The translations under genes and the position numbers were made by a program. From Amyelois transitella (Eukaryota; Arthropoda; Insecta; Lepidoptera; Pyralidae): a stretch of DNA of 64,000 bases. The DNA is taken from the NCBI RefSeq assembly GCF_032362555.1, contig NC_083509.1:496001-560000 (forward strand). Reading direction: 5' to 3'. The notes beneath the pieces were generated by a model. The model was not told the DNA's origin and made no database searches. It was given only the letters and a program-made list of their open reading frames with translations. Below are positions 1-64,000 of this stretch, one piece after another. Each line of letters starts with the position of its first letter. Within the stretch, counting starts at the first letter, position 1.

Positions 1-1271
1 TGGCACAAAATTGTTACTTATTTAATGTATATGCACAGAATCACATTCATAATATCAAAGTAAATGTGACGGTTCAATAAAACTATGCAGGTAAAGGTAT
101 CGAGAAACAATTTAAAAATTTATACGTTTAGGATAAGGCCGACATTTATTGCAATAGTTTTAAGAGAGCGTGGACATCTTTACACAAGATTCAGCAAATA
201 ACCACCTGAGGATAACGAGCAACATGGTAAGCACCGGAGTAGACCAAAGGAGAAGGCTCAGAGGCGCAGAGGAGACCAAGGCGGAACGAAGTCACACAAA
301 TAAGTTACATACTCGCATTTAAGTATATTTTTTCTAAGCTGAGACATCAACCTGGAGTTTGTCCTATCAAGGGGTATATTACTTACCTGTATTTACGCTA
401 CTAGGATCTCCAATTTAGGTGCCAGTTTCAAAACAAATTTAGAGTGTAAAAAAAAAATTAAATAAAAATTTTACATATATTTAGTCAGAATCTGCACGAA
501 AGTCAGGTTTATTAATTTCCCGCATATATGGGCAAATAAGCTTTGGAATCGTCGCGGCCCAGCGTAATTTCCGCGTAATATCCGCGCCGTATCCGCGCCG
601 TATCCGTGCCGTATCCGATATCCGTTCGGTCCCGATTGCACGGAATACGGTGGGATTCGATTATGTTCCGTTTTTCTTTGTTTACTTCAAAGGATCAGTT
701 TTTGAGCGGCTATGCGCCTATAAAGATTTGGTGACGCCTTGAAGATTTTTGAAATTGATATTATTTATCCGACTTCGATTAAAGGCGGGTATTATATCAA
801 ATAACAGGTAAGTATGCACCTTTCTAAGTTTGCTTTCTATTGGGTTTTGGTAGTTAGAAAATTAAGTTTAGCCTTTTTTATAAGTATAGTTAGATTAATT
901 TGATTTAATTGTCATCTATTTTTAGTAGCTTTATCATACTACATAATATTTATAAGTGATATTATCATAGATCGCCAACCACCAAACCGGTATTCAGCAG
1001 TTAAGAACAGTTTAGGTTCAACAGAATTTTAAGTATCTCGGTTGTCATCTTTTTACTATTTACACGTTTATCATTAGGTCAATAAATAATTATACTTTTG
1101 ACATTTAACTAGACCACGCCCGCAGCTTCAATCGCGTAATAGGAAAACCCCGTTTACTGTCGTTCCCGTGAAAATTTCTGGATCCATATTTATCATTTAG
1201 GTTCATGCCAAATTTCTAGACCCAGCGGTTTGGGCAGTGCGTTTTTTGTCACAGTTTACATTTCCGTTACG
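1..1271. other. Gene-less left edge with small GC-rich repeat
   Basis: No coding gene is recognised. Most of the stretch is AT-rich. A GC-rich island near 540-720 contains the short tandem repeat described separately, and a GTAAGT donor-like site follows at about 809, so a non-coding first exon on plus is possible but unsupported. Around 1108-1260 there is a badly decayed relative of the Helitron-like repeats found at 7749 and 59401. Confidence 0.4.
560..626. repeat. Short GC-rich tandem repeat
   Basis: Several diverged copies of a unit close to CGCCGTATCCG stand in a row, in a locally GC-rich island within AT-rich DNA. No gene association is visible. Confidence 0.55.
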
Positions 1272-1504
1272 CATCACGTCTATCAAGGGATATACCCTTG
1301 CGGGGTAGACAGAGCCAAAATACCATGTTTAGCTGTAAGACTTAGAGATGAAATTAAATATGAAAATAGTGACAGGTTGGTAGCCCATCGCTTGCAACAA
1401 GAATAAAAAGAACAAGCTTATAAGCCTTGCCCTTAGTCGCCTTTTACAACATTTATAGAAATGACATGGACTGGTCCCATTCTTAAGTGTTGGGAGCCAC
1501 ACAT
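1272..1504 (-). repeat. TATG-tailed SINE-like element (family S1)
   Basis: Diverged full-length copy in reverse orientation. It runs from the tail side (CACGTCTATC...GGGGTAGACAGAGCC) through GTGACAGGTTG and TAGTCGCCTTTTA to a decayed head GGGAGCCACAC. Confidence 0.7.
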
Positions 1505-1681
1505 AACTGTAAAATTACCGGAATTGCTATTTTGGCCGCAAATTTTAGATACGTACCTCTCAAAGGCCGATATCAAGACCCTAAAACTTAACACAAAATT
1601 GACCCAAAATTTGCTTACGTAAAACTTATACATCACAATTAGCCTCGCCGAAGACCTCCGATATATCACGCAGACAATCGA

Positions 1682-1800
1682 CCACTGTTTACTATAGATA
1701 CGAATAGAGTTGCCAACCTATCGATAATTTGTCTATCGAGAGTCAATAATTCGATCAGCCTATCGATAGTAGATACAGAATAGTAGATTTTGTCTCTGAG
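1682..1800. repeat. Cluster of CTATCGAT-type inverted motifs
   Basis: Repeated ATCGATA/CTATCGA motifs and the string CTGTTTACTATA occur here. Similar strings return at about 2556-2615, partly inverted. They could be remains of the ends of one inserted element, but no clean terminal repeats can be drawn. Confidence 0.3.
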
Positions 1801-1814
1801 TTTGTCAGCGTGGT

Positions 1815-1970
1815 CTTTTCCCTTTTTTTGCAATTAAAAGTAGCCTTTATTCTTCATCAGGGTCAACTCTATCTCTGTACCAAATTTCATCAAAGCGGTT
1901 CAGTAGTTTAAGCGTGAAAGCGTTACAGACAGACAGAGTCTCTTTCGTATTTATAATATAACATAGTACG
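1815..1970 (-). repeat. Helitron-like repeat fragment (family A)
   Basis: It contains the block ACCAAATTTCATC.AAGCGGTTCAGTAGTTT and GCGTGAAAG, shared with the better copies at 7749-7953 and 59401-59624. Both ends are missing. Confidence 0.5.
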
Positions 1971-2097
1971 GAAGTAACTGACATAAAAACCCAAGTGACA
2001 AAATTTGGTATTATAAAAGATCAATGAGCTTTTTGGAACGAGCTATACCATCCATCAATTTTACAGTTAGAATACTAACCGATGCTCTTATGGTGAG

Positions 2098-2315
2098 GGA
2101 AGCCATCGTGAGGAAACCTGCACATTCAGGCAACTGGATGTGTAACCATGATCCATGTAAGGTTTACCTGCAAAGGTTGCGGAGGTCAGATGGGAGTTGC
2201 TTCGTGTAAGAACCTGACTCACCCAATCTAGGATCCATGGTCAAAGGCATACCCCGAGCTCCTCTCCCAAAGTGGTGAGGCACTAAAGCCAGGAGGAAGA
2301 ATACCATCCATCAAT
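2098..2315 (+). repeat. Dispersed repeat family F2
   Basis: Carries GTGAGGAAACCTGCACATTC, a GGTTGCGGAGGTCAGATGGG core, TTCGTGTAAGAACCTGACTC and the end CCAGGAGGAAGAA. The same blocks recur at 9790, 34020, 55590, 60125 and 63040. The AAG-rich 3' end suggests a retroposon. Confidence 0.65.
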
Positions 2316-2335
2316 TTCCGCAAGTCAAGTATCGA

Positions 2336-2553
2336 TGCCGTGTGGTTCCCGGCACCAATACAAAAAAAATAAGACCACTCCATCTCTTTCCCATGGATGT
2401 CGTAAAAGGCGACAAAGGGATAGGCTTATAAAATTGCGATTCTTTTTTAGGCGATGGGCTTGCAACCTGTCACTATTTGGATCTCAATTATAAACTATTG
2501 GCTCTGTCTACCCCGTAACGGATATAGACGTGACTATATGTAGGTATATATGC
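2336..2553 (+). repeat. TATG-tailed SINE-like element (family S1)
   Basis: Nearly complete copy starting TGCCGTGTGGTTCCCGGCAC and ending in the CTCTGTCTACCCCG...TAGACGTGACTATATG tail. It follows directly after the F2 repeat. Confidence 0.8.
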
Positions 2554-2779
2554 AAGTATCGATAGCCTATCTATCGATAGTTCTGCAACACTAACTGTTT
2601 ACTATATACGAGCTAGGGCCCGAATAATTAACGAGGTAAGGACCGGAATTACTAACTTTGAGGTCGGGTCCGCTGTCGAAGGGCATTATAGTTCTACTTT
2701 TACAGGTGCAAAACTATTCCAAGAGGAATTCCGATGATTATATGAAACGGTTATGAAGTATTTTGAAGTTTATTTATAT

Positions 2780-2858
2780 ATATCTCTGTCTACCCCAAAA
2801 GGGATATAGACGTGATTTATAAAGTGACAGGTTGCTAACCCGTCGCTTAAAATAAGAT
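2780..2858 (-). repeat. SINE-like (S1) remnant, left side of the RTE insertion
   Basis: A plus-oriented S1 tail piece (to about 2820) is joined to a minus-oriented middle piece (GTGACAGGTTGCTAACCCGTCG). The minus piece continues at 5948 on the other side of the RTE element. The last 11 bases, TAAAATAAGAT, are repeated at 5948-5958. Confidence 0.7.
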
Positions 2859-5800
2859 ACACACATACATACATACATAAAATCACGCCTCTTTCCCGGA
2901 GGGGTAGGCAGAGACTACCTCTTTCCACTTGCCACGATCTCTGCATACTTCTTTCGCTTCGTCCACATTCATAACTCTCTTCATACAAGCTCGGCGGTTT
3001 CGGGTACTTTTGACCTGACCCTTTACCAGGACGTCCTTAATTTGATCAAGATACGTTCGTCTAGGTCTTCCCACTCCGACCTTTCCCTCCACACTCTCCT
3101 TGTATATCTGCTTAGTCAACCTGCTTTCATTCATCCTCTCCACATGACCGAACCATCTTAACATACCCTTTTCTATTCCTGTAACTACATCTTCTTTCAA
3201 ATCACAACATTCCCTTATCACGCTGTTCCTTATCCTGTCACTCAATTTCACACCCATCATACTCCTTAACGCTCTCATTTCCACTGCATTTATTCTGCTT
3301 TCATGCTTCTTTTGCCATACCCAACTTTCACTCCCATACATTAATGTCGGGACCAACACGCCCCTGTGCACAGCCAGTCGAGCCTTTTTGGATAGTTTCT
3401 GACTGCTCATAAAGGCATGCAAAGCTCCATTCACCATGTTCCCCGCGTTCACTCTCCTTTCAATATCACTATCATACTTGCCATCTGATGTAAACTTTGA
3501 TCCTAGATATACAAACTCTTTCACTTGCTCCACTTTTTCTCCTCCAATCAAAATATTACATGCTGTCATTTCTTTCTCCATTTCAAAAACCAGTGTTTTA
3601 GTTTTACTTACGTTCACTTTCATTCCTTTCTCTTTTAAAGCTTCATGCATACAGTTTACCATCTCCTGTAACTCCTCCGCTGATGACGCCAGTATAACCT
3701 GATCGTCGGCATAGAGCAGACATTTGACGAGTAACTCATTCATCCTTAATCCACTTTTAGACTCTTTCAAATCTGTCAAACAGCTATCCATAAATAGGTT
3801 GAACAGCCACGGTGACGCAACACATCCTTGCCTAACGCCTTTCTCAATCTTAAACCACTCAGTGTGCGCTCCGTTTATCCTGACACAAGCACTCGAATCC
3901 TCATATAAGGATTTCAGTGCTCGTATTAAGAGACTGCTCACCCCATGCATAGAAAGTGCTGACCACAATTCATTCCTCTCAACTCTGTCATAGGCCTTTT
4001 CCAGATCTACGAATGTGCAATAGACTTTTTGACTCTTGGCCAAAAACTTTTCGGCTATGCACCGCAAGGAAAAGACCTGATCAGTACATCCCATTCCCTT
4101 TCGAAATCCCGCTTGAGCATCCCATATTTTGTCATCAGTTTCATTCCTGACTCTATTAATCAATACCTTAGCATACAATTTGCCGACGACGCTAAGCAGG
4201 CTTATACCACGATAATTTTTGCAGTCCAGCTGTGACCCTTTTCCTTTGTAAAGTGGCACGATAACAGCCTTACACCAATCTTTTGGTACTCGGCCGCTTC
4301 TCCAACACAAATTGAAAAGGCAGTACAACTGACTAGCTACTACGCCTTTTCCTGCTTTAAGCATCTCGACCGACACTCTATCACACCCAGCAGCCTTTCC
4401 CGCTTTCATACTCTTAAGTGCTTCCACAATTTCGAACATTTCAATTTCGCCTTCCATCTCATTCTCTTTTTCTTCGCTATAGCAGAAATCTTTCTTATTT
4501 CCTTCCTTTTTTTCAAATAAACTTTCAAAATAGTCCTTCCATATCTTTAGTACACATTCTTCTCCTTTCACAACGCTACCATCCTGGCATCTGATCCTAG
4601 TCAGCTCTCTGGTTATAGTATTTCCTCGGGCTGACCTTACGGATTTCCAGAATACTTTCAGATTTGACTGAAAGTCTTCTGATAGCCTTTTATCAAAATC
4701 CTCTTTATACTCTTCTTTCTTTCTAATCACAGCTTTCTTAACCAAATCTTTCATTTTCTTATATTCCTTACGTGCTTCATTCACATCTTCATCTATAACC
4801 TCTTGCATTCTTAAGTTAGCTTTTGCTGCTAACAAATCCAGCCATGCTTTCTTCTTTAATCGCACAAGTTCTTGCACATCTTTACTCATCCACGCATTTT
4901 TGTGATTTTTTCCTTTCCTTCTTCTACTTACACCACACACTTCAACAGCTACTTTCACAATTCTTTCTTTAAATTCCTTCCATCCATCTTCAATATCGCT
5001 CATTTCATCTAAATCTTCAAATTCATCCTTCAGTCTATTAATATACTTCTTACCTACATCCATATCTTGCAAATTTTCTACTTTTACTCTTTCCAAAGCG
5101 CTGGTTTGCTCCCTTACCCTGTGCCGCCAGCGATTGAAGATACCCCTTATCCGGGATATCACCAGTAAATGGTCCGAGTCAATGCCAGCACCGCGATATG
5201 CACGGGTATCCAGCACTTTGTTCTTCAATCTTTCATCTACAATCACAAAGTCTATCATACTTTTTAAAATACCTTCCACTCTTGTGTAGGTGTGGATCTC
5301 TTTATGTTGAAACATTGAGTTCGACACAAAAAGATCCCACTCTAGACAAATTTCTAATACACTTCTTCCATTATCATTCACCTTTTCGTCACCAAACGCA
5401 CCAAGCACCTTTTCATATCCATCACGCTTTACACCCACCCATCCATTAAAATCACCTAACATAATAATCTTCTCATTTGGCTTGGTAACTTTCAATACTT
5501 CTCTTACACTATTCCAGAACTCCTCGTTTTCGCTTTTTGCTGATGTTGTACCCCTCGAACCCACATCCCAAGGTGCATAAACACCTAGAACGAAGATCCG
5601 AGTGATTCCAACTTTCAGCCTAATCCATAGAAGACGAGGGCTGACACACTCATACTCATTCACGCACTCAGCCATTCGTGCAGAAAGAATTAGACCGACC
5701 CCTTGACAGCCTCGGCTGGTACTGGAAATTCCAGACCAATACGCCGTGTAAGGGCCGTGCTGCGTCGCGTCGCATCCTTTCCGCTTCGTTTCATTCACGC

Positions 5801-5947
5801 ACAACACATCCAAACGTCTTTCATCCATCATCTGGCATACTTCCTCAATCTTATCCTTCATTCCTCCTCTTACATTCATCGTCGCAAAGCGGCTTTCAGC
5901 AGACCGCATACCGCTCCCGCCGGGAACGAGACGTGATGGGGTGCGGA
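2859..5947 (-). mobile_element. RTE-type non-LTR retrotransposon, near full length
   Basis: The whole insertion is flanked by the 11-bp target duplication TAAAATAAGAT (2848-2858 and 5948-5958) and sits in an older SINE-like copy. On the minus strand it has a very short leader, one long ORF, and almost no 3' UTR: the stop codon lies in GGCGTGATTTTATG and is followed by a TATG microsatellite tail. Such tails and minimal UTRs are typical of the RTE clade. The reading frame stays open upstream of the first ATG to the insertion edge, so slight 5' truncation is possible. Confidence 0.85.
2883..5909 (-). CDS. RTE-type endonuclease/reverse transcriptase polyprotein
   Basis: Intact 1008-residue ORF. 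An apurinic-type endonuclease occupies roughly residues 5-255, with NVRGG near 12, the ETK motif at 40-42, VYAPW near 110, LGDFNGW at 151-157 and a SDHLLV motif near 246. A basic linker follows. The reverse transcriptase includes YRGISLLSVVGKLYAKVL, GFRKGMGCTDQ, the VRQGCVASPWLFN block and the catalytic YADD at about 733-736. The C-terminal end has the RWFGHVERM and GRPRRTY motifs usual for arthropod RTE-like proteins. The product nicks target DNA and copies its RNA there. No stop or frameshift breaks the ORF, so this copy could be a live source of the truncated copies elsewhere. RTE is assigned by layout and motifs; a related clade is possible. Confidence 0.88.
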   Translation of the reverse strand: MRSAESRFATMNVRGGMKDKIEEVCQMMDERRLDVLCVNETKRKGCDATQHGPYTAYWSGISSTSRGCQGVGLILSARMAECVNEYECVSPRLLWIRLKVGITRIFVLGVYAPWDVGSRGTTSAKSENEEFWNSVREVLKVTKPNEKIIMLGDFNGWVGVKRDGYEKVLGAFGDEKVNDNGRSVLEICLEWDLFVSNSMFQHKEIHTYTRVEGILKSMIDFVIVDERLKNKVLDTRAYRGAGIDSDHLLVISRIRGIFNRWRHRVREQTSALERVKVENLQDMDVGKKYINRLKDEFEDLDEMSDIEDGWKEFKERIVKVAVEVCGVSRRRKGKNHKNAWMSKDVQELVRLKKKAWLDLLAAKANLRMQEVIDEDVNEARKEYKKMKDLVKKAVIRKKEEYKEDFDKRLSEDFQSNLKVFWKSVRSARGNTITRELTRIRCQDGSVVKGEECVLKIWKDYFESLFEKKEGNKKDFCYSEEKENEMEGEIEMFEIVEALKSMKAGKAAGCDRVSVEMLKAGKGVVASQLYCLFNLCWRSGRVPKDWCKAVIVPLYKGKGSQLDCKNYRGISLLSVVGKLYAKVLINRVRNETDDKIWDAQAGFRKGMGCTDQVFSLRCIAEKFLAKSQKVYCTFVDLEKAYDRVERNELWSALSMHGVSSLLIRALKSLYEDSSACVRINGAHTEWFKIEKGVRQGCVASPWLFNLFMDSCLTDLKESKSGLRMNELLVKCLLYADDQVILASSAEELQEMVNCMHEALKEKGMKVNVSKTKTLVFEMEKEMTACNILIGGEKVEQVKEFVYLGSKFTSDGKYDSDIERRVNAGNMVNGALHAFMSSQKLSKKARLAVHRGVLVPTLMYGSESWVWQKKHESRINAVEMRALRSMMGVKLSDRIRNSVIRECCDLKEDVVTGIEKGMLRWFGHVERMNESRLTKQIYKESVEGKVGVGRPRRTYLDQIKDVLVKGQVKSTRNRRACMKRVMNVDEAKEVCRDRGKWKEVVSAYPSGKEA

Positions 5948-6061
5948 TAAAATAAGATTCCCAAGTTTATAAGCCTATCCCTTAGTCGCCTTTTACGACA
6001 TCAATGGAAAATGAGAAAAAGTGGTCCTATTCTTTTTTCTATTGTGCGGGAATCAAACGGC
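5948..6061 (-). repeat. SINE-like (S1) remnant, right side of the RTE insertion
   Basis: Continues the copy interrupted at 2858: TCCCAAGTTTATAAGCC, CTTAGTCGCCTTTTACGACA, then a decayed head (GGGAATCAAACGGCA). Together the two halves show that the SINE-like element was there first. Confidence 0.75.
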
Positions 6062-6969
6062 AAGTTTAAGTTTTCTTAAAGAAGAAGATCTTTCAAATTT
6101 TACCGAAAATTTAGATGTTTTTCGCTCACACGTTTTTTTTTACTCCACTCCAGCTTTGTAACATCTGGAAGTCCATCACAAATTTTATTTCTAACGTCGT
6201 ACAATTTGATAAAAAATTTTACAAAACGATATATAGTTGCCATTGCCGAAATATTTTTCATAAAATCCAATTCCTATCAAAATTGATTGTTCAATATTTC
6301 GATAATTCTGTATAGTGAAAGTTCACATACCATGTTAAGAGGGCCTTATATCTTTTTTCAGCCGATAGGAACGCCAATCGAGTGGACAGACTATTAATTT
6401 TTATGAGGTTTTAGGAAATAGGCTTACAGGTAAAATGTAATAGGTTCTCGAAGCTGAAATAGATGATATGAAATATTCATGTTAGTTTATTAATTCATGT
6501 TCTTTTCTGACATTAAAAATTCATAATGCCAACATAACTTTTAATAATAACAATAGTATTTTTCTTACATTTTCAGTTTTTTTTTTTACATGGGTAGGTA
6601 CAGATATTGAAAAATTATTGCATAAAGTTCCCTTACTTGGAATTCTATTGAAATATTCATAAAGTTATTGACAATTTCATCCTTTTGCATACCTTAATTT
6701 TTATTTTAAGCAGACGAAGCTGTAGACATTCACAGACATCCTAGATCTTTTCCAAAATCCCTAAGCATGTCAAAGTCAAAAGCTTTAAAAAAAAACAACA
6801 AGCCCTTCGCTCTGTTTCATCCCTAAATTGTTAGGCTTAGTGCCTTCCTAGGCGCTAAGGTTGCACACTCAGCATTTTGCCCCTGGACCTCCTCTCCAGG
6901 CTTGACTCAGTACTTCACCTCGTGGACGGACCGAGTGGATGCCCAAGGATAATAATTCCTCGCGATAAT
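6062..6969. other. AT-rich stretch without recognised gene
   Basis: Open frames are short and low-complexity. Nothing here resembles a known gene or a dated repeat. Confidence 0.5.
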
Positions 6970-7232
6970 TGCCGTGTGGTTTCGGGCACCATTCGAAAAA
7001 AAAGAATAGGACCACTCCATCTCTTTCCCATGGATGTCGTAAAAGGCGACTAAGGGATAGGCTTACAAACTTGATATTCTTTTTTAGGCGATGGGTTAGC
7101 AACCTGTCACTATTTGAATCTCAATTCTATCATTAAGCCAAATAGCTGAACGTGCCCATATAGTCTTTGCAAGACTGTTGGCTCTGTCTACCCCGCAAGG
7201 GATATAGACGTGACCATATGTATATATGTATG
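6970..7232 (+). repeat. TATG-tailed SINE-like element (family S1)
   Basis: Complete copy from TGCCGTGTGGTTTCGGGCAC to the TATATGTATG tail. The inner blocks AGGCGATGGGTTAGCAACC and CTGTTGGCTCTGTCTACCCC are well kept. Confidence 0.85.
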
Positions 7233-7748
7233 AATGCGAAAAGTTCTTTATCCTTAAGTTCTATATCCAGTTTCTAATAAACGCGAGTGTTAAATAAATA
7301 GTTTTTTTTAAAAGACTTCCACAAATCCGCTCGTCCCGAGAAAACTACTGTTATCTCTTCCATACAAACAATGTGCCCAAATATCTAACAGCTTATTATC
7401 TCGGGGACTCCCCCGGCGCTGATAAGATCCGCATTACGTGTGTTTGTTTATTCCGTTTACGCAACAAATTCAATTTGGGAATGAGCGAAAGGCGGGTCGA
7501 ATGTACTATGTCACGAGTGTTCGGGTAAACATTGCGCATACGAGTATATATTTATACTTATATGTATATTTGGGGCCTTAGGTTTGGTTGATAGCGATTG
7601 TGGGACCACAGAATTATTGTATATGCAATATCTTAATTGGAAATATACGTAACATGAACATAATTATACTCGTATATATAAAAAACGGAAAAATTGCAAC
7701 TTATTTTCTGAAGAGAGTTCGTCTAATCGACTAGAAAATATAATAAAA
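7233..7748. other. Intergenic DNA, nothing recognised
   Basis: No gene or named repeat could be supported. Confidence 0.4.
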
Positions 7749-7953
7749 CTAGAGGCCGCCCGCGACTTCGTCCGCATGGAAACCCTATTAATCCCGCGGG
7801 AACTCTGGGATAAAAAGTAGCCTATGTGTTATTCTGGGTCTTCAGCTACCTACATACCAAATTTCATGGTAATCGGTTTAGTAGTTTTTGCGTGAAAGAG
7901 TAATAAACATCCATACATCCATACAAACTTTCGCCTTTATAATAGTAGTAGGA
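7749..7953 (-). mobile_element. Non-autonomous Helitron-like element (family A)
   Basis: Read on minus, it begins TCCTACTAC and ends with a GACGAAGTCGCGGGCGG stretch and CTAG followed by T, matching the 5'-TC and 3'-CTRR ends of Helitrons. The interior matches 59401-59624. It has no coding capacity. Confidence 0.6.
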
Positions 7954-8019
7954 CTAACAAAATAAGTAGTGACTAGTCACTGAAAAAATACCCATTATCT
8001 CTCTCCTTAATTACCTATA

Positions 8020-8215
8020 TAAATACATAGAATCACATCTTTATCCCTTGCGGGGTAGACAGAACCAACAGTCTTGAAAAGACTGAAAAGAATTAAGATT
8101 CAAATACTGACTTCTACTACTACTACTACGGTTGCTAGTCCATCGCCTAAATTAAGAAGTTTTTAAGCACATCCTTTAGTCGACATTTACGACATCAATG
8201 GGAACGAGATGCAAT
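8020..8215 (-). repeat. SINE-like element (family S1), diverged
   Basis: Tail block CTTTATCCCTTGCGGGGTAG, the hairpin region AGTCTTGAAAAGACT and the CCATCGCC block are present; a short run of TAC triplets interrupts the middle. The head is missing. Confidence 0.7.
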
Positions 8216-8794
8216 CACACGTAACTAGATGCGGGGAGCGTAACCAAAAAAAAAGAAGTATGGGAGCTAGGGAAATGGAGGAAAAATATGACATTATTCA
8301 AGGTTAGACGACCGTATAACTAGGCAGTTTGAAGGTACCTAGGTAAGGTTAGTCGCTAACCAAAGAGGCCTTCCGCATTAGGTTTTAGAAGGAGGTACCT
8401 CGCCACTACCTAGATGGTGCTAGCCTTGAATGAAGAACCTAAAGATATGGGTAAATAAAATAATAATGAAAAGAAGGGACTTATCGGTCCAACCACTAAG
8501 TGTGCGGAAATAATGAGACTAAAATAATAGAATAATGATACCTTTCAAAGCCCAAATGCCCATGACGAACCCAAAGCCGCCATTTCACGCGTGAAGTATG
8601 AATTATGGTATGGTTTTGTTTTCGACAACAAAGAGTTAACTTTAACCGTGTTAACCGTTTTGAACTTCAGTCAAGTATAAGTAATTTGGGCACACATTTT
8701 GTTAAACTCACTTTGTAATTAATACACATATACAAAAGTAACTTTGTATGAACAGTACCTTTTCATGGTATGGTTTAATTATGGCAAAACTTAA
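8216..8794. other. Intergenic DNA, nothing recognised
   Basis: No gene is supported. Several GGTACCT-type short motifs occur near 8330-8400 without clear structure. Confidence 0.4.
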
Positions 8795-9066
8795 TCTATA
8801 CCTACTAATATAAAGCTAAAGAGTTTGTTTGCTTGTTTGAAAGCGCTCATCTCAGGAACTACTGCTTCGAATTGAAAAATTATTTTTTACGTTGAATAGA
8901 TCATTTATCGAGGAAGGCTTTAGTGTATATAACATCACGCTGCAACTATAAGAAGCAAATAAATAATGGGAAATGTGAAAAAAACGGAAAAAATTATTCA
9001 TCCTTGAGGGCTTCAATGATGCTCAAAATAACTATTCCACGCGGACGAAGTTGCGGGCACAGCTAG
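8795..9066 (+). mobile_element. Non-autonomous Helitron-like element (family B)
   Basis: Starts TCTATACCTACTAATAT after an A and ends CGCGGACGAAGTTGCGGGC then ACAGCTAG before a T, as expected for insertion between A and T with 5'-TC and 3'-CTRR ends. A small GC-rich hairpin lies just before the 3' end. Two relatives sit in Arv1 introns (23495 and 24153). Confidence 0.68.
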
Positions 9067-9154
9067 TCGATAATAAAATTTTAGGAAAATCAAATTTTGC
9101 GTTGCGATGAAAAATGAAATCACTGCATTAACACAAATCTAATTGCCCTACAGC

Positions 9155-9238
9155 AGAACGTGGCCTTTCCATTTTTGCAAGACTGCTGGCTCTGTCTACC
9201 CCTATAAAGGACAATGCCGTGGCTATGTAAGTATGTTG
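9155..9238 (+). repeat. SINE-like (S1) tail fragment
   Basis: Retains TTGCAAGACTGCTGGCTCTG and the TCTACCCC end, then a decayed tail. Confidence 0.6.
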
Positions 9239-9357
9239 TTAACCATTCGCGATTCTACAGAAAAACAATAGAAACCCGCAGAAACGTACAACCTAACCAA
9301 GTTAAGATTTACGAGTAATAATATAAGAGGTCCCAAACATAAATATAGGAAAAATGA

Positions 9358-9545
9358 GGTGCTGGCTCAACGCGTCCTGTGGTTAATTGTCGAGGGGCCC
9401 GGGTTCGAATCCCGCCGCTGATTTATGTGCTTCCCTTTCCTCGCGATGGTCGACAAGTTTCCTTTGCACCTTTGAGATATATGGGTTAATTTCATTTGCA
9501 TGAAAAAGTCATGGTAATTTGAGGTAAGATGAAAGATATCCATTA
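9358..9545 (+). repeat. tRNA-headed SINE
   Basis: A box-like GGCTCAACGCG and a B box-like GGGTTCGAATCCCG about 45 bp later give an internal RNA polymerase III promoter. A non-tRNA body follows. It cannot fold as a complete tRNA, so it is not called a tRNA gene. Confidence 0.6.
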
Positions 9546-9789
9546 TGTAAGGTTACTTTAAAAAAAAAATCTCTACTCGGCTATTTTACAGTTTCTTCAT
9601 CTTCATGTTTGGAGTCTGAGCCTTTTGACCATAATCCGACTGGTTATGTCAAGTTTTTACACGAGCGACTCCCGTCCGATCTCCAGAGGAACGTAACTCA
9701 TAGGAATCGCGGTAAAAAATTTTTTTGATGATTTTAAACATATCTAATAGACTTCAACAATATATACAATCATCAATATAGTTACGCGG

Positions 9790-9862
9790 TAAAGGTTGTG
9801 GAGATCAGACGGGGATAGCTTCGTGTAAAAACCTGATTTTTCTAACCCAGAATCATGGCAAA
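9790..9862 (+). repeat. Family F2 repeat fragment
   Basis: Contains AAAGGTTGTGGAGATCAGAC and CTTCGTGTAAAAACCTGA, matching the F2 core. Confidence 0.6.
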
Positions 9863-10235
9863 AAGCGCTTATGTAATCCAATTATGGTTTTTCGGAGTAA
9901 AAAATAAATATAATTCATTCTCTCGCAAAATTATTTAAAATTTTGCCTATGGCTCACAAAATCAGCATTTATGCCGGCCATATTTTACACCCCTTTTAAA
10001 TAAATTGTCTTCTGTGCAGAAAAATCAAGTGCGTGCGAGGAGGGCGGGCCATGTTTCATCTCTCCTTTTTTTATTTATCCCACGCACAATATGACTGATA
10101 GATTTATAGCTATGGCGGACAATTCAGAGCCTCTGGATTTATTGGGATCAGGTCGGAAATAATTTCACGTTTCGCGTCATAAATATTTAATAGGCAGACG
10201 GATGATATTTATATTATATTTTGCTGGTAATATTA
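9863..10235. other. Intergenic DNA, nothing recognised
   Basis: No supported gene or repeat. Confidence 0.35.
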
Positions 10236-10345
10236 TGTGGAGACAAGAAGGAGATGAAGAGCGTGAAGAAATAATGAATGTGGATGAAGCGATAGAAATA
10301 AAAGATGTAGTACCTTCCACTCCTTACTTTGCTTGACAGAGGCTT
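10236..10345 (+). repeat. 5'-truncated RTE 3' fragment
   Basis: Matches the last codons of the intact RTE (AATGTGGATGAAGCGA and onward) and ends GGCTTGATTTTATGTA. It is opposite in strand to the intact element. Confidence 0.65.
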
Positions 10346-10631
10346 GATTTTATGTACTTATTTATTTATAATATTAAAAAAAATTATTGCATAAAAAATA
10401 TATAAAAAGGCCAGCTGGCCAATGTATGCATTTAGGTGGAAAAGTAAAGTATTTTACAAGCTTTATTTCCCCGGATTCTTTCGTATTTTATAAGAACCTT
10501 AGCTCTATTCAAAAACGATGTTTTCGAAGATTTATTTATAAATTATCTAAATAATAAAGTAAAGAGGCCGATGAGTGTATATAAAACGGGCGAGATCTGT
10601 TTGGATCGTAAGGAATTGGACTTTTGGATCC

Positions 10632-10752
10632 TTATCAACCTGTCACTATTTGAATCTCAATACCATCAGCAAGCCATTTAGCTGAACGTGATATTTCAGT
10701 CTATGAGACACTGTTGGCCGTGTCTACCCCGTGGTTATATGTAGGTATGTAT
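10632..10752 (+). repeat. SINE-like (S1) 3' half
   Basis: Begins within CAACCTGTCACTATTTGAAT and reaches the TCTACCCCG end and a TATGTAGGTATG tail. Confidence 0.7.
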
Positions 10753-11595
10753 CACTATTAAGGTTCTGTCTCCCCTTAATTTTCGCCTTATTATAGTATT
10801 TAAGAGAATATTAAATTCCTTTACCCGCGCTGATAGCCACGTCAGTTCCCTGAGCACCCGATAATTAAGAACTTCATAACCTCCCCATTAAGAGGGGTGA
10901 GGTGATTTGAGGGTAACGACAGAGATTATGACAAAGCAACCTTCTTAATATCCGCCTCAATTGCGAGCATAAACAAGTCTAGGCTTGTGCCTTTTGGCGC
11001 TTTGTTTTTGGAGTTAAAGGAATTTGAATATTAAATATGTTGCCAAGATATATTGATTAATGATGTGTTAAAAAAAAATCTGACTCACTTATAGTGCACC
11101 TCAGGTTCCTCTCCATGGATGCTGATTTTGTTAGCATACTGAAGTCAGTCCTTTTCACTTCCATTTTCCTGAAAACAGCATCAAAATCAGTTCAGCGAAA
11201 CGCGAGATAAACGCGGAAAAACATACAAACATACAAATATCGAACTGAGTACCATCTTTTTTTTTATGGCGGTTAATGAGTTGCTTATCGCAAATCCCAC
11301 TATTTGTGCCGCCGAAAAATGGAAAAAGGTAACGAAGAATGAACTTTCGCGCATTTTAACTATATATTTCCATGTATAAACTTTAAAAAATAAAGCAAGG
11401 TTCAAGTGGAATCAAGCAACAAGACCTTAGGCACAAGGGGTTTTTTATGACATTATAAAACATTTTACATCACGTGTACCCGGTAAAGGGCGACTAAGGG
11501 CTTCATCAAATGGTAACCGACCTTCAAAGTATGTTTTACTAGGTGACATCTAATTCTGAATTTGTTTTATCTTTATAAAACTTCAGATACAAAAA
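10753..11595. other. Intergenic DNA with one decayed repeat
   Basis: No gene. Around 11085-11230 there is a faint Helitron-like A relative (ATCAAAATCAGTTCAGCG). The rest is unassigned. Confidence 0.35.
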
Positions 11596-11702
11596 AATCC
11601 AAGTTTATAAGCCTATCCCGTAGTTACCTTTTACAACATCTATGGAAATTGAGATTAGTGATCCAATTCTTTTTTCTATTGGTGCCGGGATTCACACGGC
11701 AC
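11596..11702 (-). repeat. SINE-like (S1) 5' half
   Basis: Holds AAGTTTATAAGCCTATCCC, TCCAATTCTTTTTTCTATTG and the head GGTGCCGGGATTCACACGGCA in reverse orientation. It lies just before the mariner. Confidence 0.7.
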
Positions 11703-11744
11703 AAAATTTTCATAAGCTATTATGCATATTTTTGTTAATAAATA

Positions 11745-13068
11745 CTACTCTGTCAAGAAAGTAGCAGGAAAAGATCAATAATACACAAACTGTTTGTTAT
11801 TCATCCAAATTTATTTTATCACCTTCAAAATATGCTCCTTTAGAAACGATACACTTACGCCAACGAATAATCCAATCATCAAAACATTTTTTAAACGCTG
11901 TTTCCGGAATTGAGGTCAGTTCTCGCCGCGAATTCTCTTTTATGTCTTCTACCGATTGAAAACGGGTGCCACGAAGTGGTAATTTGAGTTTAGGAAAAAG
12001 AAAAAAGTCGGCTGGAGCCATATCTGGTGAATATGGTGGTTGCTCGATGGTATTTGTTGAGTGTTTGGTTAAAAATTCGTTCACAATGATGGCCTTGTGC
12101 GAAGGTGCATTATCATGGTGCAAAATCCAAGAATTTTCTTTCCACAAATCTGGCCTTTTTCGTCGGATTTGCTCTCTTAAACGCCGCATAACACTCAAAT
12201 AATATTCCTTATTTACCGTTTGACCTTCCGGCAAGAATTCCGAGTGCACAACACCGCGATAGTCAAAGAAAACAGTCAACATGACTTTGACTTTTGAACG
12301 ACTTTGGCGTGGTTTTTTCGGTTTCGGTTCAGTTGGAAGGCGCCACTCCGAAGCTTGTTGACTAGTTTGCATGTCAAACTCGTAAACCCACGTCTCGTCA
12401 CCAGTAACAATGCGTTTCATGAATGTTGGGTCGGAATTGACTCGTTCTAGCATGTCCTCAGCGACTCTCATGCGATTGAGTTTTTGAAAAAAATTCAGGT
12501 CTTTTGGGACTAGCCGAGCGGCAACATGTTTCATACCCAAATTATTAGTTAAAATGGTACGGATCGACTCGTGAGATACAGAAAGTTCGGTGGCTATCTC
12601 TCTCAAAGTTGAATGAGGATTTTCAGTCACTATTTCCTTCACTTTTGCGATGTTAACTTCAGTTGCAGACGTTGATGGCCTACCAGAGCGAGGCAAATCT
12701 TCCATCACATCTCGACCGCTTTTGAACGCTTTGTACCACTCATAAGCACGAGTTTTTGATAAAGTCGATTCACCGTAAGCCTTCTGTAACATTTTCAGTG
12801 ACTCCGAACACGATATTCCATTGGCAATGCAAAATTTAAGACAAACTCTTTGTTCGATGTTTTTATCCATTATGAAATTAGCAATACACACTAGATATGA
12901 TATAACTAAAAATAGCACTGTATTTAATGTAAACAACAAATGCAACTCAAACTCCGCGCCAAAATGGAAAACAGTTGTGCCAATCTAACAACAACAAAAA
13001 AAAACAAAAATTTGAATTTGGAACCATAAATAAATAATCCATTCCCGATACTTTTCTGACTGAATGTA
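11745..13068 (-). mobile_element. Mariner-family DNA transposon
   Basis: About 1.32 kb. The ends form imperfect inverted repeats: GTCAAGAAAGTAGCAGGAA near 11752 and, on the other strand, GTCAGAAAAGTATCGGGAA near 13042-13060, each beside TA, the usual target duplication. A complete transposase ORF lies inside. The two ends are not identical, as is common in mariners. Confidence 0.85.
11797..12870 (-). CDS. Mariner transposase (DD34D), intact
   Basis: 357 residues from an ATG at 12868-12870. A longer frame starts upstream but adds only a non-homologous leader. The N-terminal half (about 5-115) is the paired helix-turn-helix DNA-binding region. The catalytic triad is visible: D158 in TGDETW, D253 in HHDNAPSH and D288 in APADFF, with 34 residues between the last two as in mariners. 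The usual WVPHEL linker motif reads RLVPKDL at 119-125. The enzyme cuts and pastes the element at TA sites. No disabling mutation is visible, so the protein could be functional. Confidence 0.92.
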   Translation of the reverse strand: MDKNIEQRVCLKFCIANGISCSESLKMLQKAYGESTLSKTRAYEWYKAFKSGRDVMEDLPRSGRPSTSATEVNIAKVKEIVTENPHSTLREIATELSVSHESIRTILTNNLGMKHVAARLVPKDLNFFQKLNRMRVAEDMLERVNSDPTFMKRIVTGDETWVYEFDMQTSQQASEWRLPTEPKPKKPRQSRSKVKVMLTVFFDYRGVVHSEFLPEGQTVNKEYYLSVMRRLREQIRRKRPDLWKENSWILHHDNAPSHKAIIVNEFLTKHSTNTIEQPPYSPDMAPADFFLFPKLKLPLRGTRFQSVEDIKENSRRELTSIPETAFKKCFDDWIIRWRKCIVSKGAYFEGDKINLDE

Positions 13069-13387
13069 TAAAAAAAAATTATAACTTCGCAAGGTAGCAA
13101 TTCATACAAACAAAATCCACTAAGCAAAATTATTTTTACAACCCTCATGTTTTCACATCGTCGGTCGATTGAGTTTTACGTTACAGCCATCGGGAATGGC
13201 CGCCAAATTGTTTAGTCGCAATATTGTCGTGTTCCAGAGTATTCCAATATTCCTGGAATGTAGCCTGCTGGAATCTTGAACTGCTTCGTGCTTGATAAAG
13301 TTGCTGTGAACGGTAACTTGTAAAGCGATACAAATTTAATGTGCAAAATACTTAACGTTCATTTCTACTTCTGAGAATCTTCTCATA
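13069..13387. other. Intergenic DNA, nothing recognised
   Basis: No gene or repeat is supported beside the mariner end. Confidence 0.35.
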
Positions 13388-13640
13388 ATCGGTAGTACGC
13401 TTGTCTGTGACATCGGAGGTTTCTGGTTCGAATCCCGGCATGATGAGATAAATAACTTTTTCTGATCGGCCTGGGTCTTGGATGTTTATCTATGTAAAAG
13501 TATTTATTATAAAATATAGTATCGTTGAGTTAGTATCTCGTAACACAAGTCTCAAACTTACTTCGAGGCTAACACAATTTGTCCCGTAGGTATATATTTA
13601 TTTCATTTATAATAATTTATAATAATGTTAACAATATAAG
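13388..13640 (+). repeat. tRNA-headed SINE (family T1), 5'-truncated
   Basis: Retains GTAGTACGCTTGTCTGTGAC, the B box-like GGTTCGAATCCC, the body GTCTTGGATGTTTATCTATG and TATCGTTGAGTTAGTATCTC, and an AT-rich tail. Full copies are at 17758 and 59856. Confidence 0.75.
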
Positions 13641-14112
13641 TGAAGGTTTTCCCTCACCGTAACAGCATTGACGAATTTTTCAGCGGATAGATATTCCAGG
13701 ACGACACATGACCTAGATCTAGATTTACCACTTGGTAGACCGAATTTGATTCTACACCATTTTCTTACATTAGTACAAAGAAAGACCTATTTACTCCGAC
13801 GACACTCACACTTAGACGATGAAACTACAGAAAACAGTACACTAACTAATAAAGGAGTATACCAAGCAGAGCTGGTAACTTTCCGAAACTAAGGTATTAA
13901 AATTAAAACGCTCAAGAGTGCTCGGTGCATAAGAGGCAAAAACAACTCGACTAAGACTCGACTGTTTAATATTTGAAGAAGGGGAAATGTAAACGAAGTA
14001 GCTGGGATACAGGGCTGGATTTTACTAAGATCTCACTTACAATGTTAAATTGAATGTATTTGTAAATTATTCCAAAAATAAAGTTGATTTTTGCATTTAA
14101 TTTTTATAATTA
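13641..14112. other. Intergenic DNA with one unassigned open frame
   Basis: A 74-codon plus frame (13668-13892) is the only notable one. It lacks a recognisable domain and could be chance. Confidence 0.35.
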
Positions 14113-14280
14113 ATACACACACATACAAAGTCACGTCTATATCCCTTGCGGAGTAGACAGAGCCCGCAGTCTTGAAAGACTGAAAGGCAACGTTCAGCTG
14201 TTAGGCTTAATGATAGAATTGAGATTCCAAAAATGACAGGTTGCTAGCCCATCGCCTAAAAGAGGAATCTCAAGTGCATA
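14113..14280 (-). repeat. SINE-like element (family S1), partial
   Basis: Tail to CCATCGCC block in reverse orientation (GGAGTAGACAGAGCC, AGTCTTGAAAGACTG, TGACAGGTTGCTAGCCC). The 5' part is absent. Confidence 0.75.
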
Positions 14281-14411
14281 CACGGCACATTTGAAATATA
14301 AGAAAGATTTTAGATATAATAAAATAAGATAACATTAAACTTTTTGTTCCTTTCTTTGTGGTTGCAATATGTCTTGTCGTGTCGGACAATCGAACGGACT
14401 ATAACTAAATT

Positions 14412-14690
14412 ACATACATACATATGGTCACGTCTATATGTCTTGCGAGCTAGACAGAGCCAACAGTCTTCAAAAGACTGAATGGCCACGTTCAGCTATT
14501 TGGCTTAACAATAGAATTGAGATTCAACTAGTGACAGGTTGCTAGCCCATCGCCCTAAAAAAGAATCCCAAGTTTGTTAGCCTATCCCTTAGTCGCCTCT
14601 TACGACATCCATGGGAAAGAGATAGTGTGATAATGAGTATAGACAGTGGTCCTATTCTTTTTTGTATTGGTGTCGGGAACCACACGGCAC
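14412..14690 (-). repeat. SINE-like element (family S1), complete
   Basis: From the CATACATACATATGG tail to the head GTCGGGAACCACACGGCAC, with all middle blocks. Contains a small insertion near 14630. Confidence 0.82.
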
Positions 14691-15035
14691 TAACTAAATT
14701 AGATGAAAATAAATTTACAGACACTGGTATACAAACATTTTAAATTTTAATAGTTCTCATTGCCTTAATCCGGTCCTGGTAGTTAGTAGCTCATACTCTT
14801 GTTTCAGTAGATGTCTCTTGCAATGAGTTCTTTGTAGAATATTACTTTTGGCTTGAAGTTTGGTTTGTAAACTTAAATTTCGCATTATGATTGACGTGAA
14901 AAATGTTAATGTTTTGCTTCTAAGTTTGTAGATTTCCATATTTCTCTGCTTATTTTCCAGTTCGTTGTTATTTAAGTTTTGCCATGTGGTAAAAGGTCAT
15001 TAAATAATAAACATTCATTATCTAATAAATATTTA
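14691..15035. other. AT-rich spacer between two S1 copies
   Basis: No gene or repeat is recognised. Confidence 0.35.
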
Positions 15036-15281
15036 CACACTTATATACAATCACGCCTATATCCCTTGCGGGGTAGAGAGAGCCAATAGTCTGAAAGGCC
15101 ACGATCAGCTGTTTGGCTTAATGATAGAAGTGTGATTCAAATAGTGACAGATTGATAGCCCACCGCCTTAAAGAAGAATCCTAAGTTTATAAGCCCATCT
15201 TTTAATCGCATTTTACGACATTCATGTGAAAAGGTAGAGTTAGCCCATTCTTTTATTATTGGTACCAGGAACCACACGGCA
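15036..15281 (-). repeat. SINE-like element (family S1), complete
   Basis: Reverse copy from CGCCTATATCCCTTGCGGGG to ACCAGGAACCACACGGCA. The 3' hairpin region is shortened. Confidence 0.8.
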
Positions 15282-15660
15282 TAATATTATAATAATTAAA
15301 ATTCCAAAAAAAAAATAATTCAAAATCTCACAATAATTACGAAGGAAATAGGTAAGTGGATCGGTACCCCAAAATAAGGGTGACCACACTTCAGTGTTAT
15401 CGTATTCGTATAATCCGCCCAAATCCCAACCCTGTGTCACCCTGTTTACCTAGTTCAATGGAAAGCCATATATTTCTCAGCAACCTTAAATATTGACAGA
15501 AAATAAACCCCTAAACAAGTAGAGAGGTATCGTTCTGCCAAGCCAAATATTTCACTTACAGTAATAGTATTTATTTGTAGGCTTACACTTTTCTGAGTGT
15601 TTATTTTACTTCTTTGAAAGTAAATCTTTATTTGTAATTTCATACACCTGGCCATCATGG
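15282..15660. other. Intergenic DNA, nothing recognised
   Basis: Short overlapping frames only. Confidence 0.35.
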
Positions 15661-15685
15661 CCCTTGTCTTGGATGTTTATCTATA

Positions 15686-16100
15686 CAGGGTGACTTTTAA
15701 TTCAACTGCATAAATTTAACTGTTAAGTGTACTCATCTAAAGGATATTTAAAAACGTTAAAAGAAAAATATCGGTTCATATTTCAGAAAGTACGAAAAAA
15801 ATAAAAGTATCAAAATCCACGATCCTAAATACGTCATATCACCCCGGCCAGAGGAAAAGCGACGCGTAAGATTCAACGACACAATTCATTCAGCTGAGCG
15901 ATCTCGACAACTCTGTACTTTACTTGACCTTGATACTAGAAAAATAATTTATTTTTCAGACCTTTATTTACATGTGAAGTTTTTATTTCTTTTTGTAGTA
16001 TTGGTCTTTAATAAAGCGTGAGACGTATGTTTTGAGGGCTTTTAAAATGTGAAAATGATGACGTTTAATTACACGGGGCTACTTAGTGCGCCCTCCCATG
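15686..16100. mobile_element. MITE with CAGGGTGAC terminus, one end lost
   Basis: Starts CAGGGTGACTTTTAATTCAA and shares long blocks with the reverse complement of 49140-49401 (TTAACTGTTAAGTGTACTC, GTAGTATTGGTCTTTAATAA, GTGAAAATGATGACGTTTAA). It carries about 150 extra central bases absent from the other copy, so it may be a longer family member. It interrupts a T1 SINE remnant (GTCTTGGATGTTTATCTATA). Confidence 0.6.
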
Positions 16101-16170
16101 TACATATTTGGCTTGTGTAATCGGATGTTTGATTTGAAGCCATGGGTGGTTGGTGATGCAGTGATTGAGG

Positions 16171-16398
16171 TTTGGCGGCATCTCTACGACACAAGTCAAA
16201 ACAACTTATCATGTGACGCTTTCAGCCAATGACAGCGAAGAGTCTAAATCGCGCAAGCAAAGTTTTTACGGATTGGAGCGTATACAACCTCCGATACAAC
16301 ATCGTCGGAGCCGCGGTTCCCCAGGCATCATACCTAGCCTGGCGGAAAATCTTTTCTTCAGTGGTGGTCGAGCCGAATCGTCGTCTTATCTTACTACA
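16171..16398 (+). repeat. Solo LTR of the TRIM-like family
   Basis: Matches the 255-bp LTR at 40488 along its length: ACAACCTCCGATACAACATC, GGAGCCGCGGTTCCCCAGGC, GGTGGTCGAGCCGAATC and the end ACTACA. The flanks GAGG and GAGA may be a decayed 4-bp target duplication. Confidence 0.7.
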
Positions 16399-16465
16399 GA
16401 GATACCAAAAAAAATAAAATAGAACAGACACAAATAAAAATGCAGTGTTTTTCCCGTTCACTTTA

Positions 16466-16693
16466 ATAGAATAGGACCACTCCATCTCTTATCCGTGGAT
16501 GTCGTAAAAGAGGACTAAGGGAATTGCTAATAAACTAAGGATTCTCCTTGTAGGCGATGGGCTAGCAACCTATCACAATTTGAATTTAAATTCCATCACT
16601 AAGCCGTAAAGCTAAACGTGGCTTTTCAGTCTTTTCGAGACTGTTAGCTCTTTCTACCCCGCATGTGATAACAACGTGATTATACATATGTAT
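16466..16693 (+). repeat. SINE-like element (family S1)
   Basis: Starts at GAATAGGACCACTCCATCTC and ends GTGATTATACATATG; lacks only the head hairpin. Confidence 0.75.
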
Positions 16694-17214
16694 CAAAATA
16701 ACTCAGTAGTACATTTTGGCCCGGCGCAAAGTTTGTCTTTGTGTCATTGTTGTTTGTAACACATAATAGGAAAGCGAGGGCAGACTGACAAATTGCGAGC
16801 CGGCCGCGCCGACGTCGGCGGTGCAATCTTCAGATTTCATGGACAAACTGTGGAGGACAAAAGATATGTTTCATTTAGAACAGGGTTTTTAAAAGTGGCG
16901 TACGCGTTACTCCTAACATTTGTGACAAGAAACAAGCATACCCATCACATTATTACAAATATTTAGGAATTGTATGTGTTAACTTTTATTTAAATAAAAA
17001 CCTCATTTTCTTGTACCTATCATGTTATTTTCTTGTGGGGGGGAGGAGCACAAGAAAATCAAGTGTATAAAAAAAATCATATTATTTTCTTGTACCACAG
17101 ACTCACTATTCTATCTCTTAATGTTACCAACGTAAAAATAAGAAAGAGGTTAGCTAACAAAAAGGATTTAAATAAAAACAAAAAACAAAACATCTCCCAC
17201 ATATGTATAGTATG
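16694..17214. other. Intergenic DNA with a GC-rich patch
   Basis: A GC-rich segment near 16770-16840 (GAGCCGGCCGCGCCGACGTC) stands out in AT-rich DNA. It is not coding in any obvious frame. Confidence 0.35.
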
Positions 17215-17340
17215 CGATCCTCTTATTGTCAGGTTGCCTGGAAGAGATCCCACTTAGGGATAAGCCCGCCTTTGTACTGTACTACTGTTTTATATTTGTT
17301 ATGTACTCCTTTAGTGGACAATAAAGCATTCACTTCCTTA
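17215..17340 (+). repeat. 3' end of a LINE (CR1/jockey-like, putative)
   Basis: The string GTCAGGTTGCCTGGAAGAGA then GGGATAAGCCCGCCTTTGTA and a GGACAATAAAGCATT end matches a 3' tail that I recall as common to lepidopteran LINEs. Only the untranslated end is present. Confidence 0.45.
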
Positions 17341-17757
17341 CTTTTAAAGTTCAATAAGCACCAGAATCCATTTACGAGTATATCCTGGACCAGGACCTCT
17401 CGCCTATTGACCACTCGCCACGAAAAGTGCAGCCAGTGACCAATGCATTAGCTGTGCCTTTGAGCGGTGAATATCGGATTTACTTGGAACCGCCGGAAAA
17501 TTGGATGGATTTGCGATTTCTGAACGATATAAAAGTATTCTGTGAAGTGGTCATGTATGAAAAAGAATCTGGAGTTTCGTCCGCGTAAAAATAAATACTG
17601 GTGGGAATTTGGAGAGATGTCTTTCAGAGTTCTAAAGTAGGTAGATACCCGAAAAGTCTCCTAATCTTATATCCAAACAATACTCGACATAAAAGCCTGT
17701 CCCTTTAAAATAATGGTATTGACATAATTTGTACACTAAGTGAGTAAGTGTTCGACG
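17341..17757. other. Intergenic DNA, nothing recognised
   Basis: No supported feature. Confidence 0.35.
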
Positions 17758-18012
17758 GCATCTGTGGCGCAGCGGTACCTAATACGCTTGTCTGTGACAC
17801 CGGAGGTCCCGGGTTCGAATACCAGTCAGGGCATGGTGAGAAACGAACTTTCTCTAATTGGTCTGGGTCTTGGATGTTTATCTATCTAAATATTTTTTAT
17901 AAAATATAGTATCGTTGAGTTAGTATCTCGTAACACAAGTTTTGAACTTACTTCGAGGCTAACTCAATCTGTGTAATTTGTCCCGTATATATTTATTTCT
18001 TAAGTACATATC
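17758..18012 (+). repeat. tRNA-headed SINE (family T1), full copy
   Basis: The head has an A box-like TGTGGCGCAGCGG and a B box GGGTTCGAATACC. The body contains GGTCTGGGTCTTGGATG and TATAGTATCGTTGAGTTAG and ends in CCCGTATATATTTATTT. It would be transcribed by RNA polymerase III. Confidence 0.8.
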
Positions 18013-18322
18013 TTATAATACTATTTAACATAATTTTAAACTTGTTCACATTTTTTAATGTAGATGATGTGCATTCGTCCACGATTTAGATTTAAGAGAT
18101 CTATATTTGTACTTTGACATCCGGTGAAAATGCTGCGGGGTAGTTTGTTCTGAAACTTCTTCTATTCTATACATGCGCTTTGGAAGTGATATATTATATT
18201 TACCTAAGTTATGTAATGTCAATATGTGACACCTTATATCCAATTTTGAAAATATATCTATTTTATTCTCAAGAAGAATTTCTTTCAGGCAGCTTTTTTC
18301 TCTGCTTGCCATTTAAAACCGT
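18013..18322. other. Intergenic DNA, nothing recognised
   Basis: Only short frames. The segment around 18170-18260 (CATGCGCTTTGGAAG, ATCCAATTTTGAA) reappears near 59170-59260, so it is probably an uncatalogued repeat. Confidence 0.4.
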
Positions 18323-18592
18323 GTGCCGTGTGGTTCCCGGCAACAATAGGAAAAAGAATAGGACGACTCCATCTCTTTTCCATGGATGTCGTAAAATGCG
18401 AATAAGGGGTAGGCTTATGAACTTGGGATTCTTCTTTTAGGCGATGGACTAGCTAGCAACTTATCACTATTTGAATCTCAATTCTATCTTAAAGCCAAAA
18501 AGCTGAACGTGGCCTATCAGTCTTTTCAAGACAGTTGGCTCTGTCTACCCCGCAAAGGATATAGACGTGATTATACGTATGTATGTATGTAG
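18323..18592 (+). repeat. SINE-like element (family S1), complete
   Basis: Head TGCCGTGTGGTTCCCGGCA, all inner blocks, and a GTATGTATGTATGT tail. Confidence 0.88.
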
Positions 18593-18949
18593 GCATTGAA
18601 AACCATTGCCAAATCATCAATTTTAATATAATATTGAATTCAGTTCAAACAATTGTTTCAATACCACGTTCACCACAATAGGCTTTCAATAGCTTCTGTC
18701 TGCGATATCTTGAGCGTTGCCTTTCAAAGAAAGATTCCAGCCGCATTGTCCTAGCTACAATACTGTACAGCTCTTTTATAATTAAATGTCAACGGTGACA
18801 GTCATGGCGTTCTGAGGTCTGTTTTGTTTATTTATTTTATTCCAGAACGTTAAAGTGGTCTTCTGGTTCGTTGACGAAAGTATCTTGATCAAATTGTAGA
18901 CATGTCATGGTCCTAGCGAACTGTATGGTCAAATGATTTTTTAACCAAC
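18593..18949. other. Intergenic DNA, nothing recognised
   Basis: No supported feature. Confidence 0.35.
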
Positions 18950-18993
18950 GTTCTTGCATGAAGGGAGACATGAATGCGGATGAAGCGAGATAA
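18950..18993 (+). repeat. Small RTE 3' fragment
   Basis: CTTGCATGAAGGGAGACATGAATGCGGATGAAG matches the RTE stretch that encodes ACMKRVMNVDEA, with loss of the end. Confidence 0.5.
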
Positions 18994-19185
18994 ATATACA
19001 GGACTCTTGACATTGACAGTGATATTGTCACAAGGTCTGTTAAGTAAAGATTCATGACACGAGTGCTGCCGCCCGCGCGAATTTAGCGCCACCTACAAAG
19101 AATACAGGTTTTTTAGCAAATCCCACGGGAATAACATTTTTGTCGGGATAAAATATATAATACCCTATGTCCTTCATTAATTCAT

Positions 19186-19330
19186 ATAATTACGTCTATA
19201 TCCCTTGCCAAGAAGACAGAGCCAGCAGTCATGCAAGAAGTCTGGTTCTCGGCACAAATATAAAAAAGAAAAGAACCACTCTATCTCTTTCCAATGGATG
19301 TCGTAAAAGGCAACTAAGGGAAGAAGAAAT
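19186..19330. repeat. Head-to-tail joined S1 fragments in opposite orientation
   Basis: A minus tail piece (CGTCTATATCCCTTG, GACAGAGCCAGCAGTC) is fused to a plus head piece (TCTGGTTCTCGGCACAAATA, GGATGTCGTAAAAGGCAAC). The join suggests one element inserted into or recombined with another. Confidence 0.65.
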
Positions 19331-19811
19331 GCCAACAAACAAAACAAATAGATATACTTACTTTTGCATTCATAATATTAGTTGGAATAAACTTGCGCAT
19401 AATTTCTCATTGACTTACTTATAAATGAAAGAGAACTAAGAATAAATAGGTATATATTTTTTATGAATCTAAGATAACCACGAGCTCAATTGAATTTCTA
19501 CTTGGAATCTCGAGTGGAAATACAATTCAATGCTTTCATTGCACGACCCGCCAGCGCTGTGCTGATTTTTACAATATTCTCACTAGAATATGCATGGACT
19601 GCTATTTCTATTGAATTGTTTCACTTGAATGGAGCTTATTATAGTGAAATTGTATGGTTTCCAATGAATAATTTTCTTGGAAATGTATATTTTTACCGGG
19701 AAACGTTTGTTCAATCGTTGTGTTGTTATATTAATTGGCAGATGTTTTTTTAGAGATAGGTATGTACCTAAGTATTTTATGGGATTTATTAAGATTAAGA
19801 TTTACTGGGAT
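19331..19811. other. Intergenic DNA, nothing recognised
   Basis: An 87-codon frame near 19490-19753 has no recognisable domain and AT-driven composition. Confidence 0.35.
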
Positions 19812-20160
19812 TCTTCATGTAGGTGACGGGCAAAGCGGTATTGCTGACTATGAAATAATTTATTACACTTAAAGTAAAGCTGCATTTGATTAAGCATGAT
19901 TCTCTCGAACACCTTGCTCAAAATTGGTAAAATTGAGATTGGTCTATAATTACCAGGCTCGGATTTTTCACCTTTCTTGAATAGCGGAATTAATTAACTA
20001 TACTTCATTAAATTTGGCATATTCCCTTTGTCAACACAATTATTGAATATAAATGCTAAGTCCCCAGTTATAATATTTATAATATGAGATATTACAACAG
20101 CTGACATACTCCATATGCTATTATAACAAATATCTCTCAAATATTTAAAATCTATCTAAG
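19812..20160 (-). pseudogene. Reverse transcriptase fragment of a jockey/CR1-like LINE
   Basis: On minus the translation includes FKKGEKSEPGNYRPISILP and SKVFERIM, the N-terminal finger region of non-LTR reverse transcriptases, preceded by an in-frame stop. Only about 100 codons remain, with no endonuclease and no YADD. It is a dead relic of a family different from the RTE at 2859. Confidence 0.75.
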
Positions 20161-20234
20161 TATCTATCTAAAATCAAAATATATGAGAGGCTGCAAAGGC
20201 TGACGGGAATAGCTTGGTGTATTAAAAAACCTAA

Positions 20235-20485
20235 CATACAATAACCACCTATTGTCCGCGACTTCGTTCGCCGTAAAAGTTCACTGAAGAAGTTGTCCAC
20301 CTTTATTACCCATAAGATGGGAGGAGGAAATTTTATATACCAGTATTGAAGTATTGAAGTTGGACCGAGCTTAAGACATCTGTAAAACAGCATTAAAATC
20401 AAAGTTAAAGTTTTCGTGTTTTGTGCTTACAAACAGACAGACAGCAATTCTTAAAATCATATTTTTGCCTTGTTTAATACTGAAA
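20235..20485 (-). repeat. Decayed Helitron-like repeat (family A relative)
   Basis: Starts CTATTGTCCGCGACTTCG and includes ACAGCATTAAAATCA and a string of CAGACAGACAG, as in related repeats. Ends are unclear. Confidence 0.4.
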
Positions 20486-21416
20486 TGTTGAGTGTGGGTT
20501 GAAACTTGAAATAAATGGAGAAAAACTGCACATAAGGTTGATACATCACTGAACTTGTACATTAATATAAGGACTCATTAACATAAATATACATTAAATT
20601 AGAGAACTCGGATGATCATTAGGTTATTATAAGATTCTAAACTAAAAGTTACAAAAAACGAACGATCCCGCGATGTATTCTTTTTCTCATAATATTTTAT
20701 AGGTGGCCAGTACTAACCTATTTATTTATTGCAAAGAGGTTGACGGACTAGGTGTGTATTTTCAAACAGCCTTCTGCTGGTGCAGACATGGTCAGTAACT
20801 TTTTTATTATACATACCTATGTATAGATTAAAGAATGTGATCAAAAGCGCCCCATCATTACAATTTGTACGAAGACTGAACAAATAGTGTAACGTGTGAC
20901 CGGGGATAACACGCAAAAATTAAAAGGAGAATATATTACCTAACATTGTGAACAGATTTTCGCGTCCTGGGACAGAGCCGGCCGTTAACATCTAGGGTCG
21001 GCAACTGAAGTGGCGCTAGTGTACCTTATTTCTACATACCTACTACAAAGCAGATTTTATACGGTAGCGAAAAGTTTTTTTTTTTTAATTTAAAGCAAAA
21101 TAACACGTGCGGGTCTCCATTGTAATGAAGTAGAATACCACGTCTTACCCAAAAATATAAAAATGCAAAAAGTCGTCCAAAATTTAAGCTGACAAAGGCC
21201 TTATAGCTAGGTACTACGAAAAATGTAAGTAGGTACCTAAAAGAAAATATTTAAAGCGTTTTGACATCTCATTCGCTCGTGACTTTGACAGATAATTGTT
21301 TTGTTTTGACGTTTCCTTTCTCTTCGTTTCAAATCGTTTGTTATCGTGTGACTATGTAGTGGCTAAGTTAATCGTAATAATTTTTATTAAAGAAAAACAG
21401 TGTAATATTGAAAATC
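20486..21416. promoter_or_regulatory. Region upstream of Arv1
   Basis: No coding feature. The last 200 bases before the Arv1 start should hold its promoter and 5' UTR. No TATA box stands out, which suits a broadly expressed gene. Confidence 0.4.
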
Positions 21417-24400
21417 ATGACAGAAAATAAGCAATACAGATGTGTAAATTGTGGCAAACCGCACAGTGCTTTATACAAAACATACGGACCTACACTTTTG
21501 AAACTTACCAAATGTGTAAGTGTTTTGGACAAACATTATCATTTCCTGGAAAATTATATGAACATTTATGTTATCTACAATAGTTTTTTCGAACAGTCCA
21601 TATACCAATAGTCTCTTCGTTTTATATTTACGTTTTGTGGTAATTCTTAAAAACACGTAATTCTCTTAAGCTCAAACAAACTTATTAAACTTATCCACTC
21701 CTGCTAATCCTAGTTACTATTCGTAGTATAAACTGACAAATCATACATGTAATAACTATGTAAATGTACTAAGCCCCTCGTGTAATCGTTTTATTTCTTC
21801 ACATACCCAGCATAAACCTGTACTTTCAGTTTCACTAATACATTATGAATTTAACTTTTTCAGGATAAATGCAAAGGAATAGTAGATAAATACATAGAAT
21901 ATGATCCAGTTATTGTTATGATAGATATAGTTTTAATAACCAAAGAAGCACAGTGGCATGTACTGTATAATACAGAATTTAAGGTAAGAAAGTAGAATTA
22001 TTTTTGCTCAAAATTCCTAGAAATAAATCTTCATGTAGCTGATGAGCTAGCAACCTGTCACTATTTGAATTTCAATTCTATCAATAAACCTAACAGCTGA
22101 ACATAGCCTTTCAAGACTGCTGGCTCTGTCTACCCTGCAATGGATATAGACGTGATTATATGAATGAATGAATATGTTAATAATAAGCTTGTCAAAAACA
22201 AAAAATTGTAAACAATACATTTGAATATGCTTCTTGAAATGCAGAAACACTCTCTATGTTAACAAAGTACACTAAATCACCATACAATTAACACTTGAAA
22301 TGATTGCCAAGTTTTTCTTTGGGTGAATGTATCAGGCCTATCCTGGCTAAAGGTCAGGTCAAGAGTAGCTTGCATAAAAAGTGATAAGAATGTGGATAAT
22401 GCGAAAGAGTATGCAGGGATCACAAAATATTGAAAAGATGTAGTCTTTGTCTCCCTCCAGGAAAGAGGCTTGATTTTATGTACGTATAGCCTATAGCAAA
22501 ACTAAATGGGATACTAATTATCTAAATATGTGTTTTTCAGTCATATTGGAAGCTGTTTATAATCCTCGTCATGGTGGAAACGTACGGGTTGTGGAGACGA
22601 GACAGCCTGTTCAATATTGCTGTAGACTCATTGTGCGGCATGCGGAATGGATCCTATAACAACACGTTTTTGTATGTCGATTTACTTGTTACTCTAACGA
22701 TGGATGTTGACATAGCAAATGATATAAATATATGTATAAAATAATATAAAACATTGAAACAAGAAAGCTAAAAAAGATCTGTGATATACTGGTACCGTGT
22801 GGTTCCTAGCAGTAGTAGAATAAAGAATAGGTCCACTCCATCTCATCCCATGGATGACGTAAAAGACGACTAAGAGATTAACTTGGGATTCTTCTTTTAA
22901 GCGATGGGCTAGCAACCTCAGTCACTATTTAAATCTCAATTCTATCATTTTTCCAAACAGCCAAATGTGGCCATTCAGTCTTTTCAAGACTGTTGGCTCT
23001 GTCTACTCCGCAAGGGAATAGACGTGACCATATGACTGAACCGATATAGACTTTCCCAGAGGGGTAGGCAACTATATTAGATAGTTGTATTAATTTGTTT
23101 CATTTATGTTTGGATATGTTTAAATATTTTATTTCCCAATTTTCAGCCACACGGCAGTGCCGGAAATCTTGAAAGACCAGTGTTGGGCGTGGGAGCAACA
23201 AGACAGGAGCAATGACAATGATCTCTTCATAATGGAGAAGGATTTTTATGTCCAGTTCATTTCTACTTTTAGTGGTATGTTTGTTACATACATACATAGA
23301 TATAATCACGTCTATATCACTTGCGGGGTGTCCTCCTACTGCGCCAAAAAGCTTGACAGAGACTGGACATTTTTCCATACATATATTTTAAATGAAGAGA
23401 TTTTTGCCTGTTTATTATTCTGTCCCGCAACTTGAAAAAAGCTACTTCTTCAGTAAAGTACTGTTGCTGACACAGGCAAATGAACGGCGAAATATCTATA
23501 CTAATATCGTAAAGCTGAAGAGTTTGTTTGTTTGAACGCGCTAATCTCAGGAACTACTGGTTCAAATTGAAAATTTCTTTTTGTGTTTAATAGACCATTT
23601 ATCGAGAAAGGCTTTAGGCTATTTATCATCATGCTGCAACTTTTAGGAGCGAAGAAATAATGGAAAATGTGAAAAAAAAACAGGGAAAATTATTCCTCCT
23701 TGAGGGCTTCAATGATGCCCAAAATAACTATTCCACGCGGACGAAGTCGCGGGCACAGCTAGTATTAAATAAATTAAATGAATATAGTGTTAATGTGTTT
23801 GTATACCATAAGTCTTGAACTTACTAGGGGCTAGCTTTTATTTGTGTACTTTTTCCGTTCTCTTTATTAAAAAGCCATGTTGGAGAGTAATAATTATGTA
23901 GATGAAAACGAAAGAATTATGCAGGGATAGTGGTAAGTGGAAAGATGTAGTGTCTGCCTACCCCCCAGGAAAAGTCGTGCGATTTATGTATGTATGTATA
24001 ACTAAGAAGAAGAACATTAACCGATTGTTTTTATACTAATTTTCAGGAATAGTCATGTTTATGATGATTCTTCATGGTCTGATGAAATTGACGAAACCTT
24101 TGTCATCGCGTTACGAAGGTTTGTATCTGTTAATGCCTACATAGCATTAAAATCTAAACTAATATTATAAAGCTGAAGAGTTTGTTTGTTTGTTTGAATG
24201 CGCTAATCTCAGGAAATCAGGGAATTGGTTCGACTTGAAAAAGTCTTTTTGTGTTGAATAGACCATTTATGGAGGAAGGCTTTAGGCTATATACCATCAC
24301 GCTGTAACTATTAGGAGCGAAGAAATAATGGAAAATTGAAAAAAAAACGGGCAAAATTATTCATCCTTGAGGGCTTCAATGATGCCCGAAATAACTATTC

Positions 24401-25897
24401 CACGCGAACGAAGTCGCGGGTACAGCTATATGTAATAAGCGTCTTTACAATTTGCAAATCTACACATCTCTATGGTCGTGCAGTGGTTAACATTTCCAAT
24501 GTATTAAGACAGAATTTCCCGAAATTACCATTGAAAGGATATTAATGGAATTTTTCGATCATGATGAAGCGAAAGAATTATGCAGGGATCGTGACAAGTG
24601 GAAAGAGGCGTGATTTTATGTATGTATGTATTCCACCAATACAAAAACGTATAGGACCACTTCATCTCTTTCCCATGGATGTTGTAAAAGGCGACTAAGG
24701 GATAGGCTTACAAACTTAGGATTCATTTTAGGCGATGGGCTAGCAACCTGTCACTATTTGAATCTCGATTCTATCATTAAGCCAAATAGCTGAACGTGGC
24801 CATTCTGTCTTCAAGTTCAAGACTGTTGGCTCTGTCTACCCCACAAGGGATATAGACGTGACCATATGAATGTATGTTTCATAACAAACATTCAATTTAT
24901 TGTTTACAGTATCGTTCCTCCGAGTAGTGAAAGGATTTTCTCTCGCCAACATGAGTATTCTATTCACTCTGCCAATGCTAGTGTGGGGTAATACTGAGAC
25001 CTCACAAGAAACTAAGACGATACACTATCTACTGGTATTCGGATACAGTTTCATGGTGTTTTTTAACGTTTTCACAGGTAGGTAATTATTTATTTTATTG
25101 CACCATATAATTAATTTTATTGCACACACTTTTAATAAGACTATTTACAATAGTTAAAATTTAATGCACAGTCAACCAATTTACCTTTGGGATATTACGA
25201 GAGTGTAGTCCTTATTTTAAAATATGCATACATACATATAGTCACGACTATATCCCTTCCGGGGTAGATAGTCAACAGTCTTGATAGACTGATAGGCCAC
25301 GTTCAGCGGTTTGGCTTAGATATATTTGAGATTGAAATAGTGACAGGTTGCTAGCTCGTCGCCTTAAAAATTAATCTCAAGTTTTATAAACTTATCCCTT
25401 AGTCGCTTTTCTGACATCCAGTGGAAAGAGTTGGGGGTGGTCCTTTTATTGTTTCTTTTGTTCTTGTATCATTAATTAAAACTGAATTAAAACAACGTTG
25501 CCGTGTGGTTCCCGGCACCAATACAAAAAATAATAGGACCACTCCATCTCTTTCCCATGGATGTCGTAAAAGGCGACTAAGGGAGAGGCTTACTAACTTG
25601 GGATTCCTTTTTAGGGGATGGGCTAGCAACCTGTCATAATTAGAATCTCAATTCTATCGTTAAGCCAAATAGCTGAACGTGGCCATTCAGTCTTTCCAAG
25701 ACTGTTGGCTCTGTCTACCCCGCAAGGGATATAGACGTGAGCATATGTATGTATGTTAAAACAACGTCGCTGTTACAATTGCAGTTATATACGAGCGCTC
25801 AACGCTCGCCACGCTGAGCGCGGTGGCGGCCGCCAGCCTCGCGCGCTTCCTCGCCAGCTTGTACGTCACGCCCGCCCTCAGGGACTGTATACTGTGA
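21417..25897 (+). CDS. ARV1 homolog, ER lipid homeostasis protein
   Basis: Seven exons: 21417-21515, 21864-21983, 22541-22671, 23147-23274, 24047-24118, 24910-25077, 25785-25897. All have GT-AG borders and matching phases, giving 276 residues, close to the roughly 270 of the human protein. The N-terminus has the family zinc motif as C9-x2-C12 and C33-x2-C36, the second pair split by intron 1. It is followed by VDKYIEYDPVIVMIDIVL, the hallmark ARV1 homology block. Hydrophobic segments follow in exons 3, 5, 6 and 7, fitting a multi-pass ER membrane protein. ARV1 proteins support sterol distribution and GPI-anchor synthesis. The start is the ATG at 21417; an upstream TTG frame is not a start. 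The introns are packed with S1, RTE and Helitron-like insertions. Confidence 0.9.
22028..22172 (+). repeat. SINE-like (S1) 3' half in Arv1 intron 2
   Basis: CTAGCAACCTGTCACTATTTG through CTGTCTACCCTGCAATGG to a GAATGAATG tail. Confidence 0.72.
22338..22487 (+). repeat. RTE 3' fragment in Arv1 intron 2
   Basis: AAAGGTCAGGTCAAGAGTAG, GTGGATAATGCGAAAGAG and AGGCTTGATTTTATG match the end of the intact RTE with small deletions. Confidence 0.7.
22794..23038 (+). repeat. SINE-like element (family S1) in Arv1 intron 3
   Basis: Complete, moderately diverged copy (ACCGTGTGGTTCCTAGCAG to GACGTGACCATATG). Confidence 0.8.
23285..23336 (-). repeat. SINE-like (S1) tail fragment in Arv1 intron 4
   Basis: Only CATACATAGATATAATCACG and CTATATCACTTGCGGGGTG remain. 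Confidence 0.6.
23495..23762 (+). mobile_element. Non-autonomous Helitron-like element (family B) in Arv1 intron 4
   Basis: Bounded by A|TCTATACTAATATCG and CGGGCACAGCTAG|T. The hairpin CGCGGACGAAGTCGCG lies just before the end. About 268 bp. Confidence 0.72.
23880..23998 (+). repeat. RTE 3' fragment in Arv1 intron 4
   Basis: GCAGGGATAGTGGTAAGTGG, GTCTGCCTACCCCCCAGG and a TATGTATGTAT tail. Confidence 0.7.
24153..24429 (+). mobile_element. Non-autonomous Helitron-like element (family B) in Arv1 intron 5
   Basis: Begins A|TCTAAACTAATATTATAAA; the end reads CGCGGGTACAGCTAT, one base off the CTAG terminus. It is over 85% like the intron 4 copy by eye. Confidence 0.68.
24556..24630 (+). repeat. 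RTE 3' fragment in Arv1 intron 5
   Basis: GATGAAGCGAAAGAATTATG, GGATCGTGACAAGTGGAAAG and GGCGTGATTTTATGTATG. It runs directly into an S1 element. Confidence 0.75.
24631..24877 (+). repeat. SINE-like element (S1) fused to an RTE tail
   Basis: Starts CCACCAATACAAAAACG right after the RTE TATG tail, lacks the head hairpin, and is otherwise complete to CGTGACCATATG. Confidence 0.78.
25225..25450 (-). repeat. SINE-like element (S1) in Arv1 intron 6
   Basis: Reverse copy, CATACATACATATAGTCACG to the CCACTCC region, head lost. Forms an inverted pair with the next copy. Confidence 0.75.
25499..25756 (+). repeat. SINE-like element (S1), complete, in Arv1 intron 6
   Basis: One of the best-preserved copies: TGCCGTGTGGTTCCCGGCAC to GAGCATATGTATGTATG. 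The Arv1 exon 7 acceptor is only about 28 bp downstream. Confidence 0.88.
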
Positions 25898-27514
25898 CCG
25901 CGAATACGTCTTCATTGCTTACGGGGTGGACAGTGACTATGACTGAACAAACTCTCGTGAATAACCGTTAAGTGTTGAAGCCACATGATTGTCAACTTCA
26001 ATGGTACAATGATGAAGTGATGCCGACTTAAGACAGGTTGAAAAGAAGTGATCATTTATGAAACAGTTTTTAATATATACGAGTAGAACTGTACTTAATT
26101 TTAACTAAAGTGCTTTCCCCTCGACGATAAAATGGAGTACTCTTTGGACTGTTGACCACATAAGGAATAAGAATAAAAAAAATAATTAAAAATTCAGGGG
26201 GTTAAAGCCATTAAAATAAAGTATAAGTAAGGATTTTTTCACATTTGTATCAGTTGTTGTGAAGTATTTTTTATACCAAAAAATGTTATTAATTAAAATT
26301 ATTTTGTTGCCTGATCCTTTTTGTTTAATTACAAAGAAATGTCCAAAATAAGAAAAATATATATTGAAATATTTACTAGAATTTAGAGGTAATTAAAAAA
26401 AACAAATCAAAACATAATTATTTATTCAAATTATTACTTGCAGACAATACAAGTGGAAATATATTTAAAATACAAAAATAAACATTGATAAATACTAGCT
26501 ACCATCATTTCAACGTGGACTCCTCAAAATGGGAAAATAGGGTTGCAGATTTTAAAAGGCTCATGAGAAGGAGCCAAACAAGACTCCAAAATAAGAGCAT
26601 TAAATCTGTTCAGCTCTTAATTAAGACTTAGAAACATGCAACACTAAGAGATTTTTTTCTACCACTGTAAACGAGTCCAAATAAGTGTAAATTCTTAATG
26701 AAATTTTGACAAAAATTCAAAGATCAGAACTGTTAGTACATGTTTAACTTCATATTCACTATATTATTTTGTATGCTTGTGAAGCTGTGTGTACGCATTT
26801 TATAATTATAGTTAATACTATTATAAATAAATAAATAAATTATGTGTGTATACATACACTGTTCATACATTGCAATATAAATAGTGTATAATGTAGGTTC
26901 CTATAATTTGAAACTTTAAACATAAACGTTGTGTTCTACATGGTAAGCATTTGGTCAAAAATAAGTTCAATGCAGAATGCACCAAAAAATTATTAGCTTC
27001 AATTTTCATTATCACCTTTTTAAAACAGCACGGCTAAAATTAAATAGTCCGGTTTTCAGTTCGAGATAAAAAAAATTGTATGTACCAGTTAAAATAAAAA
27101 TAGATTTTTATAATAAGCTTCCTTTCTTCTATCTATAGGTACTATCTGTGGCACCCCATAGATATTGTAGCTGCCTAGAGGCGTCCTTTTCAAATTCACA
27201 ATACATCTGAAAATGTAGTTATTTAATATACTTACTGTTTTTTAAGTGAATATGAAGTTACAAAACAATGCTAAATATACAAACATATCTTCAACATATA
27301 ATTTGGGTAAATAATAGTTCAGTCTTTGGCTTAATTGAGCATAAGCAAATAATCACAAAATTCAATTATAAAATTATCTAACGATTAAAATAGGTCTAAC
27401 TTTCCACCACAAAGAGCTATGAATACACCTTTATGGAGAGAGGAAGATACGTTTAAAATCATTCGATTACTCACATCCTGTAATATGAGCTAGTAAACAA
27501 GTCTGTAATAGTTT
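25898..27514. other. Arv1 3' UTR and convergent intergenic DNA
   Basis: AATAAA signals at 26172 and 26215 fit the Arv1 3' end. On minus, a TTTATT (AATAAA reversed) at 26421 could end a very long 3' UTR of the gene at 30321-30795. No coding frame is supported. Confidence 0.45.
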
Positions 27515-27705
27515 GTTGTATGGGGTTAGTGCCAGTTTTACTCGATCGAACTAGAGTAGCGGGTAAACGCGAATTTGTATGGAATTGCATTAGTGCCATC
27601 GCGTTACCACTAGATGGCGCTGATTAAACCACATACAAATACGCTTTCGCTTGCTCGACTCGTTTGGTCGATTAAAACTCGTACTAATTCCTCTGGTTCC
27701 AGCTA
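27515..27705. mobile_element. Foldback MITE-like palindrome
   Basis: The left arm (TTAGTGCCAGTTTTACTCGA...GAATTTGTATG) is matched by the reverse complement of the right arm (TTAGTACGAGTTTTAATCGA...GTATTTGTATG). About 190 bp, with no coding capacity. Confidence 0.6.
27607..27620 (+). promoter_or_regulatory. CTCF-like motif
   Basis: CCACTAGATGGCGC fits the conserved CTCF core (CCANNAGNNGGCGC). It sits between the arms of the foldback repeat. Binding is not shown by sequence alone. Confidence 0.45.
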
Positions 27706-28084
27706 CCAAAGACGACAGGCAAATTTTTTAACTGGTTACCTATTTGCTGATGGACCTTAATCACAAGTTTTCGTAAGCAATAGTGGAAAGCTAGCTTAGA
27801 CCCTACACTGCATCAGTTGTGCTAGCAGAGTTGCCAAGGAAAATATTTCCCGAGTGCTTCCCCACAATTCTTTCTATCTAAAAATTTTATAGCTATCTCT
27901 CAAACGATCGGCAAGATAAAATGTTGCTAATGAGATTCCCTTACTATACTGCTTTAAACAATTCCCAGTTTTTCTGGTAATATAATAATATAATAGCAAT
28001 TTGCCTAGTCAATCAGCGTTTTTTAATTTATAAAAATGACAGCGTTAAGTTGTGTGATCAGTGTAATTTAATTGATAGTATGAA
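27706..28084. other. AT-rich DNA, nothing recognised
   Basis: No supported feature. Confidence 0.35.
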
Positions 28085-28225
28085 GAACAGTGTTATAGAA
28101 TGCTGAGATATGAATGAAGACTTATAAGTGATAGATAAGGGAGTGCTTAGATGGTTTGATCATATAGAAAGGATGAATGAAAGTAAATTTACTAAGCAAA
28201 TATAAAAGAAGAGTGTGAATTGGAA
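28085..28225 (+). repeat. Old RTE fragment
   Basis: GAACAGTGTTATAGAATGC, TGCTTAGATGGTTTGATCAT and GAAAGGATGAATGAAAGTAA match the RTE region encoding NSVIREC, LRWFGHV and ERMNES. It carries many substitutions and stops. Confidence 0.65.
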
Positions 28226-30320
28226 CCGTGTTAGATGATAGATGAATGTTCCTTGGTTATATTGGGAAGGACCAGGGGTCATTTTGCGAAAGAGACCTTT
28301 TGCCCATAAGCCTTGGCGTTAAATTGATAATTACAATATTCGCAAAATGTGAATTATACAACACAGTGTCTCAATTGATGAAGTGGCTGTTAGGCTAAAA
28401 AGCTACAGTTAATAAGTTGCCCGAAAAAATAGAATCCTCTTCATTTACCCTACAAATTATAATGCGCTAACAGGAAATGTCTGATGCAGTTAAGGTCCGT
28501 AATATCTTGTAGGCACATAACATACACATTTGAATACATCATTATTAGATATACATTAAAGGCTATCTTTTATTATGTACTTATATCTTATCACTAGTAA
28601 ACGTAAACAATGAAACAGTTGATGGATGAAGTTGATAAGAAGATCACGTGGATGGACGTAGAAAAATATTCAATAACAGAATCGTTTCAGAGCATTTTTT
28701 TTTAAACTCCACAACTAATAGAAATATAAATAGTAATTACAAAAAATAAAATTAAATATAACCACATAATAAGCTCCATTAATACCATAAAAACTTGGTT
28801 TTATTAGCCGCTAGGTATTATGTAAACTAGTTAACAATTTGCAAAAAAATACGCAGATAAGGAACATGTAAAGGTTGCTGTAAAATATAAAAAAGTATTA
28901 TCTTTCAGTACACATACTTAGAAAAAGATATATATATTTTTAGCCAGGTAAATGTGCCAATAAAATAATAAACAGTGCCTTTTAACTATATAAAATTGCT
29001 TAAATTTGTGCGTCATTATCTTCAACAAAAAAGAGGGGGGTCATGCCTGTAAATTAATTGTATTGATAGTGTTGAACGGTTTTTATGTGGAATATTTTTT
29101 GATAATTTGTGCGCAGCTACGAAAATATTATTTCACTGGGACTATCGAAACAGTGTTACCATATTATTTTTTACAAACTTTATCCCGAAGGCATAATCAA
29201 TTTAACGAGAGATCTTTTTCAAGGGAGATCTAATACTTCAATTGCCTTGCACCAATATATAATACCTCTGCTCCATTTGACCAAATCTTATCACCTTGAT
29301 TTTAATTTTCCCATTTGTATAGAGATTAATTGTAAGTAAATTGGAACTAAAACTTGTCAGAAATCTTTATTTTATAGTAGGTTTAATATGTGTCCCGCAT
29401 CATATAATTGTTATCCAACAAAACTAATGGTATAACTACTTTATTTTGCAGTTGAAAGTATATTAGCCAATTGTAAGTTGGTTTGATTAAGTATTATGTG
29501 ATGATCAAAAAAGTTACAAAAATAAAGATGTATAAGGCCTTCAAAATTGTTTAAACCACCGATTTCTATATAACGAAGCAAGTAGTATATCTCAGGAAAT
29601 AACATAATCTGTTTTGTGACTAAATATGTATTCGATACAAAAATAGCTTAATATCAAAACTGGTTTGTAAGTTTTTATCTCATGCAAAAAATATTTATAC
29701 CAGATTCAATTGTTATTAGAAAAAAAGAACTAGTTTTCCTGTTAAGAACTTTGGATAAATCAATTTCGTTATTTTGATGATATCATACACGTAATTCCAA
29801 TTAATTCACTTCCATGAAATTGAGATTTTGCATACATACTAATGACTCTTGTTGGCCTTGCATTGATAATGCTAACCAACAATATGATATTATCAATAAT
29901 TCTATTTCAATAGGCACATGCTTCAGGTTAAGGTTATTAGGAAAAGTATAGGTCATACAATAGTTACACGCAGGAGGAAAAACATCCAAACAATTGTGGT
30001 TGGGATGTTTACGTTAGGAGATCCAATAAACAATATACAAAATTATGTCTATATTAACCATTTGACTTGAACTTAGATATAATATACAACAATTATACTA
30101 CCTACAGGAATAAATACAAAATACTCAGTTGTTCCCCTGTTTCGAGTTGTAACTATAAACCAAACTTAAATTAATGACAATATTTACATCTCACAGTAGC
30201 TACCATAATAATAAATAATGAAATTTTATCTCACTACAAATACCTTAATTATTGTATGTGTAAACAATACAATTTGTGTACAACTACAAAACAGGACATT
30301 TGTTAACTATGAAGGCATCT
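28226..30320. other. AT-rich block almost free of recognisable repeats
   Basis: No conserved coding frame in six frames. It may be the 3' UTR of the minus-strand EGF-like gene, since repeats are sparse here compared with the rest of the window; this is inference. Confidence 0.35.
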
Positions 30321-30795
30321 TCACGGGCTCAGGGGCGGGTCATCTTGCCCAATCATCACATCTTCATACATGACATGGTTGTTTCTTCTCTGGTTGATCT
30401 TTTGCCGCACATAGTCTACTAAGTTGTACTTTCTTATGACTAATACAAGGCCTCCTGCTATCAGTGCTAACGTGAACAGTGTCACGAGAGCTGCCGCCGT
30501 GGCATGGCTCGGCGGAGAGGCACTTTCAGGTTTGCAATCCTCGTCTGTCATGGTAAACCCCTTTACACACTCACAGCGCCCTGTAACCTGATTGCACTGC
30601 TGATTGTCCCCAGGGCATGGATCTATAGAGGTCACATTGCAGGACAGGATGTGCTCTGTTAAAAAGAATAAAGTTCTCGCATAACACCGCCACAATAAAT
30701 TGATTCAATTAAATAATTGTCGGCTACTTACCAGTGTAAGCGAAATGTACGAGGTTTAGGATTAGCGCAGCTACATCAAATGTTCTTAGTCTCAT
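30321..30795 (-). CDS. Small EGF-like single-pass membrane protein
   Basis: Two exons, 30732-30795 and 30321-30655, with GT-AG borders and phase 1, make 132 residues. Residues 1-21 (MRLRTFDVAALILN start) form a signal peptide. Six cysteines at C7C6C6C1C10 spacing (about 27-63) make one EGF-like module ending in GRCECVKGF. A short Ser/Pro stalk leads to a 22-residue transmembrane helix (VTLFTLALIAGGLVLVI). The cytoplasmic tail of about 37 residues is basic, then acidic (YEDVMIGQDDPP). The layout suits a type I surface protein; ligand and role are unknown. I do not recognise a named family. The first exon has no in-frame upstream evidence for a longer form. Confidence 0.75.
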
Positions 30796-31034
30796 GTCTG
30801 CAAATCCTAGGCTTAAATATTATCACATCACAAAATATTATCGTATTGGGGAACAAAATCTTTTTGTTTTTATGCGGACAATGAATCTTCACTTCCACGA
30901 GTCGCAATCGCAAGGAAGAAAACAATTTGACTTGTCAGTGGTGGTGATCTGTCAAATGTCATGTCATGTCAAGCTACGTTGCGTTTCGTTATAATCAAAT
31001 GTTAGAGCGTATTGCGTTTAGTTTTACTTTACTT

Positions 31035-31770
31035 CTTCTTCTTATGCGTTACACTCTTGTCAGAGTGGTCGTGGTCGTACAGAAGGGTTAGTGGCTCGCT
31101 TTACAATCCTTCGCCACTCGTCGCGCATCGCTGCCTTTCTGGAGCATTCACAGAGAGGGTCACCTAGTGCTGATTTTATTTGATCTGTCCACCTCATGGG
31201 GGACCTGCCTCGAGGTCGAGTACCCTCAACTCGCCCCTGCACCACCAGTCGTTCAATGGATGCCTCGTTACGACGCGACACGTGCCCGAAGAAAGTGAGA
31301 ATTCGAGCCTGCACTAAGGAAGATAAGGGACGCTTGATTCTGAGTTCCTGGAGAATGGACTGGTTGGTGCGAAAGTCTGTCCATACTACTATAAGCATTC
31401 TTCTCCAGCACCACATCTCCAGGGCATCTATGCGTTTTCTCTCAGTGTCTCGTAGGGTCCACGTTTCCGCTGCGTAAAGGAAAATTGGGAAGATCAATGC
31501 ACGTACAAGCCGTACTTTGGTCGCTTTTGTGATTTTCCGGCTCTTCCAGATCTTCCTCATCCTATCCATGGCAGATCTTGACATGGCCATGCGTCTCTTT
31601 ATCTCCTCGTCGCATCCTCCATTGTTGGTGATCAACGCTCCCAGATATATGTATGAATGAACAACCTCACAACCCGCAATACTAGTGACTTCTGGCTGGT
31701 TGTTATTGACACGGTCCACAATCATCACCTTAGTCTTCGACCGGTTGATCTTTAGCCCAAACTCCTAAAC
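31035..31770 (-). mobile_element. 5'-truncated non-LTR retrotransposon with 8-bp target duplication
   Basis: Flanked by CTTTACTT at 31027-31034 and 31771-31778. On minus it holds the C-terminal part of a reverse transcriptase and ends in an AAG-rich tail (TAAGAAGAAGAAG). It is a different family from the RTE at 2859. Confidence 0.8.
31060..31768 (-). pseudogene. C-terminal fragment of a LINE reverse transcriptase
   Basis: Open frame of about 235 codons starting inside LKINRSKTKVMIVDRV, the segment after the catalytic site. YLGALITNNGG, LYAAETWTL, FGHVSRRNE and GRSPMRWTDQIK are typical thumb/C-terminal motifs of RTE-like and related LINEs. Endonuclease and the catalytic YADD are missing through 5' truncation. 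The frame has no internal stop, suggesting a fairly recent insertion. Confidence 0.78.
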
Positions 31771-31934
31771 CTTTACTTACTTAAATTTTAATTTAAGTTT
31801 TGTTATTGCCTAAACCCTTATTTCGGCAATGTGTCGTAAATCAGGTATAAATTGTAAGTAAAATAGTAATATTTCCGATACAACTTTTGTTTTATGTGTG
31901 GTAAAACAAATTTACATCGCAATCTTTTCTGTCT

Positions 31935-32145
31935 TCTTATATATAAAATTCTCGTGTTACAATGTTCGTTCCCGTACTCCTTCGAAACGGCTTGACCGAT
32001 TTTCATGAAATTTTGTAAGCATGTTGAGTAGGTAGGTCTGCGAATCGGCCAACATCTATTTTTCATACCCCTTAGTGATAAGAGCTGTCCACTTTTTTTT
32101 TAACTAGAAATTATATGGCAAAACAACGTTTTCCGGGACAGCTAG
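31935..32145 (+). mobile_element. Non-autonomous Helitron-like element (family C)
   Basis: TCTTATATATAAAATTCTCG start and GGGACAGCTAG|T end. The inner block CGAAACGGCTTGACCGATTT is familiar from lepidopteran repeats. The 5' flank is T rather than A. Confidence 0.5.
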
Positions 32146-32404
32146 TTACATATATACCTATTTATCTGTTACTCACATTGGTTAATTGAATAGGATCTAC
32201 TTACCATAATAAAAATGTACCTTTAATGTGTAAAGTTATAACAGGGGAGTAATAAAAAAAGAGGCTAGTAAAACCAACAAATTTTTATTTTATAGTAGGA
32301 TTACACCTACAAAACGAGTGTACAAGAATAATTAACAATATCAGTCAAAAATTAAGTACATACAATACAAGTAACACTAAATCTATTATTATATTAAAAT
32401 CCAC

Positions 32405-34909
32405 TTAGTCTTCTTCTTCTGAACCGTACGTGTATTTTTCTGGAAGAACGTAGTCCCTGGGGTCATGTCCATGAGCTTCTATTCCACCGTTGCCATCAGG
32501 AGCGCCCTCTCTGTAAAGAAATAAAAATCGAGAGTTAAACAGCTAGCATAATATAGCATAACTGCTAGCATATAATAGGTGTGGCTATAGCATAGATATG
32601 GTTGGTCTTTGTAGCGTCTCTTCTCAGACGATGGCGCACGTAAAGGTATTCCTGCATATCCTACTACCAGCACACATAACAAATTGTATAATGCCTCTAA
32701 TGATGCTATATCGGTGAGATATACTGGTCCTCGCAAAAATGATCTGCCAGAGTCGACATCCTAAGAAGATAATGTAAAAATATTGTGCCATTAGAAGGAG
32801 CACCACAATATTTATTTCTTGAGACGACGGAATAAACATGCTTATATTGTCTTCAGGATGACCAGATAACTGTTCGCATTTGCCTTTTATAGCCAATCAT
32901 TTTGGAATTCAAATTTCGGGCTTCCTCTCTGGGGAGAGGACGCAAATGGCATTAACGCCATGAAAATGACTATGATATCCACACATCACGACCTTATCTC
33001 TGAACGAGTAGACAGAGTCAAAAGTCTCGACAGGACTCGAAGGCCACGTTCGACCATCCGGCTGGATGGTTTAAGTCTAGAGATGGCAAACAGTTTTGAT
33101 GACAAGGGAATATTGACATTCCTTTTAGTATCTACTTACTTTAAGTCTTCATGTTCAATTTCTGCTTTATCTTCATCGTGACCAATTATTTCAACATCTT
33201 CAGGTCGTCGTCTTTTTTGCTCAACTGTAAGAAAAATATAAATTGTATTTCATGGGAAAACAAAATTTTAATGTTGGTGAAGCATTTATTTTTCTATATC
33301 GAAATCAAACAGGTTCTTTCTGATATCTCATTAAATTACTATCACACGAACCTACCTAAGCGTTAAAAAATCAGATTTGAAGCAATCAAAAGCATTACTC
33401 ATCATTCATATTTATTGCATCAAACAAAGGCCAAATGTATAAATTCAAAAGATCCAATTGATCAAACGCCTGATAAATTTGAACGGTCGCCTAATTATCT
33501 TTGGGGGTCTCCTGAGGTCACCTTTCCTCTCATCGCGATTGCTGTAAGCGCCATCTTGCTCTTTCTGATCGAGACCGTAGGAATCCTGCTTCTCAAATTC
33601 GTAGTTGTCGCCTGCCTTTTTGTGGAAGGAGTCGAAGTGTTGGTAGCCCTTTTTGCCGCCTCCAGACTTCTTTCGAGAGTAACCGATTTCACCATCACCT
33701 TCGTTCTCGTATGATTTGTGCCAGTCATCAGGCTGTGGAGATGCGGTTTAGGGATGATTATTATAGACGATACTTTTTTTGACACACACGTAGGTATTTT
33801 CAAACATATGAGTTTATTAATCGTACTATCAACAACATAAAAAATATGTACAGTACCTTCGACAAAGAACTTCAGAACAGATTGCAGAAAATGTAAATTA
33901 TATTGTTTTTGTTTTGTAATGCTTTACAATAGAATCACTTTCCCATAAATGTCGTAAAAGGCGAATAAGGGAATTTATTTTCAGTAGCATTAACCATAAT
34001 TCAAATGGGTTAGTTTCCCGTGCAAAGGTAACAGATGTCGACGTGTAAAAACCTGACATTGGGAAAGTCTGGTCAAAAGGTGCACCCGGGACTCAGCTAT
34101 ATTGAGATCAGGTTAGAACAGAAACTAAGGCCAGGTTGGAGAAGAATCTTGATTCGAGTCTACTGGAGAAATTATTGAACTGTTTCTTTAATTTTGAATA
34201 AGTAATTAACGTCATTTTGTAATTATCACTGATGAAATTTGAAAACTGATTTGGTATAGGTAGGTATCTACCTAATAATTTGCGTAAAGAAATTAGAACT
34301 CAAATTAATTTCACTTTTCATTGGCAGTCTTGCATGATCAGTTCTGTGACTGATCAGCGTGACGAGGCTTACGGTCAGGTTCCACAATAGGTACAATATT
34401 AATTTTTAGTTATTTTAAAGTGGATTATGCTTTTATAATATTTTTTTTGCTCTATTTTATAATGGGAATAGTGTCTTTGAGCTCTACTTCTATCAGTCTG
34501 ATGGTAAGCAAAATGAGTTCTAAGATGGCGCACACAAATTCAAATTATGCCTTTACACTGTTGGAAATTTTGCCTTTATTTGTTAAAGTAAGTTTAGGTA
34601 CGTCTATATTTATTTTAGTAATTTTAATTAATATCAATTGTAAATTACTTTTACATACTTTCTACGTTAAGTATGTAAAACATGACAAAAATTGAAGAAT
34701 TGTACCACAAAAACTCCTTAACAATTTCGTAATTGATGACACTACAATCGATATAAATGAAGCCAACTTACCGCGGCTGCCCTCACTTCCCGTATATAAG
34801 AGCCGACGGATACAGTATCATCTGCCACTTCCAAGTCCTGCAGCGTCACAGCCGGACCTCCCATCACCAGATGCAGACAACCCAGAACTAATGGCAAGAG
34901 CCTAGACAT
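32405..34909 (-). CDS. Secreted Lys/Gly-rich KKGY-type protein
   Basis: Four exons: 34772-34909, 33522-33732, 33140-33224, 32405-32510; phases 0, 1, 2 join to 179 residues. It has a signal peptide (MSRLLPLVLGCLHLVMG), an acidic segment, then a low-complexity core with GGGKKGYQHFDSFHKKAG. A basic KRRR patch and an acidic C-terminus ending GSEEED follow. KKGY plus FHK motifs also occur in the gene at 51470-57873, so the two are probably related. Style and TATA promoter resemble insect cuticle or extracellular-matrix genes (DUF4779-like is my guess). The exon 2 donor, AAAG|GTGACC, is weak and is the least certain junction. It is not an enzyme. Confidence 0.72.
32960..33115 (-). repeat. Old SINE-like (S1) copy in intron 3 of the KKGY gene
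   Basis: GAACGAGTAGACAGAGTC, AAGTCTCGACAGGACTC and GGCCACGTTCGACC keep the S1 order but with many changes. Confidence 0.5.
33926..33982 (+). repeat. SINE-like (S1) fragment
   Basis: AATAGAATCACTTTCCC and ATGTCGTAAAAGGCGAATAAG match the S1 front half. Confidence 0.5.
34020..34150 (+). repeat. Family F2 repeat in KKGY gene intron 1
   Basis: GTGCAAAGGTAACAGATGTC, GTGTAAAAACCTGACATTG and CCAGGTTGGAGAAGAA. Confidence 0.6.
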
Positions 34910-34996
34910 TTTGACACCTTGTAATAAGTCACGCGTATTAATTACGGAATGCTTCGTGATTTTTGGCCAGACAAAAACAAAGCTTGGCTCTTTCGG

Positions 34997-35034
34997 TGCG
35001 ACTCAACAAAAATCCAGAGTTTCTGATTTATATA
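34997..35034 (-). promoter_or_regulatory. TATA promoter of the KKGY gene at 32405-34909
   Basis: TATATAAA (35027-35034 on minus) is followed 31 bases later by a TGAGT initiator-like site (A at 35003). The predicted start is about 95 bases before the ATG. A strong TATA with an initiator is usual for insect structural secreted proteins. Confidence 0.6.
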
Positions 35035-35776
35035 ACTGCGGATTGCGACCGAGACGATCTTTCACAATGTCTCACTGTTGACTGACCCTTGGCAAACTTC
35101 TTCGTGTGGTTTTGTGAGAGTTGTCAGATGTTAATTGGTTTTGTTTACTGCATTTCCGATTACCATTGATTTCTCCAAGGAAAATAAGGAGTGAAGGCTG
35201 AATCTCTAACCATTAAAATATAATAATTTCATTATAGAAAGGGAAAATTCATAGGTGTTTGTTTTATCTTGGTACAATTTATTTTCTGTAGCTTTGCTGA
35301 TTTTTGACAGAGGCTCCTCTCTTGTAGACTTAATGAATTCTATATATCTGTATATCTCTTGTAGAATTTCAAAAACAGAATTTAATTAAATTCTAAAATA
35401 GCCTACCAGTAGGTGAGTGTTAAGTTGAACTATCCTGATATTCCTACAAAAACGAGATTTGCATTCAAGTACAAGTACTTATGTACGTTAATCTTATGGT
35501 ACCTTTGAAAATATTTTGTGAAAGTAATTACCATGGAGACGTTGGTTTAATTAACATTATTGCTGAAATTAACACCGATTTTTAATTTGTCGACAAAGGT
35601 ATTACAACTTACGGTGTTAACATTAAGAGAAATTGCACTTCAATTTACCTATTCATTACGTACAATTGCTACAGTTTGTACGTGACCTGTGTCCGTAATA
35701 CAATGCTGATTTTAGCGGGACCAAAAAGTTTACCATCGACTTATGAATGAGTTGAACTGAATAATGCATGGATATT
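35035..35776. other. Intergenic DNA, nothing recognised
   Basis: No coding feature. Likely upstream control DNA of the minus gene. Confidence 0.35.
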
Positions 35777-35941
35777 TACATACATAATATGGTCACGTCT
35801 ATATCCCTTGCGGGGTAGACAGAGCCAACAGTCTTGAAAAGACTGAATGGCCACGTTCAGCTATTTGGCTTAATGATAGAATTGAGATTCAAATATTGAC
35901 AGGTTGCTAGCCCATCGCCTAAAAAAGAATCCCAAGTTTAT
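35777..35941 (-). repeat. SINE-like element (family S1), partial
   Basis: Well-kept reverse copy from ATATGGTCACGTCTATATCC to AATCCCAAGTTTATG; the head half is missing. Confidence 0.82.
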
Positions 35942-36099
35942 GACGGATATCTATACTTTTTATAATTTGAAGCTTTGAATGCTTGTTCAACTCAATAGTT
36001 TCATTGGGAATCTTACCATAGTGTGATAAAACTGAGACAATTTTATCGTGTCTTTGAATGGAACTGTAGAACAGACCCATTGTCGGACAAAATAACTAT

Positions 36100-36361
36100 T
36101 ATAGCGGGCAACATTGTAGGCCCTTCCGGGGAGACATCGCGTCACCCTGCGCCCCCCTCGTCCATACCACGCCGTTCCCAGCGCCCGCGCAGAGGACCGC
36201 CCGTGCGCCTCATTGAACAAGTCAGTCTTTAAACAACGCGCGGACCGGTGCGGTATGCACCTCTTATTAGCGAGCGAGTTTTGTTATTTCTTTTTATAAG
36301 TTACCGAAGTAAAGTTGTTATCCCGTAGTTGGCTTTTACTTCTCAATCTCGCCCCGCTATA
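36100..36361 (+). repeat. 5' LTR
   Basis: 262 bp. It includes the region that, in the 3' copy, encodes the last codons of pol. Confidence 0.88.
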
Positions 36362-36778
36362 TTGGCGCTCCAACGTGTGGGCCGTGTGCTCTTTTAGTTA
36401 TTCGCGTGTGTTGTTGTGTTCTACGACGGAAAAACGCCGTTTGTCACGTAGTCACGAAGACTCAAAAGCTGGACATAGTTTCGCGACAGAAGTGTCTGTT
36501 ATATTCCGCGAACAGCATAATTTATTTAGGTTTTGTATCTAAACTGTTTTGTGTACCTATCGTGACAGCGTGTCTGTTTGTTCCCACGATAGTGGACAGT
36601 TTACGAACCTAAATACCGTTTTAATAATACAAAAACTTACCAAAAATAGTTTCGTGTACCATAAAAAAAGAACCGTTGTTTGGGTACGTGAACAGTTAAC
36701 GTACCTAAATACTCTTTTGTGTTGAGACTTTACCTACCTGCAGTGAACAAAAACTTACCAAAAAGTTTTAGTGTACCC

Positions 36779-36802
36779 AAAAAAAAAAAAAAAAAAAAAA
36801 AA
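36779..36802 (+). repeat. Poly(A) run in the LTR element leader
   Basis: About 24 consecutive A residues between two diverged direct repeats (ACAAAAACTTACCAAAAAGT-like strings at about 36630 and 36745). Confidence 0.7.
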
Positions 36803-37020
36803 ACCGTTATCGCGACAGTGTTACTGTTTTGTCTCGCGATACATGTGTAGGTACTACAATAGTTACGACTTTTTACGCGGCCTGACTTTTTTTAAGACTT
36901 TTTATACAACTATTGTGTGTGTTGGACATTATTTATAAAGACTGGTAAACGTTGTGATAGTGCGTCTGGACTTTCGTGAACTCTTATTTCGACATACACG
37001 TATTGCTTCATCGTGTTACC

Positions 37021-38142
37021 ATGGTGCTTACGAGATCTCGCGCAGAGAGTTCGTCGGCGGGCGCGGCCCAAGCTAATGTGGTGGCGTCGCCGCCGCCCAC
37101 TCCGGAGGCTGTACAACAACCTGCACCTGCGCCAGAGGCTGTTCCATTGCCTCCGCTTGCTCCGATCATGATAACAACCGAGCAGCTGAGATTTTTAATG
37201 GAAAGGGTAAATGGCCCACCAACTGTAAGTAGTTCCTTACATGGTAATTTCGCAAAATGCACAGCACGATTCGACGGCGAGAAGTCTAGCAACGTGGAAT
37301 CTTTTGTAGACGCCATAGAGGTCTATAAAGATTGTGTTGGAGTAAGCGACGAAAACGCCTTGCGTGGCTTGCCTATGTTACTCACCGGGTTGGCTGCGAC
37401 ATGGTGGCAGGGTGTGAAGGATCATACCCCAACCTGGTCTGCCGCCATCGAAGCACTCAAACAAACGTTTGGACCAAGGTTGCCCCCACACAAAGTTTAT
37501 AGAAAAATATTTGAAAGGGAACAGCGTAGTAACGAAGCTACAGACCTTTTCATATGCCACATCAGGGCATTAATGTCACAGTTACCACTTCATTCCCTGT
37601 CGATGACCGTGCAATTGGATATGACGTACGGTTTGCTACATCGACGTATTCGTGAAAAGGTTTCGCGTTTGGAATTTTCTACCTTCGCTGAGCTTATTAC
37701 TATGGCCCGTCGTGTCGAAGATATTTTGGATGAAAGCCGAACATCGACCAGCGATGTTAAACCGTTATGTTTGACGGCAAAGCCTACTACTCTACCCATT
37801 TCTCCGACGGCTTCGCAGTCGACAATATCTTATAAGAATAAATCTCGGCCACACTGTAATTACTGTAAAAAGTATGGTCATCTGAAATATGCCTGTAAAA
37901 AGTTAGCCAAACAGAAACTTGGCACTGATGGAGAACCACGCGTCTCAACTATCACGTGTTTCGGGTGCGGTGCGCCTGGCGTGATCCGATCCAACTGCTC
38001 GACTTGTAAAAAGACAAAACCTGTTCCGTCCGTATCAACTTCGTTTCAATCTGTTTCTGCAAATAGTGTTAATATAGATTCGCGAGTGCGACCTTTGTTA
38101 GAAATAGAAAGAGCTATGGCAGCTTCCCATACATCATTTTAG
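37021..38142 (+). CDS. Gag protein of the LTR element, 3' end altered by an insertion
   Basis: 373 residues from the ATG at 37021; the frame opens earlier only with a GTG. A Pro/Ala-rich N-terminus precedes a capsid-like region with WWQGVKDHTPTW and FLERE-like FEREQRSNEATD. Residues around 285 carry a zinc knuckle, CNYCKKYGHLKYAC, and a second Cys cluster, CFGCGAPGV...CSTC, follows. Gag packages the element RNA. The stop codon TAG lies at the edge of the DNA transposon at 38137, so the original frame most likely ran on into protease. Confidence 0.82.
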   Translation: MVLTRSRAESSSAGAAQANVVASPPPTPEAVQQPAPAPEAVPLPPLAPIMITTEQLRFLMERVNGPPTVSSSLHGNFAKCTARFDGEKSSNVESFVDAIEVYKDCVGVSDENALRGLPMLLTGLAATWWQGVKDHTPTWSAAIEALKQTFGPRLPPHKVYRKIFEREQRSNEATDLFICHIRALMSQLPLHSLSMTVQLDMTYGLLHRRIREKVSRLEFSTFAELITMARRVEDILDESRTSTSDVKPLCLTAKPTTLPISPTASQSTISYKNKSRPHCNYCKKYGHLKYACKKLAKQKLGTDGEPRVSTITCFGCGAPGVIRSNCSTCKKTKPVPSVSTSFQSVSANSVNIDSRVRPLLEIERAMAASHTSF

Positions 38143-38969
38143 GTCATGTCTAAAGTTAGCGTCTACGAATGAAATATATCTTGCCTAATAGAGCTTATTT
38201 TCTGGATCTTGGTGAAAAAAACTATATAGCCGTATGACTTCAGGTTTTTGAAATATACTGTTTTGAAGTTTTGTAGGTTATGTCACCATCAACCTTAATA
38301 TTAGTTTATGTTGTATCAAATACTTTACTACGGAAACTGAGTAAGGCATATTATTCACAATTACGCATGTTAAGCTACAGCACTTATGGTTAGGTACCAT
38401 TCGTATCAGTGACTACAAATGATATTTAGGTAAGTATATAATATTAGCATGCCAAGCTACGAAAATACACAGAACACAACGAAACGCGGGCGCAAGCGAG
38501 TGAGATGTGTGAAATGAAAACTCAAATCGGAAAGAATGAAAAGAAATGTCATTTTTTTTTGACAGCTCTGATTGGCAGCCTTTTAGCTAGCTTCCTGTCC
38601 ATCAACGGTCAAGGAGGCTTTATTATGGCTGCATTTCATTGCAAAGCTATCTAATATGAATTTATAAAAAGCAAAAACAATAGACTTGTTTATATTGAAA
38701 ATCTGTTAAATCATTCAATCAAGAAAAATAATATTGATGTATTGTAATACACACAAAAAACATTTTTAAGGCTGTCAACACTGTGACAACAACAAATGGC
38801 GAGTTCTATAGAAAATCAAATAGGTATCATAATAGCTATTTTTAATTATCACTCTTTTATCTAGCTAGTTGTGAAATGGTATTGATATTTTGATAATTTA
38901 TTGAAAAATATTTTATGATTTTTGGTATAGCCGACATATATAGACGCTTTTAAAACCTTGACCTAAAAA
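38137..38969. mobile_element. DNA transposon/MITE nested in the LTR element
   Basis: About 833 bp with terminal inverted repeats TTTTAGGTCA...AGCGTCTA at both ends (right end AGACGCTTTTAAAACCTTGACCTAAAA on plus). It separates gag from protease. Its length of 3n+2 is consistent with gag and protease having been one frame. No transposase ORF. Confidence 0.68.
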
Positions 38970-39758
38970 TCTGCCATAGCTCTTTATGGTGAACGTGGTA
39001 AAGTGCTTATAGACACAGGTGCTAAACATTGTATAGGCAGTGTTAGTCTTAGAGCTCATTTAGTTAAGTATGGCCATAAGTTTGAAAATGTATTTACTGA
39101 GCTTAAATACGCGGACGGGCGGGCAGTTGCGCAAATTGTTGAACGTACGCAAGTTAGGGTTAGGGTACGCGATGTCTCTTTAGATGTTATGTTTATAATG
39201 TTGCCCAATGCTACTGAAAGTTTGTTGGGAATGAATTTTATTCAGGACGCTGGCATGGTATTAGATTTTTCTCGCGGTATATGGTTTATGAACCACGATA
39301 GGGTCTCTCAGCCCATCGTCTTTGAACCTAATGGTGGTAGGTCATACAAACCTTTACATTGCTCGTCTGTGGATCTTCGCGACGATGAAGGATTCCACTT
39401 AGGTAAGGACGAACGACAGCAGCTGTCCAACCTTCTGAATGTCAATGAGGACATTTTCACTCCAGGGGGAGGACCCACTCAGTTTGCTGTTCACCACATT
39501 GATACCGGAGATGCCAGCGCCTTAACGCGTTACGTGGGTAAATCTCCTGTTATTGCGCATCAGCGCCATCGCGGTAGACTAGCCAAGTCACAGTCGGGTC
39601 GACCATGTAACTTGGAGGGGGAGGATATAGCGGGCAACATTGTAGGCCCTTCCGGGGAGACATCGCGTCACTCTCCGCCCCCCTCGTCCATACCACGCCG
39701 TTCCCAGCGCCCGCGCAGAGGACCGCCCGTGCGCCTCATTGAACAAGTCAGTCTTTAA
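38970..39758 (+). pseudogene. Protease and pol remnant of the LTR element
   Basis: Begins SAIALYGERGKV just after the nested element. LIDTGAKHC is the aspartic protease active site and ESLLGMNFIQ its second conserved motif. After NEDIFTPGGGPTQFAV, the linker just before reverse transcriptase, the sequence jumps to a basic tail (HRGRLAKSQSG) like the C-terminal end of pol. Reverse transcriptase, RNase H and integrase are deleted. The frame continues about 130 bases into the 3' LTR and stops there (EQVSL). Confidence 0.8.
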
Positions 39759-39887
39759 ACAACGCGCGGACCGGTGCGGTATGCACCTCTTATTAGCGAG
39801 CGAGTTTTGTTATTTCTTTTTATAAGTTACCGAAGTAAAGTTGTTATCCCGTAGTTGGCTTTTACTTCTCAATCTCGCCCCGCTATA
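39626..39887 (+). repeat. 3' LTR
   Basis: 262 bp, near-identical to the 5' LTR and followed by CTAT at 39888-39891. Confidence 0.88.
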
Positions 39888-40186
39888 CTATCGACACTTT
39901 TAGACACTTTTACATAAAAACCTATATAGTTAATGCCCGCTTTGTCTTTCATAGTTATGTTTTGTTTTAAATATACCTATATTATATATCTATAGGTACG
40001 ACAGATTAGTAGCACATGTATCGTATAATGAAAGAAACTCTAGTTTGTAAGCCTTTCGCGTGATTAGATTCTCCTTCATATTTATGAAATAAAACTGCAA
40101 CTTTTAATTTTTTATTTTATTTTTCTTAGCAGCCGTCACTAAGTCGTCAAAATTATGTTGCTGTTCACTGTCTTGTTTGTATTGTA

Positions 40187-43100
40187 TCAAGTTTGATCAG
40201 CTTTCGATGCTTGAGTGTGTGAGGTGTAAACTGCAATAAAATTAGACATTTGCTTTTCATTTTTTGGAGGTCCATCAGTACTGCCTTCCATAGTATTGGA
40301 TTCAGTTTTCTGGGGTTTATCAGTCATTTCTTTTATAGAATCAGGATAAATGTCGTACGCAAACTGCCATTCTTTCTTCAGATCCATTTGCTCCAACGAT
40401 TGTGCTCTGAAAAATTATATTTACACTGAATTTACACTAGAACACTAATATTTTCAGTTCTAATTTTGTTTTAAAAATTGTTGGCTATGTGGCGACATCT
40501 CTACGCCACTCGTCACAACATCAAATCACACAACAACTGTCAATCATCTCGAAGAAATCGACGTGCTCAGCCAATAGCAGCGAAGAACCTAAATCGCGAT
40601 TTCAGAGATTTCACGGATTGGAGCTATATATACAACCTCCGACACAACACCGTTGGAGCCGCGGTTCCCCAGGCATAACACCTAGCCTGGCGGAAGATCT
40701 TCCCTTTGGTGGCGGTCGAGCCGAATCATCGCTCTCGCTACATTGGTGACCCCGACGTGATTGGAAGCAACCTTCTTATCATCAACTCCAATCCTCAGCA
40801 TCACTCCTCACTCTGCAAGCAGTCTCACAGCAAGCCAGCAACTGGGGTATCGCAGCAGGTCCATCGCAGCCAACGCAACGAGCTTCCTGGTCCTGTCTCC
40901 ACCCGCACTCAATCTCATCGACTTCAGCGACCGACGCATCTACCGCAGCCCACGCCTGGATCTCTTCGACGGCCGCTCTTCTCTCCAGCGTGGCAGCTCT
41001 GCACGATATCTACCGGCGCCAACAAGTCGACTTCGCTCTCTACTGTCTCGACTCACCGCAGACTTCGAGCAACTTCCGACTCACTGGAAGACAACTGGCA
41101 CTTGCAAGCTACTGAAGCACAGATTGCACAGCAAGATCAAGACTTCAGACCTCCGGTCTTGGGGGGGAGTATTGTGGCGACATCTCTACGCCACTCGTCA
41201 CAACATCAAATCACACAACAACTGTCAATCATCTCGAAGAAATCGACGTGCTCAGCCAATAGCAGCGAAGAACCTAAATCGCGATTTCAGAGATTTCACG
41301 GATTGGAGCTATATATACAACCTCCGACACAACACCGTTGGAGCCGCGGTTCCCCAGGCATAACACCTAGCCTGGCGGAAGATCTTCCCTTTGGTGGCGG
41401 TCGAGCCGAATCATCGCTCTCGCTACAGCTATTGTGATTATACATACCTAGTTCAATGACTAAGTTTCAATTTTATTTCAAACAGATTTAATTTGAATAA
41501 TGATTAAGTTTATATTGATTGGGTGATTTAGTGGTGCAATTGCCGTTAGTATGGTAATTTTACCTGCTTGACTAGGTTTTGCTCGGGACATTGGTCCCGT
41601 GACAATTCCCAAATCAAAGTACAGTAAGTGTGGTTGACCCTGTGTAATGACTGCCATTTTTAAAAGACCCAGCAGTTAAGGCGTGAAAGCGCAACAGATA
41701 GAAAGATAGACAAAAGTATAGACAGACTTTTGAATTTATGATTTTGAAATGAGTATGATATATCACTAACATGATACTGTCGCAGGTGTCGAACCTGATG
41801 ACCTGGAAACCCACGTCTCTTCCGCGCTGAATGGCATTCTTAGCGAGCACATTGATGATCTCAGATCTCTTTGGAGCGTCCAACGGCACTATCAAGGATA
41901 TCTGTAATTAAATAATCAAGTTTGAAAAAGTTTACAGCAATCTTCTTTATACTAAAATGCAATACCAGAATGTTTATGTCTTAATTGATAATGATGCAAA
42001 GTATTCCCAAGTTTGGAAAGTAGTAAGTAACAAGTTATTTATGATAGTAAAACGATTTGTAAAGAAAAATAGAAAGAATAATTGACATTTACTTATTTAT
42101 TATATACATAACAGAATACAACTAAGTACATATAATAAGATAAAAAAGAAATAGTAGCAACAGATCTGGGTCGTATCCCACAGGATGTGTTTATGCAAAA
42201 AACCAAACGGGGAAAGAGTTCCAATAACATTAAAATATTAAACATTATAATATTACCTGTAGAATTTTATGCACATTATATTTATCATGCAAAGCGGGTG
42301 CGCGCAGGCAATGTGCGGTGAAATGCATGAGTCGCCGTGATCTGGTGCAGCGCACGCACCGCGCCCATCGCTCCAGCATTGCCGCGTCCCAGGGGCAGAT
42401 GGAAGTCCCCAGAGCTAACCCTCGGACGGTGCCCCACCCACGACGAGCCTCTTGCTGCTCAGCCAGCATGGAGTGCCCTGATGGTGGAATTTGTTATAAA
42501 AAGTCGTCTAATACCATAGATTATTAAATATGGCCCTGAATGGCAATGAGTGAATTAAGCAGAAAACGAGCGATACCACTGTAACGAACCTATACAGTTA
42601 AAGCGAGATCAACTTTCAAATATAATATGAAATGACTCCAGAAGTTTCTGACTGAACATCCAGTCCTAAACACAACGGTACTTACAAAGAAAACCGGACA
42701 GACCTTGAGCGAGGGCCCTGGCAACATAGTCAGCCAGTATCAGGTGCGACCCGCTAGGTGGCGCCGCCAGGCCCGGCCATGCTGTTCGGGCATGTTCCCG
42801 GACGAAACGCAGCACGCGCGGGACATCAGATGCGCGTGCGCGACGAACCCGAACTCGCTCCTCACTCTCGGCGCCCTGCACCTGAAAATACCCACATTAA
42901 AATTCACGTTTTCAAAATTATTAATTTTATTTAGCGAGAAAATGAAGTAACACAAGCGGCAAAACTTAAAACTTTAAGTACACCAAAAGCTATAAATAAG
43001 TCAGGAGACTATTTGAAGGGAAGGAAATCTCAACAGAAACTTATATCTACGCAAAAATACAAGAAAGTTCCAAAAAAGAAAAAAGACCGTGTTTGGTCTG

Positions 43101-44870
43101 CAAAATACATGCTGATTAGGCGATTATTGATATGGATCAAAAATAAAACTATAAAATCAGTATGATATGTATAATTTATTTTCCATATATCAAAATTGTA
43201 CTATCAAAACTTATCTAAAAATATTTTTACCGTGTTTTCATCCACGTTGTTGACTGGAACTAGTACTCGGACGAGACTCTCTCGGTGATCTGCAGAATCT
43301 ATCCTGCTGCCAACAGTCTACTTTGTGGCTTTGATTCGAAGGACGAAGTGACTCTTTCGGCTTATTTTTACTGTTATTCCCTTTAATATTATCATCATTA
43401 TTCTCCACTACAATGTAATCAGTAATGGGAGCTTTTGAGCGTTGAACCTGAGCGATTTGACCCGAACCCTTGTTATGAGAATTCTTTTTGGAATTTCCTA
43501 GTTTTTTTGCATTTGGATTGGCGTTAAGAATTTGACCCTTTAAGTCATCTCCAGACTTTTTTATTTCTTTTGCTGTTCTTAAAGTACGCGCTAGTTCTTT
43601 CCCAAAAAGCATAGTATCAATTTTTGTACCCATAATTTGTTCTTTCAATTCTCCTTTCAATATAGATAAAAGGGTATTACGTCTAGTAATTGAATCGTTA
43701 TGCTGAGAATCACAAAGAATTCGTCCCGTATCCATTAATAACGAAAGAACGACAGGATCTTTATTATCTTTTGATAAAAGGAGAGTGATTGCTTCACTCA
43801 AGCAAGCAATAGCACTGGCTATTTGTTTTTGTTTATTATATATAGCTTTATCTCGTTTCACAAAATTATCTGTGATTGCTGCTTTTATTTCTGGATTTAA
43901 AGACGGTGCATCTATCAATTTGCAATTAACAGGAGGTAGATGAGCACGTAGCAATTCCTTTCTGTGATCATTTTCTAGGCCAGAAGTGGCTATAAATTCA
44001 AAACGAACAGCGAGATCGTTTTGAATAGGTTTACCATAAACTGTTGCTATGGACGGATCGGCACCCATTATTTCCAAGACAACATCATCTAATGAATTTG
44101 AATAACGGTCGTGATGCTTGATAACTAGCGCTTGTCTTTTCAAGTTTTGGGGAGGAGTAAGAGGATGGTAAATATCTACGGTGGAAATTTCAATATTATC
44201 CATGTCGAAGCTGACTCTATTAGCTAAAATAAGAAATTTAGATCTATTAATATTTTAATTTTTGAATTATAAGTAAGTAAAATCAGATACGTAATCTGAA
44301 TTACCTACCTTGAGATCTCCTGATCGCCAGTCTTCGCCCAAATCTATTGATTTTGTTTTTAATGAAATTCATTTTTAACCGACTTCCTTAGCACGTGAAA
44401 TTGCTATCAGGTTATGATATTTTTATTTTAACTGAAGAATTCTAATTATTGTCTGGATTTTATAAAAAAAGCAGAAGCGATGAAATACTGTAAGTGAATA
44501 TTAAGTAGAAACACAAATCAACTCTCACAATAGCAGGTTCATATTTAAATAAGGTATCAAAATAAGTAAATGTTTGATTATTTAGAATTTAAATGAATGG
44601 TAAAGTATAAATATTTAAACTAAGACATATATAATTTGGCAACAATAGTTGCAGCTTCACTACCACTACCTTAAAACCTTGAACCTATATTCCAAGATAC
44701 TTTTATGGACAGGGATAATTTACATTTTGTACCGTCACTTGCTTGGAATCTGGATCCGCTTTAGGAGTATCTGAGTAGTTTCTTCTGAGCTGATGGGCTA
44801 AGATATTGAGGACCGGCTTTCTGAAACCACCTCCAGAGAAACACTTTAAGAAATTGGTCACCAAGGACAT
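40187..44870 (-). CDS. GNAT-like acetyltransferase paralog, CoA loop lost
   Basis: Five exons: 44724-44870, 42704-42881, 42257-42477, 41771-41901, 40187-40406; 298 residues. Phases 0, 1, 0, 2 equal those of the divergent gene at 45341, and exons 3 and 4 have the same lengths (221 and 131) in both. Shared landmarks include PWDAAMLERWA, AHCLRAPAL and KKEW. The segment that holds QGVGTLLLK in the partner reads KRSEIINVLAK here, so the glycines that grip acetyl-CoA are absent. The N-terminus (MSLVTNFLKCFSGGGFRK) is basic and could be a mitochondrial presequence. Exon 2 has an unusual GTCTGT donor. It may be a non-catalytic relative. Substrate is unknown, and a TRIM element and a gag-like ORF sit in its introns. 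Confidence 0.73.
40488..41427 (+). mobile_element. TRIM-like LTR retrotransposon, no coding capacity
   Basis: 940 bp. LTRs 40488-40742 and 41173-41427 (255 bp each) look identical by eye, begin TG, end CA and are flanked by the target duplication GCTA (40484-40487, 41428-41431). A primer-binding site TTGGTGACCCCGACG follows the first LTR, and a G-rich polypurine tract precedes the second. The 430-bp interior has no intact protein. It lies in the last intron of the minus acetyltransferase-like gene. Confidence 0.85.
43238..44203 (-). CDS. Gag-like ORF nested in an intron
   Basis: 321 residues, in intron 1 of the minus acetyltransferase-like gene and on the same strand. The central part (about 95-230), with SLNPEIKAAITDNFVKRDK, SAIACLSEAITLLL and DSITRRNTLLSILK, resembles a gag-type protein I recall from arthropod tyrosine-recombinase (DIRS-like) retroelements. 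The C-terminal third is low-complexity Asn/Lys/Ser. No reverse transcriptase or recombinase is near and no terminal repeats are seen. An AATAAA (reversed, about 43170) follows the stop. It could be a stranded element fragment, a retrocopy or a domesticated gene; the DIRS link is from memory and moderate. Confidence 0.55.
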   Translation of the reverse strand: MDNIEISTVDIYHPLTPPQNLKRQALVIKHHDRYSNSLDDVVLEIMGADPSIATVYGKPIQNDLAVRFEFIATSGLENDHRKELLRAHLPPVNCKLIDAPSLNPEIKAAITDNFVKRDKAIYNKQKQIASAIACLSEAITLLLSKDNKDPVVLSLLMDTGRILCDSQHNDSITRRNTLLSILKGELKEQIMGTKIDTMLFGKELARTLRTAKEIKKSGDDLKGQILNANPNAKKLGNSKKNSHNKGSGQIAQVQRSKAPITDYIVVENNDDNIKGNNSKNKPKESLRPSNQSHKVDCWQQDRFCRSPRESRPSTSSSQQRG

Positions 44871-45340
44871 AATGGGCACCGAAGAATTGAGGGGCAATAT
44901 TTATTCACACATAAAATTTAGTTCTCCGAATCATGTTGACTGTTTTGTGAATGATTTTATTAAATTTCTAAAAATCCAAAAATATAATAATGGTGACTTA
45001 ATGACGCCTGCTATGACATTTGATTTATTTTTTATTTGTTAATTTCATAGCGTGCCTGTTTTACATGGATTATGCATACGTCACAAAGACTTATTTGTCC
45101 TTTTCAGTAAATTTATTTGTAGATTACACCTACAATTATTTGCGACATTGAAATGAAATGTATATTAAGTAACTCAAAATTTTTAATCTCCTACAGTGTT
45201 TCTCTACTGAGGCACGAACCACAAGACTATATTATACATCAATAATGTTTTTGATAAAATGTCTTTTGTAAATGATGAGCACCTTCGTGTGATAAGAAGG
45301 CGATTATCATCGTTTTCAAATTTTTCGTCAATAGTTTTAG
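44871..45340. promoter_or_regulatory. Shared upstream region of the divergent acetyltransferase-like genes
   Basis: 470 bp separate the two start codons. It should hold both 5' UTRs and a bidirectional promoter. No TATA box at a fitting place is obvious on either strand. Confidence 0.5.
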
Positions 45341-48300
45341 ATGATGTATCGAACGATATTAAACTTCTTCAAATACCTCTATGACAACATGACAGTAGTT
45401 GTCTTAAAACTTTTAGAAAAAATCAAAACACATAAAAAAATCGAAAAAACATGCTCTAACAATAAAACTAAAAAAAATATATTAAAACAAGCAAAAGAAA
45501 TTAAAAGTGAATCAGTTCAGGATGTGACCAGAGCAGGAGGAACAATGATTAAGGCGTTATCAAGTAGTATTTTGTCTAGAAATCTGCTGAGCCAATTTGG
45601 GGTGAACACGCGACAGCCGGTGCGTTGCAGGAGGCCCTCTCCCTGCGACGTCTGCGCATTCCCACCAGAGAAGAGGCCAGTAAGTAAACTAGCAGACACA
45701 TAAGTGGGTACTTACATACATATAACTCGTCTGTAATATTTACGGGTTAAACGACTTACGAAAGACTGAAAGCCACATTCAGCTGGATGACTTAATGATG
45801 GCAAACTGGGAAACAGTTTGTATAGCTGCTGACCTATCGCCTTCTAGTTTCAGATTTTTAATTATTTAATGAAAAGGTCTTTGAGCTTTATAAGCACCTT
45901 TTTTTTGCAAATACTTGCGTAATAAATTTTTGTATAAGGATTAAATTGTTTGTGCATTATGGTGTCTGATACTTTAGAATAGGACCCATTTTTTTCTGTG
46001 TGTGGCAATTTCACCCACTGCAACAACTATGGTCCAGGCGTGTTGAATTGGTGTTAATATACTCTCTGAGGTCAGTCAGAAGCGGTTCGTTTACCTGACT
46101 TTACTTCTGGGAAACCGTGATTATAGGATTTTCTCTGAAAATAAAATAGCCGAGACAAATGCTAGAAGAATAAATGAATAACAAGTGATTTGATATTAGG
46201 AAAAGGTAACGCTAAATACAGGAGAACCTCTCTTTCTCTTTAGCTCTTATTCATTCCTGACTCAGGGTCGGCACTATGTGGTCTTATCACATTGTTTCTC
46301 TTCCCAGTGTTTCGACATTCGCAATGTGACAATCGAGCGGGGGAATCGATGCCACGCCAAGTTTATCAGGTCCTTCCTCTACAACCACTTCTGGCCCAGG
46401 GAGCCCAGCGTCGTGGGACTGTGGATGGACCTCAACTGTCCGTACATAGATGTCCTCACCGACAAGTATTCCCATTCAGGTATTGGAATGTTTACACTTC
46501 CTATCAGTTTCAATTCCAATTTCTATGGATGTCTTTATCTAATTAAGATAGTATATTCCTAAGGTTTTACATCCTTCGGATCTTTCAAAATTCTACGGAT
46601 TTACGATATATTTAGACGGATTAGAATTCACTATGAATAAAAAGGTCACTGTGCTACCTTTCTTTCCTATATCTTATATCTATATCTTAGCTATTGGTTC
46701 AAAACTCATGTAACATGCTTTATCTAATGACACTGCTCCTACTTACTTCAACTGAAATGAGATAAATTATTCTTTTACCATATTTACTTTCTTAATTGAT
46801 ATATATTTTAAAGCTTATTAAAAAATATTCATTTAAATAACTCTTTATTCCAGGTGATAGGTTCATAGCCTACGAGAAAATCCCAAGAACCGGTGAGAGG
46901 AAGATGATAGGAGTTCTAATAGCCAACAAACTATTTCCATGGGCTGCTGACGAGCTGGAGGAGTGGGCTCATTACACCGCATCGAGGCCAGAGCGCCACC
47001 GCATGTACTTCTGTGCCCATTGCATCAGGAGTCCGAATCTTTTCACCAAGTACAACATAAACTTCATTTATGATGTGAGTCAAATATAATTAGCTGTAGG
47101 CGTTAGAATTTAAGGTATTTTTTGTGTGTGTGTGTGTGTGCCGTGTGGTTCCCGGCACCAGTAAAAAAAAGAATAGGACCACTCCATCTCGTTCCCATGG
47201 ATGTCGTAAAAGGCGACTAAGGGATATGCTTATAAACTTGGGATTCTTCTTTTAGGCGATGGGCTAGCGACCCGTCACTATTTGAATCTCAATTCTATCA
47301 TTAAGCCAAACAGCTGAACGTGGCCTATCAGTCTTTTCAAGACTGTTGGCTCTGTCTACCCCGAAAGGGATAAAGACGTGATCATATGTATGTATGTATG
47401 TTTTTTTTTTTGCCACTGGTATTACGAAGTGCAAATCTAGTAGCAAAATCAAATTATGTCTTAATTTCATAATATCCTGTCGCTCTAAAGGGTTGGAAAG
47501 ACATATAGACTATTTTTAAAAAGTAGAAAAAGAGATGTTGTGAAAGATAATTTTAGCGGGATAAATGTTCCAGAGGAAGTTGTTTATGATTGTGATAACA
47601 CTTGAATCTTATGTATCCGCTCAATATAATATAAAAGTAATTCTGATGATTTAAATATTAAATCAGTGAACAGGTTTAAATAATTAATTTACAGCAGTGA
47701 TGTCCTAGTTGACGTGCCGTGTGGTTCCCGGTACCAATAAAGAAAGAATAGGACCACTCCGTCTCATTCCCTTGGATGTCGTAAAAGGCCATTAAGGGAT
47801 AGGCTTATAAACTTGATTCTTCTTATAGGCGATGGGCTAGCAACCTATCACTATATGAACCTCAATTTTATCATTAAGCCAAACAGCTGGTCGTGGCCTT
47901 TCAGTCTAGACTGTTGGCTCTGTCTACCCCGCAAGGGATATAGACGTGATTATATGTATGTATGTATGTGCTGTCTTTATTCCCGTGGAAACCTCGAGTT
48001 AGTTTTAGCTAACCCAAGTTCTGATCATGTCAGGTGGAAGTTCTAGTCACGGCATCCGAAGTGACTGCCCAGGGGGTGGGCACCCTGTTATTGAAGACTG
48101 CCATAGACAATGCGTATGAGCTCAGATACCCATTGGTGCAAGTTGTTGCAGTCAGCCAGTATACGTGCGTATAAATCAGATTTTACACAGTTTCACAATC
48201 GGGATGAAGCGAAGGAAGTGTGCAGAGATCGTGGCAAGTGGAAAGAGGTAGTCTCTGCCTACCCCTCCGGGAAAGAGGCGTGATTTTATGTAGGTACGTA

Positions 48301-49085
48301 TGTATGTTACAATCGGGGATTTGCAAAAAAAAAAAAAAAACACTGTATTCATTTGTAAGTGGCGCTAAATTCGTCGCTTTTTGTAAGTGGCGTTTGATTC
48401 GATGCTTTTTGTACGTAGTGCTAATTTCGTCGTTTGTTTTTATAGATGGTGTTAAATATAAATTCATAGCTTTTTGTACATTTCTAAATTCACGCGGGCG
48501 AATCTGCGGTTAAAAGCTAGTTTCTTGTATAACTGTGTGGCGACTTCCTACGCCACACGTCACAACAATAAAAAATAAAATCACGCGACGCTATCAGTCA
48601 AAAACAGTGAAAAAACACACAAGCAAGGATTTCACGGAGTGGAGCAAATATACAACCTCCGACACAACATCGTTGGAGCCGCGGTTCCCCAGGCACACAC
48701 CTAGCCTTCTTCCCTTTGGTGGCGGTCGAGTCGAATATACGCTCCCGCTACAACGGTACAAATCATAAGTTCTCAAATTATGTTTTAAAGCCGTATATTT
48801 CACAGTGTTATTAACAGAACTTTAGTTCCTTAAAAAGCTTTAGGAATTAAAAGTAAAAAGCAAGGTAAAGACAATAAAGTAAATAAATTGTTTTATTTCA
48901 GTGCAAGAATCTGCGAGAAATGCGGCATGAAACGGGAATGGGAGATGAGCTACACCGACTTTGTGGACGACTTTGGCCAGCGGGTGTTCTTCCCCCGCAG
49001 CCCTCATCACACTGTCGCCATCTATGTCAAGTACTTCGATCCCAAAATTGGAGCAATTGTGCCGTGCAAGCCGCAACTTATGTGA
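45341..49085 (+). CDS. GNAT-superfamily N-acetyltransferase
   Basis: Five exons: 45341-45679, 46308-46479, 46854-47074, 48034-48164, 48902-49085; 348 residues with phases 0, 1, 0, 2. The start follows an in-frame TAG. Residues 1-113 are a Lys-rich leader with a possible organelle-type presequence (IKALSSSILSRNLLSQFG). The fold begins near 117 (DIRNVTIERGN). Exon 4 has the acetyl-CoA loop TAQGVGTLLLK between two beta strands, and exon 5 has the usual C-terminal YTARICEKCGMKREW helix and strand. GNAT enzymes move an acetyl group from acetyl-CoA to an amine; the substrate cannot be told. Insect arylalkylamine or glycine-type acyltransferases are candidates. Two S1 copies occupy intron 3. Confidence 0.8.
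45735..45852 (-). repeat. SINE-like (S1) remnant in acetyltransferase intron 1
   Basis: AAGACTGAAAGCCACATTC, AGCTGGATGACTTAATGATG and ACCTATCGCCT only. Confidence 0.5.
47139..47400 (+). repeat. SINE-like element (S1), complete, in intron 3
   Basis: Preceded by a GT dinucleotide run; TGCCGTGTGGTTCCCGGCAC to ATCATATGTATGTATGTATG. Confidence 0.87.
47715..47970 (+). repeat. SINE-like element (S1), complete, in intron 3
   Basis: Second copy in the same intron. Its 3' hairpin is the perfect palindrome CAGTCTAGACTG. Confidence 0.87.
48205..48307 (+). repeat. RTE 3' fragment in acetyltransferase intron 4
   Basis: GATGAAGCGAAGGAAGTGTG, CTCTGCCTACCCCTCCGGGA and a TATG tail; very close to the intact RTE. 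Confidence 0.8.
48350..48480 (+). repeat. Short tandem repeat of about 30 bp units
   Basis: TTTTTGTAAGTGGCG-type units recur three to four times (GTAAGTGGCGCTAAATTCGT, GTAAGTGGCGTTTGATTC, GTACGTAGTGCTAATTTCG). Confidence 0.6.
48536..48752 (+). repeat. Solo LTR of the TRIM-like family in intron 4
   Basis: TGTGGCGACTTCC to CGCTACA, with ACAACCTCCGACACAACATC and GGAGCCGCGGTTCCCCAGGC. Flanks ACTG and ACGG may be a mutated target duplication. Confidence 0.75.
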
Positions 49086-49093
49086 TATATAGA

Positions 49094-49114
49094 CGTATAT
49101 ATATATATATATAT
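49094..49114. repeat. TA dinucleotide repeat
   Basis: Simple AT/TA run just after the acetyltransferase stop codon. Confidence 0.8.
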
Positions 49115-49139
49115 CACATATAACAAAACAACTAATATA

Positions 49140-49401
49140 CAGGGTGACATTTAAAACAACTGCATCCTTTTAAACATAGACTATACCCATGCATCTGAGC
49201 CGTTTGAGCCTATTTTTATTTAAATTAAACATCATCATTTTCACATTTAAAAAACCCTCAAAAACTACGTCACACGCTTTAATACAGACCAATACTATAA
49301 AAAGAAATTAAAACTAAACATGTAAAGAAATGTTTTTAAATATCCTTTAGATGAGTACACTTAACAGTTAAATTTATGCAGTTGAATTAAAAGTCACCCT
49401 G
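49140..49401. mobile_element. MITE with 25-bp terminal inverted repeats
   Basis: CAGGGTGAC..TTTAA..CAACTGCA at the left is mirrored by TGCAGTTGAATTAAAAGTCACCCTG at the right, flanked by TATA on both sides. 262 bp, no ORF. It lies in the 3' UTR region of the acetyltransferase gene. Confidence 0.75.
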
Positions 49402-49586
49402 TATATATATCGCTAATATGTATATGAGTAGTTTTCCCGTAAGTAAGATGCAAATTTATTCTACAACAAAGGGGTCTTATTTCAACCAAAGTTGATATGA
49501 ATATTGTGTAGGTATATTGCTTCCAAAAATTTTATTTATATTGCATACAAATATTTGGTTTTGTTAAAAAGAAAAAAGATGAAATT

Positions 49587-49674
49587 AATAAACTTATAGA
49601 TGAAGTATTTTTTGTAATAAACGTGGTTTAAATTATTGAATAAAACACATTACAAAAACAATTTTTTTTTTATT
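49587..49674. terminator. Facing poly(A) signals of two convergent genes
   Basis: Plus-strand AATAAA at 49587, 49616 and 49639 fits the end of the acetyltransferase transcript. Minus-strand AATAAA (TTTATT at 49669-49674) can end the gene that stops at 51470. Confidence 0.55.
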
Positions 49675-51469
49675 TAAAAATGACTAACAATCTGAGAATA
49701 CTTCTAGATAGTAAAAAAAAGTACCTACAAAACTGAAAGGAAAATATAAAAAAAAATTAAAATGAATAATCGTTAATTTATAGAATAACACTTCAAACTA
49801 AAAAAATACAATAAAAATTGTTTGTTACTTTGAAACGGAATATATTTTATACAAATATGATCAATTTAGTTGTAGTATCACAAAAACGTAAAATATTGCA
49901 AAAAATATAAAATTAACAGACTTAAAAATACCTAGTAATAAGATATTCATTCACTAAAATAAAACCTATTTACAAAACTAACTTATCTGGTAACTTGACC
50001 ATATAAATGTATACTCGGTAAGGTAGATCATTATTTACAAAAAAAAAGAAAAACAATTTTTTTCTATTGCGAGGACGTACTTAGAATTTAAAATATTCGG
50101 CAAATAAAATGTAAATTCATTGATTTCTTAGTTTTATATGGTTATGAACCCAAAATAAGAAAATCATCTAAGTACCTATTAAGGAAAAAACGATAACGAA
50201 TAGACAAAAAAAAAGAGAAAAAAAACCCACATGTTTGCTTAACCCAATCGGTCACCGTCCGATTGGACTTGCTTGCACAACAGAGAGTATCAATAAGTTT
50301 TTTACTGGTTAATTTATTGCATTAGATACTACTGCAACGGTATTGAATTGGCTTTTTGTGAAGTGGAAAAAAGTGGTAATACCAATGGTTTGGTTGGGAG
50401 TAGGACGACTTATTGGGTTTGTTTGTTGCCTAGATACGTCATTAACCTAGATATGAATTTGAAGAGAAAATCTACTAATGATTGTTAGAAAAAAATGTAT
50501 CTATCTAATAATTTACCAAAATAAAAAGGTATTTTTCAAGTGTTTTAATGGAAGACAAAATATAATTATGAAAGTTGGCAATATGAAAAGAAACATGAAA
50601 TTGTTATAACCTACATATCTACTTTGTATGTAACACCCATTGATATGGATTATTTATGTGACATAACATTAATTAAGATTTATTACATTATCATGAGTTC
50701 GGTAAAATCCTGACAACTTCTACTTACCTGATTATTTAAATACTCGGCTTTAATTCCTTAAATACCTATTTGGAATGTAATTAATAAGAATAGGTAACAA
50801 AACAAAATTTTAGCTACAGATGTAATTAATTGTGACGTTCTTGTATATTGGTGTTTGTTAGTGATTTATATAATTGGAACTAAAAATCCTTTATTATCAT
50901 CCTAATTATTTATTCTATGGCATATTGATTCATAGCACTGCAATTCATAATTCTACTTGATCGTAAAATGTGATTAATTTCAACTATAATAGATTTCTGT
51001 GCAAAAGTTCCGTCTAATTTCGACTGAATTTATTTTTGACCGGCCTCATTTTGTTATTTTTTATGAAAAACTTTTCCGAGGAAAACCTGCAATGAGCTTT
51101 GTTGCTCGTTTTTTGTCCATGCAAGTGTTAGCTTACTTTTATTAATGAGAACTATAAATCAAATTCTAGATACCTATTCAATAGAATAATACCTATAAAA
51201 TAATATTTAATATCCCCTGATATAGTGTCTCCAAAAAAAAAATAACAAAATATGCCTGTCATGCATGCATTTCTATTTTAAAAGTATAAAACGCTCTTTG
51301 AAACTCTCGCATTGAATCTAGTTACTGCTACAGCAACCAAGATTGAATTGGCATTGTTCGTTAAACTCGGTCAAAATTTAAAAGGACTGAAACTCTTACA
51401 AAATCGTAGAATTCAGAATAAAGACTTATTCGTCCCAATTCTATAATGATAACCAAATTGGGTTCATAA
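49675..51469 (-). other. Probable 3' UTR of the 51470-57873 gene
   Basis: AT-rich, no coding frame, no recognised repeat. A 1.8-kb 3' UTR is inferred from the poly(A) signal position only. Confidence 0.4.
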
Positions 51470-54400
51470 TCAGTTCTTCTTCTCATACCCCCAACGAGAG
51501 CCGCCCTCGTTGCCCCCCTTCTTGCCGTGCTGTGAGTGGTGGGCTTTGTGTTCCTCGTGACCCTGACCTCCTTTGTAGCCGGTGTGGTCTTCGTCCAGGT
51601 GACCCTTGTTGCTGAAAAGAGAATAAAAACACTATTACTACCATTTTATTGAGTCACGCGTAAGAAGTATATCGTGGCAAGTGGAAAGATGTTGTCTGGA
51701 AGGAGGCGGGATTTTATGAATGTATGTTACGTAGCCTATTTGGACTGTTCTACTCTGGCTCTAGCTACCCTGTAAGGGATGAAGATGTGATTATATGTAT
51801 GTATTTTTAGTCGTTCGCCACGCACTTAGACCAGGAACTTAAAACTACTAAGCGATTTGATGCCGCGCGGATTTAAAAATTAGGTACATTGACATATCCT
51901 AAATTTATTTTCAATTTTATCAAAATGTAAACAGTTCGAAAGTTTTCGCATGACAAACGTACATACAAAAAAAATATTAATTGATATCTTTTCCTTACTC
52001 GCTTTCTTGCTTAAAGTAATTCTATTCCTAAATGGTTAACCTTCTTCATGCATCTCCTTCTATCTTTATAGATAGAAAGAGATATGAAACTACATCTATA
52101 TTAAATTTTGAATTACATAAGTCACATCAAGATCAAATCGGATTGGTTCTAGCAAAAGGTCAGGTCAAGAGTACTCGAATCCGACGAGCTTGCATGAAGA
52201 GAGTTATAAATGTGGATTAAGCGAAAGAAGTATGCAGGGATCGTGGCAAGTGGAAAGATGTGGTCTCTGCCTACCCCTTCAGGAAAGAGGCGTGATTTAT
52301 GTATGTATGTATATATAAGTCACATGAAATGAATTTGTTCAACTCTGCTAACGTCTGTGTTTATTTATATCTTAACTAAGAATATACAAATGACGACACT
52401 AAACAGTTTTGAGGGCCAAGATCTAAAATTGTAACATTGTGTGTATGTATAATACAACATGAAGTCAAAACTAATATTCATCAACGGGCTAATGCCTTTC
52501 ACATCATCATGCAGAATGTGAATTTTATGACATTTGGTTTATACATCAATGAAGTGCCGTGTGGTGAACACAGGTCTACTACTCGATTCTGGTATATGTT
52601 GCAATTACAAATACATTGATTACCTGTATCCCTTCTTACCTCTCTCCGCGAAAGCATCACCCACGTTCACACGGTTAGCCTTCTCCTTTCCACTCTCGTT
52701 TCTCGCGTCTTTTGCTTTGAACTACCCGTATATGTGGTATTTCCTACCAAATTCTCGAAAATTCTAAAGTCATTGTAAAAATTACCTGTATCCCTTCTTG
52801 CCTCTCTCCACGAAAGCATCACCCACGTTCACATGCTGAGCCTTCTTCTTTCCACTCTCGTTACTCGCGTCTTTTGCTTTGAACTACCCATATCTGTGGT
52901 ATTTCCTACCAAATTCTCGAAATTTCGAAAGTCTTTGTAGAAATTACCTGTATCCCTTCTTGCCTCTCTCCACGAAGTCATGGCCGCGTTCTCATGGTGA
53001 GCCTCCTTCTTTTCGTTGTCGTTGCTCGGGTCTTTCGCTTTGAACTACACGCATCTGTTTTATTTCCTACCAAATTCTCGAAATTTCGAAAGTCTTTGTA
53101 GAAATTACCTGTATCCCTTCTTTCCTCTCTCCACGAAGTCATGGCCGCGTTCACATAGTGAGCCTCCTTCTTTTCGCTGTCGTCTTTTGCTTTGAACTAC
53201 CCTCATTTGTTTTATTTCCAACCAAATTCTCGAAATTTCGAAAGTCTTTGTAGAAATTACCTGTATCCCTTCTTGCCTCTCTCCGCGAAAGCATCACCCA
53301 CGTTCACATACTGAGCCTTCTTCTTCCCGCTCTCGTTGTTGGCGTCTTTTGCTTTGAACTACCCGTATCTGTGATATTTTCGACCAAATTCTCGAAATTT
53401 CAAAAGTCTTTGTGGAAATTACCTGTATCCCTTCTTTCCTCTCTCCACGGAGTCATGACCCGCGTTCACATGGATAGCTTCCTTCTTTTCGTTGTCGTTG
53501 CTCGGGTCTTTTGCTTTGAACTACCCATATCTGTGGTATTTCCTACTAAATTCTCGAAATTACGAAAGTCTGTAGAAATTACCTGTATCCCTTCTTGCCT
53601 CTCTCCACGAAGTCATGGCCCGCGTTCACATGATGAGCCTTCTTTTTCCCGCTCTCGTTGCTGGCGTGTTTCGCGTTGAACTTGCCGTATCTGTGGTGTT
53701 CCCCGCTCTTGTGGAAGTCATCGTAGAACTTATGCTCTTTGTGGAACTCGTCCTTGTGGTATTTGTTGTGGTACCCTGGAAATTTGGGGAATTTGGGTTT
53801 ATTCCATTATTATTTGTAATGATTTCTTTGGGATTGGCTTTAAAATGTAGGGAATGGGGCTTTGTTAGTGTATCCTCTAAGAGAACATGAAAATTCTTAT
53901 GAAAATTGCAGAAGTAAGTTTTCGATGTGGTAAACATCGCAGTGTAAACTTTGGATTCTTCTTTTAGGCGATGGGCAAGCAACCTGTCACTATTTGAATC
54001 TCATTACCATCTTTTAGCTATAAAGCTGAACGCGGCCTTTCAGTCTTTACAAGACTTGGTTATCTATGTATGTATGTATGATAATTAAGCGAAAGAATGT
54101 GGCTTACTACTTTACTTGAATACCCGAAAGAAATTATTTTTCTAATGTAGGAGTAGATAGCTTTTCTGATAAAAGTACATAACTGTTTTGAAACCATAAA
54201 AGTTTTATTCGCACTTATTATTTTAATACCTAAGTAATTAACGAATTCAGTTCACGTAGATGCAGTCGCGGGCGATTGTTAAAAGTAAATTCGACAATAT
54301 TCCCACGATAAGTTCAAAGAATTTTAAAATGTTTGTTTTTATTACCCTACCCGTTACGTGTTTTGGACATGTGGCATACAGATATACAAACAAGATTATT

Positions 54401-57400
54401 TTGGTTTTACATCTGCATCGTTTGCAATTTTAACTAACTCTTCGTGTACTATGAAGCATAAATATTTTCCAAAATTTGGTAATTTTATTGCGGAAAATTT
54501 TAAAGATTCTTGATTGCTAACTCCCTGTCTGTAATAAGACAGGTACTAGGATAGTAATACCTATTACATTTCATGAAGTTACGGCTTAATTTTAATGATC
54601 ATCTATTTGAGACAAATATGAATTTAATAGTTTTGATCGGATAATGTTTTTGCCTTGCACATTAACAAGATGTGACTGAGTATGTATGTAATTCTATCTT
54701 CTATATGGTGGAAATCACGCGGCTTAAAGAAGTATATAAGTATTATATACCAACATATTGATTGTTTATATCGAAATTACATACATACATCTAATCACGT
54801 CTCCCTTGCGGGATAGACAGAGCCAACAATACAGCTGTTTGGCTTAATCAACAACAATTCTATTGAATTGAGATTCAAATAGTGACAGGTTGCTAGACCA
54901 TCCATAACCATGTATAGCATGTGTCATTTGAACGAAATGGAGTGGTCCTATTCTTTATTGGTGCCGGGAACCACACGGCACGGCACCGAAATAACACCAG
55001 CTATTTAATAAAGGCACCTAAAACGTTGTAACAAATGGATTTTTTCCATCTGAAATAGTTGAACAAATAAACTAAGTAGATAGAATGGCGATTACAAAAT
55101 CCCACAACACGTACATGACAATTCTAGAAGCAATATTAGCGGTTAGAAAGCGCTCGATATTACATAAGTTTTATTTGCGTTCCGTTTGACCCCTACAACA
55201 GTTTTTTTAGCCATTATCCGGTAAACACCATGAAATTCAATAAGTTATAACGGAACGTTTCCGAAGTCAACACCATTTTTGTTTCGTTTTTTGTTGTTTA
55301 GTTGTAATTTTAGCGTGAAGCGAGTTTAATTTTAACTAATTGGTTACAATGGGGGATATTCTTTAATCATATAAGGACGATTGACTGGCCTCGAAGTACC
55401 TAAGTTCGAATTTGTGATACGGGATACTAACTCAACGTACAGGGAAGATTGATTGGCCCCAAAATACCTAATTACCTAGTTCGAATTTGTGACATGGGAT
55501 ACTAAAACAACGATACTATATTTAGCCAAGACCTTGGCCCATTGTTCCTAGCTGAATGTGTAACTATAATCCCATTTGTGTTAGGTTTCCCTACTAAGGT
55601 TTTGAAAGTCAGACGGGAGTCGCTCCGTATAAAAACCTGACTCACCCAATCCAGGATCTTTAGTCATGGATGGATCCCGGTTCCTTTCCAGAACGGTGAG
55701 GATGTAACCGGGACTAACCCTAGGAGGAAGAAGAAGACTGATCGGGGATCGAACTTGTGACTTGTGGCTTTATTCCAGGTACCTCCGTACATATTTGCAT
55801 GTTGCATATTTGCAGTTGCAATACAAATAGAATGACAATGAAGACCATGTTTACTTGCATGCTTGTTTGAATTGTGGAGATATGTTAATACCTTGTTGTC
55901 AGTCGCCAACATTTGTATGCAATAATTACAATTAGCACTCCCGGAGGTTGAACTACTATAACGGATTCTTCCAAATTTATGATTTTCATTAACAGGATCC
56001 TATAAATCACTGTTTTTCTCGCTTTTAATTTAAACCTAAATAAATACCTAGCATGAAAAGATTTATACATTTCTACGGTCCGCAAACTATCCAACTATTG
56101 TTTGACTTAACGTCGCATCCTGTGTGTAATTTTAATCCAGTACAATTGTGTATTAAAAGAGCAATGAATAAATAACTTACCCTTGGTTTTATGTCCTTTC
56201 TTATGCCCTTTCTTCTCTCCAAAGTGTGCGCCTCTATGGCCATGGGCCTCCTCTTCATGGCTTCCTTGGTGACCAGCCTTGTCGTGATGCTTATGCTTCT
56301 TACCGGCTGCTTCTTCATACTCCTTGCGATGGATCTCGTCGGTCTTGTGACCTTTGGCGCCTTTGTCCGAGTGATGATCAGATTTGTAACCTTTGGAGCT
56401 CTGAAAAATTTGCCAGTAATTAGCTCTTTTTGCAATTGTTTTTTACAATTTTATCAACTTTTTAATGGAAGCTCATCTAAGATAATAAAATAAGATATTC
56501 TTTTCTTTTTTCAATTTACTTACGTTATATTAGGATTATAATTGTAAGGTAAGCTTTTTAGTATAATTTCAGGATAATTGAATGAAAATAGAAAAAATTA
56601 TGATGTAAGTTATAGGTATGAAATAATTTTACAAACGATTGCTTCAGCAGTAAACATTGTGAGGAATTCTTAATAAGTATACATAGATGTATCTAGAAAT
56701 AAAAAACGGATGTGAAGAAACATATACAAATTCTAAAGTAAATTAATGAAAACTTATGTGCAAAAGAAAAACAATGAACAATAAAAATGTGCTATAATAA
56801 TAACATTAGGCCAAGTTAAGGTTTCTTTATATTCTTATATTATTCCAACTTGATTACACGAGACCTTTCATTGCACATTTCAGTTAACATCACAAGGCAA
56901 TTAAAAATCTAGACTAACTCGTATTAATCCACATCATGATTTTTATTATTTGTAGCTTTCTGAGTTGTATACAAAAGCACAAAGACATTTAACAATTAGC
57001 AACACATATTACCTTTCCACCCCGATCAGCATGATGACCTGCATGATTTTTATGACCTCCACCTTGAGAAACACTATGTTTATGTCCATGATGATGATTA
57101 GCCGCCGAGCCATACTGATCACCAGCCAGCTTCTTCGTCTGCGGCACAGGTACAGATTGCACCGGCACAGGGCCAAGAACCGGCGCCTCGGCGGCTATAG
57201 GAGACACAGAAGCAAGCACGGGGGGCGCCACAAACTGGACATGATCATTCACAGGGTTAGATGCGACATTGACATTAGGAGCGACAAACTTAATGGGTTG
57301 AGACACAGGCACACTTGAAGGGGAGAATGGAACAGGTTGCGCCGCCACGGGTGATACTGGCGGTGCCGCGTATTGAACGGGTTTGGATGAAGGCACATTT

Positions 57401-57873
57401 GGAGGAGCAACATACTGAATAGGCTGTCCCACAGGCACAAAATGTCCCACTGGTTGACTCACTTCAGGACTTTGATACCGAGCGGACGCCGGCGCACCGG
57501 GCGCGGCGTAAACCCTATGATAATGCTCTGCACTCGCAGCGAGCATTTCTTCGTAAGGCACTGAAGACGGGTACGCGTCGTCTTCCGTGAATTCGTGTAC
57601 TTCATATTGATGAACTTGCCGAGGAACTCTCACGTATTCTTCTGACCGCCGTACCCTATAACGCGGCTCAGGGATCACTTCATCATAACACCTCCGTTTA
57701 ACTCTAACGTGTTCCTCATAAGGTTCTTCAACATACGCCTCGCGCCTTCTCCTTTCGTGCGTTTCAACTTCCTCATTGTAAGGTTCCTCAACTTCCTCTT
57801 CCACCCAAGGTTCTTCAGCTATTTCGGCAACCGCGATTGCCAATAGCGAAAGCCAGATCACCGCTGGCCGCAT
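51470..57873 (-). CDS. Large secreted protein with YVAPP repeats and Lys/His-rich KKGY tail
   Basis: Four exons: 57013-57873, 56181-56400, 53583-53775, 51470-51611; phases 0, 1, 2; 471 residues. The start MRPAVIWLSLLAIAVAE is a signal peptide; a longer frame upstream is UTR. Residues 20-140 are Glu/Arg-rich with dibasic sites (RRRREA, KRRCYDE). Residues 150-250 repeat P-[IV]-[QK]-[YF]-[VA]-A-P, as in some cuticle and chorion-like proteins. From 265 the protein is Lys/His/Gly-rich (HHHGHKHS, KKHKHHDKAGH), with YHKDEFHKEHKFYDDFHK and GKKGYR. The tail exons resemble the gene at 32405-34909. An extracellular, maybe metal-binding or cuticle role is inferred. Six broken copies of exon 3 lie in its last intron. 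Confidence 0.78.
51657..51730 (+). repeat. RTE 3' fragment
   Basis: TCGTGGCAAGTGGAAAGATG and GGAGGCGGGATTTTATG. Confidence 0.65.
51742..51801 (+). repeat. SINE-like (S1) tail fragment
   Basis: GGCTCTAGCTACCCTGTAAG, GTGATTATATGTATG. Confidence 0.6.
52133..52316 (+). repeat. RTE 3' fragment
   Basis: Encodes a near-intact end of the RTE protein (KGQVKSTRIRRACMKRV) before a stop, then the CTACCCCTTCAGGAAAGAGG end and a TATG tail. 5'-truncated. Confidence 0.78.
52621..53579 (-). repeat. Tandem array of six decayed exon copies
   Basis: Six units of 152-162 bp (starts at 52621, 52783, 52945, 53106, 53258, 53420), each homologous to the end of exon 3 (53583-53740). Every unit keeps the exon end and splice donor GGATACAG|GTAATTT or close to it. 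All six carry TAG where exon 3 has an AAG lysine codon, and frame changes upstream. No acceptor leads into them, so they are read here as intronic relics of a former repeat-coding region. Confidence 0.82.
53948..54081 (+). repeat. SINE-like (S1) 3' half
   Basis: GGATTCTTCTTTTAGGCGAT to a TATGTATGTATG tail, with the CTCTGTCTACC block lost. Confidence 0.72.
54082..54777. other. Intron DNA, nothing recognised
   Basis: AT-rich; no supported feature. Confidence 0.35.
54778..54980 (-). repeat. SINE-like element (family S1) with internal deletion
   Basis: CATACATACATCTAATCACG tail and GTGCCGGGAACCACACGGCA head; the TAGTCGCC region is missing. Confidence 0.78.
55400..55545 (-). repeat. T1 SINE fragments
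   Basis: Two partial, repeated pieces (GTTCGAATTTGTGATACGGG and GTTCGAATTTGTGACATGGG with GATACTAA) from the T1 3' half. Confidence 0.55.
55590..55736 (+). repeat. Family F2 repeat in intron 2
   Basis: AGTCAGACGGGAGTCGCTCC, AAAACCTGACTCACCCAATC and AGGAGGAAGAAGAAG. Best AAG tail of the family. Confidence 0.72.
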
Positions 57874-57969
57874 CTCGCCCGAACTGTACCGATCGACTCG
57901 TTTTTTGTAACTTATAAACCTTTCACTAAAGGATCTTGCAATAGCGGGTACCAACTCGAGTTCCAAGCG

Positions 57970-58004
57970 TCTGACAGTTCGTCACCGTTGTGTCGTGTTT
58001 TATA
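57970..58004 (-). promoter_or_regulatory. TATA promoter of the 51470-57873 gene
   Basis: TATAAAA (57998-58004 on minus) followed by an arthropod initiator-like TCAGA with A at 57972, 32 bases away. The start codon is about 100 bases further on. Confidence 0.68.
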
Positions 58005-58009
58005 TCGTT

Positions 58010-58906
58010 CGCTATATCAACATTAGTGTTTGCCGAGACGGACGAGCGCGCGAGTTCGCGTACTGTCGGCCACTGCGCCCGCGCAGGGCTAAGCGCGGTC
58101 TAGAAAGCGTTCAAAACCGCCGTCTCAAATTATTTTCCCGTCAATTATTTTCGCTATTTTTCCGAACAGAGAAAACTTCGGCCGTGAATTATTGAATTGA
58201 TACTTTTACAAATCGTCTGCGACCGTGAGATCCGGTTGTGCAATATCACGCAATCGATTCGCTGAACAGGTACTACCGAATCTGTTTCAGAGTGCGATAA
58301 TCGATATTTTTTTTAACTACCTACATCTGTTCCTATCTATATTTAGTTTTTAGTACTTCGATTAAGAAGTTATGCACCTAAATTTGAATTTTGAGTTTTA
58401 AGACTATTCGCTGTGTCTATTTCATGAGGAACGAAGAAATAGATTTAAGGGACATTATTATGAACACAATTGTAGTTATCTTATTTTGTTGGTTACTTGC
58501 ATCATTTGTAAATAACTCTTTTAAATAAACAGTTTATGAACGTCATCACTACTGTACCGTAAATAATATAAGGACATCAACACACAAACAAGATAAGATA
58601 GAATGCAACCACTGCATTGTCTTTTATAAATATTTCTTACAACGCATACCTAAGTAAATAAACTTAATTATGCTTTGACGCACTTGCTAACTTAAACTAC
58701 ATAGGTGTCTACATACATAGAAGGCATCGTGGGGAAATGCCTGCAATCCCATGATGGCATAAAAATTTGCAAGAAGGGCGCACGGAGGTGTCTTAGTGGG
58801 TAGGCTGGTACATTAGGTGTCAGGAGTCCCGGGGTTGAAAGTTGGGGGGTTTGTCCGTTACAAGGATTTTCCATTCGATAACAAACAAAGGCTATATAAT
58901 TATAAG
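58010..58906. other. Upstream intergenic DNA
   Basis: No gene. A GC-richer part (58020-58260) lies behind the promoter. The rest is AT-rich and unassigned. Confidence 0.35.
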
Positions 58907-59090
58907 CTTGGAATTCTTCATGTAGGCGATGAGCTAGCAACCTGTCACTATTTGAATCTCAACTCCATTATAAAGCTATACAGCTGAACGAGTCATGAAA
59001 GGTTGAAAGGCCTTTCAGTCCTTTCATGACTGTTGGCTCTGTCTACCCCGCAAGGGATACAGACGTGCCTATATGCATGTATGTTTGAAT
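58907..59090 (+). repeat. SINE-like (S1) 3' half
   Basis: GGAATTCTTCATGTAGGCGA to GCATGTATGTTTG; an extra duplicated piece lies around the hairpin. Confidence 0.75.
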
Positions 59091-59400
59091 GTACAAAAAG
59101 CTTTCAACCAGTCAAAGTGGAAATATTGTTGTTTTGTCTTTCAGTCATCTTTTGTTGTTTGTTCTTCTACACATGCGCTTTGGAAGCGGTAGTAGTTATA
59201 ATTAGATTTAAGTGATGTGACGTCAATAAGTGATACCATGTATCCAATTTTGAATATAAATGTATTCTATTCTATCCTATTGTCTTGTCTATCTGTGTTT
59301 TGTAGGATCCAGTTTGGAGAGTGTGCAAAGCCACTTTTTCAGCAAATAGAACCTTTACTTACCTTTACTGTCCGCAAACTTTCAAAAGCATTATTTAACA
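59091..59400. other. Intergenic DNA with a small repeat
   Basis: Part of it (59170-59260) resembles 18170-18260 and is probably an uncatalogued repeat. Confidence 0.35.
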
Positions 59401-59624
59401 CTAGAGGCCGCCCGCGACTTCGTCTGCATGGAAACCCTGTCAATCCCGCGGGAACTCCGGGATAAAAAGTAGCCTACTATATGTTATTCTGGGTCTTTAG
59501 CTACCTACATACCAAATTTCATCGTAATCGGTTTAGTAGTTTTTACCTGAAAGTGTATGTAACAAACATCCATACTGACATCCTGACATACTCCCAAACT
59601 TTCGCATTTATAATATTAGTAGGA
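59401..59624 (-). mobile_element. Non-autonomous Helitron-like element (family A)
   Basis: On minus: A|TCCTACTAATATTATAAAT at the start and GCGGGCGGCCTCTAG|T at the end. Best example of family A. Confidence 0.7.
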
Positions 59625-59855
59625 TGTTAAGAACATAAATGGCTACCTCTTAGATGTCATGTAATGTCTTCATCGTCAGTTACCATCAGGTGAAATCAAA
59701 GACAAATGCCTAATCCTATTATGAATTAAAACAAATTAAGATATACTACTATCTTTATGGGGTAGAAAGTAACTGTCATAGGGCAGAAAAATTTATGAAG
59801 TAACCTATATCGTGAGGAAACCTGCACATTGAGAATGGGTAGCCAAAATAAATAA

Positions 59856-60096
59856 ATAAATATATACGGGATAAATTACACTGGTTGAATTAGCCTCGAA
59901 GTAAGTTCGAAACTTGTGTTACGAGATACTAACTCAACGATATTATATTTTATAACAAATACTTATATAGATAAACATCCAAGACCCAGGCCAATCAGAA
60001 AAAGTTCTTTTCTCATCATGTCCTGACCGGGATTTGAACCCGGGACCTCCGGTGTCACAGACAAGCGTACTACCGCTGCGCCACAGAGGCCGTCAA
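59856..60096 (-). repeat. tRNA-headed SINE (family T1), full copy
   Basis: Reverse copy: body TAACTCAACGATATTATAT, B box GGGTTCAAATCCC and A box GGCGCAGCGGTAG on minus. The acceptor-stem halves do not pair, so it is not a tRNA gene. Confidence 0.8.
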
Positions 60097-60124
60097 ATAG
60101 CTTTAAAAGCCAAGGGAAATTCGC

Positions 60125-60245
60125 TTCGTGACAAAACTTGACTCACTCGCCCAGGATCAGGCTCATAGGGGCACCTGGTATTATCCTCTCCAAAGAAGTG
60201 AGGCTGTAACCGGCTCATGGGAAAAAAGAAGCTTCCTGACTCTCT
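60125..60245 (+). repeat. Family F2 repeat, diverged
   Basis: TTCGTGACAAAACTTGACTC, CCAGGATCAGGCTCA and AAGTGAGGCTGTAACCGG. Confidence 0.55.
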
Positions 60246-61212
60246 AATACTAAAATTATGACGATCAAGTCAGTGTGTCAAGGGGTTCTTGACAATTTGC
60301 TACACTTTTCCTCTCTGACCTCAGCTATAATAATGTCATCAAACATTCCGTAACCTCTCTCCTTGACCAATATCATGATTGTGAAGCAATAGGTGATTAA
60401 ATAGATTCAATTGTTGTCATACTACGTACTTGATTCGGGGCTTATTCTGAATCTGTATCAGAAAACGTCAGAGCGGAGTTTTTTTTTATTTAGGTGTCAA
60501 CCAACAATTTTAAACACTTTTGTACTGTATTTAATAACTATATGTAAATGAAAATTCAACATCGCCAACCACAATTTATAAATAAAAAAATGCTGAGACA
60601 CTAGTTACTTCTCTTGTGAACAAATGAATACGTGATGTAAGTCATTTTGGTCTTGGCTTTTGTTCTGGTCACACTTTCCGTGAAGAAGACTCTTTATTGC
60701 CAGAGAAGTACGCTCAGATCGATTTATTTTACTCAACTTAATGGCTCGACTCAAAAATTGCAAGGTGTAGGGTTAAAATTTCCGCTTCTTACTTCAAAGT
60801 TAACATTTAAAACTAAACCTAGCATGTGTCATAAGGTTTTTTTTCTGTGTAATAATTGGAATATGAATGGCTGTTAACTCGACAGAAAGCAGTTATTGTC
60901 AACAATTTTTGTCCTTTAATCACCTTCTATAAAATTATTTACCGAGATCCAATTTCACTTTGTCGACTAGCTGACCAAAATTACAGAATAGGGCCGCGCG
61001 TTTTCCGCACGATCGCTTCCTAACTGATTCTCAATAACATTAATCCATCATCGACTTGTATTGTTGAAAATGACAGAGTCATGACTCGTACTCCTAAGAA
61101 GTCATGAAGGAACAGAAGAATTTCATCAGATTGCGATACTTCAAACTCTAGTGACTCCAGTCGTGAGTTTGCTTAATATTTTTTGGCATATTCTAACCTT
61201 TTTTTTATATTG
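60246..61212. other. Intergenic DNA, nothing recognised
   Basis: A 76-codon plus frame near 60647 has no recognisable domain. Confidence 0.35.
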
Positions 61213-61290
61213 GTGCCGTGTGGTACCCGGCACCAGTATAAAAAGGAATAGGGCCACTCCATATCTTTCCCATGGATGTCGAAAAAGTAA
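61213..61290 (+). repeat. SINE-like (S1) 5' fragment
   Basis: TGCCGTGTGGTACCCGGCAC to CCATGGATGTCGAAAAAG; 3'-truncated, which is unusual for a retroposon and implies later deletion. Confidence 0.7.
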
Positions 61291-61837
61291 AATCTCATAC
61301 TTGTAAAGACAAGCAATAAAGTTTGCATGCACGTCAATATTTTGGTAAAACAGATTCCTTGCACTTTCAACGCTAATATACCTACCACAGAGTCAGGTTA
61401 GTAAACATGTGCATTACTTTCTCACCAATTTTTTTAGGATAGCATAGATATCTTAGAGACTAAGGGAAAATAAACGAAGAAAATAAAAACCAAGATTTAT
61501 TAGCTTTTTAGTTAGTTTAAAAATACACTAAAATGCTAAAAAAAAATAATGATAACCAATAACCTAAGCGGTTATTGGGTTGGTACCTAACCTACCTGCA
61601 TCAATTTTTTGAGGCAAATGTCTTCAGGTATCTTAAAATATGCATATCTGTTACCAAATACTTACGAATCGTCAAATTTACTTCAGGTGAGAAAATTGTG
61701 TTTTCCTTACCACATTATTTATATTTTTACAATTACGGTAACAAAGGTTTTAAGGTGGGTTGCGTACATACTAACCTAAAATTAACCTACAATAACTAAA
61801 TCCTGAAAAAGCCGTCCGTTATGCTCATACTTAGGTC
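61291..61837. other. Intergenic DNA, nothing recognised
   Basis: No supported feature. Confidence 0.35.
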
Positions 61838-62077
61838 ATACTAATCACGTCTTCATCCCTTACGGGTTAGACAGAACCGACGGTCTCCTGAAGACCGAAA
61901 GGCCGTTCAGCTTTACAACTTAAAGATGGAATTGAGATTCAAATAGTAACAGGTAGTTAGCCCATCGCCTCAAAGAATCCCAAGTTTATTAGCCTATACC
62001 TACCTTAGTCGTATTTTATGACATCAATAGGAAAGGAATGTAGTGGTCCTATTCTTAAGTGTAGGGAACCACACAGC
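61838..62077 (-). repeat. SINE-like element (family S1), complete
   Basis: CACGTCTTCATCCCTTACGG tail to GGGAACCACACAGCA head. The hairpin reads GGTCTCCTGAAGACC, a paired change from the family form. Confidence 0.78.
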
Positions 62078-62123
62078 AAATATATAGATTTTTTTTAAAT
62101 AAATAATAATATTTATTCGACAA

Positions 62124-62168
62124 GAACACTATAGCTATATTTACATTATAACTATAGTTGTAGTGTTC
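62124..62168. repeat. Short inverted repeat
   Basis: GAACACTATAGCTATA is mirrored by CTATAGTTGTAGTGTTC, 15 of 17 positions pairing across a short loop. Confidence 0.6.
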
Positions 62169-63039
62169 TAGGTTATACCTTATAATTAAGAACAAATAAT
62201 TGTTGTTATCGATAAGTTAACTTTGGTTCACTTAGCAACTCAACCACAGTAACAGGTAAGTACTGTAAAATCTGGTTAACTTTTTCTATCATTGAACAAA
62301 CAAAGAATGTAATTTGGGTGTCGTAATAAAATTGTGTAAAGAATTTAATTGAAAAATAAAACAAAATGTCTTTCAATTATTTTATTTGTGTGTCGTAAAC
62401 AAATGTTACATCTACGCGATGGAAATTCTTAATATTGACTCGTTCGGTTAAGAAAACAATAAGTTAACCGTATAAAAAAATGTATGCAAAGTGAAGTCAA
62501 AAATCATCATAGAAATTAGAATATTATTCCGATTAGAACATACGATTATATCAATCAACTTCAACTTCGCGCTAAGAAATTGCAATTATTGTTAATTAAT
62601 CTTTTCAATTATGTATATTTTTTAAACTGTGCAATTTGTATTTACTTATTTCTTTTTATATAATAAAAACCTGTTTTCTGAAACAATAAAGACATGTCAG
62701 CTTTTTCGTCAAATTTTATATTTCAGCAGAATTATTATATTTACATGAGAAATCTTATTTACCATTTTACTTATATATTACGATGCCTCGTTTATATATT
62801 ACAGTATTTATTTTGATTTACAATTATTTACATTATTTGATTATATATTCAGGTCAAACGATATATTTGAGTAATTACCGCATGCATTGTTTTCTGATGT
62901 TGAGAGCTCAATGAAACGCAATTTTTTCATTAAGATAGGCTTCGCTCGTAGTAAGTTTTGATTGAGTAAGTTCTTGATTTGTGTAGACAGTTAATTGAAA
63001 TTTTTTAATTATTTAAAATTAAGTCGATACTCTAAGATT
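62169..63039. other. AT-rich DNA, possible 3' UTR
   Basis: No coding frame. Reversed AATAAA signals near 62380 could end the minus gene that enters at the right edge. Confidence 0.35.
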
Positions 63040-63165
63040 AAGACCACGCTTCGTGTAAAAACCTGACTCACCCAATTCATGATCCATGGTCAAAGGCATA
63101 CCTATCCCGGGCTCCTTTCCAGAGTGGTGAGGATGCAACCGGGACTTAAGCCAGGAGGAAAACTC
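63040..63165 (+). repeat. Family F2 repeat fragment
   Basis: CTTCGTGTAAAAACCTGACT, CCTTTCCAGAGTGGTGAGGA and CCAGGAGGAAAAC. Confidence 0.65.
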
Positions 63166-63829
63166 TACGATTGAAACCAAGTTTTAAACATCAAATTTAA
63201 GCTGAGATTGACATTATTCATATTTGTCGAAATAATTTAACGAAGAAAATGCGTTAAGACATGATTAAGTATAGAAAACACTATATCATTAATCTCCCAA
63301 CAGATTTTATGTAAAAACGCTCAGGAAGTAAATCAATTTAAACAAAAACTTCTTCGTAATACAATAACAGTATTATATGATAACTGAATTAGAAGTGGTC
63401 GTGATTATAACAAATTAACAACAATTACATAATTACTCGTATATATTATTATCATGACATATAACAAACTGAACAATGCATGCAGTCTTATTATGGCACA
63501 AATTTGTTTAGCAACTAACTATACTGTACATACTTTCCTTTCATTAGAAAATAATAACAGTTGACCAATATTGCAGTCAACAATAATTATATTGTTTGTC
63601 AATCATAGTCGAGATCGATTTTAGTGAAAAGAAACATGAAGCAATGAAATTACAGTTCACATCAAGGAAATAGTGACAATTGCCAAAATTTTCGTGCAAA
63701 TGTTGGGACAGTTTCACGTATTTTTGAAGAACCCTTTCTTATTTTCAATAGGTCATTGTTATTTATAAAATTTAAAATCAACAGCGATATTGTTATGCCA
63801 AAATTTAGCCTTAAAATTATAATCTTATC

Positions 63830-64000
63830 CTAATAAGTCTTTATCAAATGGTCAGAAACGAATGGCGTAAACGTCTCAGGTTCTTTAATTTTCTTTTTAT
63901 TGTGCAGAGGACAACTCTTCTGCTTATGTCCTATATCTGATTTATTGTGTGTCGGTTTGTATTGAGCGGAGATTGATACACTTTTTTTCAAATCTTTGTT
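63830..64000 (-). CDS. Probable C-terminal exon of a gene running off the right edge
   Basis: On minus an open frame of 56 codons runs from the window edge to a TAG at 63830-63832. It is basic and hydrophilic (SAQYKPTHNKSDIGHKQKS, CPLHNKKKIKEPE) and ends SDHLIKTY. No splice acceptor is seen inside it, so the exon would extend past the edge. Codon make-up looks more protein-like than the AT-rich flanks. No family is recognised; it could be chance. Confidence 0.42.
   Translation of the reverse strand, partial: NKDLKKSVSISAQYKPTHNKSDIGHKQKSCPLHNKKKIKEPETFTPFVSDHLIKTY

Follow-up and report, generated by a model that had tools for sequence, protein, structure and literature searches.

The stretch of Amyelois transitella DNA analysed here (64,000 nucleotides, hereafter the window) contains many copies of a short repeat, S1, and several copies of a LINE of the RTE type, and the question raised by the S1 copy at 47715..47970 (+ strand; a full-length copy of about 250 bp, followed by TATG repeats, with the shared tail at 47918-47956) is whether its 3' end is that of the LINE and, if so, whether S1 owes its spread to the enzyme of the LINE. 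We consider it very probable that S1 is a retroelement, short and non-autonomous, which a LINE of the RTE type copies and which carries the same 3' end as the RNA of that LINE. Some 10 codons at the end of the RTE make up most of this common RNA end, the remainder being a few bases of the UTR.

The S1 consensus, built from 33 full-length copies, was aligned with the open RTE copy of the window. Among the 39 aligned 3' columns 31 are identical, with 7 substitutions and 1 gap. The alignment score of 36 was reached by none of 5000 shuffles, and with the last 8 bases omitted the score is 25, reached by 2 of 5000; the best of the other 593 60-nt segments of the RTE scored 18 against 36 for the tail, and the best of 68 other segments of S1, compared with the RTE tail, scored 11. 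For S1 outside the tail the best match to the RTE had an E of 0.86, which is not convincing, and the similarity of the two elements is confined to the tail. The shared stretch starts with CTCTG and ends at the first ATG ahead of the TATG repeats, with which both elements terminate. The first-pass annotation had asserted both the common 3' end and the TATG repeats behind either tail, and both assertions hold. Its figure of 37 of 48 positions, obtained by eye, caught the likeness but was slightly generous as to the extent, as local similarity begins at CTCTG and not farther upstream. The consensus tails, which it proposed to compare with shuffled controls, are clearly more alike than these, and no other LINE carrying the S1 tail turned up in a direct search that covered RTE-type upstream sequence.

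As to abundance, the window contains 21 occurrences of an 18-base piece from the S1 tail at up to 3 mismatches (mean 0.01 in shuffles) and 4 of its RTE equivalent; a single S1 copy used as the query recovers three of the four RTE tails of the window unaided (E 1.6e-5, 2.1e-4 and 0.0025). In the genome (327 Mb in 33 contigs were searched) a strict 34-base S1-tail pattern matches 22,965 times, whereas the reversed control does not match at all. The RTE coding-tail pattern matches 5,606 times on the + strand; on the - strand the count is 10,687, but this is an overestimate, since a site may fit the pattern at two gap lengths. Viral contigs contained no match to the tail pattern, and the 5 that matched the S1-head pattern turned out on reading to be unrelated. 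The searches of other organisms produced one bacterial contig match, and among them the search with the RTE protein gave no confirmed relative.

In the LINE the shared stretch is coding, as had been claimed from the sequence at the outset. The open reading frame of the window RTE (2883..5909, - strand; 1008 aa from the first ATG, including endonuclease and reverse transcriptase) ends in ...SAYPSGKEA*, with the shared tail at 2913-2876. The stretch reads ...VVSAYPSGKEA*, the frame being open up to KEA*, and after the stop come TTTTATG and, almost directly, TATG repeats; the 3' UTR is very short, with simple repeats right behind the stop. The S1 version of the stretch, with one extra base and 7 substitutions, does not keep the frame. 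A domain search of the single ORF detected RVT_1 (3.6e-41) and Exo_endo_phos_2 (2.9e-06), and it is from this anatomy, together with the label given in the first-pass annotation, that the clade name RTE is taken. The same tail is found in an RTE 3' fragment at about 48193..48307 (+; shared tail 48253-48290, stop codon TGA at 48281-48283, then TATG-like repeats) and in an older one at 52105..52317 (+; 2 mismatches in the 18-base piece), while a further older fragment at 23863..24003 (+) has a decayed tail. A second, distant RTE-like coding remnant (~30% identity) lies at about 30700-31800 (-) and is followed by AAGAAGAAG, a tail of a different type.

The window RTE bears the 11-bp duplication ATCTTATTTTA at both ends, read by eye, and is nested within an S1 copy: the 5' part of the invaded S1 lies at 5948..6061 (-), and the whole arrangement, with ATCTTATTTTA on either side of the RTE, occupies 2860-6061 (-; by eye). 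In the genome, target-site duplications of 8-12 bp were seen at 6 of the 8 RTE loci with a visible 5' break among 30 examined, a count made without a control. Of 32,790 first-look candidates, 72 RTE copies were scored and listed; all of these agree with the 605-residue query at 100% and lack internal stops, so that activity of the family in the very recent past is probable. The large number of near-identical copies (loci L009-L038, including the 72 listed) is probably due to a burst that took place very recently and after the S1 copies examined had arisen.

S1 matches make up 8.9% of the window. The element has a defined 5' end, GTGCCGTGTGG, and its 76 copies comprise 33 of full length, 31 truncated at the 5' end, 11 truncated at the 3' end and 1 truncated at both; a second full-length copy (47139..47401, +; 96.0% identity to the consensus) lies just upstream of the one at 47715. 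The insertion duplications for which a check had been proposed do exist: 10 of 27 full-length copies are flanked by target-site duplications of 10-14 bp, against 1.3% at 9 bp or more in a mispaired control, although 7 of the 27, including 5 of the 10 positives, had been fetched as best matches and hence are probably young. The copy at 47715..47970 itself has no clear duplication. In its duplications and its excess of 5' truncations S1 behaves as a retroelement. The identity of 38 copies to the consensus has a median of 92.2% and a maximum of 97.2%, and these copies are older than the near-identical current copies of the RTE; it does not follow, therefore, that the RTE of today is moving S1. 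Searches of the S1 head for an Rfam match and for a signature of tRNA, 5S or Pol III gave none, and the A/B-box score is no better than that of shuffles (1707 of 2000). Since neither an Rfam match nor A/B boxes above the shuffled level were obtained, "SINE-like" is the right word for S1. The first 22 bases of the consensus, GTGCCG...CGGCAC, are self-complementary and could form a small hairpin.

Further evidence came from mosaics of the two elements. A first search for RTE sequence with an S1 tail gave 14 places, 12 of which were read, and in two of these (L049 and L051) RTE coding sequence runs into an S1-type tail. Genome-wide, a pattern joining RTE upstream sequence to the S1 tail had 47 matches at 3 mismatches, and the reverse pattern had 30. 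Loci were fetched if the matched letters looked promising, and 20 of the 47, 14 of the 30 and 2 of the 14 were judged on matched letters alone; such patterns can detect only junctions within the shared stretch. The fetched loci (22 and 15 for the two orders) were scored column by column against the S1 and RTE references. By this scoring 13 of the 22 consist of an RTE body with an S1 tail (L049, L051, L057-L060, L062-L064, L068-L071), and 11 of the 15, several of them old, of an S1 body with an RTE tail (L076-L086). L067, a partial RTE-to-S1 mosaic, is counted outside the 13 but inside the 25 loci in which duplications were looked for. Eight loci of the RTE-to-S1 set (L056, L061, L065, L066, L072-L075) and four of the S1-to-RTE set (L087-L090) had matched the patterns but were not chimeras on scoring. 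Both classes of mosaics are rare in these searches.

The share of informative columns fitting one junction ranges from 28/37 (L063) to 43/44 (L060) in the RTE-to-S1 mosaics and from 22/29 (L078) to 41/41 (L083) in the S1-to-RTE ones. The tail side of the calls rests on at most 9 informative columns, and the last of these is RTE-like in L068 and L071, both within the 13, and S1-like in L081, against the tail assignment. The junctions lie inside the shared stretch, in at least two intervals per direction and mostly at columns -1 to 13. That the intervals differ hints at separate events; the two main intervals are distinguished by one T/C column, so that descent from fewer chimeric sources could also account for them. 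At least one exchange is needed in each direction. The T at reference column -3 in L049, L051 and L058 was found also in combination with RTE upstream and tail letters and is probably an RTE polymorphism, for which reason columns -1 and 5 are preferable as the bounds of the junction in these three loci. Two of the S1-to-RTE loci have peculiarities of their own. L085 (C26:863530-864415) consists of two tandem S1 units, both with a similar RTE-type tail variant, GCCGGG, apparently the outcome of one duplication or copying of the mosaic; in L083, past position 440 in the orientation of the element, the S1 body and RTE tail are followed directly by an inverted RTE 3' end.

Two mosaics, one of each order, are flanked as wholes by target-site duplications: L049 (RTE-to-S1) by the 13-bp ATGTAAGTATTAT and L076 (S1-to-RTE) by the 11-bp TGCTAGCCCAT, the target of the latter being an inverted S1 which continues afterwards (by eye). 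In the mispaired control scores of 11 or more occurred at 0.2%. Being flanked in this way, L049 and L076 each look like a single insertion. For 23 of the 25 mosaics no clear duplication was found. A stricter finder, with a narrow 5' edge, had given nothing longer than 7 bp in the 25, and the edge was then widened, with a matching mispaired control. At score 9 the widened finder detected duplications in 3 of 25 ordinary S1 copies from the window against 2 of the 25 mosaics; at score 8 the figures were 7 of 25 and 2 of 25, which is less favourable. As ordinary S1 copies also seldom score, the absence of duplications in mosaics is weakly informative.

Could the mosaics have arisen at the DNA level, by gene conversion or by unequal exchange between copies of S1 and the RTE, and not by template switching? 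The 23 of 25 loci devoid of a detectable duplication agree with such an origin, and conversion of a tail in place would even preserve a duplication; nevertheless we regard it as unlikely, considering that the shared stretch offers only 39 columns of about 80% identity, that crossing-over is disfavoured for L049 and L076 by their clear duplications, and that past the junction the tail mostly belongs to the other element up to its end (last informative column in 10 of 13 and 10 of 11 loci), as a single switch predicts. According to another explanation, the RTE bodies joined to S1 tails would go back to a single RTE source, or to a few, already furnished with an S1-type tail, in a minor sublineage that is possibly the real partner of S1, and the reciprocal set would have arisen in the same manner. 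Six of the 13 (L049, L051, L058, L059, L063, L064) do share GTC before the TACCCC block and an S1-type loop, the block itself being AACCCC in one of them, TACCCG in another and TACCCT in a third; the other seven keep the RTE-type C, the one T/C column could change by later point mutation, and GTC is found in RTE tails too. Even so, a common descent of this kind seems rather improbable to us: the copies in question are few, while a single strand has more than 5,600 RTE tails, no long copy with an S1-type tail was seen among the loci examined, and the 11 reciprocal mosaics would still call for at least one exchange in each direction.

The nature of S1 itself admits other readings as well. Internal-deletion derivatives of LINEs exist in Lepidoptera (Persaeus from Zenon, in the part of PMC6740152 available to us), and the lack of a detected Pol III head would suit S1 being a plain derivative of this kind, from the RTE or another LINE, and not a composite with its own head. 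We think this quite unlikely: nothing in the body of S1 resembles the RTE convincingly, and at the other 29 RTE loci the sequence next to the 5' side of the element is not the S1 head, a comparison that covers this RTE. An apparent 85% match between the 5' ends of S1 and the RTE was discarded, the reference having included the S1 copy that hosts the nested window RTE. Finally, a resemblance of the tails due to chance or to convergence on a common microsatellite end is hardly credible: TATG repeats do end both elements, but the similarity persists without the last 8 bases and is not approached by any other segment of the RTE.

We thus return to copying of S1 by an RTE-type LINE. The reverse transcriptase of the RTE would start on the tail of S1 or RTE RNA by target-primed reverse transcription and would occasionally switch to the other RNA within the shared stretch. 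The mosaics suggest that one reverse transcriptase handles both RNAs, and its switching between them is the simplest cause of the mosaics, whose occurrence in both orders is as expected from it. The mobilisation proposed in the first-pass annotation stands as far as the shared tail, the coding stretch of the LINE and the retroelement hallmarks of S1 are concerned, with the mosaics now added; S1, in which no Pol III head was found, is better called SINE-like than a strict SINE, and its tethering to the coding tail is conjectural. A hairpin in the tail might conceivably be the shape recognised by the enzyme. Folds of short tail pieces were matched by shuffles in 20/200 (S1) and 25/200 (RTE) cases, those of longer pieces in 69/200 and 124/200, and the RTE piece pairs differently from the S1 piece; the hairpin is hardly better than shuffles. 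A compensatory pair (T-A in S1, C-G in the RTE) was set aside as a suggestion only, being a single pair in two families whose folds barely beat shuffles. S1-type tails with both hairpin changes number only 6 genome-wide by a strict pattern.

Sharing of tails between RTE elements and SINEs has already been published for other Lepidoptera, where a partnership such as that of S1 and the RTE is ordinary; the notable part here is the two-way mosaics. The comparisons that follow refer to the portions of the cited papers available to us. In Plutella and Spodoptera, the 43-bp 3' end of PxLINE1 is 84% identical to the SINE PxSE5, and PxSE5 and SfSE1 have a common 56-bp 3' end (89.6%); PxLINE1 has a short 3' UTR with ATGT repeats, the label RTE not being applied to it in those portions (Han et al., 2021, PMC8010984). 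By their descriptions, these elements resemble S1 and the RTE in the shared tail and the short repeat 3' UTR; they differ in that the heads of PxSE5 and SfSE1 are derived from 5S and tRNA, respectively, whereas the S1 head has no such match, and in that those portions report no SINE/LINE mosaics. In Helicoverpa, the 43-bp tail of HaSE1 is 82% identical to HaRTE1.1; HaSE1 and HaSE3, too, have an RTE-type LINE as partner, whose short 3' UTR terminates in a simple repeat, but the repeats are TGA and not TATG, and the heads are of tRNA and 5S origin (Wang et al., 2012, PMC3272025). Metulj of heliconiine butterflies is, like S1, very abundant and has an RTE-like tail; it differs in its tail ends, its RTE partner is only suspected, and the available text reports no mosaics (PMC6685494). 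Lepidopteran RTE elements possess a single ORF with endonuclease and RT, are flanked by TSDs, and have microsatellite units as their 3' UTR (Tay et al., 2010, PMC2887409); as in the window RTE, simple repeats follow the stop at once, although the repeat units are others. As this 3' UTR is very short and consists of repeats only, we infer that any conserved RTE tail beyond the repeats must be coding.

Template-switch chimeras are known that combine U6 and RTE-like LINEs of Anolis (PMC4476161) or Alu and L1 (PMC13174262). Like the S1/RTE mosaics, these are bipartite insertions, some with TSDs, and they are ascribed in the available text to switching by reverse transcriptase or to RNA ligation; in them the small RNA stands at the 5' side of the LINE, whereas S1 and the RTE are joined in both orders and inside a common stretch. 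Among the matches listed in a search of open-access titles and abstract starts, no SINE/RTE mosaics in both orders were found.

Taken together, the observation made at this locus is sound and its interpretation largely right for a known kind of partnership, while the two-way mosaics may interest specialists. The partnership of a SINE with a LINE is usually argued from similarity of tails alone; mosaics joined in either order come nearer to being physical evidence of one enzyme copying both RNAs, and simple pattern searches suffice to find them. Since the shared tail lies in codons, the constraints imposed on the same bases by the protein and by the RNA might be disentangled experimentally. As a tentative extension, which we regard as doubtful though worth stating, the shared coding tail may be a live exchange tract, in which the reverse transcriptase of the RTE crosses from S1 RNA to RTE RNA or the reverse; the short parasite could then swap its tail for the current one of the LINE and so follow a recognition signal that is protein-coding.
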